Assembly: GCF_001605895.1 (NCBI RefSeq)
Contig: NZ_LUAW01000011.1
Coordinates: 1 to 64,000 of the forward strand
Length of the DNA: 64,000 nt
Reading direction: 5' to 3'
From: Acinetobacter pragensis
GTDB taxonomy: Bacteria; Pseudomonadota; Gammaproteobacteria; Pseudomonadales; Moraxellaceae
In this document: piece by piece, positions 1 through 64,000 of the stretch
How positions within the stretch are numbered: position 1 is the first letter of the stretch
How the letters are laid out: each line of letters begins with the position of its first letter
Translations under genes and position numbers: made by a program
Notes under the pieces: generated by a model
What the model was told of the DNA's origin: nothing
What the model saw: only the letters and a program-made list of their open reading frames with translations
Databases searched by the model: none

Positions 1-1569
1 AGTATGCTCCAAGAGCATGGATAAGATCTGTCTTTGCTCAGCAGTTAATTCAAGAATATTATCATTTAAGCACATGGTAAGAGCAGAATTGTTGTTGATA
101 CTCATTTGATTAACATCTGCACCTGCATCAAGTAAAGCTTTAACTGCTTTAACATCACGTACCTGAATTGCATGTAACAATTGAGGCATTTTTACAGTAT
201 TTTGGCTATCGACTTTGATAACTTTGTTTGGTCGAGTCAGGTCAATTCTTATATTGTCTTTCAACATTAGAAATTTTTGTTTCGGGATATTTTTTAGGAA
301 ATCACATTCTTCCATAAGGAATAATTCTTCGTCGAAGACTTCATATGTACTTGCTCTAAAAGCAATAAGTTCCCATGTCTCGAACACATTTTCCAATTTA
401 AACTTTTGCGGAAGATTATCGAAATCTAAATCAACTTTAGATAAACGTAGATGATAACGAATGGCGATATTGGCGAATTTTCTAAGTATGTCATTTTTAG
501 GAGTTTGAAGTAGAGAACAAGCGGTGAAGGCTTCAGTCAAAACTTGTTCTAGGTTACGTCCATCGTAACGCATACAACATTCCACACATTCTAGATAATT
601 CTGAATTGCATCATCTAGCTTGCCAGTAAATAGGCAATAACGTGCTTTAGCCCAATGACCACTAAAGCGAAGGCTTTCAAACTCTAGGTTTTGGTTGATT
701 GAATCCATAAATAAATCAATATTGGTGAGACTAAAGCGAAGTTGGTCAGACAGTCCCTGAATACGTTTATTTAATAGTGCTAATGTGCCTTCTGCATTAC
801 CTTTGTATTCCTCTAAAATAATATTGTCTTTGGGGATCTGTAATAAAGATGAGAAAATAAACTCATTTAAAGATAAATGTATATATGCGGATTCATTTTC
901 AGTATTGAGGTGTTGCTGAATAAAAGGAGCAAACTCTTGATCTGATATTTCCTTCTCAGTCACGCCATTTTTATAAAGGCTGTCTAAAGCTCGAGCTGTT
1001 AAAAGAGCAGAGAGAGTATCGATCTGCTTGGTAAAATGGATATGATCTTTAACAATAAGTTGTAGGTTTTGGGGATCAGGCAGCTCATCTAAATTACCCC
1101 ATACTCGGAATCGATCTTGGAGCTCTTTATCCAATTTCTTAGCATTAAAATTCTGCTTAAGAAGCTCACGCAAAAAATGAGTTTTTTGCTTTTTGCTCAC
1201 ATACCCAAGTGAAACCAAATGATGTTTCAAGATAGGAACAAATTTTACTGAGATCATTAAGTTCAGAAAGTCATCTGTGGTCTTTTGATGAGCATCACCA
1301 TTCAGGCTGAACAATAATTGGAAACTATAAAATTCCTGCATCGCTTGCTTGAATGCATGAATCATTTTGCTTTGAGTTTTTGCTGAGAAATATTTGGTAG
1401 TAAAAAGTGCTTTGATAAAGCTCTCTTCAAAATAATGCGGATAGTGAATATTATCTGTATATTCATCCACTTGCTTTGCTAGACCAGTATAGTTCTTTAA
1501 ACCAAAATGATTTGCCATTTCTCTGAGAAGAGCTGTACCAGTAGGGAATTGTAATGTTGGAGTTTGCAT
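1..1569 (-). CDS. Ankyrin-repeat protein (3' end beyond the window)
   Basis: A reading frame starts with ATG at 1569 on the minus strand and stays open for 523 codons to the window edge, so the C-terminus is missing. The first ~430 residues are helical-looking, with no domain I recognise. The last ~60 visible residues form an ankyrin-type unit (PQLLHAIQVRDVKAVKALLDAGADVN) followed by the start of a second. The start is fixed by the gene upstream, whose TAA stop lies one base before this ATG (TAATATG), so translation is probably coupled. The ankyrin part suggests protein-protein contacts; the function is unknown. It is the last visible gene of a three-gene minus-strand unit in the accessory region. 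Confidence 0.75.
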   Translation of the reverse strand, partial: MQTPTLQFPTGTALLREMANHFGLKNYTGLAKQVDEYTDNIHYPHYFEESFIKALFTTKYFSAKTQSKMIHAFKQAMQEFYSFQLLFSLNGDAHQKTTDDFLNLMISVKFVPILKHHLVSLGYVSKKQKTHFLRELLKQNFNAKKLDKELQDRFRVWGNLDELPDPQNLQLIVKDHIHFTKQIDTLSALLTARALDSLYKNGVTEKEISDQEFAPFIQQHLNTENESAYIHLSLNEFIFSSLLQIPKDNIILEEYKGNAEGTLALLNKRIQGLSDQLRFSLTNIDLFMDSINQNLEFESLRFSGHWAKARYCLFTGKLDDAIQNYLECVECCMRYDGRNLEQVLTEAFTACSLLQTPKNDILRKFANIAIRYHLRLSKVDLDFDNLPQKFKLENVFETWELIAFRASTYEVFDEELFLMEECDFLKNIPKQKFLMLKDNIRIDLTRPNKVIKVDSQNTVKMPQLLHAIQVRDVKAVKALLDAGADVNQMSINNNSALTMCLNDNILELTAEQRQILSMLLEHT

Positions 1570-1570
1570 A

Positions 1571-1771
1571 TTAGTTTCTTCTTAAAAATCGATTTACATC
1601 ATGTTTAAATTGTTGAAAACTTCTAAAATCACTCGGAGTAGATGGAATGGCTAACTTTCTATTATTGATCATTAAAAAGTTGTGCTTTTTCCCTTTAGCT
1701 AACTGAATAGACTTTTGCTTGAGAAGCTTCGTAATGAATTGATGAATGTCTTTGTTATTCGAAAACTTCAT
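1571..1771 (-). CDS. Small hypothetical protein, 66 aa
   Basis: The product is basic and lysine-rich, beginning MKFSNNKDIHQF, with a C-terminal segment around IPSTPSDFRSFQQF. I do not recognise the family. I place the start at the ATG right after the stop of the upstream gene (TGATATG); in-frame ATGs at 1780, 1783 and 1789 would add a few residues inside the upstream gene. The frame is open further upstream, but that part overlaps the 50-aa zinc-ribbon gene and is unlikely to be translated. The stop lies one base before the start of the ankyrin gene, which supports a real, co-translated gene. A small RNA-binding or HicA-like fold is conceivable from the size and basic character, but nothing proves it. 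Confidence 0.55.
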   Translation of the reverse strand: MKFSNNKDIHQFITKLLKQKSIQLAKGKKHNFLMINNRKLAIPSTPSDFRSFQQFKHDVNRFLRRN

Positions 1772-1772
1772 A

Positions 1773-1925
1773 TCAATCATCATCGTCATAATAATCATTG
1801 TCTTGCTCTGCTTGACATGAAGAGCAAAGTTCTCCATTGACGATATAATTGTAATGCTCACCTTCTGGTAAGGCATCTCCATAAAGTGTTGTATAACATC
1901 CTGCACATTGATATAAATAAGCCAT
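1773..1925 (-). CDS. Small zinc-ribbon-like protein, 50 aa
   Basis: This short frame encodes a protein with two CxxC knuckles, CAGC at residues 7-10 and CSSC at 34-37, spaced like a zinc ribbon, followed by an acidic tail ending in four aspartates. An AGGAG-type ribosome site lies just upstream of the ATG (GAGGAGTTAATT). It is the first gene of the minus-strand unit with the 66-aa protein and the ankyrin protein; the three are packed end to end. The function is unknown. The paired cysteines and the tight operon position make it a believable gene despite its size. Confidence 0.6.
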   Translation of the reverse strand: MAYLYQCAGCYTTLYGDALPEGEHYNYIVNGELCSSCQAEQDNDYYDDDD

Positions 1926-2115
1926 AATTAACTCCTCTTCGGCATGGGAGTAATATAGATTTTGTTAAATAAAATAACAGCAAAGCAGTTGGCGGGAAAA
2001 CATCAAAAAAATGCAATTAGCTGATTACACTGAATAGTATTCCAAATTATTTCAGATACATAACATCCTAATGAGAATCATGAAGCTCTTTGAGTACACA
2101 TGAGAAATGAATATT

Positions 2116-2141
2116 AAGCCTGCCATCGTGCAGGCTTTTTT
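2116..2141 (+). terminator. Intrinsic terminator directly in front of the zinc-ribbon gene
   Basis: An 8-bp perfect stem (AAGCCTGC/GCAGGCTT, loop CATCGT) is followed by six T. Only about 15 bases separate the T-run from the ribosome site of the gene at 2167, so that gene has no room for its own promoter downstream of the hairpin. It may work as an attenuator or be a target of antitermination. Confidence 0.75.
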
Positions 2142-2166
2142 ATGCCCAAAATTTAGGAGTCAAGTC

Positions 2167-2454
2167 ATGAGCTTGAATTGTCCCTTTTGTCATTCAACCG
2201 ATATCATGATTGTTGAAGCGAATGCGCAACAAGCAAATTCAACATTATCAAATCTTGCATCACCCGCAGCTTTAGGGGCCTTAGGCACAACCGTTGCGAA
2301 GTCTTTGAATTTACCTCCCATCGTTGGAGGAATTGCAGGAACTGTACTTGGTGGTTTGTTTAATTCTTTTACAGAACAAAGCACACCTCCACAGCAAAGT
2401 TTGTGCTTCTGTCATAACTGCTACCAAAAATTTCCAACGCATCTTCTGCACTAA
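2167..2454 (+). CDS. Small protein with paired CxxC motifs and a glycine-rich centre, 95 aa
   Basis: The N-terminus has CPFC (residues 5-8) and the C-terminus CFCHNC, enough for one zinc-ribbon site. Between them lies a Gly/Ala/Leu-rich stretch (PPIVGGIAGTVLGGLFNSF) that could be a membrane-inserting or glycine-zipper helix. The start is the ATG at 2167, preceded by TAGGAGT. The frame is also open back to 2107, but those codons lie in the terminator hairpin and are not credible. The family is unknown to me. Its neighbours are the minus-strand small genes upstream and the DUF932 gene downstream. The cysteines resemble short zinc-ribbon proteins carried by mobile elements. Confidence 0.6.
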   Translation: MSLNCPFCHSTDIMIVEANAQQANSTLSNLASPAALGALGTTVAKSLNLPPIVGGIAGTVLGGLFNSFTEQSTPPQQSLCFCHNCYQKFPTHLLH

Positions 2455-2506
2455 AGATCGTTGGTATTAACACAGAATCAAATTTCAAATTAAAAGGAAT
2501 ACAACC

Positions 2507-3550
2507 ATGGCACATCAACTTGAACAAATGGCTTATGTCGGTGAAACCCCTTGGCATGGACTAGGAAATCAACTAAGTCAAAACCAACCGATTGAGGTCT
2601 GGGCACAGCAGGCAGGCATGGACTGGCGTATAGAGTCATCTAATGTCAGTTATATGGCACAGAATGAACGTGGACAAAGCATCATCATGCCGTATGAAGA
2701 ACAGCGTGTACTGTACCGTTCTGATACCCATGCACCTTTGTCAGTGGTCAGTCAACGTTTTCAGGAAGTACAACCTCGTGAGATCTTAGAGTTCTATCGT
2801 GATCTAACTGAACAATCAGGCTTTGAATTGGAAACCGCAGGCGTGCTTAAAGGTGGCAAGAAATTCTGGGCGCTGGCACGTACAGGTCAATCTACTGCAC
2901 TTAAAGGAAAGGATGTTAGTAATGGCTATATTCTTCTTGCAACTGCATGTGATGGAACACTGGCGACAACAGCACAATTTACTTCCATTCGTGTCGTCTG
3001 CAACAACACTTTGGCGATTGCTTTACGTGGTCAGAACAGCAGTGCAGGTGTAGTGAAGGTTCCGCATAGCACCAAGTTTGATGCAGATAAGGTCAAACAG
3101 CAATTGGGCATTTCAGTACGTGCATGGGATGAACACATGTACGAAATGAAGCAACTCTGTCAGCGTAGAGTCACCCAAGGAGAAGCAGCAGCTTTCTTTG
3201 ATGCAGTGTTCAACAACACCAGCATGAGTGTGGCAGATCAGGAGGACAATATTATTCAGTTCTACCGTGATGTTGCGACTCAGGCGGCACATGCAAATAC
3301 CAAGGAAAAAGCTGAACCTAATGCCAAGGCGATGACAAAAGCAATGGACATGTTTAATGGTCAGGGACGTGGTGCAGAGTTGAGTTCTGCTAAAGGAACA
3401 GCCTATGGATTACTGTGTTCAATTACAGAATTTATTGATCATGAACGACGTGCCATGAGTACAGATCATCGACTCGATTCAGCTTGGTTTGGTGCAGGAG
3501 CAGCGATCAAGCAACGAGGATTGGAGCAGGCTCTTAACATGCTTGCATAG
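2507..3550 (+). CDS. DUF932 (phage/plasmid-like, TIGR03299-type) protein
   Basis: The 347-residue product carries the DUF932 hallmarks: an N-terminal TPWHGLG motif (about residues 14-20), a central ATACDGTLATTAQFTSIRVVCNNTL stretch, and a C-terminal segment beginning with GTAYGLLCSITEFIDHE. Proteins of this family occur on phages, plasmids and integrative elements, often beside recombination genes. Their biochemical role is not established. The start ATG at 2507 follows an AAAAGGAAT ribosome site. It is followed by the YqaJ exonuclease gene after a terminator, which fits a recombination or replication module of a mobile element. The length is normal and no defect is seen. Confidence 0.85.
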   Translation: MAHQLEQMAYVGETPWHGLGNQLSQNQPIEVWAQQAGMDWRIESSNVSYMAQNERGQSIIMPYEEQRVLYRSDTHAPLSVVSQRFQEVQPREILEFYRDLTEQSGFELETAGVLKGGKKFWALARTGQSTALKGKDVSNGYILLATACDGTLATTAQFTSIRVVCNNTLAIALRGQNSSAGVVKVPHSTKFDADKVKQQLGISVRAWDEHMYEMKQLCQRRVTQGEAAAFFDAVFNNTSMSVADQEDNIIQFYRDVATQAAHANTKEKAEPNAKAMTKAMDMFNGQGRGAELSSAKGTAYGLLCSITEFIDHERRAMSTDHRLDSAWFGAGAAIKQRGLEQALNMLA

Positions 3551-3632
3551 TGCGAAATATACATTTTTCAATCATGGAAAGTTAGACCTTACTATGCATT
3601 TTTAAATGGAATTTAGAATTTTAAAAATTATT

Positions 3633-3661
3633 AAAACCATAGCTTCGGCTGTGGTTTTTTT
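3633..3661 (+). terminator. Intrinsic terminator between DUF932 and YqaJ genes
   Basis: An 11-bp stem (AAAACCATAGC/GCTGTGGTTTT, one G-U pair) is closed by a UUCG tetraloop in the very stable C(UUCG)G context and followed by seven T. The next gene starts 45 bases later, with its ribosome site at 3694-3700, so a complete promoter cannot fit between. Confidence 0.85.
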
Positions 3662-3706
3662 ATGCCCTTTATTTGCCACCATCCATATAAAATGAGGAAG
3701 CAAGCT

Positions 3707-4747
3707 ATGAATACAGCAATATTAAACCCATCCATTCAACAAGCCAGCAAACCCTTTAATGCCCCAAAACTGTTTACAGCAAAACGCTTGGTCAATACTA
3801 AAAATATGACTCAATCTGACTGGCTTGAAGTCCGTCGCCAAGGTATTGGCAGTAGTGATTGTGCAGCAGCCTGTGGATTGAATCCCTATATGTCGATGCT
3901 CGAACTTTGGATGATCAAGACAGGGCGAGTCAAACAATCGATTGAAGATGAAAGTTCAGGTGTCTCTCCACTCTATTGGGGCAAGCAACTAGAGCCATTG
4001 GTGGCTGAGTACTACAGCATGCATACCAATAACAAGGTACGCAGAATCAATGCAGTGCTTCAGCATCCAGATCCTGATAAGCATTTTATGCTTGCCAATC
4101 TGGATTACTCCGTTGTGGGTAGTGATGAAGTTCAAATTCTGGAATGCAAAACAGCAGGAGAGTACGGCGCAAAACTTTGGCGAGAGGGTGTGCCTTTATA
4201 TGTCTTGTGTCAGGTACAACATCAATTAGCAGTGACAGGCAAACGAGCAGCACATGTTTGTGTGCTGATTTGTGGTCATGAAACCAAAATCTTCAAAGTG
4301 ACGCGCTCCGAATCCGTGATCAAACATATCATCAATGCGGAACATTACTTCTGGGATTGTGTGGAAAAAGATATACCACCTGATGCAGATGCCAGTGAGT
4401 CGGCAGCCAAAGCCATACAGCAGCTTTATCCACAACATATTCCGTTGACTGTTGAAGACTTGAGTCATAACGAACATGCCAATCAATTGTTTGCTCAACT
4501 GATTAAAGAAAAGCATCACATTGAGCAGCATCAAAATAACTTTGATGAAACTAAGCATCAAATCCAGATGTTGATGAAGGATGCTGAACGAGCAACCTTT
4601 GCGAATGGTTCGGTGACGTGGAAGAAATCCAAAGATTCAATCAGTTTAGACAGCAAAGCCTTACTCAAACTTCACCCAGAAATGCTTGAGCAGTTTCCGC
4701 AAAACAAAGCAGGAACACGACGCTTTCAGATCTATACCAATGACTGA
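3707..4747 (+). CDS. YqaJ-type viral recombinase/exonuclease
   Basis: The 346-residue protein has the YqaJ/lambda-exonuclease pattern: WLEVRRQGIGSSDCAAACGLNPY near residues 40-62, an acidic residue in HFMLANLDYSVV (about 128-139), and the nuclease core ILECKTAG (about 147-154) with the Glu-x-Lys pair, followed by a Gln-rich helix (CQVQHQLAVTG). Members resect double-stranded DNA 5' to 3' for single-strand annealing recombination in phages and ICEs. No annealing protein (Bet/RecT) is visible here. I chose the ATG at 3707 because GAGGAAG lies 7 bases upstream. The frame is open back to 3662, but that start sits at the end of a terminator and has no ribosome site. Confidence 0.85.
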   Translation: MNTAILNPSIQQASKPFNAPKLFTAKRLVNTKNMTQSDWLEVRRQGIGSSDCAAACGLNPYMSMLELWMIKTGRVKQSIEDESSGVSPLYWGKQLEPLVAEYYSMHTNNKVRRINAVLQHPDPDKHFMLANLDYSVVGSDEVQILECKTAGEYGAKLWREGVPLYVLCQVQHQLAVTGKRAAHVCVLICGHETKIFKVTRSESVIKHIINAEHYFWDCVEKDIPPDADASESAAKAIQQLYPQHIPLTVEDLSHNEHANQLFAQLIKEKHHIEQHQNNFDETKHQIQMLMKDAERATFANGSVTWKKSKDSISLDSKALLKLHPEMLEQFPQNKAGTRRFQIYTND

Positions 4748-4801
4748 ATTCATCACGTCGATATTTCCAGTCTTCAAAAAAGCGCAAAAAACCACCCCCG
4801 A

Positions 4802-4828
4802 CCTACCGACTCCCGAAGGAGCGGTAGG
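4802..4828 (+). other. Stable hairpin without T-run between YqaJ and gp3-like genes
   Basis: CCTACCG-A-CTCC pairs with GGAG-CGGTAGG around a CGAA loop: 11 base pairs with one bulged A. No T-tract follows, so it is not a canonical terminator. It could be an mRNA-stabilising 3' hairpin or a protein-binding site. Confidence 0.5.
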
Positions 4829-4931
4829 CCAACAATGGCGGTCTTTGCATTTCATCTGATCTTTAAACGGTTTTGTATTTGCTTACATAACAAAGGGTCA
4901 ACAGTAAAATTTTATTTAGAGGAAAATTATC

Positions 4932-5873
4932 ATGATTAAAGGTTTAGCAATCACACCACCGATCCTTGGACGTATCAGTATTGGTAAAGTTGTTGAAAAG
5001 AACGGTAAACGACTGCCTGAAAAGGACGACCAATTTACCATTACCAGTCAAATCCAAAGCAAAGAGGGGTGGATCAAACATCCGCTTGATGAGCAATTAC
5101 GCAGTAAAGCACCGAATCAAAAACTCCGTACCATTCCAGTAAGGATGATCTTCAATGATCCTGATTTGAATCTTAGAGCTGAGTATACTTTGTTTGACCG
5201 ACAGACTGGGCGACCTATCTGTGTCGGTAATGGTGAAACTTGCCAACGTTTAACTAATCAAGGCGTAGAGCAACATCCTTGTCCATCCCCTGATTTATGC
5301 TCATTGGCACAAGGAGGAAACTGCAAGCCCTATGGACGTTTACATGTCAATTTGGATGAAAGTGATGAACTCGGTACATTCATTTTTAGAACCACAGGTT
5401 TTAACAGTATCCGCACTTTGGCAGCACGGCTAAATTATTACCATGCAGCATCGAATGGATTGCTGTCATGTCTACCGTTTCAACTGACCCTAAGAGGTAA
5501 GTCCACCACGCAAAGTTATCGAACTCCTGTGTATTACGTAGATTTGACACTCAGGGAGGGAGTTAATCTTCAACAAGCGATTCAGATGGCGAAAGACATT
5601 GATCAACAGAGTAAGCAGAGCGGCTTTAATCAATCAGCGTTAGATCATACAGCAAGGCAGGGTTTTGCCAATGCACAGTTTGAAGTCAACAGCGAAGAAG
5701 GGTTGGATTTAGTGGAGGAGTTTTATAGTGATGAAAATCAAAAGGGAGACGTTGAACAAGCACAGTCTGTAACCACAGCGAGAACCAAGGCAATGTCTAA
5801 GCCGAATCAAGGTGAGGGTTTTGTGCAGGATATGCAGAAGGGCTTGCAGGGGAGTGTGAGGGCGGTGAATTGA
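4932..5873 (+). CDS. Gp3-like / 'hydrolase or metal-binding' protein of mobile elements
   Basis: The 313-residue protein begins MIKGLAITPPILGRISIG and has a central cysteine cluster: C at GNGETCQ, CPSPDLCSLAQGGNC (about residues 117-132), then an FRTTGFNSIRTLAARLNYY segment. This arrangement matches proteins usually labelled 'hydrolase or metal-binding protein', and the N-terminal fold resembles gp3-type recombination directionality factors. The cysteines probably bind a metal. The role is inferred only from context: it stands beside DUF932 and YqaJ genes, a trio seen on integrative elements. AGAGGAAAATTATC precedes the ATG. The last ~60 residues are low in complexity. Confidence 0.65.
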   Translation: MIKGLAITPPILGRISIGKVVEKNGKRLPEKDDQFTITSQIQSKEGWIKHPLDEQLRSKAPNQKLRTIPVRMIFNDPDLNLRAEYTLFDRQTGRPICVGNGETCQRLTNQGVEQHPCPSPDLCSLAQGGNCKPYGRLHVNLDESDELGTFIFRTTGFNSIRTLAARLNYYHAASNGLLSCLPFQLTLRGKSTTQSYRTPVYYVDLTLREGVNLQQAIQMAKDIDQQSKQSGFNQSALDHTARQGFANAQFEVNSEEGLDLVEEFYSDENQKGDVEQAQSVTTARTKAMSKPNQGEGFVQDMQKGLQGSVRAVN

Positions 5874-5888
5874 GGGTTACTGGATAGC

Positions 5889-5911
5889 AAGGGGTGCAAG
5901 CCCCTTATTTT
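5889..5911 (+). terminator. Intrinsic terminator after the gp3-like gene
   Basis: The stem AAGGGG/CCCCTT with loop TGCAAG is followed by ATTTTTAAT. It closes the phage/ICE-like cluster before the DUF262 gene. Confidence 0.7.
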
Positions 5912-6005
5912 TAATAAATTGATTAAATTGAGATTGTTATAAATGAATTTGAAATATAATTGGTCACTCTAGTTCATAATCAAAAAATCATTTATTGGGC
6001 ACCTA

Positions 6006-7946
6006 ATGAAAAATAACTTTGTACATCAGCTTCGGACATTACCAGAGATTTTTGAGGGGAATTTTTTTTGTATCCCAGACTATCAGCGAGGGTATGCATG
6101 GGATGAAAAGCAGATTGATGAATTATTGAAAGATATTGATCATCTTCTTTTAGATACTTCAGCCGTTAGGCACTATACAGGTACACTTGTTTTATCACTG
6201 AATAAAGATCAGTCTAATCAATATCATATTGTAGATGGTCAACAGCGGTTAACTACCTTGGTTATTTTTTTAAAATGTATTTCTCTATTTGCTGATAGAG
6301 AGGACAAAGAGAGTATTGGCACCAAATATTTAAAGCGTGGTGATATTGGTAATGATCAGTTTGTTTTGAAGTTGAATTTAGATACTAATAAATTTTTTGA
6401 GAAAGTTATTTTATCTGATCGTAATTTAGAAAATTGCCCTATTACATTAGAGTCACACGAACGACTATTGAATGCTCATGATTTGATCCATAAATGGTTG
6501 ACTCAAAAAACTTCTTCAGGAGTTCTTATTACGCAGATTTTAAATGTTTTAGAAGAGCGTTTAGGGTTTTTAGTTTATTCGCCAGTTGAAGATGCTGAAA
6601 CTGGTATCATGTTTGAAGTGATTAACAATCGAGGTAAACAACTCAGTGAATTGGAAAAAGTCAAAAACTATTTAATTTATTGTTCAATTAAGCTATCTGC
6701 TTTTTCATTGCGGGATGATATTACTGAACATTGGTCTGATATTTTACAATCACTAAATAAAGCGAAAAAAACATCACCAAATGAAGAGAGTTCATTTTTA
6801 AGATATTGTTTGGTTGTATTTTTTAAAATGAATAAAACGGATAGCCAGTATGGGTATGATGTTCTTAAGGAAAGAATAAAAATAGATCAATGTTTGCAGT
6901 CCAGTGAAAAGAAAAATCAAACAATAACCAAACTACAAGATTTTATTCAATTTTTAAAATTATCTGCAAAATGGTACGAACATCTTTATGCCCCTAATTA
7001 TGTTGGGCTTGATAAAGCTATTCAACCACTAATTGAAAACATTCGTGCTCAGAATGTTCATGCTTCAATTATGCCCTTGTTTTTAGCATTGGTACTCAAA
7101 AATAAAGGTAAGGGTGAGATGCTTGAACGGCATTTACAATTATTAGAAACGTTAAATTTTAGAGTTTATATCGCTAACGGCATGACATTTAGAAAAGATA
7201 CAGGTCAGGGTGACTTATACCAGTATGCGAGTAGGTACTACTATGGGAGTTTGTTAAACAGTTTTATTGCAGAGGAGAATAGAGTAGTTGGAAAAACAAC
7301 ACTAACAAATGATGACCAAGCATTGGAATATTTACTGGTTAGTTTTACTCAAAATCTTGCGCATGATGGTTGGTTCGAAGCCTCATTTTATTTGGATGGT
7401 AAGAGTTCTTTTGATTTTTATGGGTGGAGAGGACTTCGCTACTTCTTAATGAACTATGAATCTTCTTTACAACCTAATAAGACTATTAATATAGATAAGA
7501 TTTTAAAGAGTAGATCATCTGGTAAAACCAATGATTATTTGTCGGTAGAGCATTTGTGGGCGACAGAGAATAGAAATTTTGAGGGACAAAATTGTAGAGA
7601 AGTTGATCGTTATCAAAAAAGAAGACTTGGAAATTTCGTCTTACTTGAACTCCGTTTAAATATTCAAGGTACTAATGATGATGCATGGGTTAAAGCAGAT
7701 CGATATCTTGACGGGTTTGAACAAGAAGCTCCAACAGATTTATATCATGTACGACTAGCAGGTAAAAGTGTTCGGAAAACCTTTAACACTGTGAGTGATG
7801 TCAAGAAAACTATTAATTATTATTCTGATTTTTATAGTGAAATTATTGATGAACAGGAAGAGCGTTACATTAAGTTTGCGATGAAAAGATGGTCATTAAA
7901 GGGGTATATTGGTTATAAAAAATATCACGAAGAGTTAGAAAATTAA
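6006..7946 (+). CDS. DUF262/DUF1524 (GmrSD-like) predicted defence nuclease
   Basis: The 646-residue protein has an N-terminal DUF262 (ParB/Srx-like) domain: an IPDYQRGYAWDEKQI motif (about 23-37) and the signature DGQQRLTT (about 77-84). A long helical middle follows, then a C-terminal DUF1524 HNH-like domain with VEHLWATENRN (about 515-525) and RRLGNFVLLELRLNIQGTN. GmrSD-type type IV restriction enzymes use the first domain for NTP hydrolysis and the second to cut modified DNA. Here both are in one chain. It is monocistronic, with a dyad after its stop, and directly precedes the type I restriction operon, so a defence role is likely. The substrate (modified phage DNA) is inferred. The composition is strongly AT-rich, in keeping with transfer. 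Confidence 0.8.
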   Translation: MKNNFVHQLRTLPEIFEGNFFCIPDYQRGYAWDEKQIDELLKDIDHLLLDTSAVRHYTGTLVLSLNKDQSNQYHIVDGQQRLTTLVIFLKCISLFADREDKESIGTKYLKRGDIGNDQFVLKLNLDTNKFFEKVILSDRNLENCPITLESHERLLNAHDLIHKWLTQKTSSGVLITQILNVLEERLGFLVYSPVEDAETGIMFEVINNRGKQLSELEKVKNYLIYCSIKLSAFSLRDDITEHWSDILQSLNKAKKTSPNEESSFLRYCLVVFFKMNKTDSQYGYDVLKERIKIDQCLQSSEKKNQTITKLQDFIQFLKLSAKWYEHLYAPNYVGLDKAIQPLIENIRAQNVHASIMPLFLALVLKNKGKGEMLERHLQLLETLNFRVYIANGMTFRKDTGQGDLYQYASRYYYGSLLNSFIAEENRVVGKTTLTNDDQALEYLLVSFTQNLAHDGWFEASFYLDGKSSFDFYGWRGLRYFLMNYESSLQPNKTINIDKILKSRSSGKTNDYLSVEHLWATENRNFEGQNCREVDRYQKRRLGNFVLLELRLNIQGTNDDAWVKADRYLDGFEQEAPTDLYHVRLAGKSVRKTFNTVSDVKKTINYYSDFYSEIIDEQEERYIKFAMKRWSLKGYIGYKKYHEELEN

Positions 7947-7951
7947 ATAAT

Positions 7952-7986
7952 TATATTTTGCAGTACGATAAAAAGTGCAAAATATA
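7952..7986. repeat. 11-bp inverted repeat upstream of the restriction operon promoter
   Basis: TATATTTTGCA at 7952-7962 is the exact reverse complement of 7976-7986, with a 13-base loop. It lies five bases after the DUF262 stop and just before the predicted -35 of the restriction operon. It may be a weak terminator, though the T-run after it is short, or an operator. Confidence 0.55.
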
Positions 7987-7987
7987 T

Positions 7988-8016
7988 TTGCTTTAACAAA
8001 GGAAGCATCGTATAGT
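7988..8016 (+). promoter_or_regulatory. Predicted sigma-70 promoter of the restriction-modification operon
   Basis: TTGCTT (7988-7993), a 17-base spacer and TATAGT (8011-8016, five of six consensus) give the best promoter in this gap. Transcription would start near 8022, exactly at the base of the first leader hairpin. The spacer holds TTTAACAAAG (7992-8001), whose exact reverse complement recurs at 8122-8131. Confidence 0.5.
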
Positions 8017-8020
8017 AACT

Positions 8021-8107
8021 TCACGCAGTAAAAACTCAGTACGAGTTCTACTGCGTGATTTGAAAAGTTAGGATTTGGCGATCAGATAACTTTTCAAAAC
8101 AAAATCC
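8021..8107 (+). ncRNA. Structured leader: two adjacent hairpins with a possible H-type pseudoknot
   Basis: Hairpin 1 is a perfect 10-bp stem, TCACGCAGTA (8021-8030) with TACTGCGTGA (8049-8058), plus an inner 5-bp stem (8033-8037/8043-8047). It abuts hairpin 2, a perfect 12-bp stem TTTGAAAAGTTA (8059-8070) with TAACTTTTCAAA (8087-8098). In its 16-base loop, GGATTT (8071-8076) is complementary to AAATCC (8102-8107) just outside, giving an H-type pseudoknot topology. There is no T-run, so this is not a terminator. It is more likely a cis-regulatory 5' leader of the restriction operon, whose start lies 77 bases further on, or a processed small RNA. The pairings are read directly; the function is inferred, and I do not recognise a known RNA family. 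Confidence 0.5.
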
Positions 8108-8184
8108 ACTATCACAGGAGACTTTGTTAAACAGATTATATCTGAAAAATAACGAAGTACTCCAAGTTTATTAAAGGAAGGACT

Positions 8185-8778
8185 ATGGAGACTAAATTAA
8201 AAAATATTGCTGAGATTTATACAGGGTTTACACAACGCCCCCTTGAGAAACCAGCAGTGACTTTTGATGTAAAAGCAATTCAAATTAAAGATTTATCCAA
8301 AGATCAAGTAGTTATTTCAGAAAATCAATGGTCAGAACTTGAATGGGCTTACGACTCAAGACCTCAATATTTGAAATATAACTCGATTATTGTGGTCGCT
8401 CGTGGAGAGCCAAAAGCCTATGTATTCAAAGGTAATGAATCAGATCAAGTTGTAGTAAGTAATCAATTTATTGTAGTGAATCTCAAAGTAGATAGCCTAA
8501 AGCCAGAATTTTTAGCTTGGTACTTTAATCATTCACAAGCAATGCGATCTTATTTTGAAATGAATAGTCGAGGATCATTGCTCATGATGCTCAGTATTTC
8601 GACCTTAAAAGAAGCTGAAATAGTTATTCCCTCTATGTTTCAACAAGAAGAGATTCTTCGACTTGCCGAAGAAGCACACAATGAAGCTTTAATATTCAAA
8701 CAATTGACAGCTTTAAGAGCTGAATACAATCAAGCGAAGAGCGAACAAATTTTAGTGCAAGCCAAAGTGGCGCAATAA
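8185..8778 (+). CDS. Half-sized HsdS-like specificity protein
   Basis: The 197-residue product resembles one half of a type I specificity subunit: a single target-recognition-like domain (LKNIAEIYTGFTQRPLE at the N-terminus, SIIVVARGEPKAYVFKG near 73-89, and LKPEFLAWYFNHSQAMRSYF), then a helical spacer from about residue 153 (QQEEILRLAEEAHNEALIFKQLTALRAEYNQ). Ordinary HsdS has two such halves. The AAAGGAAGGAC ribosome site precedes the ATG. It is the first gene of the operon, 28 bases before hsdM. It might dimerise to give an alternative specificity, pair with the full HsdS, or modulate the complex; which of these holds cannot be told from sequence. Confidence 0.7.
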   Translation: METKLKNIAEIYTGFTQRPLEKPAVTFDVKAIQIKDLSKDQVVISENQWSELEWAYDSRPQYLKYNSIIVVARGEPKAYVFKGNESDQVVVSNQFIVVNLKVDSLKPEFLAWYFNHSQAMRSYFEMNSRGSLLMMLSISTLKEAEIVIPSMFQQEEILRLAEEAHNEALIFKQLTALRAEYNQAKSEQILVQAKVAQ

Positions 8779-8806
8779 ACCGAATTTTTGAATTGGAGAA
8801 ATGAAA

Positions 8807-11044
8807 ATGACAAATGAAGTAAATCAACACTCACAACATGGCAAAATTGTAGGATTAGTTTGGAGTATTGCCAATATTATTCGTGGACCTTATCGTCCAC
8901 CGCAGTATCGTCGTGTGATGTTGCCGTTAATTGTATTAGGGCGTTTTGATGCGATTCTTGCACCGTATGCAGATGAGATGAAAGCATGCTATGAAAAAGC
9001 TGTGGCGAATTTGCAAGATAAAACCCCAAATGTCTTTTTACAAAAGCAGTTGAGCCAAATTGCGGATAAAGATCGTAAGCAAAATCTTTATAACATCAGT
9101 GGTTTTAATCTACAAAAACTGCTAGATGATCCAGATCAATTTACGGCAAATTTAACAAAATACATTGATGGTTTCTCACCTAAAGCGAAGGATATCTTTG
9201 CCAAGTTTGAATTTGCTAAAGAAATTGAAAAACTTGATGATGCAAACCGTTTATATAAAGTCTTTCAAGAGTTTCGTAATGGTTTGGTTGAATCAGGTTT
9301 AAGCCTTGCGCCTAGTAGTGTAAGTAACTTACAAATGGGCTACCTATTTGAAGAGTTAGTACGTAAGTTTAATGAACAAGCCAATGAAGAAGCTGGGGAT
9401 CACTTTACGCCTCGTGAAGTGATTGAACTGATGGTTAATTTGATCTTTGAAGAAGATCAGGACGAACTTGTTAAAGCAGGTGTACACCGTAGTATTTACG
9501 ACCCTACGGCAGGTACGGGCGGGATGTTGTCTGAGTCTGAAAAGTTTCTCAAAAAATACAATGACAAGATTAGCCTTGATATGTATGGACAAGAGTATAA
9601 CCCTGAGTCATACGCCATCTGTTGTTCTGACTTGTTGATTAAAGATGAACCTGCTGAAAACATTGTGTATGGCGATACGCTTGGTGTGAAAAATGCCAAG
9701 GAAAAAGATGGTTATGTTCCTCGTGATGGTCATGCAGATAAAGACTTTCACTATATGTTCTCAAATCCTCCTTTTGGTGTGGAATGGAAAAACCAAAAAG
9801 AATTTATTGATGAGGAAGAGAAGCAAGGCTTTTCAGGTCGCTTTGGTGCAGGCTTACCACGTATCAATGATGGATCATTATTGTTCGCTCAACACATGAT
9901 TTCTAAAATGAAGCCTTCGCCTGAAAATGGTGGGGAAGGCTCACGTATTGCTGTGGTATTTAATGGTTCGCCATTATTCACAGGTGATGCAGGCAGTGGT
10001 GAAAGTAATATTCGTCGTTGGATTATCGAAAATGACTGGCTTGAAGCGATTATCGCTTTGCCTGATCAGATGTTCTATAACACGGGTATCTATACTTATG
10101 TTTGGATTATTTCGAACAAAAAATCTGAACAGCGTAAAGGCAAAGTGCAGTTGATAGATGGTACGGCGCATTATCAGAAAATGGCGAAAAGCTTAGGTAA
10201 CAAGCGTCATGAGTTATCTAAAGACCATATTGCTGAACTGACGAAGTTCTATTCGAAATTTAAAGATCAAGACACCAGTGCAATGATTCAAACCAAAGCT
10301 GGTGAAGCGAAGGTGTGTTCGAAGATTTTTAATAATCAAGATTTTGGTTATTTGAAGCTGACTGTAGAACGTCCATTGCGTTTGAACTTTATGATTTCTG
10401 CTGAACGTATTGCCTTGTTAGATCAGCAATCTGCATTTGAAAACTTGGCAAAGAGTAAGAAAGTAAAAGATACTGCTGAAATTTCGAAGGAAGAGCAAAC
10501 AGGTCGTTTACAACAGGAAGCGATTAAAAAGGCACTTACAGCAAAAATTTCTGATCAGGTTTGGAAGAATCGTGATGAATTTTTAAAAGTCCTTGATCCA
10601 ATTTTGAAGGGATTAAGCTTTAAGCTTGGCGCACCTGTGAAGAAAGCGATTTTGGAAGCATTGTCTGAACGTGATCAGACTGCGGATGTCTGCAAAGACA
10701 GTAAAGGGAATATTGAGCCAGATACGCAATTGCGTGATACAGAGCTTGTTTCATTCCCTGAACATCTGACTTTACCTTTACCTGTAAATTATGACAAAGA
10801 GCCTGACTTATCTGAGTTGTTACCATTGGTTACAGCGCACTGTGAAGCTTATTTAAAAGCGGAAGTTTTACCGCACGTGGCTGATGCGTGGATTGATTAT
10901 AGTAAAACCAAAGTGGGTTATGAAATTCCAATTAACCGTCATTTCTATGTCTATGAGCCACCACGTCCTTTGGAGGAAATTAAGTCTGAGATTGTTCAGC
11001 TTGAGCAGGAGATCATGCAGATGTTAGGAGGTTTGTCTGCATGA
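8807..11044 (+). CDS. hsdM: Type I restriction-modification DNA adenine methyltransferase, HsdM
   Basis: The 745-residue protein has the N-terminal helical HsdM domain (VMLPLIVLGRFDAIL), AdoMet motif I DPTAGTGG (about 232-239) and catalytic motif IV NPPFG (about 320-324) of N6-adenine methylases. It methylates the host's target sites and forms the M2S core of the complex. It is longer than the usual ~500 residues; the ~200 extra residues at the C-terminus are helical and also seen in other large HsdM proteins. I prefer the ATG at 8807 over the one at 8801 because TTGGAG lies 8 bases before it and only 2 before the other. Its end overlaps hsdS by 4 bases (ATGA). Confidence 0.92.
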   Translation: MTNEVNQHSQHGKIVGLVWSIANIIRGPYRPPQYRRVMLPLIVLGRFDAILAPYADEMKACYEKAVANLQDKTPNVFLQKQLSQIADKDRKQNLYNISGFNLQKLLDDPDQFTANLTKYIDGFSPKAKDIFAKFEFAKEIEKLDDANRLYKVFQEFRNGLVESGLSLAPSSVSNLQMGYLFEELVRKFNEQANEEAGDHFTPREVIELMVNLIFEEDQDELVKAGVHRSIYDPTAGTGGMLSESEKFLKKYNDKISLDMYGQEYNPESYAICCSDLLIKDEPAENIVYGDTLGVKNAKEKDGYVPRDGHADKDFHYMFSNPPFGVEWKNQKEFIDEEEKQGFSGRFGAGLPRINDGSLLFAQHMISKMKPSPENGGEGSRIAVVFNGSPLFTGDAGSGESNIRRWIIENDWLEAIIALPDQMFYNTGIYTYVWIISNKKSEQRKGKVQLIDGTAHYQKMAKSLGNKRHELSKDHIAELTKFYSKFKDQDTSAMIQTKAGEAKVCSKIFNNQDFGYLKLTVERPLRLNFMISAERIALLDQQSAFENLAKSKKVKDTAEISKEEQTGRLQQEAIKKALTAKISDQVWKNRDEFLKVLDPILKGLSFKLGAPVKKAILEALSERDQTADVCKDSKGNIEPDTQLRDTELVSFPEHLTLPLPVNYDKEPDLSELLPLVTAHCEAYLKAEVLPHVADAWIDYSKTKVGYEIPINRHFYVYEPPRPLEEIKSEIVQLEQEIMQMLGGLSA

Positions 11045-12273
11045 GTCAGTTACCACGTTACGAAAGTTATAAGGATAGTGGCGTGCAATGGTTAGGGGAA
11101 ATCCCTAGCCATTGGGATGTTAAACGCATGAAATTTGTAGTCGCTAATGTCGGGGATAAAATTGATGCCAAAGAATCTGATCTTAGATATTTTGGTTTAG
11201 AAAATATTGAATCATTTACAGGTAAATTACTTGATTCAGTAGAGCTTGAAAGTGAGGGGATAGGTCATAGATTCCAAAAGGATGATGTACTATTTGGTAA
11301 GTTAAGACCATATTTAGCTAAAGTTTTTTTAGCTCAAGAAGAAGGTTTATCATCTACCGAAGCTTTGGTGTTTAGATCTTCTGAAGTAATTTATCCAAAG
11401 TTTTTAAGTTATTACTGTTTATCGCAAGATTTCATTAATGAAGTTAATGGAACAACTTTTGGTTCTAAAATGCCTCGAGCAAGTTGGGATGAAATTTCTT
11501 CATTTAGAATAGTTTACCCAAGCTTAGATGAACAAAAAATCATTGCAGATTTTTTAGATAAACGTCTTGCCCAAGTTGATGCTTTAATTTCTAAGCAAGA
11601 AATTTTATTGGAGAAATTGGCTGAACAACGTGTGGCTTTGATTTCTCATGCAGTGACTAAGGGTTTAAATCCTGATGTAGAGTTGAAAGACAGCAGAGAT
11701 GTTTTTTTTGGGAAAATTCCAAAGCATTGGAAATTAATAGCATTACATTTCATTGTCAGATTAATCAGTGGGGATAGTATTACTGCATTAGATTTTGTAG
11801 CAGATGGTGATTATCCAGTTTATGGTGGAAATGGTTTTAGAGGATATATTGATAGATATACCCATCAAGGTAATTATGTGCTAATTGGTCGTCAAGGTGC
11901 TTTGTGTGGAAACATTAACTTTGCCTCAGGTTATTTTTTTGCAACGGAGCATGCAGTTGTAGTTAATCCATTGATAGACCTAAATTACAAATGGTTAGGA
12001 TTTCTATTAATGGCAATGAATTTGAATCAATACTCAACAACTGCTGCTCAACCTGGGATATCTGCAGAAGTTATTGGTCGATTAAAAATCTTACTTCCTG
12101 AAATCGAAGAGCAAAATCAAATTGCTGATTTTATTGAAACAGAGCTACGAGGTATAGAAGAGTTGAAAAATAAAGCTATTGTCTTAAAAAATAAGTTAAA
12201 GGAATATCGCTCAACCTTAATCACCCAAGTGGTGACAGGGAAGATCGATGTTCGAAATCTTAAAGTAAACTAA
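11041..12273 (+). CDS. hsdS: Type I restriction-modification specificity subunit, HsdS
   Basis: The 410-residue protein has the usual two-fold plan. The first target-recognition domain begins SGVQWLGEIPSHWDVKR (about 13-29) and ends in a conserved helix (LDEQKIIADFLDKRLAQVDAL). The second begins FFGKIPKHWKLIAL (about 222) and ends with IEEQNQIADFIETELRGIEEL and LKEYRSTLITQVVTGKIDV. Each domain reads one half of a bipartite target. The recognition sequence cannot be predicted here. It overlaps hsdM by 4 bases, a sign of coupled translation. The half-sized HsdS-like gene at the head of the operon makes this the second specificity protein. Confidence 0.92.
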   Translation: MSQLPRYESYKDSGVQWLGEIPSHWDVKRMKFVVANVGDKIDAKESDLRYFGLENIESFTGKLLDSVELESEGIGHRFQKDDVLFGKLRPYLAKVFLAQEEGLSSTEALVFRSSEVIYPKFLSYYCLSQDFINEVNGTTFGSKMPRASWDEISSFRIVYPSLDEQKIIADFLDKRLAQVDALISKQEILLEKLAEQRVALISHAVTKGLNPDVELKDSRDVFFGKIPKHWKLIALHFIVRLISGDSITALDFVADGDYPVYGGNGFRGYIDRYTHQGNYVLIGRQGALCGNINFASGYFFATEHAVVVNPLIDLNYKWLGFLLMAMNLNQYSTTAAQPGISAEVIGRLKILLPEIEEQNQIADFIETELRGIEELKNKAIVLKNKLKEYRSTLITQVVTGKIDVRNLKVN

Positions 12274-12308
12274 AAAATCATTGGGTCATATTTTTTTGGG
12301 GAAATGTC

Positions 12309-15300
12309 ATGCATAGCGAATATTATTTTGAACAAGCTATAGAACACAGCTTAACAACAGATGGAGGCTATGTAAAAGGCAACCCTAAAGACTATGATCC
12401 AAGACTTGCTTTATTCCCCAGAGATATCGTTGCCTTTATTCAGGAAACGCAACCAAAAACTTGGGACAGAATTTATAGTTCATGCCAAGAAGAAACAGCA
12501 AATCGTATTGTCAATGATTTAGCACATGCCTTAGATACCGAAGGTGCTCTATCGGTTTTACGCCAAGGCTTTAGATGCTTTGGTAAAAAAATTAAAATGG
12601 CTTACTTTGCACCCAATACCAGCATCAATAAAACCACTCAAGAACAATATGATGCAAACGTACTTAAATGTACACGTCAGCTCCATACGGAATTTAATGA
12701 AATTCCAGATATGGTGCTTTCGTTAAATGGTATTCCATTGATCACGCTTGAACTTAAAAATGAGTTTTCAGCATCAGGCTGGAATGTGGAAGATGCCAAA
12801 ATTCAATTTAAAAAAGATCGGAATGCCAAAGGACGTTTATTTGACTTTAAAAAGCGCACCTTGGTTCATTTTGCAGTAGATACCTGCGATGTCTATATGA
12901 CCACGAAGTTGGATGGGGAAAATACGTTTTTTCTACCTTTCAACAAAGGTTATTTAAACGGTAAAGGTAATCCACCTGTAGAAGGTGATGTGCGCACGCA
13001 TTATCTGTGGACTGAAACTTTAGCTCGTCATAGCTTTATGGAAATCTTTGCTCGATACATGCATTTGAGTGTAGAAACCAAAAAAATTAGAACTGAAACT
13101 GGTTTTCGATATATCGAAAAAGAAACCGTGATTTTCCCACGTTACCATCAATTAGATGCTGTGCGTAAACTCACAAAACACAGTAAAGCCAATGGTTCAG
13201 GTCATAACTACTTAATTCAGCACTCAGCAGGTTCAGGCAAATCAAATACCATTGCTTGGCTCGCACATCAATTGGCATCGATGCACAATGCGGACAATCA
13301 AAAAATTTTTAATTCCATTATTGTGATTACTGACCGTATTGTACTTGATCGACAGTTACAAGAAACCATTGCACAGTTTGAGCATAAAGATGGTGTGGTA
13401 CAAAAGATTGATGAGAATACGCTACAGCTTACTAATGCCTTAGCTTCGAATGTACCGATCATTATTACTACAATTCAAAAATTTCCATACATCATGCAAT
13501 CTATTCGTACCCAAGCGAAAAAAGGAATTAAGGTTGATTTGAGTACAGAAGGTAAGAATTTCGCTGTTATTGTCGATGAAGCCCACAGTTCACAAAGTGG
13601 CGAAACGGCAATGGAATTGCGCAAAATTCTCAATAAAGATGGGATTGAATCTGCAATTGCTCAAGAGTTTTTAGATGATGGCGATGAGGATGAAAGTGAA
13701 CTCACAGATGATGTGAAAAAGCATTTATTTGCAGAAGCGTCAAAGCGTAGTCGCCAGCCTAATTTAAGTTTCTTTGCCTTTACCGCTACACCAAAATGGA
13801 AAACACTCGCTTGCTTTGATGAAGCGGGTGATAACGGCGAAGCTCCGTTTCATCATTACAGTATGAAACAGGCAATTCAGGAAGGCTTCATTTTAGATGT
13901 ATTGGCAAACTACACGACTTATGAACAGTACTTTAAATTAATCAAAATCGCTGACAATGATCCAGAACTTGCAAAAAATAAAACCAAAGCCTTAATGGCT
14001 CGTTTTGTTTCCATGCATCCAAGCGTGATCGCTCAGAAAGTAGAAATTATTGTCGAGCATTTTAGAACAGTGACGATGCACCGAATTGGTGGTCGTGCCA
14101 AAGCAATGGTTGTAACGAATTCTCGTGAACAAGCAGTACGCTATAAGCTGGCATTCGATGAATATATTAAAGAAAAAAAATATACAGGGATTAAGTCTTT
14201 AGTCGCTTTTTCAGGGAAATTAGAGGTCGATGGTACTGAATATACAGAACCTAAAATGAACGGTTTTAAAGAAACTGAATTACCTGATCAATTTGACACA
14301 GATGATTATCAAGTACTCTTGGTTGCTGAAAAATATCAAACAGGATTTGATCAGCCTTTACTACACACCATGTTTGTAGATAAGAAGCTATCGGGAATTC
14401 AAGCAGTACAAACCTTATCTCGTCTGAACCGTTGTGCTTATGGTAAAGAAGATACTTTTGTATTGGACTTTGTGAATACCCATGAAGACATTTATAAAGC
14501 ATTTAAACCATTTTACGAGTTGACTAAACTTGGCGATATTCCAAATGAGCAAAAGTTGAATGAGCTTGGTCATACATTGGATCAATGGAAGTTTTACTTT
14601 GAAGTTGATTTAAATGAGTTTGCCAATATTTGGTTTAAGGATAGAAGCAAGCTAACAGGGCATGAACATAAACAGTTGAATAGTATTATTGACCGTGCTG
14701 TTGATAAATATAAGAAAATTCATCCTGATGATCTTGTACATCAACAAGAGCAACAAAAACTATTTAAAAGCCAATTACAAAGCTATTTAAATTTATATCT
14801 CTTTGTCTCGCAAATCATGGACTTTACAGATTCAGAGCATGAGCAACGATATGCGTATTTAAAAGCTTTACTACAAAAGTTGCCTAAAGGCTCTAAAGAA
14901 AATGAAGTTGATTTATCTAAAATTGTTGAACTTCAATTTTATCGACTACAGAAGTTAAGTGAAAATAGTATCGATTTAGGGCATGGTGAAGCGAATGCCT
15001 TGAAAGGTTCAACGGATGTGGGAACAGGGCAGGCAGAGTCTACAGATAATGTATCGCATCTGATTGATGAATTGAATGAGGCATTTGGTACTGATTTTAC
15101 GGTAGCTGATCAATTGTTCTTTGATCAGGTTGAGCAAGCAGCTATTGAAAATGAAGAGATAGTACAAGCGGTGAACGCAAATTCTCTAGACAGTTTTACA
15201 GAGTACTTATCTGGAAAGTTAATTGATCTGTTTCTTGTTCGACTTGCAGGAAATGAGGAAGTCTGTAATAAGGTCATGAGTACGGATGAATTGCGTAAAA

Positions 15301-15362
15301 AAGTTGCTAAGCGATTGGCGAAGCATATTTATACACGGACAAAAAAGAAAGCTTCAAAATAG
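12309..15362 (+). CDS. hsdR: Type I restriction endonuclease subunit, HsdR
   Basis: The 1017-residue protein is a DNA translocase-nuclease. An N-terminal PD-(D/E)xK nuclease core is seen as PDMVLSLNG...LITLELKNEF (about 136-152). The SF2 helicase motor has Walker A SAGSGKSN (about 305-312), the DEAH box VDEAHSSQSGE (about 421) and motif III FTATPKWKT. The C-terminal part binds the methylase core. With HsdM and HsdS it would cut unmethylated foreign DNA far from the recognition site. It starts 36 bases after hsdS and ends the operon. All key motifs are intact, so the system looks functional. Confidence 0.93.
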   Translation: MHSEYYFEQAIEHSLTTDGGYVKGNPKDYDPRLALFPRDIVAFIQETQPKTWDRIYSSCQEETANRIVNDLAHALDTEGALSVLRQGFRCFGKKIKMAYFAPNTSINKTTQEQYDANVLKCTRQLHTEFNEIPDMVLSLNGIPLITLELKNEFSASGWNVEDAKIQFKKDRNAKGRLFDFKKRTLVHFAVDTCDVYMTTKLDGENTFFLPFNKGYLNGKGNPPVEGDVRTHYLWTETLARHSFMEIFARYMHLSVETKKIRTETGFRYIEKETVIFPRYHQLDAVRKLTKHSKANGSGHNYLIQHSAGSGKSNTIAWLAHQLASMHNADNQKIFNSIIVITDRIVLDRQLQETIAQFEHKDGVVQKIDENTLQLTNALASNVPIIITTIQKFPYIMQSIRTQAKKGIKVDLSTEGKNFAVIVDEAHSSQSGETAMELRKILNKDGIESAIAQEFLDDGDEDESELTDDVKKHLFAEASKRSRQPNLSFFAFTATPKWKTLACFDEAGDNGEAPFHHYSMKQAIQEGFILDVLANYTTYEQYFKLIKIADNDPELAKNKTKALMARFVSMHPSVIAQKVEIIVEHFRTVTMHRIGGRAKAMVVTNSREQAVRYKLAFDEYIKEKKYTGIKSLVAFSGKLEVDGTEYTEPKMNGFKETELPDQFDTDDYQVLLVAEKYQTGFDQPLLHTMFVDKKLSGIQAVQTLSRLNRCAYGKEDTFVLDFVNTHEDIYKAFKPFYELTKLGDIPNEQKLNELGHTLDQWKFYFEVDLNEFANIWFKDRSKLTGHEHKQLNSIIDRAVDKYKKIHPDDLVHQQEQQKLFKSQLQSYLNLYLFVSQIMDFTDSEHEQRYAYLKALLQKLPKGSKENEVDLSKIVELQFYRLQKLSENSIDLGHGEANALKGSTDVGTGQAESTDNVSHLIDELNEAFGTDFTVADQLFFDQVEQAAIENEEIVQAVNANSLDSFTEYLSGKLIDLFLVRLAGNEEVCNKVMSTDELRKKVAKRLAKHIYTRTKKKASK

Positions 15363-15482
15363 TTCTTTTTAAAATTTCACGTCAAATTGTGCCGTGCTGT
15401 TATGAATGTTTATAGACAGTATTGCACAGTTAATTTATGTTAGCATAAGACAAGGTCAAATGGGCATAGAGGAGGGAATGTA

Positions 15483-16589
15483 ATGTCAATGCGTATCGAC
15501 ACTAACACATTGAATTATTATGTTCAAAATGCCCAAATTTCTTTGAGTGTTTTAAGAACCAAAATTAATAATTTAGATGAAATTTTAAGTGGAGAAAAAC
15601 AGCCAACTTTTAATCAGTTATCTGAAATAGCAAAAAAAATAAATGTTCCAACAGGTCTCTTATTACTAAATAAAACTATTGATATTGACATCAAACGATT
15701 GGACTTTAGGACACTTGAGTCTGATTCAATCGATGAAGCAAGTGAAGAGTTAAGAGATACGATTGCAGAAATGGAAGTCAAGCAGGAATTTTTGAAGAAT
15801 GAAATTACTGACAATTTAGATTTTGTGGGTCAATTTTCTATTGATTCCAACTTTCTAGAGGTGGCTCAAAAAATACGTAATAAGCTAGAAATTCCTTTGT
15901 TTTTTCAGAATCAAGCTGATAATCCATTAAATTATCTACGTGATAAGATTAATGATATAGGTGTATTTGTTTTTTTTAATGGAAAAGTGAAAGACAATAC
16001 ACATAGGCCTCTTAGTGTGAAGGAATTCCGAGGTTTTGTATTACTTGATCATAAAGCACCTATAATTTTTATTAATCAAAAGGATACTAAGACTGGTCAA
16101 CTTTTTACGTTAGTACATGAGTTAGTGCATATTTTTGTAGGTACTGAAGAAATATTTAATATTGTAGATACTGGTAATTATCAATTTGATCGAACTGAAG
16201 CGTTTATAAATAAAGTAACAGCAGAAATTTTAGTTCCCCAAAAGGTTTTCTTAGAGTTTAATTCAACTGATAGTAATTTTTTAGCTAGAAAATTTAAAGT
16301 CAGTGAATTTGTAATTGTTAGAAGGTTATTAGACTTAAATAAGATCACACGTGAAGAATACCTGAATCGGACTATAGACCTAAAGGAAAACCTTGAGCGT
16401 TTTTTACCAAGTGAATCTAATGGTGGAAGTTATACAAATAATATTAGATTTAGAGTCGATAATAGATTTTTCAGATATGTAATGAATGCAGTAAATCATG
16501 ATCGTATTTCTTATACAGATGCATTTAATATTGTAGGTGTTGGTTTTAAAGGATATAAAATTTTGATGAATAGAGGTGGCAATGACTAA
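15483..16589 (+). CDS. XRE/ImmA-IrrE family protein (HTH plus zinc peptidase)
   Basis: The 368-residue protein has a degenerate HTH of the XRE kind in its first ~60 residues (TLNYYVQNAQISLSVLRTKI, then QPTFNQLSEIAKKINVPTGLLLL) and a DUF955/ImmA-type metallopeptidase domain with HELVH in TLVHELVHIFVG (about 210-221) and the downstream helix EAFINKVTAEILVP carrying the expected glutamate. Relatives cleave phage or ICE repressors, or act as antitoxins. GGAGGG lies 7 bases before the ATG. Its 3' end overlaps the PIN-domain gene by 8 bases, so the two are one unit, most simply a toxin-antitoxin or element-control pair. Confidence 0.8.
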   Translation: MSMRIDTNTLNYYVQNAQISLSVLRTKINNLDEILSGEKQPTFNQLSEIAKKINVPTGLLLLNKTIDIDIKRLDFRTLESDSIDEASEELRDTIAEMEVKQEFLKNEITDNLDFVGQFSIDSNFLEVAQKIRNKLEIPLFFQNQADNPLNYLRDKINDIGVFVFFNGKVKDNTHRPLSVKEFRGFVLLDHKAPIIFINQKDTKTGQLFTLVHELVHIFVGTEEIFNIVDTGNYQFDRTEAFINKVTAEILVPQKVFLEFNSTDSNFLARKFKVSEFVIVRRLLDLNKITREEYLNRTIDLKENLERFLPSESNGGSYTNNIRFRVDNRFFRYVMNAVNHDRISYTDAFNIVGVGFKGYKILMNRGGND

Positions 16590-17088
16590 ATATTTATTGG
16601 ACACTAATATTTATATCAATTTTTATGAAAGATATTATCAATTTGATTTCTTCCCAAGTTTTTGGGAGAAAATTAAAGTCATCATCAATTCACAAGTAGT
16701 ACTTCCAGATATTGTAGTTAATGAACATTATCAAGATGAACGTTTTAAAAAATGGCTTGAAGATAACTTTACAGGCGCCTCTTGTAGATATAAAGATTAT
16801 GCTGATTTATGGGGTGAAGTTATTCAACATATTGCAACTCATGATTGTTATAGTGAAAAAGCTTTAACAAATGACAAAAGTTGGACACGTGAAAAAATAG
16901 CTGATGGCTGGTTGGTTGCTATAGCAAAAAAAGATAATTTAGTAATTGTAACAAGTGAAACTAAGAATTTTAATTTAAATAAAAACCAACCAACACAAAG
17001 TCCTAAAGTTCCTGATATTGCTAATGATCTTGGTATTCGCTGTATAGACATGAACACTTTTTTTCAAGAGATTGGTTTGAAAATTTAG
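16582..17088 (+). CDS. DUF4411 PIN-domain protein (predicted RNase toxin)
   Basis: The 168-residue protein begins with the PIN signature KYLLDTNIYI (Asp and Asn near residues 7-9). It has a second acidic position in VVLPDIVVNEHY and a third cluster (EKIADGWLVAIAKKDNLVIVTSE) matching the conserved PIN motif with Asp and Glu. PIN domains of this sort are Mg-dependent ribonucleases. I take the ATG at 16582: AGAGGTGG lies just before it, and it overlaps the stop of the ImmA-type gene (ATGACTAA). A start two codons earlier (16576) is possible. Partnered with the upstream XRE/ImmA protein it forms a predicted toxin-antitoxin pair; toxicity is inferred. Confidence 0.78.
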   Translation: MTKYLLDTNIYINFYERYYQFDFFPSFWEKIKVIINSQVVLPDIVVNEHYQDERFKKWLEDNFTGASCRYKDYADLWGEVIQHIATHDCYSEKALTNDKSWTREKIADGWLVAIAKKDNLVIVTSETKNFNLNKNQPTQSPKVPDIANDLGIRCIDMNTFFQEIGLKI

Positions 17089-17295
17089 AGATAATAGACT
17101 TCTTGCTTTAGTCAAAATTTAAACAGCCTAAAGCTACATTTAATAAGGTTTTAGCCAGTTCAAAAATTAGGTAAACGATACTTTCGCAAGAGGTCTAATA
17201 TTTCTATAATTTATTTATAACCAGTCAATTGAATTTGAATATTTTAAAAATAGGTTTTAATTAATTTGAAAGCTATAAGCTTAGTTGAATAAATA

Positions 17296-18300
17296 ATGAA
17301 ATACCAACCGCCTTATACCATCACCTCAAAAATCATTCATCTGATTGCACAGATTAGTGAGAATATAGGGCGTTTGACTGTTTTAGAGGAAATTCAGGAT
17401 AGATTACAACTGCGAAAAGCCAATCGTATACGTACTATTCAAGGTTCACTTGCAATTGAAGGGAACACTTTAAGTACGGAACAGATCACGGCGATTCTAA
17501 ATGGTAAGACCGTAATTGCACCTCCAAAAGAAGTTCAGGAAGTGCGTAATGCGATTAAAGCCTATGAAGCCTTTCAGCAGTGGCAACCAAGTCAAGAGTC
17601 GGACTTACTACAAGCTCATCAAATTTTAATGACAGGCTTGATTGATGAAGTTGGTCAGTATCGTCATGGTGGTGTCGGTGTAATGTCAGGTGATCGAGTG
17701 GTGCATATGGCTCCGCCTACAAATCAAATTAATCGACTGATGGTTGACTTACTTGATTGGTTAAATGATAGCGAAGTGCATCCTCTTATACAAAGTTCAG
17801 TATTTCACTATGAGTTTGAATTCATTCATCCATTTGCGGATGGCAATGGTCGCATGGGAAGGCTATGGCAAACTTTAATATTAAGCAGATGGAATCCAAT
17901 CTTTGCTAATATTCCTGTTGAGAGTTTGATCTATCAAAATCAAAAAGCCTACTATGAGGCTTTGCAAGCAAGTACAGACCGAACAGATTCAGCTCCATTT
18001 ATAGAATTCATCTTACAGATGATTTTAGATGCAATTCTTAGTTCAACTGATACCGCTCAAGATAGCGGTCATGTTACCGCTCAAGTTAACGTACAAGTTA
18101 GCGACCAAGTTCAGCGTTTACTTTCGGTAATGAAGCAAGAAGATTATACTTTAGCTGAATTGATGCAATTGGTTGGATTAACGCATCGAGCAACGTTCCA
18201 AAAGAATTACTTGAATCCTGCAATAGAAGCAAATTTGATTGAACGTACCATTCCTGATAAACCGAAAAGTCCGAAGCAAAGATATAGATTAAAAAGATAA
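17296..18300 (+). CDS. Fic-family AMP-transferase with N-terminal inhibitory motif
   Basis: The 334-residue protein has the Fic core HPFADGNGRMGR (about 177-188), a complete HxFx(D/E)GNGRxxR signature with catalytic His. The N-terminal helix carries SLAIEGN (about 51-57), matching the inhibitory [S/T]xxxE[G/N] motif of class II Fic proteins, whose Glu blocks ATP. A C-terminal winged-helix segment (YTLAELMQLVGLTHRATFQKNYL) follows a Gln/Val-rich linker. Fic proteins transfer AMP to hydroxyl groups of target proteins; the target here is unknown. It stands alone at the island's right end, with no recognisable ribosome site upstream. It may act in defence, stress response or as a self-controlled toxin. 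Confidence 0.88.
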   Translation: MKYQPPYTITSKIIHLIAQISENIGRLTVLEEIQDRLQLRKANRIRTIQGSLAIEGNTLSTEQITAILNGKTVIAPPKEVQEVRNAIKAYEAFQQWQPSQESDLLQAHQILMTGLIDEVGQYRHGGVGVMSGDRVVHMAPPTNQINRLMVDLLDWLNDSEVHPLIQSSVFHYEFEFIHPFADGNGRMGRLWQTLILSRWNPIFANIPVESLIYQNQKAYYEALQASTDRTDSAPFIEFILQMILDAILSSTDTAQDSGHVTAQVNVQVSDQVQRLLSVMKQEDYTLAELMQLVGLTHRATFQKNYLNPAIEANLIERTIPDKPKSPKQRYRLKR

Positions 18301-18406
18301 AAATACTTTCAATTGTGGATAAATCAAGACATATCCGCAATCAGTAAAATCCTATTTAAATCTGCTACAATTACGCCAATTTTGAATTCCCACTTTTTCA
18401 GTTTTA

Positions 18407-18443
18407 GTACATATTTAGAAATGTGTACATAACTGTGTACATA
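18407..18443. repeat. Three copies of GTACATA upstream of prfC
   Basis: GTACATA occurs at 18407, 18425 and 18437. The last two lie in a longer 10-bp direct repeat, TGTGTACATA, with a 12-bp period. They sit between the Fic gene and prfC, at the presumed element end. They could be arm-type integrase sites, or operator sites at the promoter that drives prfC. Confidence 0.45.
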
Positions 18444-18458
18444 TTGTAGATTTTTCTC

Positions 18459-20048
18459 ATGTTTAAAGATCAATTAGCTAGAGAGGTAAAGGCTCGTAGA
18501 ACCTTTGCTATTATTTCCCACCCCGATGCCGGTAAAACCACCATGACAGAAAAACTGCTGTTATGGGGACAGGCCATTCAGGTTGCGGGCATGGTGAAAA
18601 GCCGCAAGTCAGACCGCGCCGCGACTTCGGACTGGATGGAAATGGAAAAAGAGCGCGGTATTTCCATCACCACGTCAGTCATGCAGTTTCCGTTCAAAGA
18701 CAAAATGATCAACCTGCTGGACACTCCGGGGCATGAAGACTTCTCTGAAGATACTTACCGGACTTTGACAGCCGTTGACTCGGCCTTGATGGTGATTGAC
18801 GGCGCAAAAGGCGTCGAAGACCGTACTGTGAAATTGATGGAAGTCTGCCGCATGCGCGACACGCCAATCATTTCATTTGTGAACAAAATGGACCGTGAAA
18901 TCCGTGAGCCTTTAGAGCTTTTGGATGAAATTGAAAATGTTCTGAAAATTAAATGTGTGCCATTGACTTGGCCATTGGGTACAGGCCGTGATTTTGCGGG
19001 GGTATTCAATTTAATTGAAGAAAAATTCTACGTATATAAAGCCGGTTTCGGTTCAACCATTACAGAAATTGAAGTGCGTGACGGCTACGATTATCCAGAT
19101 TTGCGTGAAAAAGTCGGCGAGCTGGCATGGGCGGCCTTTGAAGAATCTTTGGAATTGGTGCAAATGGCGAATGAGCCGCTGAACCGTGAAGATTTCTTGG
19201 CAGGCCGTCAAACGCCTGTGCTGTTTGGTACAGCCTTAGGCAACTTTGGGGTAGACCATGTGCTGGATGCATTTTCTAATTATGCGCCGCCGCCTAAAGC
19301 GCATCCGACTGAAGTGCGCAATGTCGAAGCGACTGAAGAAGGCTTCACAGGTTTTGTTTTTAAAATTCAAGCCAATATGGACCCGAAACACCGTGACCGG
19401 ATTGCCTTTATGCGTATCTGTTCGGGCAAATATGAAAAAGGCCTGAAAATGAAGCATGTGCGTTTAGATAAAGATGTACGCATCAGCGATGCATTAACGT
19501 TTCTGGCGGGTGACCGTCAGCATTTGGAAGAAGCATGGCCGGGCGACATTATTGGCTTGCACAACCATGGCACAATTCAAATTGGCGATACCTTTACTTC
19601 GGGTGAAACGCTGCATTTCACCGGTATTCCGCACTTTGCGCCAGAAATGTTCCGCCGTGTACGCTTAAAGGATCCGCTGAAATCCAAACAGCTGCAAAAA
19701 GGTCTGAAAGAGCTTTCAGAAGAAGGCGCAACACAGGTCTTTATGCCGCAGCACAACAATGATCTGATTGTCGGTGCAGTCGGCGTGCTGCAGTTTGAAG
19801 TGGTGGCGTACCGCTTGAAAGAAGAATATAAAGTTGACTGTGTTTACGAGCCTGTAAACATTAATACAGTGCGCTGGGTATCGTGCGATGATGAGAAAAA
19901 ATTCAACGAATTTAAGAAAAAAGCGCATGATCAGCTGTCTGTTGACGGCGGCGGCCATTTGACTTATCTGGCGCCGAGCCGTGTGAACTTGCAGCTGATG
20001 CAGGAACGCTATCCAGATATTCAGTTCCGCAACACCCGCGAGCACTAA
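18459..20048 (+). CDS. prfC: Peptide chain release factor 3
   Basis: The 529-residue GTPase has G1 SHPDAGKTT (about 20-28), the switch I segment [12 protein letters not shown]3 DTPGH and G4 NKMD in order. RF3 removes RF1/RF2 from the ribosome after peptide release. The length is normal. The first ~14 codons look foreign: AT-rich, with AGA for Arg 8 and Arg 14, whereas the other arginines I read are CGT, CGC or CGG. No ribosome site precedes the ATG. The defence island ends directly upstream. I infer that an element has inserted in the 5' end and supplied a replacement start, as SXT-type ICEs do, leaving a functional chimeric gene. Relatives' N-termini vary, so a native start remains possible. 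Confidence 0.95.
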
Positions 20049-20070
20049 GTCTCCGATCGAACATAAAAAC

Positions 20071-20100
20071 AAAACAGCTTCACATGAAGCTGTTTTGTTT
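20071..20100 (+). terminator. Intrinsic terminator after prfC
   Basis: An 11-bp perfect stem AAAACAGCTTC/GAAGCTGTTTT with loop ACAT is followed by GTTTTG. Confidence 0.85.
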
Positions 20101-20143
20101 TGTGATAGATTGACATCAATTTAAACCTCCAATTATAAGCATC

Positions 20144-20968
20144 ATGAATATCATCAAGGACGCGGTCATTATTTCAATGCTTGGCATGAGCCTGCTGCTG
20201 AGCGCCTGTGATGATTCTAAAAAACCGCAGCAGCCTGAGGCAGAAAAAAAAGCATCGGTATTTGACGCTGAAAAATCAGATGTCTTGCCCTATTTGAATA
20301 TTCAGGAACAGCCCGCAAAAGTGGCGCTGCCTTTTTGTGAAAATAAGAACTGTATCGATTTGAATATTCAGACCGTGCAAACTGCGGATCCTTGGCTGAA
20401 TACATGGATTGAGCGCAATCAGGCGCTGGTGGTGCAAGATCAGATCAAGCAGAAGCAAAGCATGAGCCTGCAGCAGGCCATCAATGCGTATGTAAAAAAA
20501 TCCGATGCTTGGCAGGATGAATTCAAAACCAATCAGCCTTATGCATTGACCATGTATACCCGTATTCCATATCAGCGCAATCAGTATGTGCTGCTGCAGG
20601 TCGGCGTAGATACAGCGCAGGAAAATATCAAAGTCAAAGACCGCCACTACTTTTTTGTTGCAGACCGCCGTACGCAGAAAAGTTTAGCCTTGCTGGATAT
20701 TGTCGATGCGCAGCAGCAGGCCAAAATGAATGGGATTGTGCAGGCGGCTTACGCCAAATGGCTGAAAGAGCAGGATGCTGCTGTGCGCCAATCTGCACCC
20801 AAGAAACTTTACTGGGGGCAGGCCGACTGGTTTTTTGATCAGGAAGGTGTAGGGCTGCATTACCGTACGCATGAAATTGTCAAAGATGGTGCGCAGCTGG
20901 ATATTTACTTAACAAAACAACAAACACAGCAGGTCTTGAAAGATGCTGTATATCGGCTTATGTTCTAA
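20144..20968 (+). CDS. Lipoprotein of the RsiV/DUF3298 type
   Basis: The 274-residue protein starts with a lipoprotein signal peptide and lipobox LLSAC, placing Cys at about residue 22, then a charged Lys/Glu/Gln-rich linker. The C-terminal half (YFFVADRRTQKSLALLDIV and DWFFDQEGVGLHYRTHEI) resembles the DUF3298/RsiV beta domain also found in the next gene, although the two differ considerably. The function is unknown; a periplasmic, lipid-anchored binding role is plausible. The gene next downstream encodes a related lipoprotein 55 bases on, so they are probably duplicated copies in one unit with the TatD-type gene. Confidence 0.7.
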   Translation: MNIIKDAVIISMLGMSLLLSACDDSKKPQQPEAEKKASVFDAEKSDVLPYLNIQEQPAKVALPFCENKNCIDLNIQTVQTADPWLNTWIERNQALVVQDQIKQKQSMSLQQAINAYVKKSDAWQDEFKTNQPYALTMYTRIPYQRNQYVLLQVGVDTAQENIKVKDRHYFFVADRRTQKSLALLDIVDAQQQAKMNGIVQAAYAKWLKEQDAAVRQSAPKKLYWGQADWFFDQEGVGLHYRTHEIVKDGAQLDIYLTKQQTQQVLKDAVYRLMF

Positions 20969-21023
20969 GAATAAGGCATTGAATTTTCAAGTAGATCAGC
21001 CAAAGTAAGGAACAGGTAGATTC

Positions 21024-21971
21024 ATGTTTAAGCATAAAAATATTTGTATGATGAGTGTTTTGGCCTCTGCAGTTGCGCTGAGCGCTTGCCAGCCGCAAAA
21101 GGCTGAGCCGCAGCCTGAGCAGGAAAAGCCTAAAGCTGAGGCGCCGGATCAAAGCATGAAATTGATTGGCGATTCGGAAGAACTCAGCCTAAGCATCCCG
21201 AATTGCGACGGCAACAGCTGCCCTGAAATTACGATTGAGCGTCTAAATACCAATCAACAGTTTATCGACAGCTTTATTGATGATGAAATTTTGAAACAGC
21301 TGGGCCAAATTTTATCTGTAGAACCGGCTCAGGACAGAATGCAAGCGGCGGGCAGTGAAGCGGCCGCGGCCTCAGATGCTAAATCTGAGCTGGCGCAGGT
21401 GGAAACCCCTAAGATTAAACTGGAAAAACAGACTGCGCCGTATATGCAGGCGTTTATTAAGCTGGATAAAGAGCTGAAAGACTTAAACTCAGCGCAGAAA
21501 ATCAGCCTAATGATTAAACCGAAAATCTTAAATGCTGAATTGCCGCTGGCGACAGTGGTATTGAACAGCAGCAGCTATTTGGGCGGCGCGCATGGCTCAT
21601 CCGCACAGCAATATTATAATTTTGATCTTAAAGCCAAGAAGCTGGTAAAGCTGGATGAAATTATTGAGCCTAAACAAAAAGCCGCGCTGGACGCGAAAGC
21701 GCATGAGGCTTTTAAAGTTTGGGTGATGGATTCAAAACTGGCGGACAGCGTTCAAGAATATGAACAGGCTTGGAAGTTCAAGCGGTCAGACAACTATTAC
21801 CTAGGTAAAGACGGCTTGATTCTGCAATATGCAGAATATGAAATCGGACCCTATGTCGTCGGCTTGCCGCGCTTGACGATTCCTTATGAGCAGCTGAAAG
21901 GGATATTAAAGCCGCAGTATTTCCCAGCAGCGGGAACCCAGCCTGCATCTGAAGCTAAAGCCGCATCCTAA
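21024..21971 (+). CDS. DUF3298/RsiV-like lipoprotein
   Basis: The 315-residue protein has a signal peptide with lipobox ALSAC (Cys about 22), a Pro/Glu/Lys-rich linker, and a periplasmic domain with SSYLGGAHGSS followed by FDLKAKKLVKLDEII (about 188-215), the typical DUF3298 pattern, and YYLGKDGLILQYAEYEIGPYVVG near the end. This domain occurs in anti-sigma factor RsiV, where it binds lysozyme, and in many lipoproteins of unknown role; an anti-sigma or inhibitor function is not shown. AAGGAACAGG precedes the ATG. The stop overlaps the tatD-type start (TAATG). The residue order is intact, with an Ala-rich tail. Confidence 0.78.
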   Translation: MFKHKNICMMSVLASAVALSACQPQKAEPQPEQEKPKAEAPDQSMKLIGDSEELSLSIPNCDGNSCPEITIERLNTNQQFIDSFIDDEILKQLGQILSVEPAQDRMQAAGSEAAAASDAKSELAQVETPKIKLEKQTAPYMQAFIKLDKELKDLNSAQKISLMIKPKILNAELPLATVVLNSSSYLGGAHGSSAQQYYNFDLKAKKLVKLDEIIEPKQKAALDAKAHEAFKVWVMDSKLADSVQEYEQAWKFKRSDNYYLGKDGLILQYAEYEIGPYVVGLPRLTIPYEQLKGILKPQYFPAAGTQPASEAKAAS

Positions 21972-22798
21972 TGAGCAAGCTGCCGGCGCTGTTTGATACG
22001 CATACGCATTTTGATGTCCCTGATTTTGATCCGGATCGGGAAGCGCTGGCGCAAGCGGCTAAACAGGCCGGGGTAGAAGGGCTGGTGCTGATTGGTTTTG
22101 TACAGGCGCGCTTTGCAGATTTGATTCAAACCCATCATTTTTTAAATGGCCTGCAGCATGCGCCGCAAAGCTATTTGGCGCCAGGGCTGCATCCATTTTA
22201 CATTGAACAGCATCAAGACAGCCATTTACAGGATTTAGAGCAGATTTTGCAGCAAGAAAACTGTGCGGCTATTGGTGAAATAGGATTAGATACTTTTTTG
22301 CCGCAGCATAAACTGTCCGATGCCTTAGCTAAGCAGCAGCGCTTTTTTAGCGCCCAGCTGCAGCTGGCGCAGCAATATCAGAAACCTGTGCTGCTGCATA
22401 TCCGCAAGTCGCATGCAGATACGCTGAAAACTTTAAAAGAACAGCGTTTCAGTTTGGGCGGCATTGCGCATGCATTCAGCGGCGGGGTCGAAGAAGCCAA
22501 GGCTTTTGCGAAGCTTGGATTTAAAATTGGCGTGACCGGTCAGATTACCAATCCGAATGCAAAAAAACTGCATGCTGTGGTGCAGGCGCTTGGTGCGGAT
22601 CATTTGGTGCTGGAAACGGATTGCCCCGATATGACGCCGCTGTGCTGCCAGCACAGCGCTGAACAGCGTACCCGCAATACGCCTGTGAATTTGCCTTATG
22701 TGCTGCAAGGCTTGGCAAAAAGCCTCAATCTGGATGAACAGCAGCTGGCAGCGAAGCTGTGGCAAAACTCCCTGGATGCTTTAAATCTGAATGCTTAA
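21971..22798 (+). CDS. TatD-family metal-dependent hydrolase
   Basis: The 275-residue protein has the metal ligands of the TatD amidohydrolase family in order: FDTHTHFD at residues 8-15, GEIGLD, LLHIRKSH, HAFSGG and ETDCPD (about 217-222). Family members are 3'-to-5' DNA exonucleases or D-aminoacyl-tRNA-associated hydrolases. This one resembles the YjjV branch, but the exact substrate is not determined. The start overlaps the upstream lipoprotein stop by one base (TAATG), so translation may be coupled. The length is normal. Confidence 0.88.
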   Translation: MSKLPALFDTHTHFDVPDFDPDREALAQAAKQAGVEGLVLIGFVQARFADLIQTHHFLNGLQHAPQSYLAPGLHPFYIEQHQDSHLQDLEQILQQENCAAIGEIGLDTFLPQHKLSDALAKQQRFFSAQLQLAQQYQKPVLLHIRKSHADTLKTLKEQRFSLGGIAHAFSGGVEEAKAFAKLGFKIGVTGQITNPNAKKLHAVVQALGADHLVLETDCPDMTPLCCQHSAEQRTRNTPVNLPYVLQGLAKSLNLDEQQLAAKLWQNSLDALNLNA

Positions 22799-22810
22799 AA
22801 CGGCGCATTT

Positions 22811-22877
22811 TTGAATTGCTGTAAAAAAGGCGCATTATGCAATTTCTAAAATGCTTTAGACTTGGCATTATGCAATT
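22811..22877 (+). promoter_or_regulatory. fabI promoter region with duplicated palindromic operator
   Basis: The 13-bp sequence GCATTATGCAATT occurs at 22832-22844 and 22865-22877, 33 bases apart, about three helix turns. Its core GCATTATGC is a perfect palindrome around a central T. Each copy contains CATTAT, a possible -10: the first has TTGAAT 16 bases upstream, the second has an extended TG. A regulator binding both dyads would cover two promoters. Confidence 0.5.
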
Positions 22878-22900
22878 AAATTTTATCGAGTGAGATTCAC

Positions 22901-23707
22901 ATGGCACAAGGACTATTGGCGGGTAAACGCTTTTTAATTGCCGGTATTGCAAGCAAGTTATCCATTGCATTCGGTATTGCTCAAGCATTGCACCGCGAAG
23001 GCGCTGAATTGGCATTTACTTATCCGAATGAAAAACTAAAAAAACGTGTCGATGATTTTGCTGGACAATTCGGTTCAACTTTAGTTTTTCCTTGTGATGT
23101 GGCGGTCGATGCAGAAATTGATACTGCGTTTGCAGAATTGGCTAAACATTGGGATGGTCTTGACGGCGTTGTGCATTCAATCGGTTTTGCACCAGCGCAT
23201 ACGCTAGATGGAGACTTCACTGAAATTACTGACCGTGAAGGCTTTAAAATTGCACATGACATCAGCGCCTACAGCTTTATCGCTATGGCGCGCGCAGCGA
23301 AGCCTTTATTAGCGGCGCGTCAAGGCTGCTTGCTGACTTTGACTTATCAAGGTTCAGAACGCGTCATGCCAAATTACAACGTTATGGGTATGGCCAAAGC
23401 TTCTTTAGAGGCTGGCGTACGCTATTTAGCATCGAGCTTGGGCGCAGAAGGCATCCGTGTAAATGCGATCTCTGCCGGTCCAATCCGTACATTGGCGGCG
23501 TCAGGCATTAAATCTTTCCGTAAAATGCTGGACTTGAATGAAAAAGTTGCGCCGCTGAAACGCAACGTGACCATTGAAGACGTCGGCAATGCGGCGCTGT
23601 TCCTGTGCTCACCTTGGGCAAACGGCATTACAGGTGAAATCATGTATGTGGATGCAGGTTTCAATACTGTCGGCATGAGCGCAGACTTGATGCTGGATGC
23701 CGAGTAA
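22901..23707 (+). CDS. fabI: Enoyl-[acyl-carrier-protein] reductase (NADH), FabI
   Basis: The 268-residue SDR-type enzyme performs the last step of each fatty-acid elongation cycle, reducing enoyl-ACP with NADH in the cytoplasm. The sequence shows the FabI nucleotide motif [14 protein letters not shown] (residues 15-28), the two active-site tyrosines in [21 protein letters not shown], and the catalytic Lys seven residues after the second. It is the target of triclosan-type inhibitors. It is preceded by a 13-bp repeated palindrome and followed by an intergenic repeat and a bidirectional terminator shared with secB. Length and motifs are normal. Confidence 0.96.
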
Positions 23708-23709
23708 GA

Positions 23710-23812
23710 ATTAGCTCTTCCCTTTTTAAAGAGAGGCTGGGAGGGATTGTTCTTCAGCTGAATCAAATCCCCCTCATTTCCCCTTTAATAAGGGGGGAGA
23801 TAAAAGGCAATA
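23710..23812. repeat. Intergenic C/G-tract repeat, copy 1
   Basis: The stretch holds AAATCCCCCTCATTTCCCC then TTTAATAAGGGGGGAGAT, a C-tract/G-tract dyad, preceded by a second dyad around CCCTTTTTAAAG. The same theme recurs near 36398-36527 in reverse orientation and in shorter form near 42540. It looks like a dispersed palindromic element of the genome. Confidence 0.5.
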
Positions 23813-23813
23813 A

Positions 23814-23837
23814 AAAAGACCGCAATCGCGGTCTTTT
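23814..23837. terminator. Bidirectional terminator between fabI and secB
   Basis: AAAAAGACCGC pairs with GCGGTCTTTTT around AATC, with A and T runs on both sides. It serves the convergent genes fabI (plus) and secB (minus). Confidence 0.88.
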
Positions 23838-23858
23838 TTATGGCTGGAAGCTAAGCGG

Positions 23859-24317
23859 TTAAGCTTGGCCTTCAGCTGCAGCAACTTGAGCGCGTTCTAA
23901 ATTCGCTTCAAATTCTGCATCAAAGTTGATTGGTGTCAAAAGCAATTGCGGGAAGCTGCCTTTAGTGACCATGTCATTCACAGCTTCACGCAGGAATGGG
24001 AACAGGATGTTCGGGCAGTAAGCGCCAAGAATGTACGGAAGGCGTTCTTCTTCTACAGCATCAATCAAGAAAATACCTGACTGAGTGACATCAACGATAA
24101 ATGCAGTATCGCCTGCATTATTCGCTTGAACCACAACTTTTAAAGCCACTTCAAAGTGAGTCGGGTCAATTTTTTCAGCAGAAGATGACAGGTTAATGTT
24201 CAGTTCCGGCTGCCATTCTTTGGTAAATACTTGAGCCCCAGGCACTTCAAAAGAAATATCTTTAGTATAAATGCGCTCTAACGCCAGTTGCGGTTGAACT
24301 TGTTGTTCTTCACTCAT
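23859..24317 (-). CDS. secB: Protein-export chaperone SecB
   Basis: The 152-residue protein keeps secretory precursors unfolded and passes them to SecA. It has the SecB landmarks: [17 protein letters not shown] near the N-terminus, [12 protein letters not shown], and the C-terminal [29 protein letters not shown]-type core. I take the start at 24317, since AAGGATTACAG precedes it. The frame stays open for 24 more codons upstream, but they have no ribosome site. It follows grxC and a rhodanese gene on the same strand, the order known from other gammaproteobacteria. Confidence 0.95.
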
Positions 24318-24357
24318 TCTGTAATCCTTAATATGAAGATGTGATGTTATCTGGCGG

Positions 24358-24612
24358 TTAAGCCAGTAATCCGTCGAGTTTGCCTTCACGTTCTAATGCG
24401 TAAAGCTGATCAAAACCGCCAATAAATTGTTCACCAATAAAAATTTGCGGCACAGTGCGGTGGTTGGTGCGCTGCATCAATTCCACGCGTACTTCAGGCG
24501 ATTCGTTAGATAAATTAATTTCTTTGTATGCCACGCCTTTGCGCTCAAGGAGCTGCTTTGCACGAATGCAGTATGGACAAACAGTAGTAGAATAAATCGT
24601 TACTTCAGCCAT
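24358..24612 (-). CDS. grxC: Glutaredoxin 3, GrxC
   Basis: The 84-residue thioredoxin-fold protein has the dithiol active site CPYC at residues 12-15, the cis-proline TVPQIFI loop and the glutathione-binding GGFDQL segment. It reduces disulfides and mixed disulfides with glutathione in the cytoplasm. It lies between the rhodanese gene (19 bases upstream) and secB, probably in one transcript. Confidence 0.94.
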
Positions 24613-24631
24613 TTAAAATTTCCTCAAACAA

Positions 24632-25039
24632 TTATTTAGCTTTCACCAATGGCAGGCCTTGCGCTTTCCAGTTGCTGATGCCGCCATCTAAGCGGTAGGC
24701 ATCGGCATGGCCAACTTGCTGCAAAGCTGAACCTGCAACTTGACCTAAGTTGCAGACAAATACTAAGGGGCGGTCAGAAGTTTTTAATTCTTCCAAATGC
24801 TTTGTAATTTGGCTGTAAGGGATGTTGCGGCTGCCGCTGATGTGGCCTTCGCGGAAATCTTTCGCATCACGCAAATCAATCAGCATGGCATTTTTGGCTT
24901 TAACCAGAATCCCCAAAGACTGCGGTGAAATTTTGCGGCCATTGCGCTGGCCTTCTAAAAGGAAGAACAGCACCACTAATACAGCGAGTGTGCCAAATAG
25001 GAAGGGGTGATTCCCCATAAATTCGAACCAACGTTCCAC
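24632..25039 (-). CDS. Membrane-anchored rhodanese-like protein (YibN type)
   Basis: The 135-residue protein has one N-terminal membrane helix (FLFGTLAVLVVLFFLLEG, about 14-31) and a rhodanese domain with MLIDLRDAKDFREGHISGSRNIPY (about 52-75) and the catalytic Cys in VFVCNLGQVAG (about 96). Such proteins may carry sulfur as a persulfide or act as chaperone partners; the in vivo substrate is unknown. It is the first gene of the rhodanese-grxC-secB unit. Confidence 0.88.
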   Translation of the reverse strand: MERWFEFMGNHPFLFGTLAVLVVLFFLLEGQRNGRKISPQSLGILVKAKNAMLIDLRDAKDFREGHISGSRNIPYSQITKHLEELKTSDRPLVFVCNLGQVAGSALQQVGHADAYRLDGGISNWKAQGLPLVKAK

Positions 25040-25133
25040 AAGTCACCTAATCACAATTCAAAAACTGCCCAGAGTATAGCTGATAAATATGGTGATCAAA
25101 ATCACCGCTTCAAGGGTTAGTACGGAATTAAAA

Positions 25134-26192
25134 CTAATTTTTTTGCTGCGCTTCCGCAATTTCATCAATTAAACGCAAATAGCTTTCTAGGCGGCGCGGC
25201 AAAATTTCACCTTTTGAGGCGGCTTCACGCAGCGCGCACTGCTTTTCATGCTTATGGGTACAATTGCGGAATTGGCAGTAGCCCACTAAATTGGCAATTT
25301 CGGTAAAGCCGTTCTGGACGCTCTCTGTGGTTAAGTGCCACAAGCCAAATTCACGGATGCCAGGAGAGTCGATCAGCGCAGAATTTTCACCAAAAGCGAT
25401 TAAGCGGGTGGAGGTAGTGGTGTGCTGACCTAAGGCTGAGTTCTCTGAAATAATATTGGTTTTTTGAGCGGCCTCGGGAACAATGGTATTGATCAGTGAG
25501 CTTTTACCAACCCCGGATTGACCGACAAAAGCTACGGTTTCGCCGGACAGGCGCTGAGACAATGCAGAGACATCTCCAGAGGACTGTGTTTGCATGACTT
25601 CATAGCCGAGGTTCTTATATTCCTGCACAATGTCCAGAATCGGATCATTTTCTTTGACCAGATCCATTTTGTTCAATACCAGCAGCGCTGGAATATCGGC
25701 ATCAGCGCAGGCGACTAAATAGCGGTCAATCAGGCTGGGCGCAACTTCAGGAAAAGACGCAAAAACAATCACAATCAGGCTGACATTGGCCGCCACAGGT
25801 TTGACTTTGTGGTAACGGTCAGGACGGGTCAGTAAAGATTGGCGCGGATGAATCGCTGTGATAATGCCAAGGCCCGTATTCGGATCGGCTTGCCATTTCA
25901 CGCGGTCACCGGTCACCAGCGCTTCTAAATTGGTGCGGGTATGGCAGCGCCAAACGCTGCCCAGTTCAATCGGCTTCCAGAAGGGTTCCGGTTCTCCTGC
26001 AGAAACAGCCGGTTTTTCAGGATGCACGTCAGGCGTTGATAAGGCTTGAACTTCCAGCTGCCGGCCATAATGCTGAACAACCAAGCCTTCAAGATCATTC
26101 GAGGTATCGATTTCTTCCTGACGCGACTTCTGCTGTTTTTGAATGCGGCGCTGCTGCTGCTCGGTGAGGCGGCGCTTACGAATTAAAGCCAT
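25134..26192 (-). CDS. rsgA: Ribosome small-subunit GTPase RsgA
   Basis: The 352-residue protein is a circularly permuted GTPase that checks late 30S maturation. Its motifs come in the permuted order G4 NKMD (about 172-175), G1 GQSGVGKSS and G3 DSPGIREF, after an N-terminal OB-fold region. The C-terminal zinc site is CQFRNCTHKHEKQCALREA. The N-terminal 30 residues are very basic and Gln-rich. It is transcribed away from orn; the 124-base gap between them would hold both promoters. Confidence 0.95.
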   Translation of the reverse strand: MALIRKRRLTEQQQRRIQKQQKSRQEEIDTSNDLEGLVVQHYGRQLEVQALSTPDVHPEKPAVSAGEPEPFWKPIELGSVWRCHTRTNLEALVTGDRVKWQADPNTGLGIITAIHPRQSLLTRPDRYHKVKPVAANVSLIVIVFASFPEVAPSLIDRYLVACADADIPALLVLNKMDLVKENDPILDIVQEYKNLGYEVMQTQSSGDVSALSQRLSGETVAFVGQSGVGKSSLINTIVPEAAQKTNIISENSALGQHTTTSTRLIAFGENSALIDSPGIREFGLWHLTTESVQNGFTEIANLVGYCQFRNCTHKHEKQCALREAASKGEILPRRLESYLRLIDEIAEAQQKN

Positions 26193-26316
26193 TCATATCC
26201 TAAAAAAACCATGAAATCTAGAAGGCAAAAATAGCATGAAGCGGGGGCTATTTACAGCGCAGGGTCAAGAAATTTGCTACTATAGCAGTTTTACAGCCTA
26301 ATAAGATTGCACATTT

Positions 26317-26874
26317 ATGAGCAGCACACCGGACACCCGCCTGATTTGGATTGACCTTGAAATGACAGGTCTGGACACCGATAACGATCAGATTATTGAA
26401 ATTGCGACGATTGTAACCGATGACAACCTCAATATTTTGGCGGAAGGCCCAGTGCTGGCGATCCATCAGTCACCTTTGATTCTCAATGCGATGGATGAGT
26501 GGAATACCCGTCAGCATGGTCAGTCTGGCTTAATTGAACGTGTACGCCGCAGCAAATTGACGGCACAGGATGCAGAACAGCAGACCATCGAATTCTTAAA
26601 AAAATGGGTCAATCCAAAAGTGTCGCCAATGTGCGGCAACTCAATTTGCCAAGACCGCCGCTTTATGCACCGTTTGATGCCTGAATTGGAACAGTTCTTC
26701 CATTATCGGAATTTAGATGTGTCGAGCGTTAAAGAATTGGCAAAGCGCTGGCGCCCTGAAATTATGAGCGGCTTGAAGAAAAATGCGTCACATTTAGCGA
26801 TGGATGATATCCGTGATTCCATTGCGGAACTGAAGTATTACCGTGAATACTTCTTTATTATGAATAAAGATTGA
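26317..26874 (+). CDS. orn: Oligoribonuclease
   Basis: The 185-residue DEDDh exonuclease degrades RNA fragments of 2-5 nt to mononucleotides and clears the dinucleotides formed from cyclic-di-GMP. Visible motifs are Exo [11 protein letters not shown] (D and E at about residues 12 and 14), Exo [13 protein letters not shown] and Exo [17 protein letters not shown] with the catalytic His and Asp. The length is typical. It is monocistronic, with a terminator after it. Confidence 0.96.
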
Positions 26875-26888
26875 TTTTAAACGTGAAG

Positions 26889-26912
26889 AAAGAGGCCGAG
26901 CGCCTCTTTTTT
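26889..26912 (+). terminator. Intrinsic terminator after orn
   Basis: AGAGGC pairs with GCCTCT (loop CGAGC), with a run of seven T. Confidence 0.82.
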
Positions 26913-27001
26913 TATGCATAGGCTTTTGAAATGCGCAGCTACATTTGAGTGCCGAATTTGCTAAAATAGCAGATTGTCCAGATTTAAGATTTAGCTGAAA
27001 C

Positions 27002-27772
27002 ATGACTGATTTGCTCCAAAATGATGAATATGAACGCCGCTTTGCTGGCGCTGCCAAAATTTATGGAGAAGACAGTTTTCAGCATTATGAAAACAGCCAT
27101 GTCATGGTCATCGGCATTGGCGGTGTCGGTTCTTGGGCGGTTGAAGCGCTGGCGCGTACCGGTGTGGGGGAGTTAACCTTGGTGGATATGGATGTGGTGG
27201 CCGCATCCAATATTAACCGGCAATTGCCAGCCATGACTTCGACACTGGGCATGGAAAAAATTGAAGTGATGGCAGAGCGCTGCCGTTCCATCAACCCGCG
27301 CATCAAAATTAATTTGATTGATGATTATCTAACGCCGGAAAATATCAAAGAGCTGCTGGCTGGCGCGCCAGACTTGATTTTAGACTGCATTGATGATGTC
27401 AAAGCCAAACTCGCGCTGATGCTGCATTGCCGTTTCAATAAAATTCCGCTGATTGTGTCGGGCGGCGCCGGGGGGAAGCTGGATCCGCTCAAAATCAGAG
27501 TGGCGGATTTGTCCAGAACTGAACAAGACCCAATGCTGGCAAAACTTCGTACGCAATTGCGCAGCAAAGGCATCTGTAAAAAACCGAAAGAAAAATTCGG
27601 CATTACCTGTGTTTATTCTATTGATAATCCGTTCTCCAGCGCAGAGGTTTGCTCAAGCGCAGGCTTGCGCTGCGGCGGGTACGGCTCAGCTGTCGTGGTG
27701 ACGTCCAGCTTCGCTATGGTGGCGGTGTCTGAAGTGCTGAAAAAATTAGATGCAAAATATGCAAAACTTTGA
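27002..27772 (+). CDS. tcdA: tRNA threonylcarbamoyladenosine dehydratase, TcdA (CsdL)
   Basis: The 256-residue E1-like enzyme uses ATP to turn t6A37 of tRNA into its cyclic form. The nucleotide-binding GIGGVGSWAVEALARTGVGELTLVDMDVV (about 37-65) is shown as the usual GxGGVGS motif, followed by NINRQ, and the C-terminal motifs CSSAGLRCGGYGSA. Motifs and length are complete. It is flanked by terminators, so probably transcribed alone. Confidence 0.93.
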   Translation: MTDLLQNDEYERRFAGAAKIYGEDSFQHYENSHVMVIGIGGVGSWAVEALARTGVGELTLVDMDVVAASNINRQLPAMTSTLGMEKIEVMAERCRSINPRIKINLIDDYLTPENIKELLAGAPDLILDCIDDVKAKLALMLHCRFNKIPLIVSGGAGGKLDPLKIRVADLSRTEQDPMLAKLRTQLRSKGICKKPKEKFGITCVYSIDNPFSSAEVCSSAGLRCGGYGSAVVVTSSFAMVAVSEVLKKLDAKYAKL

Positions 27773-27797
27773 AGCAGCGCGCATTCTATAACAAACT

Positions 27798-27826
27798 AAA
27801 GCGCCAATTACGGTGCTTTTTTTTTC
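27798..27826 (+). terminator. Intrinsic terminator after tcdA
   Basis: AAAGCGCC pairs with GGTGCTTT (one G-U pair), followed by about nine T in total. Confidence 0.78.
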
Positions 27827-27884
27827 TGCTGGAATTAGAATGGCTAGCAGTATTTAAAATAAAAATTAACCGTATGGGGCGGCT

Positions 27885-29684
27885 ATGTGGTTTTTCTTAA
27901 TATTCATCTTGGGGATTGGCGCACTGGCGTTTTGGATGTGGAAACGTCCGGATCCAGTAACGCGTGATCAGGCGAAAGCCGTACATAGCGATTTGTGGCT
28001 GGAACAGGCCGATGCGCAGATGAAATATGCTGCGCGTTTATGCGCAGACCCGGTTCAGCCCGATTATGAGCGCGCTTATCAGCTGTACAGCCAGCTTGCG
28101 AAGCAGTTTGAATTGCCGCAGGCTTATATGCAAATGGGGTTGATGCATATGCATGGGCAGGGCAGAACACCTGATATGCAAAGCGGTATCGGCCTGCTGG
28201 AAAAGGCCTTTCATTTAGGCGGCGATGAAGCCGCATTTCAGCTGGGGCAGGTTTATGAGCAGCAGCATGATGCTGAAAAAGCCTTGTATTGGTACCGCCA
28301 TGCAATTGCCCGCGGTAATTTAGATGCACAATACCGTATTGCAGAACTTGCGCCTGAAGATCCGCAAACGGCGGTCCTGCAGAAATTTAAACTTTTAAAG
28401 CAAAATGCCGAGGCAGGCCATGCTGGGTCGCAATATCAATTGGCGCAATATTATCTGACTGATGCAGAGCATCAGGATTTAAGCTTAGGAATGCATTATT
28501 TGTTCCAAGCGGCTCATCAGGACCATTTGAAAGCCAATCAGGACATTGCGCAGTATTACCAGCAGGGCGGAATTTTGGCGAAAGATCCGCACAAAGCGCT
28601 GCAATTTACCAAGCGCTGCCTGCTGCTGGGAGATACGCACGGATTGGCGGATTATCAGCTGGCCGTTCTGAGGGGAACCATTGATACGGATCAGCGCCAG
28701 CGGATTTATCATGAACTTCTGGATCAGGCCAAAGTGCATAAAAACGCGCAAGCCAAAGCTATTTTAGGAACTGCGCATTTTCATGGCTGGTATGTCGATC
28801 ATCAGGAAACCTTAGGTTTCCGGTTCTGGTCAGAAGCGGCGAATGAAGGCAATGCCTTTGCCTTGCGCCAGATTGCAGCGCTGTATTTTGAGCATTACTT
28901 GGTGGCGGATGACCCTGTAAAAGCGTTTGAACTGTATGAATATGCTGAGCAGCTGGAGCCGCATGCCAATAATGTATTCGGCATGGGACTCTGCTATTTC
29001 ACAGGCCGCGGCGTACAGAAAGATGCAGCAAAGGCGCAGCAGCTGATTCAGGCGGCAGCCCAGCAGACTTGGCAGATCAAGGTTCAGGCCGAGCCCGATA
29101 TTCTGTATGTCTTGGGTTTATTTTATAGTCAGCCCGCCTATCCTTTGCCTGCACATGACCAAGCATTATTTTATTTGACTGCAGCCGCTGAACAAGGGCA
29201 TGCCGCGGCGCAATTTTATTTATACCGAATTTATGCCGGCTGTATTTTTACAGATGTGAAAGACCATGATCGCGCTCAAGCTTATTTGCGGCAGGCGGCC
29301 GATTCAGGGCATGCCGAAGCTCAATCCACGCTGGCTCAAGCGCTGTTGGGGCAAAATCCGCAGCAGGCGCTTCAGTATTTACAGGCCTCAGCTGGTCAAG
29401 GCGATATGGCTGCGCTATATCAATTGGGCGAATTGCATGAACACGGAAAATTTGTCCCGCAGGATATGCAGCGCGCCTTTGCTTTTTATCAGCAGGCGGC
29501 GGATAAGCTGAACCCGGAGGCCTATGTGCAGCTCGCGCATATGTATACCTATGGTTTAGGCGTTGAGCGCAATCTTAATATTGCGCGCAGCTGGCTGGAG
29601 AAAGGCAGTCTGATGGGGCACGCAAAAAGTATTGAGCGTTTAGCGGACATCGATGATTATTTAGAACAGCGGACTGCGTTTTAG
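27885..29684 (+). CDS. Membrane-anchored Sel1-repeat protein
   Basis: The 599-residue protein has an N-terminal membrane helix (FFLIFILGIGALAFWMW, residues 3-19) and then many Sel1-like helical repeats of about 36 residues, recognisable by elements such as QMGLMHMHGQGR, LGQVYEQQHDAEKALYWYRHAI, MGLCYFTGRGVQKDAAKAQQLI and QLGELHEHGKFVPQDMQRAFAFYQQAA. Such solenoids act as scaffolds or adaptors; the partner is unknown. Because of the anchor the repeats would probably face the periplasm or cytoplasm close to the inner membrane, which sequence alone does not settle. It converges on the outer-membrane factor gene. Confidence 0.85.
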   Translation: MWFFLIFILGIGALAFWMWKRPDPVTRDQAKAVHSDLWLEQADAQMKYAARLCADPVQPDYERAYQLYSQLAKQFELPQAYMQMGLMHMHGQGRTPDMQSGIGLLEKAFHLGGDEAAFQLGQVYEQQHDAEKALYWYRHAIARGNLDAQYRIAELAPEDPQTAVLQKFKLLKQNAEAGHAGSQYQLAQYYLTDAEHQDLSLGMHYLFQAAHQDHLKANQDIAQYYQQGGILAKDPHKALQFTKRCLLLGDTHGLADYQLAVLRGTIDTDQRQRIYHELLDQAKVHKNAQAKAILGTAHFHGWYVDHQETLGFRFWSEAANEGNAFALRQIAALYFEHYLVADDPVKAFELYEYAEQLEPHANNVFGMGLCYFTGRGVQKDAAKAQQLIQAAAQQTWQIKVQAEPDILYVLGLFYSQPAYPLPAHDQALFYLTAAAEQGHAAAQFYLYRIYAGCIFTDVKDHDRAQAYLRQAADSGHAEAQSTLAQALLGQNPQQALQYLQASAGQGDMAALYQLGELHEHGKFVPQDMQRAFAFYQQAADKLNPEAYVQLAHMYTYGLGVERNLNIARSWLEKGSLMGHAKSIERLADIDDYLEQRTAF

Positions 29685-29703
29685 TCTTAAAAGCAGCATC
29701 GAG

Positions 29704-29730
29704 CCGGAATTCAAGTTCCGGTTTTATTTT
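29704..29730 (+). terminator. Intrinsic terminator after the Sel1-repeat gene
   Basis: CCGGAA pairs with TTCCGG around TTCAAG, followed by TTTTATTTT. Confidence 0.75.
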
Positions 29731-29817
29731 GCTGATTTTTTAGCAGTGCATAAACAGTGAATATGCCTTTATGGTTTATATGGGTAATGGGATGATCAGG
29801 CCTTATGCTGAAAAAAT

Positions 29818-29839
29818 AAAAAGCCCGAAAGGGCTTTTT
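29818..29839. terminator. Bidirectional terminator after the efflux operon
   Basis: AAAAAGCCC pairs with GGGCTTTTT around GAAA. The flanking A and T runs serve the minus-strand efflux genes and could also stop the Sel1 transcript. Confidence 0.85.
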
Positions 29840-29854
29840 ATTTTAATTAGGCGC

Positions 29855-31270
29855 TTAAGGCAGCTGCTTAATTGGGCTGCCGCCTAGAGCCTGCATTAAG
29901 GTCACATAGGCATTGTACTGGCTTTGTTTGGTCTGAACCAAGGACAGGCGGGCATCCCGCGTAGTCTTCTGGGCATCAATTAAATTTTTCAATGCCACAG
30001 CGCCATTGCGGTAACGCACCTCGGTCAAGCGTTCAGTCTTTTCCGCCAGCTGTACATTGCGTTCTTGAAAGGCCGCTTGCTTGTCTATTTCATTGCGTGC
30101 AGACAAGGCATTTTCAACATCGGCAAAAGCCTGATACAGCGTCTGGCGGTACTGAATGATTGATTTCTCATACTCCAGTTCATTGACCTTTAAATCACGC
30201 TTCATGTCATTCCACTGTAAAAATGGCAAAGACAAGCCTGCACCTAAAATTGCGGCAGGATTGGACAGCACTTCAGTGAGCGACGTGCTTGAGCCGCCTG
30301 TGCTGAAACTGCCCGTTAAGCTGACCGAAGGGTAGTAGCTGGCTTTGTTGGCATCCTTGGTGGCTAAGGCTTTGCGTAAACGCAGCTCAGACGCCTTTAA
30401 GTCAGGACGGCGCGACAGCAGATCCGCAGGCAGGCCGGCCGCAATATTGGGCATAGCAGTGCGCGGTAAATGCTGCGGTTCAGCAATATTCAGCTGCTGT
30501 ACAGGCTGCTGCAGCAATACCGCCAAAGCTGTCCGTGTTTCTACTTTTTGCTGTTGAATTTGGCTTAATGTCGCTTTTTGGCTTTGCACCGCTTGCTCGG
30601 CAGAGGTCAAGTCCAAACCGGAAACTGCACCCGCTTTATATTGCACGCGGACCAGCTCATAGGTTTTTTGAGTGCTGGCCAAGTTTTGCTGTGCAACGGC
30701 AAGCTGTTCATTTAAATAGCCCAGTTGCCAATACAGATTTGCTGTGGTGGCAATTAAACTTTGCGCCGTGGCTTGCAAATCCTGCTCAGAGGCCAAGGCT
30801 TCCCAGCGGGATGCTTCAGTTTGATTGGCCAATTTTCCAAACAAATCGAGTTCATAGCTGAGGCCAGGATAATTTAAAGAAATTCCGTCGGATGAATTGC
30901 CATCGCCATCTAAACTGAAACGATGACCGACAGATGCGCCCGCTGTGCCAATTCGAATCCCTTGCTGGCTTTGACTTTGTTTTGCCTGTATGCGGGCTTG
31001 CTGCAGATTGATCCCTGCAACAGCTAGGTCAGTATTGGCGGCAAGCACCTGATTGACCAGCTGGTTGAGCTGGGCATCATTAAACAGCGTCCACCACTGA
31101 TCCGCATAGGCGTCTGCATGGATCTTCTGAGCGGATTCTTTGCTGTTTTGGAAGCTGCCCGGCATATTCACCGCAGGCTGTTCATAAGGCGTTTTAACCA
31201 TGGCTGCACAGCCGGCTAATGTGCTGCTGAGAACCAAGGCGCTTGCAAGCTTCGTTAAATTCAATTGCAT
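29855..31270 (-). CDS. Outer-membrane factor lipoprotein (NodT/TolC type) of the MacAB system
   Basis: The 471-residue protein has a lipoprotein signal (lipobox LAGC, Cys about 22) and the two-fold TolC-family repeat: TDLAVAGINLQQARIQAKQSQ near residue 80 and the second half starting around AAGLPADLLSRRPDLKASELRLRKALATKDANKASYYPSVSL. It forms the outer-membrane exit duct of a tripartite pump. I take the ATG at 31270 (AGGAAATAAAT upstream); ten codons further upstream are open but lack a ribosome site. It follows macB by 10 bases, so macA-macB-this gene is a full tripartite operon, unlike E. coli where TolC is encoded elsewhere. Confidence 0.9.
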   Translation of the reverse strand: MQLNLTKLASALVLSSTLAGCAAMVKTPYEQPAVNMPGSFQNSKESAQKIHADAYADQWWTLFNDAQLNQLVNQVLAANTDLAVAGINLQQARIQAKQSQSQQGIRIGTAGASVGHRFSLDGDGNSSDGISLNYPGLSYELDLFGKLANQTEASRWEALASEQDLQATAQSLIATTANLYWQLGYLNEQLAVAQQNLASTQKTYELVRVQYKAGAVSGLDLTSAEQAVQSQKATLSQIQQQKVETRTALAVLLQQPVQQLNIAEPQHLPRTAMPNIAAGLPADLLSRRPDLKASELRLRKALATKDANKASYYPSVSLTGSFSTGGSSTSLTEVLSNPAAILGAGLSLPFLQWNDMKRDLKVNELEYEKSIIQYRQTLYQAFADVENALSARNEIDKQAAFQERNVQLAEKTERLTEVRYRNGAVALKNLIDAQKTTRDARLSLVQTKQSQYNAYVTLMQALGGSPIKQLP

Positions 31271-31280
31271 ATTTATTTCC

Positions 31281-33260
31281 TTATTCTCTAGACAGAGCAT
31301 CGACAGGATTCAGCTGCGCGGCGTTGCGTGCAGGAATAAATCCGAATACGATGCCGATCATGCTTGAGCAGACAAAGGCTGCGACAATCGATGTGGTTGA
31401 GTACGCCATCTGGAAGGTATCGCCAGCAAAATGACTGATAATTTGTCCAATGCCTAAGGACAGCAGGACGCCTAATATGCCGCCCAAAATGCAGACCAGA
31501 ACCGCTTCAATCAGGAATTGCTGCAGAATGTCGCTTTGGCGTGCGCCAACCGCCATCCGTACCCCAATTTCCTGCGTACGCTCTGTGACAGACACCAGCA
31601 TGATATTCATCACTCCAATCCCGCCGACCACCAGTGAGATGACTGCAATAGCCGACACCAGCAGCGTCATGGTTTGCGTAGTTTGCTGAATGGTTTCACG
31701 GATGCTGTCAGAGTTCTGTGTAAACACGTCTTGCGCGCCGTGGCGCTGCACCAGCAGATTCAATATGGCATTTTCAGCGGCTGCGCTTGGATATTCATCT
31801 TTCACCCGCACAATAATGCTGCGTACATTTGACTGCCCCAGCATGCGGCTCATGACGGTTGAGTAAGGCAGATAGACATTCAGGCTGTCATTGCCGCCCA
31901 TCATGCCGGTTTGCGCTTCTACTACGCCGATAATGCGGCTTGGGACGCTGCCCAGCAAAATCACTTGCCCGACAGGATTGGTTCCGTCGCTGAAAAAGGT
32001 CTTTTTGGTATTGTCATCAATCACAACGTCTTGAGATTGCTCAGTAACGCTTTCCTGATCAAAGGGCTGACCCGAAGCAAAGGTCAAGCCTTTCACATAG
32101 AAATAATCTGCGCTGACGCCATTGACCGTTGCAGAGGCTTCGGTATCTTTAAAACGCGCAGTGACACTGCTGCTGACAGTTGGGCTGACGCCGTCTACAT
32201 ACGGCTGTTCGGACAGGGCGGTGGCATCGGCCGGAATCAAGGTTTTGACTTGCGCAGAGCGTGAGTTGTCACCGAAGCCCCGGCCCTGATAAACCGTAAT
32301 GGTATTGGTGCCGAGGCTGCTGATATTTTCTAAAATCTGCTTCTGCGAGCCATTGCCCAGCGCCACAACCGAGACCACTGACGCAATGCCGATAATAATG
32401 CCCAGCATGGTCAGGAAAGTACGCATGCGGTGCGCATTCATAGCCAAAAGCGCCATGCGGAAGGCTTCATTCAAGCGGTCAACTGCAGAGCGCCATGCCG
32501 GCGTTCTTTTTTTTATGGCAGGCTGAAGCTGCTGCTGTTCTAGAGGCGCTTCATCCGTTTCAGGCACATTCGGCAGGTCTGAAATAATGTTGCCGTCACT
32601 GATCTCAATAATGCGGGTCGCATTTTTAGCCACATTGTGATCGTGCGTGACCAAAATAATGGTATGGCCTTTGGCGTTCAGCTCGCGCAGAATGCGCATC
32701 ACTTCAATACCGCTGTTTTTGTCCAATGCGCCTGTCGGTTCATCGGCCAAAATCACATCGCCGCCATTCATCAGCGCACGCGCAATAGAGACCCGCTGCT
32801 GCTGACCGCCTGACAGCTGGCTAGGGCGGTTTTGGGTTTTGTCACCCAGCCCTAAGTCGGTCAGCAAGTCTTTGGCGCGCTGCTGGCGTTCAGTCGTATC
32901 TACACCTGCATAAATTGCAGGCACTTCTACGTTGCCGGCCGCGTTTAAATCACCAAGAAGATGATAGCGCTGGAAAATAAAGCCAAAATATTCACGGCGT
33001 AACTGCGCCAATTCATCGGGTTCAAGCTGGCGGGTTTCACGGCCTTTAACTTTATAGCTGCCGTTGGACGGTTGATCCAGACAGCCTAAAATATTCATTA
33101 AGGTCGATTTTCCCGAGCCGGACTGGCCGACAATCGCCACTAATTCACCAGGATAAATTTCTAAATTTATGCCTTTTAAGATTTGAACCGTGCTTTCACC
33201 TGCGGGAAATTCACGAGTCAGATCTTTGACCTCAAGCAGAGGCTGCTGATGTTGACTCAT
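31281..33260 (-). CDS. macB: Macrolide-type export ABC protein MacB
   Basis: The 659-residue protein combines an N-terminal ABC ATPase (Walker [10 protein letters not shown] about 44-52, signature LSGGQQQR, Walker [13 protein letters not shown]) with a C-terminal permease: a first membrane helix around [22 protein letters not shown] (about 280), a periplasmic domain, and three helices near the end ([20 protein letters not shown] onward). This four-helix MacB/FtsX-like plan drives a periplasmic pump that expels macrolides, lipopeptides or protoporphyrin. Its start lies two bases after the macA stop. The actual substrate is not readable from sequence. Confidence 0.93.
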
Positions 33261-33262
33261 GA

Positions 33263-34600
33263 TTACATTCTCATTGGGCCGGCGTTACGGTTATTGCTGC
33301 GTTTTGCAGAATCATTGCTGGTGTCTGAACCATCAGCAATCACCACTTTTTCACCTTGCTTCAGGCCTTTCAGCACCTGTGCGGTAACACGGTTGTTCAA
33401 GCCAATCAGCACCGGCTGCGGTTTAGCTGAACCATCGGCCTGCACAACACGAACCATTCCAATAGAGGCTTTGCCTTGCTGGATTAAAGACTTTTCAGCA
33501 TCAGACAGTTCTAAGCGTTTCGGGCGGTTGGCTTTTGCCGGATCATTGCTGGCCGCTTGACTGGCTGCGCCGTCAGTGCTGGCGCTACTTTTATTTTTAC
33601 GCTCTGGACGGTTGGATGCTTGAATCGCCGCAGCTGGAATGGTCAGCGCATTTTTCGCATCATCTAAAATGATATAGACCTGTGCAGTCATATCAATACG
33701 CAGTTTGCCGTCTTCATTCGGAACATCAAACAAAGCGTTGTAGTACACCGCCGTGCTGGAAGATGACGTTGAGCTGGTGGTCGAATCGGTGTTGATTGAA
33801 GACGGCGCCGGCTCAACTTGGCGCAAGGTCGCGTAATGCTTAGTCTCGCTGTCGCCTAGGGTCGTAAAGTAAACCCGCTGGCCTTTTTCCACTTTCATAA
33901 CATCGGCTTCTGAAATTTCAGCTTTGATGGTCATGTCATCTAATTTTGCCAATTTAACAATGGTTGGCGCGCTTTGGTTGGCGTTAACGGTTTGACCTTC
34001 TTCAGTCACAATGGCAACAATTGTGCCATCCATCGGCGCAATAATTTGGGTATAGCCTAAATCTTCTTTGGCTGTCGCTAAGGTCAGGCGGGACTGCTCG
34101 ATTTGCGCATTGATGGCATCAATTTCAGCCTGTGCCGTTTTAAAGCTGGCCAGCGCAGATTCCAATTCAGCGCGTGAGGTTGCATCTTGCGCATACATGG
34201 CCTTTTGACGGTTATATTCGGCTTCAACTTTCGCTAAGTTGGCGATTTTAACCTCAAGCTGCGCCTGCTGGTTTTTAATGCTGGCTTCCGCCGTTTTCAA
34301 GTCATTTTCTTGACGGACAGAATCAATCTGCGCAATCAATTGCCCTTGTTTGACTTGATCCCCCAGTTTTACATTCATTTTTTTAACCTGACCCGATACC
34401 TGTGCGCCGACACTGACCATCTTGGTCGCCTCCAGCACACCTGTCGCCAGTACAGAGTTTTCTAAATCACCGCGGGAAACTTCCGCTGTGATGAGTTGCG
34501 GCTGTTCCTGTTTCGGTTTGAAAAAATACCAAGCCGTCAGTGCAACAGCCAGTGTGCAGACTACAGCAAGCATAATCTTTGTCGGTTTTATTTTTGGCAT
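33263..34600 (-). CDS. macA: Periplasmic adaptor MacA
   Basis: The 445-residue membrane-fusion protein has an N-terminal anchor helix ([19 protein letters not shown]), a lipoyl-like half-motif ([22 protein letters not shown]), a coiled-coil hairpin from about residue 100 to 175, the second half ([20 protein letters not shown]-like) and beta-barrel parts. A Ser/Thr-rich stretch ([10 protein letters not shown]) interrupts the beta-barrel, and an Ala/Ser/Lys-rich insert lies near 335-355. It couples MacB to the outer-membrane factor. First gene of the operon. Confidence 0.92.
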
Positions 34601-34717
34601 AATCGTATGGGTATCAAGGCATAATGTTTTTAATTATAAATTCTAAATACGGATAAATCGTGAAGTTTTTATACAAAAATAAATGATTACTATTTTTATT
34701 TAAAGCAGGCCTTGGGT

Positions 34718-35707
34718 TCAGGCCTGAAATAGGGTTTTACCGCAAAGGCTGGCAATGGCTTGCTGCACAAGATGTTCCGGATTTTCATCCCCCAAGCCTT
34801 TGATGGAGGCATCAATGCGCAGCAGCAGGGCAGGCCAAGTTAAGAAAACGTTGGCATCTAAGCGGCGCAGCGCCTGCTGATACAGGCTGATTTTATTTTT
34901 CCAAATGCCCAGCTGCAATGCATTTTGCGGCTGTTCAAACAGCGCCATCAGCAGACGCATATCTTTGCTGAGGCTCCATAAAATCAGCGACATGGGTTCG
35001 CCTGAGGCAATTAAATATTGAAAGATTTTAATGGACTGCGCTAAGTCGCCCTGCAGCAAAGCATCATTCATGTCATAGGTGGTATAGCGTGACTGGTCCT
35101 GCAGGCAGGAATACAGATGATCAATCTGAATGATGTCGACATCTGAAAATGTATCGCTGACACGCATCAGGCTGTTTTTAGCTGCCAGCAGGTTGTGCTC
35201 GTGATGCTGCTCCAGCCATTTCCACGCGTCATTTGCCAGCTTAATGCCCAGTTTTTGTGCTTCGACAGCTAAAATTTGCTGACGGTCTTTGGGATAATTG
35301 GCGGTCAACGCAACATTCACGCCATTGGCATCAATGACCTGAAAAAAAGCAGTTTTCAGGCTGCTGGCATCTTGCTTGGGCATGACCACCAGCAGCAGAT
35401 TTTCTTCATTGTGCTGCAAATAGCTTTTCAGCTCTTTTAAGCCATTGGTATCCGGCTTAATGCTGCCATGCACTTCAATTGCCAGCTGGCTGGAAAAAAG
35501 CGACAGGCTGTTGAGCGCATTGAAGACAGTTTTCCAGTCACTGACACTGCTGATGTCATAGCGCTGACGTTCGATGTTCTGCTTTTGCCAGCTGGCGCGG
35601 AATGCGTCGATCAGGTTTTGCTCTAAGAGCGGTTCTTGACCATGCAGCACCCATGCGCCGCGGGCTTCATCTACACGTTTTAGGGCTTGCAGGTAATCGA
35701 GTTTCAT
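34718..35707 (-). CDS. holA: DNA polymerase III subunit delta
   Basis: The 329-residue protein opens the sliding clamp as part of the clamp-loader complex. HolA landmarks are seen: WVLHGQEPLLEQNLIDAFR near residue 19, RYDISSVSDW, and the C-terminal helical collar including LILWSLSKDMRLL. It lies 14 bases after lptE, the widespread leuS-lptE-holA order. A GC-rich inverted repeat (CAGGCC/GGCCTG, about 34710-34725) near its stop may end the transcript weakly. Confidence 0.92.
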   Translation of the reverse strand: MKLDYLQALKRVDEARGAWVLHGQEPLLEQNLIDAFRASWQKQNIERQRYDISSVSDWKTVFNALNSLSLFSSQLAIEVHGSIKPDTNGLKELKSYLQHNEENLLLVVMPKQDASSLKTAFFQVIDANGVNVALTANYPKDRQQILAVEAQKLGIKLANDAWKWLEQHHEHNLLAAKNSLMRVSDTFSDVDIIQIDHLYSCLQDQSRYTTYDMNDALLQGDLAQSIKIFQYLIASGEPMSLILWSLSKDMRLLMALFEQPQNALQLGIWKNKISLYQQALRRLDANVFLTWPALLLRIDASIKGLGDENPEHLVQQAIASLCGKTLFQA

Positions 35708-35721
35708 AACTGCAGTTCAGC

Positions 35722-36267
35722 TTATTCTGCTGCTGGGGCGGCAGCAGGCGCTGCAGTGCGGTGAATCGCCAGCGGCAAGCGGTTAGATGAAATCTGTCGG
35801 GCAATCTGCTGCGCCACATCATCAATAATCACTTTTTTCAGATATGTCTGTTCTTGATCGTCAGTGTTGACTGTGGCGACATCATATTGATACGTACGGG
35901 TCGCCATCACCGTGCGCGGTTCTGTCACCGGATTGCCTTGCGCATCTTCAATACGGAACGTGACATTTAAACGCAGCAGGGTTTCAACCAGCTTGCCGTT
36001 AAGTTCCATACGACGCGGGGTATAGTCCAATACACGCAAAGTATAGGCTTGCGCGTCATTATTGACTTTAACGCCAGCCGCCGCTAAATAAATATTCAAT
36101 TTTTCTTCAAGTTCTTCGGTATCTTTGGGTAAAGACAATTTCATGTTGGCATAAGTGACTGGCGCAACATTCGGGTTGGTGCCTTTTAAGTGGAAGCCGC
36201 AGCCTGTCAAGCCTGCACCTAGACCCAAGGTTAATACAATTGCAGCAGCGCGTTGAACCAAATGCAT
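35722..36267 (-). CDS. lptE: LPS-assembly lipoprotein LptE
   Basis: The 181-residue protein has a lipoprotein signal with lipobox LTGC (Cys about 23), then GFHLKGTNPNVAPVTYANMKLS, typical of LptE/RlpB. It plugs the LptD barrel and helps insert lipopolysaccharide (lipooligosaccharide in Acinetobacter) in the outer membrane. An Ala/Pro-rich tail follows residue 165. The gene is in the order leuS, lptE, holA, but 260 bases separate it from leuS, so it may have its own promoter. Confidence 0.9.
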   Translation of the reverse strand: MHLVQRAAAIVLTLGLGAGLTGCGFHLKGTNPNVAPVTYANMKLSLPKDTEELEEKLNIYLAAAGVKVNNDAQAYTLRVLDYTPRRMELNGKLVETLLRLNVTFRIEDAQGNPVTEPRTVMATRTYQYDVATVNTDDQEQTYLKKVIIDDVAQQIARQISSNRLPLAIHRTAAPAAAPAAE

Positions 36268-36397
36268 GCGGTATCCTCTGATAGATTTTTCTCAAGCCGA
36301 AGCGGGGGTTTGAGATGAATATTGTTTTGTTTAATGCATGAGATTGTAAAGTCAAAGCCCGCTGACTGGCAACGGGCTTTGTTTGGGAATTGTTTAA

Positions 36398-36527
36398 TTC
36401 CTCCCGACCTCCCTTTCTTGCGCTTGCTCTAAAGCCGTGCTTTATCTCTTGCTCAGGGAGGAGAATCTCGTTTTTTAATTCAGATCGGAAGTCCCCCTTT
36501 CATAAAGAGGGACTTAGGGGGATTAAA
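36398..36527. repeat. Intergenic C/G-tract repeat, copy 2, downstream of leuS
   Basis: The right part AAGTCCCCCTTT-CAT-AAAGAGGGACTT is a near-perfect dyad ending in AGGGGGATT. Its reverse complement resembles the fabI-downstream copy (AATCCCCCT then a C-tract/G-tract pair). The left part holds a second dyad (TCCTCCC/GGGAGGA). It begins directly at the leuS stop and may end the leuS transcript. Confidence 0.5.
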
Positions 36528-39618
<3,091 letters not shown>

Positions 39619-40204
39619 GTTGAATTCTTTCCTTTATTTTGTCAAAAAACAGTTTTAGCGTGTGTGCAGCATAAAATTCTGCACTTATTTCAGCCTCGCT
39701 GCTATTTATTTTTATCTGAAAATGATCAGGCCGGGCAGCAGTACCTGAGCGGCCTGCAGGCGCTCAAATGATCTTCATTGTTTTCTGCCTGATTGTCGAA
39801 AAGCAGCAAAACAGCGGGCTGAATGCCTCGGCGGATGGGTCGCAACTAATTAAAATTACTTATCTGATATATAAATTAATTTAATGGTTTAGCATGTTTT
39901 CTTAATAAGAACAGGCAGAAACGCTTTCAGGGTAAAATAATCAAAGCCTAAAAAATAGACGGTCTGTAAATAAACAGGAAAAAGCGAATTTTTAAACTTG
40001 ACTTTAATAGTCGAAACAACAAAAATGCTGTTTTAGTTTTAAATGCCTTAGTCGATCACCCTTCGAATAAGTGTCATGTCATGCAATGGACAACTTCTCT
40101 AGCCGAGAAGCTGAACAAAGTGAATAAAACATGCTTATCCCAGCATGCTTTTAGATCTCATACTGCTCAAACAGCAGGCAGATCGCAAATTTTTCCTATT
40201 GCCA
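39619..40204. other. Gene-free gap upstream of ilvI
   Basis: This ~590-base stretch has no convincing gene. It contains a small hairpin CTTCTC/GAGAAG at about 40090-40110 and AT-rich promoter-like sequence. A seven-codon frame (MLIPACF) near 40130 is not supported by a ribosome site and lies upstream of the likely ilvI promoter. I see no tRNA or terminator here. Confidence 0.5.
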
Positions 40205-40233
40205 TGAAAACTATGAAATATGTGTGCTATAAC
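40205..40233 (+). promoter_or_regulatory. Probable ilvI promoter (extended -10)
   Basis: TGC-TATAAC at 40225-40233 forms an extended -10; the spaced -35 position (TGAAAA at 40205) is weak. Transcription would begin about 40240, giving a leader of roughly 70 bases to the TTG start. Confidence 0.4.
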
Positions 40234-40308
40234 AGTGCAGACAGTTAATGAATGAAGCGTCGCAAGTGCCTCCCATTTTGCGGCTATAAAAGATTAGGGT
40301 GAATCACG

Positions 40309-42036
40309 TTGGAACTTTTATCTGGTGGTGAAATGCTTGTTCGCGCATTAGCGGACGAAGGCGTTGAGCATGTTTTTGGATACCCAGGCGGCGCAGTACT
40401 GCATATTTACGATGCGCTATTTCAACAAGAACGAATTAACCATTACCTTGTGCGTCACGAGCAGGCTGCCGGCCATATGGCGGATGCTTATTCACGCGTT
40501 ACAGGTAAAACGGGCGTAGTGCTGGTCACATCCGGCCCAGGCGCAACCAATACTGTTACTCCTATTGCAACGGCTTACATGGACTCAATCCCAATGGTGA
40601 TTTTGTCAGGTCAGGTTGCTTCGCATCTGATTGGTGAGGATGCGTTTCAGGAAACAGACATGGTGGGAATTTCCCGCCCGATTGTGAAGCACAGCTTCCA
40701 AGTGCGCCATGCCAGCGAAATTCCTGCAATTATTAAAAAAGCTTTCTATATTGCGTCTTCAGGCCGCCCAGGTCCTGTAGTTGTGGATATTCCAAAGGAT
40801 GCGACCAATCCTGCAGAAAAATTTGCCTACGAATATCCTGAAAAAGTAAAAATGCGTTCGTATCAGCCCCCTCACCGCGGGCATTCAGGGCAAATCCGCA
40901 AAGCGATTGATGAGCTGATTCATGCAAAACGCCCGATTATTTACTCAGGCGGCGGCGTGGTTCAAGGCAATGCTTCTGAACAATTGACAGAGCTTGCGCA
41001 TTTGCTGGGCTATCCAGTGACCAATACCTTGATGGGCTTGGGCGCATTCCCGGGCAATGATCCGCAATTCATCGGCATGCTGGGCATGCACGGTACTTAC
41101 GAAGCCAATATGACCATGCACAATGCAGATGTGATTCTGTGTGTAGGCGCGCGCTTCGATGACCGTGTCACCAATAATCCTGCGAAATTCTGCCCAAATG
41201 CCAAAGTAATCCATATTGATATTGACCCTGCGGCAATTTCAAAAACCATCATGGCGCATATTCCAATTGTAGGCGCAGTAGAACCTGTGCTTCAGGAAAT
41301 GCTGGCGCAACTGAAGCAGCTGAATGTTTCTAAGCCGAATCCGGAAGCGATTGCCGACTGGTGGAAACAGATTGATGAGTGGCGCCAAGTGCATGGCGGA
41401 CGTTACGAGCCGGCAGTTGACGGCGGGATGAAGCCGCAGCAAGTGGTTGAGGCGTTGGACAAAATCACCAATGGTGAAGCGATTATTACGTCAGACGTTG
41501 GCCAGCATCAAATGTTTGGCGCAATGTATTATAAATACAAGCGCCCGCGCCAATGGATCAACTCTGGCGGTTTAGGCACGATGGGGGTGGGCTTGCCGTA
41601 TGCTATGGCGGCCAAGCTGGCTTTCCCGGATCAGCAAGTGGTATGCATTACCGGTGAAGCATCAATTCAGATGTGTATCCAAGAGCTGTCGACGTGCAAG
41701 CAATATGGCTTGAATGTCAAAATTCTCTGCTTGAATAACCAAGCTTTAGGCATGGTGAAACAATGGCAGGATATGAACTACGAAGGCCGTCACTCAAGTT
41801 CCTATGTAGATTCATTGCCTGACTTCCCTAAGCTGATGGAAGCATATGGCCATGTCGGCATTCAAATTAACCATGCGGATGAGCTTGAATCTAAGCTGGC
41901 TGAAGCGATGGCGATCAATGATAAATGCGTATTCATTAACGTAATGGTTGACCGTACAGAGCATGTTTATCCGATGCTTATTGCGGGTCAGTCAATGCAG
42001 GACATGTGGTTGGGCAAAGGGGAGCGTACAAAATGA
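40309..42036 (+). CDS. ilvI: Acetolactate synthase, large (catalytic) subunit
   Basis: The 575-residue ThDP enzyme joins two pyruvates, or pyruvate and 2-ketobutyrate, in the first common step of valine/leucine/isoleucine synthesis. The catalytic Glu lies in [13 protein letters not shown] (Glu about 51), the FAD region follows, and the ThDP pyrophosphate motif is [15 protein letters not shown], with GEA instead of the GDG usual in other bacteria. The start is TTG (MELLSGGEM), 8 bases after AGGGTG. An in-frame ATG lies 8 codons on. It overlaps ilvH by 4 bases (ATGA). Confidence 0.94.
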
Positions 42037-42524
42037 GACATATTATCTCTGTACTCGTTGAAAACGAAGCCGGTGCGCTTTCACGCTTAGTGGGGCTGTT
42101 TTCTCAGCGCGGCTACAACATTGAAACATTGAATGTTGCGCCGACTGAAGATCCGACACTGTCACGCCTGACATTGACGACTTATGGCGATGACCACAAG
42201 ATTGAACAAATTACCAAGCAGCTGAACAAGCTGGTAGAAGTGGTAAAAGTGGTTGATTTGTCTGAAGGCGCGCATATTGAGCGTGAGCTGATGCTGATCA
42301 AAGTCAAAGCATTGGGCGCTGCGCGTGCGGAAATTAAGCGCACAGCGGACATCTTCCGTGCGCAGGTTGTCGATGTTACACCGACAACTTATACCATTCA
42401 GATTGCCGGTACGACGGAAAAGATTGATGGCTTTATTGATGCATTAGCAGAAAATACCATCCTTGAAGTAGTGCGTTCAGGTGTATCTGGCATCGCGCGC
42501 GGTGAAAAAGTTTTAACAATCTAA
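42033..42524 (+). CDS. ilvH: Acetolactate synthase, small (regulatory) subunit
   Basis: The 163-residue protein has an N-terminal ACT domain ([29 protein letters not shown]) and a C-terminal activating domain. It stimulates the catalytic subunit and gives valine feedback control. The ATG at 42033 overlaps the ilvI stop and is preceded by GGGGAGCG. Confidence 0.94.
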
Positions 42525-42539
42525 TTTTTAATAAATACA

Positions 42540-42580
42540 TCCTCTTTCCTTGCAGAAAGGGGGACTTAATTTAGTGTTCA
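42540..42580. repeat. Short C/G-tract repeat between ilvH and ilvC
   Basis: CTCTTTC pairs with GAAAG, then GGGGGACTTAATTTAG follows, resembling the end of the copies downstream of leuS and fabI. It is probably a partial copy of the same dispersed element, sitting inside the ilv operon. Confidence 0.4.
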
Positions 42581-42596
42581 ATCGAAAATTCACTAA

Positions 42597-43652
<1,056 letters not shown>

Positions 43653-43677
43653 TCTCTTGAAGCATTGATTTGATACG

Positions 43678-43707
43678 AAAGCCCGCTCAATTTGAGCGGG
43701 CTTTTTT
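43678..43707 (+). terminator. Intrinsic terminator after ilvC
   Basis: A 13-bp stem AAAGCCCGCTCAA/TTGAGCGGGCTTT is followed by six T in total. Confidence 0.9.
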
Positions 43708-43890
43708 ATGCTGTTTGGTTTTTTAGCTGATTTAGAACTTTATAATGGGGCTTGAATGTATTAACCATACATTTTAAATACTGTTGGCCATGCTTTTGTT
43801 TCAAAACTCCTATATAGACAAGTCTTCTGTTGTAAAAATGTTGTGATACATTACTCATAATTCATTCTGTTTTTTGAGTGTGGCTGGTCA

Positions 43891-44745
43891 ATGAAAATAA
43901 AAAATCTCCTCTGTATTGCGGCATTTATCTGCTCAAGTTCCAGTTTTGCCGAAGTTTCTCCTGCAGCTGCCGCTAATGCGGCTGCTGTTCCTGGCAGTGA
44001 ATATAAAACATTGCATAATGTGCGGGTGTCTATGCAGCGGATGCTGCGGTCGGCAGATAACCGTTACTTTTTGGATTTATACGCAGGTATTTGGAATCCG
44101 CATGGTGTTTTAAAGGACTTGACGGAAAATAGAAGCATTGCCTTTAAAGGGAGTCAAAAGGGCGATCAGCTTAATCTGAAATCGGTCAGTATCGACAGTA
44201 TGGATGAAGCTGAGGTTCAGCAAAAGTATGAGCTGAGCGGTCAATTGGATGCAAATACAGGGTTGCTGTCGGCGGTTCTGACTTCTGCAGATAAAACTCT
44301 GAACAAAGGCATTAATTTTGAGCCAGCATTTAAGGCGGCAGATAAACCTGTGGTGGTGTTTAAGTTCTATGGCGCAGAAGGAGCGGATCAGCCGTATGGC
44401 AAAGCATTGAAGCGCATCGATATTATAAATAAAACCAATAATACGGTAATGCAAAGTTTGACAGGCTTTACGGCATTTGCAGGAAGTATCGGTTTTTTAG
44501 ATATTAACTTTGACGGCTATTATGATGTGGTGCTGGCAGACACGGCTGATAATAAAAAAGTTGAAGATAAGCGCTTTATTTATTGGATGTATAATCCTAA
44601 AACCAAGCAGTTTCAGCGCTCACCGCAGCTGGAGAAGATTTCTGGATTTCCTGCATTGCATGGCGATAAGCAGCAAATAGACTTCGGAGAGGGTCAGGTT
44701 TATCAAGTGACAAATGGGCTGCTGAACCGTGTGCAGAATGAGTAA
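43891..44745 (+). CDS. Secreted XAC2610-like protein
   Basis: The 284-residue protein has a Sec signal peptide (cleavage near SSFAEV) and a C-terminal domain with GFTAFAGSIGFLDINFDGYYDVVLADTADN (about 190-219), an FG-GAP/calcium-loop-like DxNxDGxxD motif shared with XAC2610-type proteins. The N-terminal ~150 residues resemble a lipocalin-like or beta-rich module, for which I have no clear family. Probably periplasmic; function unknown. It stands alone between ilvC and the fimbrial region. Confidence 0.75.
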   Translation: MKIKNLLCIAAFICSSSSFAEVSPAAAANAAAVPGSEYKTLHNVRVSMQRMLRSADNRYFLDLYAGIWNPHGVLKDLTENRSIAFKGSQKGDQLNLKSVSIDSMDEAEVQQKYELSGQLDANTGLLSAVLTSADKTLNKGINFEPAFKAADKPVVVFKFYGAEGADQPYGKALKRIDIINKTNNTVMQSLTGFTAFAGSIGFLDINFDGYYDVVLADTADNKKVEDKRFIYWMYNPKTKQFQRSPQLEKISGFPALHGDKQQIDFGEGQVYQVTNGLLNRVQNE

Positions 44746-44821
44746 TGATAAAACGAGTATCGGGTTAGCCCTAAAAATATTCAGTGTTGAATGACCGTAA
44801 ATTCTGATCATATTCATATAT

Positions 44822-44862
44822 AAAAGTGCAGATTTGAAATTTTTAGATCTGCACTTTTTTTA
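44822..44862 (+). terminator. Intrinsic terminator after the XAC2610-like gene
   Basis: A 12-bp perfect stem AAAAGTGCAGAT/ATCTGCACTTTT is followed by further T. Confidence 0.88.
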
Positions 44863-44940
44863 TTTTAAAGGAATTGGAAAACTCAATTTTTTAGGGAATT
44901 AGCTTAATTGGTTGATCAATTTAGGCTAAAACCTGTATTT

Positions 44941-45039
44941 TGTTGAGTGTTGAGTGTTGAGTGTTGAGTGTTGAGTGTTGAGTGTTGAGTGTTGAGTGTT
45001 GAGTGTTGAGTGTTGAGTGTTGAGTGTTGAGCTGTTGAG
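44941..45039. repeat. Heptanucleotide tandem repeat TGTTGAG, 13 perfect copies plus one
   Basis: TGTTGAG is repeated 13 times without error from 44941 to 45031. After one extra C a fourteenth copy follows (45033-45039). It is non-coding. Because 7 is not a multiple of 3 the array would also shift frames if ever translated. Confidence 0.95.
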
Positions 45040-45700
45040 TATGGAAATTTAACTCAAGGTTTTAGGCAATATCCAGTTTGACTGAGATCTTTAATCGATG
45101 AATTCTGTGAATTTACATTGTCATTGGAGAGAAGTTGATACAGCATAAAAATGGCTGAAAATAAAATTCTTTTGTGGTGTGTCAGAAAAGGGCGCTAAGT
45201 AGCTTTGTAGGTAATTAAAAAAATAAATACGGTATAAATCCAATAAATGAAAATTAAGTTTTAAGAATTTGTTTTGTTTGCTCTTTAGAATGAATTTGAA
45301 ACAGCACAGTTATTTTTGTAAATATGTGACAGATTGTGTAATTTTTAGTCATAAAAACCCAGTTTTTGAGTTAAAAACAATCCCTATTTTTGGGTATTAG
45401 TATTTGTAAAACTTATCGAATTAGAAAATGTAATTGATTTTATTTCAATAAATACTTGAATATTCAAATAAAATATAAGCAAATCATAAAAAAATGGAGA
45501 AAAATTGCTCTTTAATGTTAATTAATGTAACTGAGAAAAATAAGCGTTAATGATGAAAATACATTGATTTAGTGATTGAAAAATATACTCGTCGCGGCAA
45601 TGCTCAGATTTTATAGCATCGGTTGGCCACCGCCTTGTCCTTCAATCATAAATTTAAATATCTAATAAACAGGGATTTTGTTTTTATTTACTGGTAAAAG

Positions 45701-45741
45701 TGTGATTGATTTCACATATTGTGTGAAAAATGCCATATAAA
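45701..45741 (+). promoter_or_regulatory. Predicted CRP/Vfr-type site and promoter of the fimbrial operon
   Basis: TGTGATTGATTTCACA (45701-45716) matches the CRP consensus TGTGA-N6-TCACA exactly. A -10 box TATAAA lies at 45736-45741, so the site centre would sit about 40 bases before the start, the class II activator position. A second dyad TTCACA/TGTGAA overlaps its right half. The leader to the pilin ATG would be about 135 bases. Confidence 0.6.
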
Positions 45742-45882
45742 TTATTTTATTTAAATTTTGTTGAACAATGGTTATGCCCTCGGGAGAAATGAAGATTGAT
45801 TAGATGACTAATGATCACAAAGAGCTAAACAATCCGATTCGAAGAAGTGGTGGCTAGATAATAATTTTATGGAGAATTAATC

Positions 45883-46383
45883 ATGAATAAAATGACCCAA
45901 ACTGCTTTAGCAGCATTAGTACTAGGTGCCTGTTCAACAGCAATTTATGCAGGCGATGAGGATAGAGGCGGTCAGCCTTCAGGCCCTTCAGGATGCAGTG
46001 TTGATTGCGAAGGCAAAATTGACATTGAATTAAAAGTAGATCCGCATTGCGAACTACAAGTATTAACACCAAAAATTGTACTTGAAGATAAAGCTGGCGG
46101 CGATACTAAAAATGGCTCATTTAAAGTTGGCGCGAATGCCACATATAAAATTGAGCTCAGTACTGCTAACAACAGCAATCTAAAAATGGGTGCAAATTCA
46201 ATTCCAATCACTATCAAAACTACACGCGGCGGCACTGTTATCCCTATGGGTGTAACACCTAATCAACCTTACCTTTTGGGCGGTTGGACAGCGTATAACG
46301 TTGAAGTGAAAAGCCCAGAAGTTGGTGTAACTAAACCAGTCGGTACTTATACAGAACAATACCGTATTAAAGTTTCATTCTAA
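45883..46383 (+). CDS. Major fimbrial subunit (spore coat U / archaic chaperone-usher type)
   Basis: The 166-residue protein has a Sec signal peptide (cleavage around IYAGD) and a pilin fold beginning GKIDIELKVDPHCELQVL after a short Cys pair (CSVDC). It ends in the beta-strand TYTEQYRIKVSF typical of spore-coat-U-type pilins, where the partner strand docks. It is first in a four-gene operon and followed by a partial terminator, which would leave it in excess, as expected for the shaft subunit. The gene-level function is inferred from fold and context. Confidence 0.8.
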   Translation: MNKMTQTALAALVLGACSTAIYAGDEDRGGQPSGPSGCSVDCEGKIDIELKVDPHCELQVLTPKIVLEDKAGGDTKNGSFKVGANATYKIELSTANNSNLKMGANSIPITIKTTRGGTVIPMGVTPNQPYLLGGWTAYNVEVKSPEVGVTKPVGTYTEQYRIKVSF

Positions 46384-46409
46384 GCTTTAACACGATTACA
46401 GTTCAAAAG

Positions 46410-46438
46410 CAGGCTTGTTTTCGGACAGGCCTGTTTCT
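46410..46438 (+). terminator. Partial terminator inside the fimbrial operon
   Basis: CAGGCTTGT pairs with ACAGGCCTG (one G-U pair) around TTTCGG, followed by TTTCTTC. The T-run is interrupted, so it should lower but not stop transcription into the chaperone gene. Confidence 0.6.
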
Positions 46439-46483
46439 TCACCAGAATTTGCTTTATATCAATAAAAAAATAAGGGGCAGGCG

Positions 46484-47197
46484 ATGAATAAATTATTAAT
46501 GGGCGCAGCGTTATCCTCAGTTTTTTGCATATCGGCGGCCGTACATGCAGGCCTAAAGGTAACACCTATTCAGCTTTATGTTTCAGAGAAAAATAATCAG
46601 CGCAGTGCAACCGTGACTTTTGATTATACCGGTTCAGATGCACCTAAAATCTTTGAAGCGACCGCAGTGAAATGGTCACAAAATGAAAAAGGCGAAGACG
46701 TCTATATTCCAGATCCGGATATATTGATTAATCCTAAAAACTTTGTGCTGCAGCCTGAATCAAAACAGGTTGTGCGCGTCGGCTTTCCTCAGCCAGTTAG
46801 AGCAATGAATTTGAAGGAAGAAGGAACTTGGCGGGTTATATTTAATGAAACTCCGCCAGTCGCAGATCAAAGCGCGATGAACTTTTTATTCAATATTTCT
46901 ATGCCATTGTTTGCAGGGGAACAGAAAAGCGCAAGCCTCGCACCAAGTATTAGCTACCGTGCAAACCGGTTAATCGTTACCCTTCAAAATAAAGCCGCGT
47001 CTCATATACAGATTAAAGATTTAGCCATTGAAGATGCGAGCGGAAAAGCAATTGCTACATCGAATAATATGACGTATTTGCTGGCCAATAAGCAAAATGA
47101 ATTTGACATGGGGCAAGTGAAATTGGAAAGCCAGCAAAAATATACTTTAAAAATAAATACGGATAAAGGTGACAAGCCTTTAGAGATCGTCTTATGA
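46484..47197 (+). CDS. Periplasmic fimbrial chaperone (PapD type)
   Basis: The 237-residue protein has a signal peptide (cleavage near VHAG) and two immunoglobulin-like domains: LKVTPIQLYVSEKNNQRSATVTF in the first, the interdomain VVRVGFPQP, then NETPPV leading to the second. It holds pilin subunits until the usher takes them by donor-strand complementation. It ends 11 bases before the usher start. Confidence 0.88.
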   Translation: MNKLLMGAALSSVFCISAAVHAGLKVTPIQLYVSEKNNQRSATVTFDYTGSDAPKIFEATAVKWSQNEKGEDVYIPDPDILINPKNFVLQPESKQVVRVGFPQPVRAMNLKEEGTWRVIFNETPPVADQSAMNFLFNISMPLFAGEQKSASLAPSISYRANRLIVTLQNKAASHIQIKDLAIEDASGKAIATSNNMTYLLANKQNEFDMGQVKLESQQKYTLKINTDKGDKPLEIVL

Positions 47198-47207
47198 GGT
47201 GACAGTC

Positions 47208-49529
47208 ATGATCAGAATCATTGCAGTTCTCCCTTGTATGATGGCAAGCGCTTTGTGTATTACGACAATTCATGCTGCTGAAAATAATATGATTTTGAGT
47301 AATGTCTGGATCAATGGCATAGACCGGAAAACAGAAATTTTAGTCATTGAAGACGATCAGAATCGGTATGTTGAATGTGATGTTTTAAGGCAGCTGTCAA
47401 TTAAAGTGGAGTTAATGGAAAAAAATCCGCAGCGGTCAGATTACTGTTCTACTGTTACGTCGGATGTGCAGTCGGAATACGACCAAAGCGCACAAGCTAT
47501 TAAAATTATTTTTCCAGCAAACTATTTTTATTCGAACAACTTGGATGCAGAACGCCTAGCGCAGCCTGACCGGGCATCTTTCGGCGCTTACATTAATTAT
47601 GATGTTTTTCTAGATCACACGGAAGATTTGAAAGAGTACAGCATCTTGCCGGAAATCGGTATTTTTAAAGATTATTGGCAATTCAATCAGGCATTCATTG
47701 CAAAACGTTTTGAAGATCAAGACCAAAAAGAAAATAGCGTAACGCGCTTGAACAGTACTTTCTCAATAGATTTTCCTAAAAATTATACGCAGCTTGTGGT
47801 GGGCGACAGCACTACAGTCCTGAATCCTTTTGTAAACTCAATGCGCTATGGCGGGATCAGTTTTGGCACCAATTTTACAGACCGTCCGGATTTTGTATAT
47901 TGGAATGCACCTACATTGCGCGGAAGCGCTGCATTGCCGTCCAAAGTTGATTTGCTGATCAATGGTGTCAGTATTTATCAGCAACAGGTGACGCCCGGTG
48001 ATTTTGTGCTGCAAACAGGGGCGAATATTCAGCAGGCAGGCGATGCTCAGCTGGTGGTGGAAGATATTCTAGGCAACCGGACTGTTCAAAGTTTTCCGCT
48101 GATGATTAACAACCGATTATTGCTGCCCAAATTAAATGAGTACAATGTTACACTGGGTAAGCTGCGCTACAACTATGATACTCAGGATGATGATTACCGT
48201 GAATTTTTCACCAACCTATATTTTCGCCGAGGTATGACTGCCTCAACGACTTTAGGTTTTAATGCGGTTTATAGTGATGATATTAAAAATTTAGGCTTAA
48301 TGTGGACGCAAGGCGTTGCACGGTTTGCATTGGTCGATTTGTATTTGGCAGGCAGTGATGCATTTGGTGAGCAGGGGTATTCGATTGGAACATCGCTGTC
48401 ACGCACATGGAATAAATTTTCGGCAGGAGCATCGGTCGCTTATGCTTCGGAACATTACAAAATGCTGGGCTATTCAGATAATTTGAGCGTACCTGAATTT
48501 GATATTTTGGCATACTTTAATGTTTATGATTGGCTCGGATTCAGCAGTTTAAATTTCAACTATATTGAGCGCAAATATAACAATAATGCGGAAGGTTTTT
48601 CGGCGGACAGCCAAATCCTGAATGTCGGCGTGACCAAAACTGTAAATTCAAATCTGTCACTTGGCGCTTCATATTTTAAAAACTTTGCAGATGTCGGCGG
48701 CTCCAGTGATGATCAGGGTTTTTATTTTTCCTTGAATTATAACTTTGGCAAGGGGCGCAGTGTTTATGCGGCGCATTCCACAGAAGATTTCAGCCGTCTG
48801 CAATATGTGCAAAGTTCTGTAGGTGAAAGTGGTCTGGATTACTTGTTGGGCGCAAGCCAGCGCAAAGGTGATGTGACTTATCAGGCTTACGGTGCATATC
48901 AAACCAATTATGGCGAAATGACTGCTCAGGTGCAGCAATCATCTGATTATGATTCCAAGCAGCTGTCTTACCGCGGCGCGCTGGTGGCCATGGGCGGAAA
49001 AATGGCGTTGACCCGATATGTCGACAATGCTTTTGCTTTGGTCAAAGTCGCAAATTATCCTGATGTAGAAGTATACCGCTCATTATCGCCTGTGGGTAAA
49101 ACCCAAAAAGACGGCACCTTCTTTATTCATAATATCGTGCCTTATATCACGTATGACATTTCATTCAATCAAGATCAAATAACGATGGATGATAAAATTG
49201 ATTATTCAAGTAAAAAAATGATTGGTTTGGATAAACGCGGCTATGTCATCAACTTTCCAATTTATCAAACCAAACTCATTGTTGCCCGTCTGCTGAACGA
49301 AAACGGTGAAACATTCGCCCGCGCCAGTGAAGTGTATACAGATCTTGAAAGCGGTGAATATTCTCCAGTTGATGCAGAAGGGAAAGTATATCTATACGGA
49401 CTCAAACCCGGAACTTATCCAATTACAGTAAAAACTACAGGTGGCAGGGTTTGTCATTCTGTTTTGACGATTCCATCAAAAAATTTGGAGCAGTTTGCTT
49501 CAAAAACAGTTGATCTATTATGCAAATAA
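47208..49529 (+). CDS. Outer-membrane fimbrial usher
   Basis: The 773-residue protein has a signal peptide (MIRIIAVLPCMMASALCITTIHA) and the usher plan: N-terminal chaperone-binding domain, a 24-strand-type barrel with plug (VLLINGVSIYQQQVTPGDFVLQ-like near 250) and short C-terminal domains. It is shorter than classical ushers (about 850) and fits the archaic branch. I take ATG at 47208 because GAGGTG lies 8 bases upstream; a GTG start at 47199 would overlap that site. Confidence 0.88.
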   Translation: MIRIIAVLPCMMASALCITTIHAAENNMILSNVWINGIDRKTEILVIEDDQNRYVECDVLRQLSIKVELMEKNPQRSDYCSTVTSDVQSEYDQSAQAIKIIFPANYFYSNNLDAERLAQPDRASFGAYINYDVFLDHTEDLKEYSILPEIGIFKDYWQFNQAFIAKRFEDQDQKENSVTRLNSTFSIDFPKNYTQLVVGDSTTVLNPFVNSMRYGGISFGTNFTDRPDFVYWNAPTLRGSAALPSKVDLLINGVSIYQQQVTPGDFVLQTGANIQQAGDAQLVVEDILGNRTVQSFPLMINNRLLLPKLNEYNVTLGKLRYNYDTQDDDYREFFTNLYFRRGMTASTTLGFNAVYSDDIKNLGLMWTQGVARFALVDLYLAGSDAFGEQGYSIGTSLSRTWNKFSAGASVAYASEHYKMLGYSDNLSVPEFDILAYFNVYDWLGFSSLNFNYIERKYNNNAEGFSADSQILNVGVTKTVNSNLSLGASYFKNFADVGGSSDDQGFYFSLNYNFGKGRSVYAAHSTEDFSRLQYVQSSVGESGLDYLLGASQRKGDVTYQAYGAYQTNYGEMTAQVQQSSDYDSKQLSYRGALVAMGGKMALTRYVDNAFALVKVANYPDVEVYRSLSPVGKTQKDGTFFIHNIVPYITYDISFNQDQITMDDKIDYSSKKMIGLDKRGYVINFPIYQTKLIVARLLNENGETFARASEVYTDLESGEYSPVDAEGKVYLYGLKPGTYPITVKTTGGRVCHSVLTIPSKNLEQFASKTVDLLCK

Positions 49530-49540
49530 GGAGATGAATC

Positions 49541-49960
49541 ATGAAAGGTCTTATCTCATTGCTGATTATCGCGGCTGCGGCAAGCAGCGCGATGGCACAT
49601 GCAAATTTCTGCTCATTAGGCGCAATTTCGGAGCGGGACATGCGCCTCTCAACTTACCGCAAAAGCCAAGCGGCTTCGAGCTTCCGCATCAATTGCGATC
49701 AGTCCTACAGCATCCGCTTTACCAGCATGAACCTGCGCTCGCCGCAAGGGGAAAGCGCTGTCAGCAATGGCGCCTATAAGCTGAGCACCCGGATGTGGAT
49801 ACAGGGCGCAAATAAAAGCGAATGGAATGCCATGCTGTCGCCGAACTCCCCGGGCAAGGACAATAAATATGTAGTCGGTGTGCAATTGCTGGAAGCTCCG
49901 ACCATCAATACGCCTGCAGGCATTTACCGCGACGTGGTGTTTATTAGTCTGTCTTTTTAA
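49541..49960 (+). CDS. Minor pilin-like protein, single domain
   Basis: The 139-residue protein has a signal peptide (cleavage near AMAHA) and a pilin-like core with two cysteines (CSLG near residue 24, NCDQSYSIRF near 51), ending in IYRDVVFISLSF. It resembles a single spore-coat-U domain. In archaic systems the tip adhesin normally has two domains and is about 300 residues; this one has one. It is last in the operon, 11 bases after the usher. Its base composition is more GC-rich than that of the other fimbrial genes. Confidence 0.75.
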   Translation: MKGLISLLIIAAAASSAMAHANFCSLGAISERDMRLSTYRKSQAASSFRINCDQSYSIRFTSMNLRSPQGESAVSNGAYKLSTRMWIQGANKSEWNAMLSPNSPGKDNKYVVGVQLLEAPTINTPAGIYRDVVFISLSF

Positions 49961-49994
49961 GCTGTTCCTCTTTTGATCTAGCCCTAGTGATCAT

Positions 49995-50030
49995 CAGCCG
50001 CTGAATTGCATGTGAGGCGGCTGTTTTTTT
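49995..50030 (+). terminator. Intrinsic terminator after the fimbrial operon
   Basis: CAGCCGC pairs with GCGGCTG (loop of 15), followed by seven T. Confidence 0.82.
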
Positions 50031-50166
50031 ACCTTTAATATCTGGGGGTGTGCAGTTGAGAGGGAGGACTTTGTATACGCAATGTCTTGGGAGTGTCATT
50101 GAAGCATCATCAAAGTGAAAGATATGCTGGCTATACTTCTGTTAAAACTCAAATGATAGGTAAAAT

Positions 50167-51444
50167 ATGGAACCGGTCTCTGTATTTGGTCATTTAAAAC
50201 AACAAGATTTTCCAGAAAGCTTTAAGTTTTATTTTAAGCATAAAAATATACAGAATACTCAAAATGATCACCGTACTCTGAATGAGCTTGTGCGCCCAAA
50301 ATTAAAAATAGCGGTAGTGACTGAAACATGGCCGCCAGAAATTAATGGCGTGGCTTTGTCGCTTTTGCAATTATGCAAAGGTTTGCAGCAGCAGGGACAT
50401 AAAATTCTTTTAATCCGCCCGCAGCAAAAAATGGGCTGCAGTCAATTTTCGCCGAATAAAGAATGCTTGGTTATGGCGCAGGCGATCCCGCGCTATCCCT
50501 CTCTGAAATTTGGCTGGCCGCAGTTTTTGAAGGTATCCAGCGCGATAGATGATTTTACCCCAGATGTAGTACATGTTGTGACTGAAGGGCCGCTGGGTCT
50601 GGCTGCGCTGCAGGCGGCTAAGGCCAAGAATATTCCAGTTTCCAGCGGTTTTCATTCTGCTTTTCAAGATTTTAGCCGCTTTTTTGACTTGGCATTTTTA
50701 TTGAAGCCTATTCAGCGGTACTTATGCTGGTTTCACAATAATACACAATTAACCTGTGTGCCCAGTAAAGACACGGCACAAACTTTGCAAGATTTAGGGG
50801 TGCATTGTCCGATGGCTGTGGTAGGGCGCGGTGTTGATGTCGAATGCTTTAACCCTAAATATGCCTCGGGTCAGTTGCGTCAGAGATGGGGTGCGGATGA
50901 GCAAACTGCCGTGCTGCTGTATGTCGGAAGGCTATCTCCTGAAAAAGAGGTTAATGTGATCATTCATGCTTTCATCGCCAGACAAAAGGTCAGCAGGCAG
51001 AAAACTGTGCTGGTTATTGTTGGTGATGGTCCTGAGCGTGAAAAATTGCAGCGCTTGAGTCAGTCAGCTCCTGTGATTTTTATGGGCAGTTTAAGCGGTC
51101 ATCAATTGTCCGAAGCCTACGCCAGCGCAGATGCATTTGTTTTTGCCAGTCAGCTGGAAACTTTTGGCAATGTCGTGCTGGAAGCGATGGCCAGCGGACT
51201 GCCGGTAGTCGCCTACGACTATGCAAGCCCGCAGCTGCATGTCTGCCATCAGTACTCAGGCTGGCTGTGCACGCTGGGCGATACGGCATCATTTATCAGT
51301 TCCATTTGCCAATTGCCGGATCGGACTATGCTTAAAAATATGGGAAGAAAGGCGAGAGAAGATATTCAGGGTGTTGGCTGGCAATACCCAGTTCAGCAAT
51401 TTGAACAGGCGCTATACTCGGCAGCGAGGATCATCCCGAGATGA
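50167..51444 (+). CDS. Glycosyltransferase family 4-type protein
   Basis: The 425-residue GT-B enzyme has an N-terminal domain starting LKIAVVTETWPPEINGVALSL (about 47-67), a middle with HVVTEGPLGLAALQAA, and a C-terminal donor-binding domain with LLYVGRLSPEKEVNVIIHAF and SQLETFGNVVLEAMASGLPVVAYDYA. It likely transfers a nucleotide-sugar to a lipid acceptor (MgtA-like); the acceptor and sugar are not known. The first 45 residues are low in complexity and outside the fold. The gene ends 33 bases before a PAP2-type phosphatase, which fits lipid or cell-envelope work. Confidence 0.85.
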   Translation: MEPVSVFGHLKQQDFPESFKFYFKHKNIQNTQNDHRTLNELVRPKLKIAVVTETWPPEINGVALSLLQLCKGLQQQGHKILLIRPQQKMGCSQFSPNKECLVMAQAIPRYPSLKFGWPQFLKVSSAIDDFTPDVVHVVTEGPLGLAALQAAKAKNIPVSSGFHSAFQDFSRFFDLAFLLKPIQRYLCWFHNNTQLTCVPSKDTAQTLQDLGVHCPMAVVGRGVDVECFNPKYASGQLRQRWGADEQTAVLLYVGRLSPEKEVNVIIHAFIARQKVSRQKTVLVIVGDGPEREKLQRLSQSAPVIFMGSLSGHQLSEAYASADAFVFASQLETFGNVVLEAMASGLPVVAYDYASPQLHVCHQYSGWLCTLGDTASFISSICQLPDRTMLKNMGRKAREDIQGVGWQYPVQQFEQALYSAARIIPR

Positions 51445-51477
51445 TTTAAGCACAGTCAGGCGCCCGAGGAGAGAATA

Positions 51478-52029
51478 ATGAGACTTAAAAATGCGAAAAT
51501 AAGAATGCTCGATCTCGATTTAAAAGGCTGTATTTACCTCAATACATTTTCCCGCTCAGAACGGGTGGCGCAATTTTTTAAAGTCATCAGCCGCTTGGGT
51601 GATGGGATATTCTGGTATGTCATGCTGGGCGCAGTATGGATATTGCAGGGGCTGATGTATGGCCTGCAATTGCTGTATCTGATGCTGGGCGGCTCGGTTG
51701 GAACCAGTATTTATAAGGTGCTGAAGAAAAAAACCGTCCGTCCGAGGCCTTATCAAGTGCATCAGGTCATCCGTCTGGGTGAGCGCCCGCTGGATCATTT
51801 CAGTTTTCCGTCAGGACATACCTTGCATGCAGTAATGGCGACCACGGTCTTGGGCTATGTACAGCCTGTGCTGCTGATTTTAATGCTGCCGTTTACGGTG
51901 CTGGTGGCATTGTCCCGCATGGTGCTGGGGCTGCATTATCCAAGTGATGTGGCGGTCGGCGCTATCATTGGCGGGACGGTGGCATCAGCCATTGTGCTGA
52001 TTGCGCCATGGCTGAATATTATTTTATAG
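51478..52029 (+). CDS. PAP2-family membrane phosphatase
   Basis: The 183-residue membrane protein has the three PAP2 motifs: KKKTVRPRP (about 81-89), FPSGHTLHA (about 112-120) and SRMVLGLHYPSDV (about 143-155), with several hydrophobic helices between. Family members remove phosphate from undecaprenyl pyrophosphate, phosphatidate or phosphatidylglycerophosphate. The substrate is unknown here. It lies next to a lipid-type glycosyltransferase. Confidence 0.88.
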   Translation: MRLKNAKIRMLDLDLKGCIYLNTFSRSERVAQFFKVISRLGDGIFWYVMLGAVWILQGLMYGLQLLYLMLGGSVGTSIYKVLKKKTVRPRPYQVHQVIRLGERPLDHFSFPSGHTLHAVMATTVLGYVQPVLLILMLPFTVLVALSRMVLGLHYPSDVAVGAIIGGTVASAIVLIAPWLNIIL

Positions 52030-52150
52030 CGCTGAAATCGCCTCGAGAAAGCCTGAAAAAAAATGCTGAACAGGCTGTGAAAGTTTAGGCAGTTTTTTTG
52101 AAATTTGATAAAGTACTTGGAATCATTTATAGGATGTTAGGAAGAGTCGC

Positions 52151-52351
52151 ATGGGCTTACGCTGGACAGATACGATTGATATTGCAATTGAGCTGTATGA
52201 CGCGCATCCGGATGTAGATCCGCAATGGGTTCGTTTTACTGATTTGCATGCATGGGTTTGCGCTTTGCCGGAATTTTCAGATAATCCTGAAAAATCAACA
52301 GAAGGTTTGCTGGAAGCCATTCAAATGGCATGGATTGATGAAGCAAGCTGA
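52151..52351 (+). CDS. iscX: Fe-S cluster assembly protein IscX
   Basis: The 66-residue acidic protein matches IscX/YfhJ: LRWTDTIDIAIELYDAHPDVDP at the N-terminus and the C-terminal FSDNPEKSTEGLLEAIQMAWIDEA. It binds the cysteine desulfurase IscS and tunes sulfur transfer. It is placed alone before ndk, away from an isc operon. Confidence 0.9.
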   Translation: MGLRWTDTIDIAIELYDAHPDVDPQWVRFTDLHAWVCALPEFSDNPEKSTEGLLEAIQMAWIDEAS

Positions 52352-52461
52352 CACTGCGTCGAAAAAAACCATTTTTTTACATTCCAAAAGCAGAAAATAG
52401 CGCATTATTCGGTATAATGCGCCAAATTTTTCTGTCAACATTATGACTTAAGGAGCCTATC

Positions 52462-52893
52462 ATGGCTATCGAACGTACTTTATCTATCGTAAAACCAGAC
52501 GCAGTTGCTAAAAACCACATCGGTGACATCTTTGCCCGTTTTGAAAAAGCTGGTCTTAAAATTGTTGCAACTAAAATGAAACACTTGACTCAAGCTGAAG
52601 CTGAAGGCTTCTACGCTGAGCACAAAGAACGCGGTTTCTTTGCTGACCTAGTTGCATTCATGACTTCTGGTCCAGTGGTTGTTTCTGTTCTTGAAGGCGA
52701 AAATGCAGTTCTTGCACACCGTGACATCCTTGGCGCGACTAACCCTAAAGAAGCAGCTCCAGGCACTATCCGCGCTGATTTCGCTGTAAGCATCGATGAA
52801 AATGCTGCTCACGGTTCTGACTCTGTAGCCTCTGCTGACCGTGAAGTGAACTACTTCTTCGCTCAAACTGAGATTGCTCCGCGTACTCGTTAA
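52462..52893 (+). CDS. ndk: Nucleoside diphosphate kinase
   Basis: The 143-residue enzyme passes phosphate between nucleoside triphosphates and diphosphates through a phospho-histidine. The active His lies in NAAHGSDS (about residue 117), with the N-terminal [14 protein letters not shown]. It is monocistronic, with its own terminator. TAAGGAGCC precedes the ATG. Confidence 0.96.
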
Positions 52894-52905
52894 TTCGAAG
52901 TATTC

Positions 52906-52943
52906 AAACCAGATAAGTGTTATTATACTTATCTGGTTTTTTT
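52906..52943 (+). terminator. Intrinsic terminator after ndk
   Basis: AAACCAGATAAGT pairs with ACTTATCTGGTTT, followed by more T. Confidence 0.88.
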
Positions 52944-53015
52944 ATTCTCTGAATAAAGCTTTGCTCTTTTTTTGAGCTTCTCCTTTCATCTTTAGACATG
53001 GTTTAGGTAATACAC

Positions 53016-54251
53016 ATGAGTACTGAAGTAGTCGCTGTATCTGCAGTTTCGGCTGAACAGCTGCAATCTCCATCCGCTCCTGCACAGCAAATTGCTGTGG
53101 AGAAAGTGAACTTACTTGGCATGTCGCGCCCGCAAATGGAAAAATTCTTCGAAGACATGGGCGAAAAAAAGTTCCGTGCAGGGCAGGTGATGAAGTGGAT
53201 TCACCAGTTCTTTGTGACTGATTTTGCGCAGATGACTAATATCTCAGGCAAACTGCGTGAAAAATTAGAAAAGATTTGTGAAATTAAAGCGCCGGAAGTG
53301 GTGCATAAAAACTATTCAAAAGACGGCACCCGAAAATGGGTATTCCGTGTCGGGGATGGTGAAGGGTCACTGGTTGAAACGGTGCTGATTCCTGCTGAAC
53401 ACCGCAGCGGTTTACGCCGGACTTTATGCATTTCCTCGCAAGTCGGCTGTGCGCTGGACTGTTCGTTCTGTTCGACGGGCAAGCAAGGATTCCAGCGTGA
53501 TTTGAGCCAAGCGGAAATTATTGGCCAGCTGTGGATGGCCAACTATTCATATATGGAAGACGTGCCTGTGCTTGAGCGCGAACGTTCAGTGACGAATGTC
53601 GTCATGATGGGCATGGGTGAACCGTTGCTGAACTATGATGCTGTACTGAACTCTATGCGCACCATGCTGGATGATTTCGCATACGGCATGTCAAAACGCC
53701 GTGTGACGCTGTCAACGTCTGGTGTTGTGCCTAAAATTGATCAAATGGTGAAAGATATTGATGTAGCTTTGGCAATTTCACTGCATGCGCCAAATGACGA
53801 GCTGCGCAATGAATTGGTGCCGATCAATAAAAAGTATCCGCTGGAACAGCTCATTGCGGCTTGTCAGCGCTATATTGCCAAAGACGGCAATGAAAGCTCG
53901 CGTAAGCATGTCACCATTGAATATGTGATGCTGGATGGCGTGAATGACCATCCTGAACATGCACAGCAAATGATTAGGCTGCTGAAAAATTTACCAAGCA
54001 AAATCAATTTAATTCCATTTAATCCATTTCCGCATGCGCCATATGGCCGCTCAAGCCGTAACCGGATCATTTCTTTCCAAAAAACTTTGTCTGATGCCGG
54101 TTTTGTGTGTACGATTCGTCAGACACGCGGTGATGATATTGATGCTGCGTGCGGACAGCTTGTGGGGCAAGTTGCAGACCGTACCCGCCGCGCAGAGCAG
54201 TGGAAGAAAAAAGTGGCGCAGCAAAACGAGATTCTGCGCTCGCAAGGATAA
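53016..54251 (+). CDS. rlmN: Dual-specificity RNA methyltransferase RlmN
   Basis: The 411-residue radical-SAM enzyme methylates C2 of adenine 2503 in 23S rRNA and adenine 37 in some tRNAs. The CxxxCxxC cluster is CALDCSFC (Cys 145, 149, 152), followed by [10 protein letters not shown] and the C-terminal ACGQL with the second active-site Cys. The N-terminal 30 residues are Ala/Gln/Ser-rich. It starts the chain rlmN-pilF-rodZ-ispG-hisS-yfgM-bamB-der. Confidence 0.95.
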
Positions 54252-54266
54252 TAAAGAGGCAGTCAA

Positions 54267-55073
54267 TTGAGAACCTTAACGTGCAAATTTGCTTTTATTA
54301 CGTCTTTTTGTTTATCAGCGGCGATGCTGACGGCATGTCAGACACCACAAACATTGAGCAAAAAAGATCCGGAAAAAGCCGCTAAAGTACGCACTCAATT
54401 GGCAGTTGAATATATTAAATCAGGTGATCTGGATGCGGCTAAGCGCGCTCTGGATCAGTCGCTGGAACAGAATCCGCGTGATGCGCAGGCCAATATGATG
54501 ATGGGCGTTTTGCTGCAGCAGGAAGGCAGCAAGCTGAATATGGAAAAAGCGGACGGATATTTCCGCCGTGCAATTTCTATAGAGCCTAAAAATGCACAGG
54601 CGCGTAACAACTATGGTACGTATTTGTATCAAGTTGAGCGCTATAATGACGCGCTTGAGCAATTGACCATCGCTGGCGCCACTTTAGGCTATGATCAGCG
54701 TGCGCGGTCGCTTGAAAACGCAGGCCGAATTTACTTGAAACTGGGCGATGTTGCGAATGCTGAAAAAACATTCAAACAGGCTTTGCAAGCCAATCGTGAT
54801 TCCTATGTTTCAATGTTAGAGTTGGCGGAAATTTTTTATTTGAACCAGCAAAACGCTGCCGCTACGCAAATGTATGAACAGTTCGTGCGTGCAGTGGGAC
54901 AACAGAACCAAGGCGCCCGGGCGCTTTGGATCGGTATACGCACTGCGCGTGCGAATGGGGACAAAATGGGGATGCAGGAGCTGGTGAATCAGCTGCGTGC
55001 GCTTTATCCGCAAAGCCCTGAATACCAGCGTTATTTGCAATTACAGTACAGTACTGAGGCCGTATGGAAGTAA
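54267..55073 (+). CDS. pilF: Type IV pilus biogenesis lipoprotein PilF/PilW
   Basis: The 268-residue protein has a lipoprotein signal (lipobox LTAC, Cys about 24) and tandem TPR repeats beginning RTQLAVEYIKSGDLDAAKRAL. It serves as pilotin for the PilQ secretin. The start is TTG at 54267, with AAAGAGGC upstream. Its 3' end overlaps rodZ by 10 bases. Confidence 0.9.
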   Translation: MRTLTCKFAFITSFCLSAAMLTACQTPQTLSKKDPEKAAKVRTQLAVEYIKSGDLDAAKRALDQSLEQNPRDAQANMMMGVLLQQEGSKLNMEKADGYFRRAISIEPKNAQARNNYGTYLYQVERYNDALEQLTIAGATLGYDQRARSLENAGRIYLKLGDVANAEKTFKQALQANRDSYVSMLELAEIFYLNQQNAAATQMYEQFVRAVGQQNQGARALWIGIRTARANGDKMGMQELVNQLRALYPQSPEYQRYLQLQYSTEAVWK

Positions 55074-55852
55074 ATCCTAATTCACCGCAATCGAATACTT
55101 CGAGCGTAGCTCCAAATGCGTTAGGAAATGTACAGCGCCCAGGCGAGTACTTGCGTCAGATCCGCATTGCTCAAAAGCTGGAGCTGGATGATGCGGCGAA
55201 GGAATTGAATATTCCTGTGAAAACGCTGACCGCACTGGAGCAGGATGATTATAAATCACTGCCAGAAGCAACATTTATCAAGGGTTACTACCGGACATAC
55301 GCTAAATTCTTAAAGGTTGATGCAACCAATATTATCCAGCGTTTTGATGAAATCTACGCCAATGATACGGGCATGCTGCCGAACCATGCATTGAATAATT
55401 CGCCCATTAAAATTATGGGTAAGCTGCCTGGTTCAAACCGTGACCGCAACCGTAAATGGCTGAAACGCGGCTTAATCGCAGCGGCTGTTATTGCTGTTCT
55501 GGCGATATTGATGTCTGTTGTTCAAAACATGTCGGACAGCTCGAGTACGGATGCTGCAGATGCTTCTCAATCATCGGAAGTGCAGGTTTTAAATTTAGAG
55601 AATGGCGCAGCAGCATCAGGGGATCAATTGGCCCTGCAATTCAGCCATCCAACATCTGTGCATATTGTGGATTCAACCGGAAAAGTTTTAGCGACAGGGC
55701 GTCAGGCGTCTACGCTGAACCTGTCGGGTGAGCCGCCTTTCCAAATCCGTTTGGATGATGCCGCTGCTGTGTCATTAAGTTTAAATAATGAAGCGATTTC
55801 ATTGTCACCATATACCGTAAACGGCAAAGCAGATTTCCGTTTATCACGTTAA
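55064..55852 (+). CDS. rodZ: RodZ-like cell-shape/HTH membrane protein
   Basis: The 262-residue protein has an N-terminal cytoplasmic HTH (GEYLRQIRIAQKLELDDAAKELNIP then FIKGYYRTYAKFLKVD), one membrane helix (GLIAAAVIAVLAILMSVVQ, about 136-154) and a C-terminal DUF4115 domain. RodZ links MreB to the cell-wall elongation complex. It overlaps pilF, so translation may be coupled. Confidence 0.86.
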   Translation: MEVNPNSPQSNTSSVAPNALGNVQRPGEYLRQIRIAQKLELDDAAKELNIPVKTLTALEQDDYKSLPEATFIKGYYRTYAKFLKVDATNIIQRFDEIYANDTGMLPNHALNNSPIKIMGKLPGSNRDRNRKWLKRGLIAAAVIAVLAILMSVVQNMSDSSSTDAADASQSSEVQVLNLENGAAASGDQLALQFSHPTSVHIVDSTGKVLATGRQASTLNLSGEPPFQIRLDDAAAVSLSLNNEAISLSPYTVNGKADFRLSR

Positions 55853-55874
55853 TGGCTGAGGGCAGAGTGAAACC

Positions 55875-56990
55875 ATGATTGTAAATCCAATAAAGCGCCG
55901 TCCAACCCGTAAAATCCGTGTCGGTTCCGTTTACGTCGGCGGCGATGCGCCAATCAGCATTCAGAGTATGACCAATACTGAAACCTGTGATGTTGATGCC
56001 ACCGTTGCGCAGATTCAGCGCTGTGCTGATGTCGGCGCAGATATCATGCGTGTTTCTGTGCCCAGCATGGACGCCGCGGAAGCCTTTGGTGAAATTCGCA
56101 AACGCGTGACTGTGCCATTGGTTGCGGACATTCATTTTGATTATAAAATTGCGCTGCGTGTAGCAGATTTGGGCGCAGACTGCCTGCGTATTAATCCGGG
56201 CAATATCGGTTCAGAAGCAAAAATCCGTGAAGTTGTCGCTGCAGCCAGACATAACGATATTTCCATGCGCATCGGTGTTAATGCTGGCTCCTTGGAAAAA
56301 GATATTCAAAAAAAATACGGTGAACCTACGGGTCAAGCCTTGCTTGAATCCGCCATGCGCCATATTGATATTTTAGACCGCTTGGATTTTCAGGAGTTTA
56401 AAATATCAGTCAAGGCATCGAATGTATTTTTAACCATGGATGCTTACCGGTTGCTGTCAGCGCAGATTGATAATCCGCTGCATTTAGGCGTGACTGAAGC
56501 CGGTGTATACCGCACAGGTTCTGTAAAGTCAGCGATTGCTTTGGGCGGTCTGCTGATGGAAGGCATTGGCGATACCATGCGTATTTCATTGGCGGCAGAG
56601 CCTGAAGAAGAAGTTAAAATCGGTTTTGATATTTTAAAGTCATTGAGCCTGCGTTCTAACGGCATCAACTTTATTGCCTGCCCAAGCTGTTCACGTCAAG
56701 AATTTAACGTGATTAAAGTCATGCAGTCATTGGAAGAACGGTTGGAAGATATTCGTACCCCAATGGATGTCTCGGTCATTGGCTGCAAGGTCAATGGTCC
56801 CGGCGAAGCCAAAGAAGCCGATATTGGCGTGGTAGGTGCAAGTCCGCGCTCACTCGTGTATCGTAATGGCGAGAAAAGTCATTTAATTGACACAAATCAG
56901 TTGGTTGATGAAATCGAAACAATGGTTCGTCAACGAGTTAAGGCGCTTGAAGAAGCAAAATCTAAAGAAATTATACGCAGTAAATCATGA
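55875..56990 (+). CDS. ispG: 4-hydroxy-3-methylbut-2-enyl diphosphate synthase, IspG
   Basis: The 371-residue Fe-S enzyme performs the penultimate step of the MEP isoprenoid pathway. The N-terminal TIM-barrel starts with [16 protein letters not shown]; the cluster cysteines are in CPSCSRQEF (two, about 269-272) and [10 protein letters not shown] (about 304). Motifs are complete. It overlaps hisS by 4 bases. Confidence 0.95.
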
Positions 56991-58282
56991 GTTCAATTGT
57001 CGCAATTAAAGGTTTTAACGATATCCTTCCAACGCAAACACCTGCGTGGAGACGTCTTGAGCAGCATTTGGCATCATTAATGGATGCTTATGGCTATCAG
57101 CAAATCCGCTTGCCGATTGTTGAGCAGACCAATCTGTTTAAACGCTCTATCGGTGATGCGACCGATATCGTCGAAAAAGAAATGTATACTTTCTTGGATA
57201 AAGGCAACCCGCCTGAGTCTTTGACTTTGCGTCCGGAAGGCACGGCTGGCTGTGTTCGCGCGATGCTGGAACACAATCTGCTGCGCGGCGCGGCGCCACG
57301 CGTTTGGTATGTGGGGCCAATGTTCCGCTATGAAAAACCGCAAAAAGGCCGTTACCGCCAATTCCATCAGTTTGGCGTAGAAACTTTTGGTGTTGCGACG
57401 CCGGATCAAGACGCTGAGTTGATTTTGATGACTGCGCGTTTGTGGAAGCGCATGGGCGTTGCAGATAAAGTTCAGCTTGAGCTGAATACTTTGGGTGAGT
57501 CGGATGAGCGCGCAGCTTACCGTGCAGCCTTGGTTGAATTCTTAGAATCACATAAAGCAGATTTAGATGAAGATTCTCAGCGCCGTTTAAGCACGAATCC
57601 ATTACGTATCTTGGATTCAAAAGATGCGAAGACCCAATCTATTTTGGAAAATGCGCCAAAACTTCACGACTTTATGGGTGAAGACACCATGAGTCATTTT
57701 GCGCAATTGCAGCAGTATTTGAATGACGCAGGCGTGAAGTTTGTGATTAATCAGAAATTGGTTCGCGGTCTGGATTATTACAACAAGACTGTTTTTGAAT
57801 GGACAACCACGCTGCTGGGTTCGCAAGGCACAGTGTGTGCTGGCGGCCGCTATGACGGCTTGGTTGGTCAGCTCAAAGGCAAGGCAGATCAAACGGTGCC
57901 TGCTGTTGGTTTTGCAATGGGTATGGAGCGGCTGCTTCTGCTTTTAGAACAAGTCGAAGACAATACTCCAGTACGGGACTGTGAAATCTTTTTGGTATCA
58001 GACCCTTCTACACAGGGCAAAGCGCTGGTTTTAGCCGAGCAGATCCGTGATCAGCTGGAAGCTGCAGGCAGTGCCATCCGCCTGAAAGTCGGTTCGCAAG
58101 GTTCAATGAAGTCGCAAATGAAAAAAGCTGATCAAGCCGGCGCAGTGTATGCCATTATTTTTGGCGAGCGTGAACAGGCTGTACAGCAGGTTCTGGTGAA
58201 AGAGCTGGCGACAGCTGAACAAGCCGAAGTTGCGGTAGATGGCTTTGTGCCATTTATCATTGAAAAACTTTCTTCAAAATAA
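56987..58282 (+). CDS. hisS: Histidyl-tRNA synthetase
   Basis: The 431-residue class II synthetase shows motif 2 [19 protein letters not shown], the histidine motifs [14 protein letters not shown] and [11 protein letters not shown], and the C-terminal anticodon domain. It charges tRNA-His. ATGA overlap with ispG suggests coupling. Confidence 0.96.
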
Positions 58283-58312
58283 GCCATAAAACATAAGGAA
58301 AAGGGTCGTCAA

Positions 58313-59011
58313 ATGAGCGCGTTAAGTGATGATGAACAACTTGATAGTTTAAAATCTTTCTCTAAAAAGTATGGCTCAGCCATTATTAGCGGGATTTTAA
58401 TTGCGTTGATTGCCTTTTTCGGATGGGAATATTGGCAAAAGAAAAATTTGGCTGCGTCTCAAACTGAGACCGCCAAAGTGCAGCAGCTGATGGACAGCGC
58501 AAAGTCAGCGCAAGGCGATGCTTTTTCACAGCTGTCGACTGCTGCTGACAGTATTATGAAAGAGTCGCCGGATTCGCCTCAGGCGGTTCAGGCGCAATTG
58601 GTGATGGCTAAATTGGCGTATGATAAAGCGGATTATGCCAGCGCTGAAAAAGCATTGAAAAAAGTTGAAAATGTTAAAGCGGGCGATGACGGCTTGGCTA
58701 AAATTGTGAAACTGCGTTTGGCTTATGCGCAGCTGGCGCAAAAGAAATATGATGAAGCGCTGAAAACCTTAGATGCAGTCAATGATCCTGCTTTTAAAGC
58801 AACGGCTGATGAAGCGCGCGGTGATGTTTATGTTGCCAAAAATGATATTGAAAATGCTAAAAAAGTATATCAAAGTGCATGGAATGCGTTGATTGAACGT
58901 AAAGAAGAGCGTCAAATTTTACAAATTAAACTCGAAAGTGTAGGCGTTTTAGTCGATGATCCTGAAGTCGAACGTCCGATTTTAGAGACACAAGTGGAAG
59001 AAACTGAATGA
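58313..59011 (+). CDS. yfgM: YfgM-like SecYEG-associated TPR protein
   Basis: The 232-residue protein has an N-terminal cytoplasmic stretch, a membrane helix (AIISGILIALIAFFGWEYW, about 23-41) and periplasmic TPR-like repeats (AKLAYDKADYASAEKALKKV). It matches the ancillary SecYEG translocon subunit that works with chaperones such as PpiD. It overlaps bamB by 4 bases, the conserved order. Confidence 0.85.
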   Translation: MSALSDDEQLDSLKSFSKKYGSAIISGILIALIAFFGWEYWQKKNLAASQTETAKVQQLMDSAKSAQGDAFSQLSTAADSIMKESPDSPQAVQAQLVMAKLAYDKADYASAEKALKKVENVKAGDDGLAKIVKLRLAYAQLAQKKYDEALKTLDAVNDPAFKATADEARGDVYVAKNDIENAKKVYQSAWNALIERKEERQILQIKLESVGVLVDDPEVERPILETQVEETE

Positions 59012-60156
59012 ATAGAAAATACAAAATTACGTGTGCACTGACAGTTTTAACGCTTGCGCTTGCAGGCTGTGCAAATAAAGGCGTCAAAGTGGAAGAGGCA
59101 AAACCGAGCCCTTTGCCAAAACTTGAACAGGCGAAAACACTGGTACCTGTATTTTCTCAGAATGTCGCTTCTACTGATGAAGCAGATCCGCTGCGCATGC
59201 GTTTGGATGTAGATAATGGCGTGATTTTTGTCATTAATCCGAATGGGGAGGTTGAGGCCTATCAAGGCAAACAGCGCCTTTGGCAAAAGAAAATTTCGAA
59301 ACTGGGCTTAAGCTCAGGTGTTGAAGCCAAAGATGGGCTGGTTATTGTTGGCAACAGCAAGGGTCAATTGTTTGCTTTGGATCAGGCAACAGGTGAAACA
59401 AAGTGGACTGCGCAATTGTCTGGCGCTATTCTTGCTCCATCTTTAATTCATGCCGGCCGTGTGATTACGGTAGCGAATGACGGCACTGTCTTTGCGCATG
59501 AGGTGGAAACCGGCAAGCAGGCTTGGACCTATAATTTGCCGAATGTGCAGTTCAGTCTGCGCGGTCAAGCGGCGCCTGTCGCTTTAGATGCCCGCAATGT
59601 TTTAATTGCCTCTGCAAATGCTTATATCTACGCCATTGATGCCGTCAGCGGCGCGCCAAAAATGCAGCGCCGTGTTGCTGTCTCTGAAGGACGTTCTGAC
59701 ATTCAGCGTTTGATTGATATTGATGGCGAGCCTGCAGTGGCTGGACAGTTTGTTGTGACAACCAGCTATCAAGGTCAAGTGACTGTGCTGGATCTGGCTT
59801 CACAGCAAGTGATTTGGAGTGAAGACGCCAGCAGCATTCAGCGTCCGGAAGTTAAAGGCAATGGCGTGTTTGTAGCGCAAACCGACGGCAAAATTACCGC
59901 CTATGAAATTACCACAGGCAATAAGCTGTGGGAAAATGACCAATTGCTGAACCGTCAGCTGAGCAATCCAGTCATGCTGGGCAATGATTTGGTGGTTGGT
60001 GATTTAGATGGCGTTCTGCATTTAATTGATCCGAGCACGGGCACGATTATTGGCCGTTCTAAAACCAGCGGTGAAGTGCGCACATTGCGTGTGATTGACA
60101 ATCAGCTTTATGTGTCTACACGTAAAGGCGCGATGAGTGTTTGGCAGAATCGTTAA
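59008..60156 (+). CDS. bamB: Outer-membrane assembly lipoprotein BamB
   Basis: The 382-residue protein has a lipoprotein signal (lipobox LAGC, Cys about 21) and an eight-bladed beta-propeller made of PQQ-like repeats (LFALDQATGETKWTAQL and similar). It is part of the BAM complex that inserts outer-membrane proteins. ATGA overlap with yfgM. Confidence 0.93.
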   Translation: MNRKYKITCALTVLTLALAGCANKGVKVEEAKPSPLPKLEQAKTLVPVFSQNVASTDEADPLRMRLDVDNGVIFVINPNGEVEAYQGKQRLWQKKISKLGLSSGVEAKDGLVIVGNSKGQLFALDQATGETKWTAQLSGAILAPSLIHAGRVITVANDGTVFAHEVETGKQAWTYNLPNVQFSLRGQAAPVALDARNVLIASANAYIYAIDAVSGAPKMQRRVAVSEGRSDIQRLIDIDGEPAVAGQFVVTTSYQGQVTVLDLASQQVIWSEDASSIQRPEVKGNGVFVAQTDGKITAYEITTGNKLWENDQLLNRQLSNPVMLGNDLVVGDLDGVLHLIDPSTGTIIGRSKTSGEVRTLRVIDNQLYVSTRKGAMSVWQNR

Positions 60157-60198
60157 TTTTTGCAGCTTATGTTAAAATAAGTGCAACCGTATTTTTTG

Positions 60199-60237
60199 AA
60201 CGCGGGGGATTGAACATTCAATGCCCCGTGTTTTTTA
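60199..60237 (+). terminator. Intrinsic terminator after bamB
   Basis: GCGGGG pairs with CCCCGT and an inner ATTGAA/TTCAAT stem follows. A run of six T ends it. Confidence 0.75.
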
Positions 60238-60326
60238 TTTAGGCATTTGTCCTAATCCTTATTCTTCCAATACTTTCTGATGTTCAGACCAGACCAAACT
60301 GGCTGATCTTGAATAAAGGTTAATCT

Positions 60327-61736
60327 ATGAAACCCGTAATTGCGCTCATTGGTCGTCCGAACGTCGGAAAATCAACGTTGTTTAACCAGATAACCAAAAG
60401 CCGTGATGCTCTCGTTGCTGATTTTGCCGGTCTTACCCGTGACCGGAAATACGGTGATGCCGTATTCCAAAACAAATCATTCATTGTGGTTGATACCGGC
60501 GGTATCGGCGAAAATGAAGGCGGCATTGATTCGTATATGGCGGAGCAGTCTAAAACAGCCATTAATGAAGCCGATATTATTGTATTTGTAGTCGATGCCC
60601 GCGCAGGTTTGCTGGCTTCAGATGAACAGATTGCGCGTGAACTGCGGACACTGGGCAAAAAAGTTTATCTTGTTGCCAATAAAGTCGATGGCGTGCATGC
60701 AGAAGCTGCGCTGGTTGAGTTTTATAAGCTGGGCATGGGCGAACCGATGCAAGTGGCAGCCAGCCATGGCCGCGGTGTGCAGCAAATGCTGGAAGATGTT
60801 CTTTCAGAAGTGCCGGAAGATGAAGATGAAGCCGCGCACGATAAAGCGACAGGCTTGCGTTTAGCCATCATTGGCCGTCCAAACGTGGGCAAGTCAACGC
60901 TGGTGAACCGTTTGCTGGGTGAGGAGCGTGTGGTTGCGTTTGATGAACCAGGCACAACCCGTGACTCGATTTATATTCCCTATGAGCGTGATGGCCGTCA
61001 GTACACCTTAATTGATACTGCCGGTGTGCGCCGTAAAGGCAAAGTGGATGAAATGATTGAGAAATTCTCAATTGTAAAAACACTGCAAGCCATTAAAGAC
61101 GCACATGTGATTGTGGTTGTTCTGGATGCCCGCGAAGGTGTGGTGGAGCAGGATCTGCATTTGATCGGCTATGCTTTAGAAGCGGGCCGCGCCATGGTCA
61201 TTGCCATTAACAAATGGGATAACATGACGGAATATGACCGTAAGCAATGCAAGCTTGATGTTGACCGCCGTTTTGACTTTATTCCTTGGGCCAAAGTGCA
61301 TTTGATTTCTGCATTGCACGGTACTGGTGTGGGAGATCTTTATCCATCGATCCACCGCGCTTATGATTCTTCTCATTTGAAAGTTTCACCTGCCAAAATT
61401 ACGCAGATTTTGAGTGATGCCACAGAAGCGCATCAGCCGCCGATGGTGGGCGGACGCCGGATTAAAATGCGTTATGCGCACATGGGTGGACAAAATCCGC
61501 CGACGATTGTGGTGCATGGTAACAAAGTGGATAAAACCCCTGCAGATTACCGCCGTTATTTAGAAAACGTGTTCCGTAAAGTGTATAAGCTTGAAGGCAC
61601 ACCGGTCCGTATTGAATTTAAAACCTCTGAAAACCCGTTTGAAGGCCGTAAATCAATGATTGATGAGCGAGTGGCTGCGCGTAAACGCCGTTATGTTCAG
61701 AAGTTCAAAAAAGCCGAGAAAAAATTCAAGCGCTAA
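60327..61736 (+). CDS. der: Ribosome-associated GTPase Der (EngA)
   Basis: The 469-residue protein has two GTPase domains in tandem, both starting with GRPNVGKST (residues 8-16 and about 182-190), with G3 DTGGI and DTAGV and G4 NKVD and NKWD, then a KH-like domain and a basic tail. It is needed for 50S assembly. The preceding terminator suggests its own promoter. Confidence 0.96.
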
Positions 61737-61753
61737 TCTTATTCAGTGTTGAT

Positions 61754-61779
61754 AAAAAACCGCCATATGGCGGTTTTTT
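61754..61779. terminator. Bidirectional terminator between der and the SDR gene
   Basis: AAAAAACCGCCAT and ATGGCGGTTTTTT form a perfect palindrome, with T and A runs on each side; it serves both convergent genes. Confidence 0.87.
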
Positions 61780-61812
61780 ATTTGGCGAATTGAACTGTTT
61801 TTGTAAGGTGGA

Positions 61813-62583
61813 TTATTTTTTAGCAATCCATAAATTGCTGATGCGATTTACAAATTGCGGGCTGATATTGGATAGCCCGAACATCACTTTGGTTTTCAAT
61901 CCGACAGGGCGGTGGGTCGGAGTCAGTAGATTGGCTTTCAGTTCGGCTAAGCTGATAATCTCTGCAGCCACATCTTCCGGCGATAAGCTGACCCCCATCT
62001 TATGAATGCTTTCTGCATTCATGTCTTTCACCATCGCAGTCTGTACAAATAACGGCATCACATCCAGCACCCGTATGCCATGCTTTAGCCATTCTATATC
62101 CAAGCTTTCGGTCAAGCCGCGGACTGCAAATTTGCTGGCGGAGTACGAGGCTAAATCGGCTTGACCATAAATAGCAGAAGCTGAAGATAAGTTGATGACC
62201 CGTGCAAATGCCGCTTTCTTCAAATAAGGCAATGCGCTGTGACAGCCGTTAATGACGCCCTTCACATTGATGTCAATGGTGCGGTGATGCGATATCAAAT
62301 CTGTATCTTCAAATGGGCCTGAATACAGAATGCCGGCATTGTTGACTAAAATATTCAAGCCGCCGGCCCATTGCGTAAATTCTTCCAGCGCATTCTGCCA
62401 ATGCTGAATATTGGACACATCCAGCAAGCCCGCCTTGGCGTTAGGGCCCAATTGCTGTGCAAGCTGCTGGGCCTGAACGGTATTAATATCATAAATGCCG
62501 ACTTTGTAGCCCTGCTGGTAAAACAGTTTTGCTGCAGCCGCGCCGATTCCTTGCGCTGCCCCGCTGATCAAGATGCTGAGCAT
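61813..62583 (-). CDS. Short-chain dehydrogenase/reductase, SDR family
   Basis: The 256-residue oxidoreductase has the cofactor motif GAAQGIGA (residues 8-15), NNAG (about 84-87), catalytic Ser in INLSSASAIYG and the YxxxK motif YSASK (about 146-150). The substrate is unknown. I take the ATG at 62583 (AAGGAGAAGAATA before it); further upstream codons are open but have no ribosome site. It runs opposite to mazG, with about 110 bases between. Confidence 0.85.
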   Translation of the reverse strand: MLSILISGAAQGIGAAAAKLFYQQGYKVGIYDINTVQAQQLAQQLGPNAKAGLLDVSNIQHWQNALEEFTQWAGGLNILVNNAGILYSGPFEDTDLISHHRTIDINVKGVINGCHSALPYLKKAAFARVINLSSASAIYGQADLASYSASKFAVRGLTESLDIEWLKHGIRVLDVMPLFVQTAMVKDMNAESIHKMGVSLSPEDVAAEIISLAELKANLLTPTHRPVGLKTKVMFGLSNISPQFVNRISNLWIAKK

Positions 62584-62692
62584 GTTATTCTTCTCCTTGT
62601 TTTTTTTCATTGATGCGCAGAGCATAGCAAATTCCATTGATGAAAGAATGTACTGCCACATAAATAAATCTTGCAAATCACTGAGGTGCACT

Positions 62693-63487
62693 ATGGAACA
62701 GCTGTTGAATATTATGCGTGAATTGCGTGAAAAGTGCCCTTGGGATCAGCAGCAGACGCCAGAGTCCTTAACACGGTATGCAATTGAAGAAGCCTATGAG
62801 GTTGAGGCCGCCGTGCGCGGCGGAACAGCGCATGAAGTCCGTGATGAATTGGGTGATTTGCTGCTGCAGGTGGTTTTTCAGTCACAGATGTACAGTGAGC
62901 GCGGCGCTTTTGATTTTCAGGATGTCGTGCAGGCAATTTCAGATAAATTGATCCGGCGGCATCCGCATGTATTCCAGAGTGAGCAGTTCTCTAAACTCAG
63001 CGCTGAAGATGTGTCTGTTTTATGGCAAGAGATAAAGCGCAATGAAAAGCAGGGAAAAAATATGTCACGCTTGGATCAGGTCAAGCATGGCCCAGCCTTG
63101 CAGCAGGCGGAAGAAATTCAGAAAAATGCTGCACAGATTGGCTTTGATTTTGCGGATGTTGAAGATGCCTATGCCAAATTGGAAGAAGAACTAAGCGAGT
63201 TCAAACACGCGCTGAAACGTCAACAATCCGACGAAATTATAGAAGAATTTGGAGATTGCATATTTTCACTGGTGAATATCGGCCGTAAACTTGGCGTTTC
63301 CAGTGAAATGGCCTTATTGGGAACGGTTCATAAATTCAGAAGCCGTTTTGCATATATTGAAGCGCAGGCCAAATTGCAGAATAAAAATATACAAGACTTG
63401 TCGCTGGCTGAGATGGATCAGCTTTGGGAACAGGCAAAACAACAATTTAAACAGCAGGCTTTCGATGAAACACCGCAACTTGAATAA
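62693..63487 (+). CDS. mazG: Nucleoside triphosphate pyrophosphohydrolase MazG
   Basis: The 264-residue protein has two MazG-like helical domains: REKCPWDQQQTPESLTRYAIEEAYEVEAA (first, about 12-40) with the metal-binding EEAYE, then DELGDLLLQVVFQ; the second has EELSEF and EEFGDCIFSLVNIGRKLG. It hydrolyses nucleoside triphosphates, including non-canonical ones and the stress signal ppGpp indirectly. ATG at 62693 follows GAGGTG. Its last 23 bases overlap comEA. Confidence 0.9.
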   Translation: MEQLLNIMRELREKCPWDQQQTPESLTRYAIEEAYEVEAAVRGGTAHEVRDELGDLLLQVVFQSQMYSERGAFDFQDVVQAISDKLIRRHPHVFQSEQFSKLSAEDVSVLWQEIKRNEKQGKNMSRLDQVKHGPALQQAEEIQKNAAQIGFDFADVEDAYAKLEEELSEFKHALKRQQSDEIIEEFGDCIFSLVNIGRKLGVSSEMALLGTVHKFRSRFAYIEAQAKLQNKNIQDLSLAEMDQLWEQAKQQFKQQAFDETPQLE

Positions 63488-63905
63488 ATTTCAGCTCTAT
63501 CTGCTGATGCTGCTGGCGAGCATCAGCATGTCTTGGACACATGCCGCATCGCCATCCAATGGGTCTTATCAGCAATGGAAGTCTGAACAGCAGGCAAAAG
63601 ATCAGCAGCTGAACAGCGCTGCTGAAAGCCGTATCGCCGCCAATCGTGCCGCAGCATCGGCATCCCAAAATCATTATTTATCAAAACCGGCGCTGGCGCC
63701 TTCCACCAGCAGTGATAAAATTAGACTGAACTCTGCGGATGCTGCGCAATTTCAGCAGCTCAGCGGTATCGGTCAAAAAAAAGCTGAAGCGATTGTTGAA
63801 TACCGAAGCAAAAATGGAAAATTTAAAAATATTGAAGATATTCAAGCGGTCAAAGGGATTGGCCCCGCCATTTACGCAAAAAATAAAGACCGGCTGGCAT
63901 TGTAA
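63465..63905 (+). CDS. ComEA-type helix-hairpin-helix DNA-binding protein
   Basis: The 146-residue protein has a signal peptide (cleavage near WTHAAS), a Gln/Ala/Ser-rich linker and a C-terminal double helix-hairpin-helix: LNSADAAQFQQLSGIGQKKAEAIVEYR (about 85-111) and FKNIEDIQAVKGIGPAIYAKN. ComEA proteins bind incoming DNA in the periplasm during natural transformation. It starts inside the 3' end of mazG. The linker is longer than usual. Confidence 0.86.
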   Translation: MKHRNLNKFQLYLLMLLASISMSWTHAASPSNGSYQQWKSEQQAKDQQLNSAAESRIAANRAAASASQNHYLSKPALAPSTSSDKIRLNSADAAQFQQLSGIGQKKAEAIVEYRSKNGKFKNIEDIQAVKGIGPAIYAKNKDRLAL

Positions 63906-63961
63906 GCCTTGAATATCTAAACAATGCGGCCTCTGTTGAGTCTTTGAACAGGAGAATCAAA

Positions 63962-64000
63962 TTGCCCTTTGATTGTGTTAGAGATATGATTAGCGTCATC
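63962..64000 (+). CDS. Possible start of a further gene (partial)
   Basis: A TTG codon at 63962 opens a frame of 13 codons to the window edge, with AGGAG seven bases upstream. The visible residues (LPFDCVRDMISVI) are too few to identify it, and it may be spurious. Confidence 0.3.
   Translation, partial: MPFDCVRDMISVI

Follow-up and report, generated by a model that had tools for sequence, protein, structure and literature searches.

A putative structured 5' leader in front of a Type I restriction operon of Acinetobacter that begins with a half HsdS gene

Known control of restriction operons and the Acinetobacter locus

A paired 5' end protects mRNA in Escherichia coli, as in the leaders of ompA and papA. 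Among restriction-modification (R-M) systems, antisense RNAs control the Type II systems EcoRI and Eco29kI (PMC3874152), and the operons of Csp231I and its relatives, which are controlled by C proteins, have leaderless mRNAs (PMC4824078). Half HsdS subunits, truncated or engineered, dimerise to give palindromic specificity (PMC6158711 and PMC3874165). Among the papers listed by searches of an open-access collection, none described a structured leader of a Type I operon in its title or the opening of its abstract.

The window, that is, the whole stretch of 64,000 nucleotides of Acinetobacter pragensis DNA that was analysed, contains hsdM, hsdS and hsdR together and thus a Type I restriction-modification system. 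The preliminary description placed a dense RNA structure in front of a restriction operon. The leader does precede that operon; however, the gene directly behind it encodes not the nuclease but a half HsdS (half-S), a single-TRD S subunit in the same operon as the full hsdS. The features are as follows.

6006-7946, + strand: GmrSD_N/HEC-06-like gene, upstream, which adjoins the leader in every locus
7953-7985: AT-rich inverted repeat, 3' of the GmrSD_N stop codon and 5' of the -35
7988-8016, + strand: putative promoter, TTGCTT (7988-7993), 17 nt, TATAGT (8011-8016), with kept spacing
8021-8184, + strand: putative structured 5' leader of the operon (fold z-score, conservation, stem pair counts)
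8021-8058, + strand: hairpin 1, stem 8021-8030/8049-8058 (10 bp) and upper stem 8033-8037/8043-8047, with compensatory changes
8059-8098, + strand: hairpin 2, 12 bp, 8059-8070/8087-8098, flush against hairpin 1, with a compensatory change at 8067-8090
8071-8107, + strand: proposed pseudoknot, 8071-8076 with 8102-8107 (76.7% of 30 cells paired, no compensation)
8099-8116, + strand: unpaired linker, conserved in the alignment, ACAAAA(TC or CT)CACT(A/T)ATCACA
8117-8163, + strand: hairpin 3, GGAG 8117-8120/CUCC 8160-8163, 8121-8129/8150-8158 and apical 8132-8136/8140-8144 (fold, pair counts)
8160-8190, + strand: alternative hairpin 4, which encloses the start codon together with the SD at about 8173-8180 and shares CUCC with hairpin 3
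8185-8778, + strand: half-S gene, the first one 3' of the leader, for a protein of 197 aa with a single Methylase_S domain
8801-11044, + strand: hsdM
11041-12273, + strand: hsdS
12309-15362, + strand: hsdR

As with the 5'-terminal stem-loops of E. coli ompA and papA, a stable stem of the window leader would begin 0-3 nt from the predicted 5' end, in a long untranslated leader; unlike them, the window leader also has a conserved linker and a second and third conserved hairpin, and its 5' end is a predicted one. It resembles translational switches (riboswitches, thermometers, autoregulatory leaders) in that the alternative hairpin 4 would place the start codon in the stem and the SD in the loop in 5/5 loci. 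It differs from them in that it has no Rfam match, no identified ligand or sensing domain, and a bistability that does not exceed that of shuffled sequences. Control of the R-M operon would act at the RNA level, as it does for EcoRI and Eco29kI, but here the operon is of Type I and the structure is in its sense strand, unlike the antisense RNAs of PMC3874152. Control would also sit at the front of the operon, as for Csp231I, whose transcripts have almost no leader (PMC4824078), whereas the window leader is about 164 nt long and structured; none of the annotated neighbours was identified as a C-protein gene. As in the half HsdS cases, the gene behind the leader encodes a single-TRD S subunit, but in contrast to the truncated or engineered subunits of PMC6158711 and PMC3874165, it stands beside a full hsdS in one operon.

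Similar gene orders occur at a distance. The arrangement of a half-S before hsdM, followed by a full hsdS and hsdR, recurs among distant relatives of half-S, which occur in 20 plasmid records (24-32% identity) and in 10 other Acinetobacter genomes; the gene order itself was read in two loci (L023 and L025), which lack the window's leader. The window is rich in defence genes between 4932 and 18300 (recombination-directionality-factor-like, GmrSD_N, the Type I system, IrrE-like peptidase, SoFic-like). For the half-S protein of 8185-8778, a comparison of four half-S sequences shows near-invariant residues at 104-197, with two variable positions at 101-104, and two classes of alleles of the N-terminal TRD. 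The predicted structure model of half-S (pLDDT 43.9) was too poor for use. At the start of hsdS (window 11016-11041), whose ATG overlaps the hsdM stop, a hairpin TGCAGA...AGGAGG...TCTGCA carries the SD in its loop; together with the overlap, it suggests that translation of hsdS is coupled to that of hsdM. L005, L006 and L007 share the arrangement, and L068 nearly does.

Structure and conservation of the leader

RNA of 8019-8184 folds at -50 kcal/mol with a z-score of -6.70, and 0/200 shuffles folded as well, so the structure that was described as dense is indeed beyond chance. The perfect 10-bp stem and the abutting perfect 12-bp stem are read directly in the sequence. Two features were absent from the preliminary description: the 5-bp upper stem of hairpin 1 and the long hairpin 3. 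The minus strand of the leader folds nearly as well (z -6.81), which palindromes would lead one to expect. A scan in 166-nt stretches with a step of 10, corrected for GC content, placed 8011-8176 in 4th position for the + strand and in 2nd position for the - strand. The strongest GC-corrected fold of the window, 23711-23876, lies behind an enoyl-ACP reductase-like gene; it contains AAATCCCCCT...GGGGGGAG, similar to a terminator hairpin at L004 1500-1550.

A search of genome contigs led to three half-S loci, L005 (Acinetobacter sp. ANC 4173), L006 (A. baylyi DSM 14961) and L007 (an uncultured Acinetobacter; L002 is the same place). With L003, of the same genus, and the window, there are five distinct leaders. 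In the four further loci as in the window (5/5), the leader lies between the GmrSD_N gene and the single-TRD half HsdS gene. Model R1, built from the five leaders, gave 6 matches at E <= 0.1 in 175 genomes of the genus: the five family members and one terminator. Close half-S genes (at least 86% identity) and the GmrSD_N gene were each found in 5/175 genus genomes, with distant half-S genes (23-30%) in 10 more; hsdM was at least 96% identical in 5 genomes and at most 55% identical in another 43. Since these are the same five genomes each time, the GmrSD_N gene, the leader and half-S/hsdM travel together. Identity to the window among the loci is 96-98% for hsdM, 92-98% for the available parts of hsdR, 86-98% for half-S and 81-89% for GmrSD_N; hsdS identity among the loci is only 35-39%.

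Elsewhere the leader was not found. Against 331 genomes of the class, the sole match of model R1 was the window's own, with none in the other 330; the model detected no leader in the 10 distant half-S loci or in 4 plasmid loci, and no further members turned up in plasmid DNA or in phages and viral contigs with half-S. The only match in E. coli was to part of hsdM (176/5426 genomes; 9% of the query among the matches listed). Outside the genus, tblastn gave no half-S for the relatives of hsdM (59-63% identity); of their three contigs, two stop shortly past hsdM, which leaves L065 as the only informative one. Several matches were rejected. L004 (E 3.4e-4) and L062 (E 0.088) both lie at the end of a gene that we take to be miaE-like, beside a tRNA, where there is a terminator-like hairpin; G000:C67:52530-52656 (E 0.74) and L020 (E 2.4) were dropped as chance or unrelated; and two IMG/VR hits with a 19-base pattern from the leader fall within coding frames that are unrelated to it. 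The leader model also weakly matches the minus strand of the window at 7943-8059 (18 bits; E 0.052 in one search and 0.96 in another), which probably reflects palindromes matching palindromes. The earlier remark that no matching RNA family was known holds for Rfam 15, which gave 0 matches in the window at the gathering score; mir-322, the best below threshold (21.8 vs 62 bits), and sau-53 were discarded as far below threshold.

The stems are preserved across the family. In a MAFFT alignment of the five sequences (A2), the 45 pairs make 225 cells, of which 99.1% are paired, with 5 compensated cells at 3 pairs. Both sides changed at 8024-8055 and 8034-8046 in hairpin 1 (L006 and L007) and at 8067-8090 in hairpin 2 (L003). 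None of 500 shuffles equalled the alignment in percentage of pairing, in compensated cells or in covariation score, while 52/500 reached the count of pairs changed on both sides and 500/500 the count of further pair types. Random placement of the 13 variable stem columns yielded 9.1 broken and 0.39 compensated cells on average, compared with 2 broken (P 0.00175) and 5 compensated cells (0/20,000) in the alignment. These tests use only five sequences and ignore shared descent; two of the three changes occur in both L006 and L007, so there were three independent compensatory events at most. Among paired positions 13/90 columns vary, as against 25/63 unpaired ones. The helices of hairpin 3 are paired in 98.5% and 100% of cells and show no compensatory change because they barely vary. 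Leaders of the relatives also fold strongly (z -7.54 in L003, -8.16 in L006 and -7.20 in L007). Hairpins 1 and 2 are flush in the folds of 5/5 loci, including L003, where an A inserted at the base of hairpin 1 pairs with the U before it.

The leader is also conserved in sequence. Its identity (8021-8184) over the ten locus pairs is 0.866-0.994, compared with 0.644-0.890 at the fourfold sites of half-S and 0.724-0.879 at those of hsdM, and it exceeds both in 10/10 pairs. The margin is narrow for L007-L003 (leader 0.866 vs hsdM fourfold 0.849); Fisher P values for leader vs half-S fourfold sites, computed for three of the ten pairs, were 1.8e-7, 1.3e-4 and 4.6e-6. However, 8520-8850, which covers part of half-S and the start of hsdM, is 93-100% identical and thus conserved like the leader, which indicates that recombination made conservation patchy and that local recombination may inflate that of the leader. 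Identity between window and L005 is 99.4% for the leader but drops to 64.9% in 7947-8020, which places a sharp boundary at the predicted transcript start.

Upstream, the elements of a promoter are kept. TTGCTT-17-TATAGT has 8/12 consensus matches and was not listed by the consensus scan, so calling it a good promoter was an overstatement, but the 17-nt spacing and similar hexamers occur in 5/5 loci: TTGC(T/A/G)T-17-TATAGT in 4 and TTGCAT-17-TACATT in L005, despite its diverged spacer. For a start at 8021-8025, the 5' end is predicted to be almost fully paired. The upstream inverted repeat reported at 7952-7986 is present at about 7953-7985; its core TTTGCA/TGCAAA pairs in 4/5 loci, and L005 is without one arm base. 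This AT-rich repeat is a candidate operator or weak terminator.

Pairing around the half-S start codon

CUCC 8160-8163 can pair with GGAG 8117-8120 in hairpin 3 or with GGAG 8187-8190 of the half-S start AUGGAG in 5/5 loci. In hairpin 4, with a predicted energy of about -7.5 kcal/mol in 5/5 loci, all of the 50 cells (ten pairs) are paired, with one-sided G-U/A-U changes at two pairs. The second codon of half-S is GAG in 5/5 loci; 11 genes of the window use GAA 277 and GAG 112 times. With 9-90 nt of coding sequence at 37 C, the pairing probability of the start codon is 0.29-0.41 in the window and L005 and 0.68-0.98 in L006, L007 and L003. The constrained ensemble differences in the five loci are +0.67, +0.73, -1.45, -1.39 and -1.44 kcal/mol.

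Shuffled sequences put these numbers in context. Hairpin 4 alone was matched by 4.05% of 2000 shuffles; when its arm was shuffled (300 each), the figures were 14.7% for the window, 1.7% for L006, 4.0% for L007 and 5.7% for L003. Of 62 collected gene starts, 9 fold at <= -7.4, among them three half-S and four hsdS of the same operon. In a control with 400 shuffled leaders, window-like bistability appeared in 40.5% and occlusion of the start codon in 43.5%. The bistability of the window leader is therefore not unusual, and this control weighs against the switch, which we retain as a hypothesis.

Such a switch would leave the half-S start codon free when hairpin 3 is closed; when hairpin 3 is open, CUCC 8160-8163 would capture the start codon, and CUC/UCC 8104-8107 would stabilise the open state. 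The half-S/HsdS balance would then set the amounts of M.half-S, with palindromic specificity, and M.S, and hence the onset of cleavage by a newly arrived system. We consider this scheme unlikely.

Weighing the explanations

We favour, with rather better than even confidence, the reading that approximately 8021-8184 is a cis-acting structured 5' UTR of the half-S/hsdM/hsdS/hsdR operon, which would set mRNA stability or half-S translation. The leader is probably a real control region, because stable hairpins are kept in the few known relatives. Transcription would begin at about 8020-8023 from a weak sigma-70 promoter; hairpin 1 would then close the 5' end and may slow decay as in the E. coli ompA 5' UTR. 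Less firmly, hairpins 3 and 4 may compete for CUCC 8160-8163 and leave the half-S start codon more or less exposed. The leader would thereby set the amount of half-S, and perhaps of the whole operon. The preliminary description had offered a cis-acting leader or a small RNA. Its first option is supported by conserved and compensated stems, the same place in 5/5 loci, kept promoter hexamers and the absence of a terminator in the leader. The second, a trans-acting small RNA made from the same interval and in front of the operon by happenstance, would account for the compact, strong and conserved fold and for the putative promoter of its own. However, intrinsic-terminator-like sites on the + strand occur only at 7423-7440 and 8902-8924, with none between 7441 and 8901, high conservation continues to the SD, and the leader was seen only in front of half-S. 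Since a terminator is lacking, a free small RNA is disfavoured, and we regard it as unlikely. The same lack of a terminator hairpin with a U-run in the leader led us to reject an intrinsic-terminator attenuator. Attenuation by a leader peptide, starting at TTG 8124 behind AGGAG, is hardly credible: a 16-codon frame exists in the window, L005 and L006, but AGGAG ends only 3 nt before the TTG, no terminator is present, and single-base indels shift the frame in L007, where it is open into half-S, and in L003, where it has 9 codons.

The pseudoknot drawn in the preliminary description depends on GGATTT/AAATCC (8071-8076/8102-8107). This complementarity exists, and the exact 6-bp match of loop and tail in the window and L005 (duplex -6.8 kcal/mol in each), with a shifted GAG/CUC pairing seen by eye in the alignment of L006 (-4.2 kcal/mol), could be taken to favour a pseudoknot-based regulator. 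We consider that very unlikely, because only the window and L005, 2 of the 5 sequences, have all six pairs; in register, L007 keeps 5/6, L006 4/6 and L003 2/6, the duplex is weak in L007 (-3.0) and absent in L003 (+1.2 kcal/mol), and 76.7% of the 30 cells are paired, uncompensated. The 10-bp match of 7992-8001 with 8122-8131, also described earlier, fares similarly: it is perfect in the window and one pair short in L006, and 76% of 50 cells pair without compensation. As both are present but not conserved, they are no better than chance. The third complementarity, TACGAT/ATCGTA (7964-7969/8007-8012), is present, with 28/30 cells paired across the five loci and no compensation. A CsrA site, considered because of GGA in loop 2, was rejected, as L006 and L003 have no GGA in that loop. 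The palindromes could instead act as DNA, as operators, a recombination site or a single-strand promoter like that of ardA of ColIb-P9, used on entry of single-stranded DNA; such promoters are known near anti-restriction genes (PMC3874165). The long perfect palindromes, the conserved inverted repeat 5' of the -35 and the about equally folded minus strand would agree with this, but the arms that pair the promoter region with 8122-8131 are not conserved and the + strand tolerates G-U pairs: U-G at 8125-8154 (window) and 8132-8144 (L003 and L007), and G-U at 8070-8087 (L006). These would be A-C mismatches on the other strand, so the sense strand likely acts as RNA, and we hold a DNA-level element to be quite improbable. 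We judge equally improbable that the structure has no function of its own and was inherited with a recently spread module. The small number of loci, five, and the equal conservation of the adjacent coding DNA at 8520-8850 would fit, but the compensatory changes, the few broken cells and the lower number of changes than at fourfold sites speak against it.

In conclusion, the leader is a new, narrow motif of a known kind. Avoidance of host killing by mobile restriction systems is known mainly for Type II systems with C proteins or antisense RNAs (PMC3874152, PMC4824078). A conserved leader RNA before a Type I operon whose first gene is half-S would be a compact, testable case of post-transcriptional control. 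If the RNA is passive, the loci still provide a defined five-member family in which to ask what long structured leaders are for.
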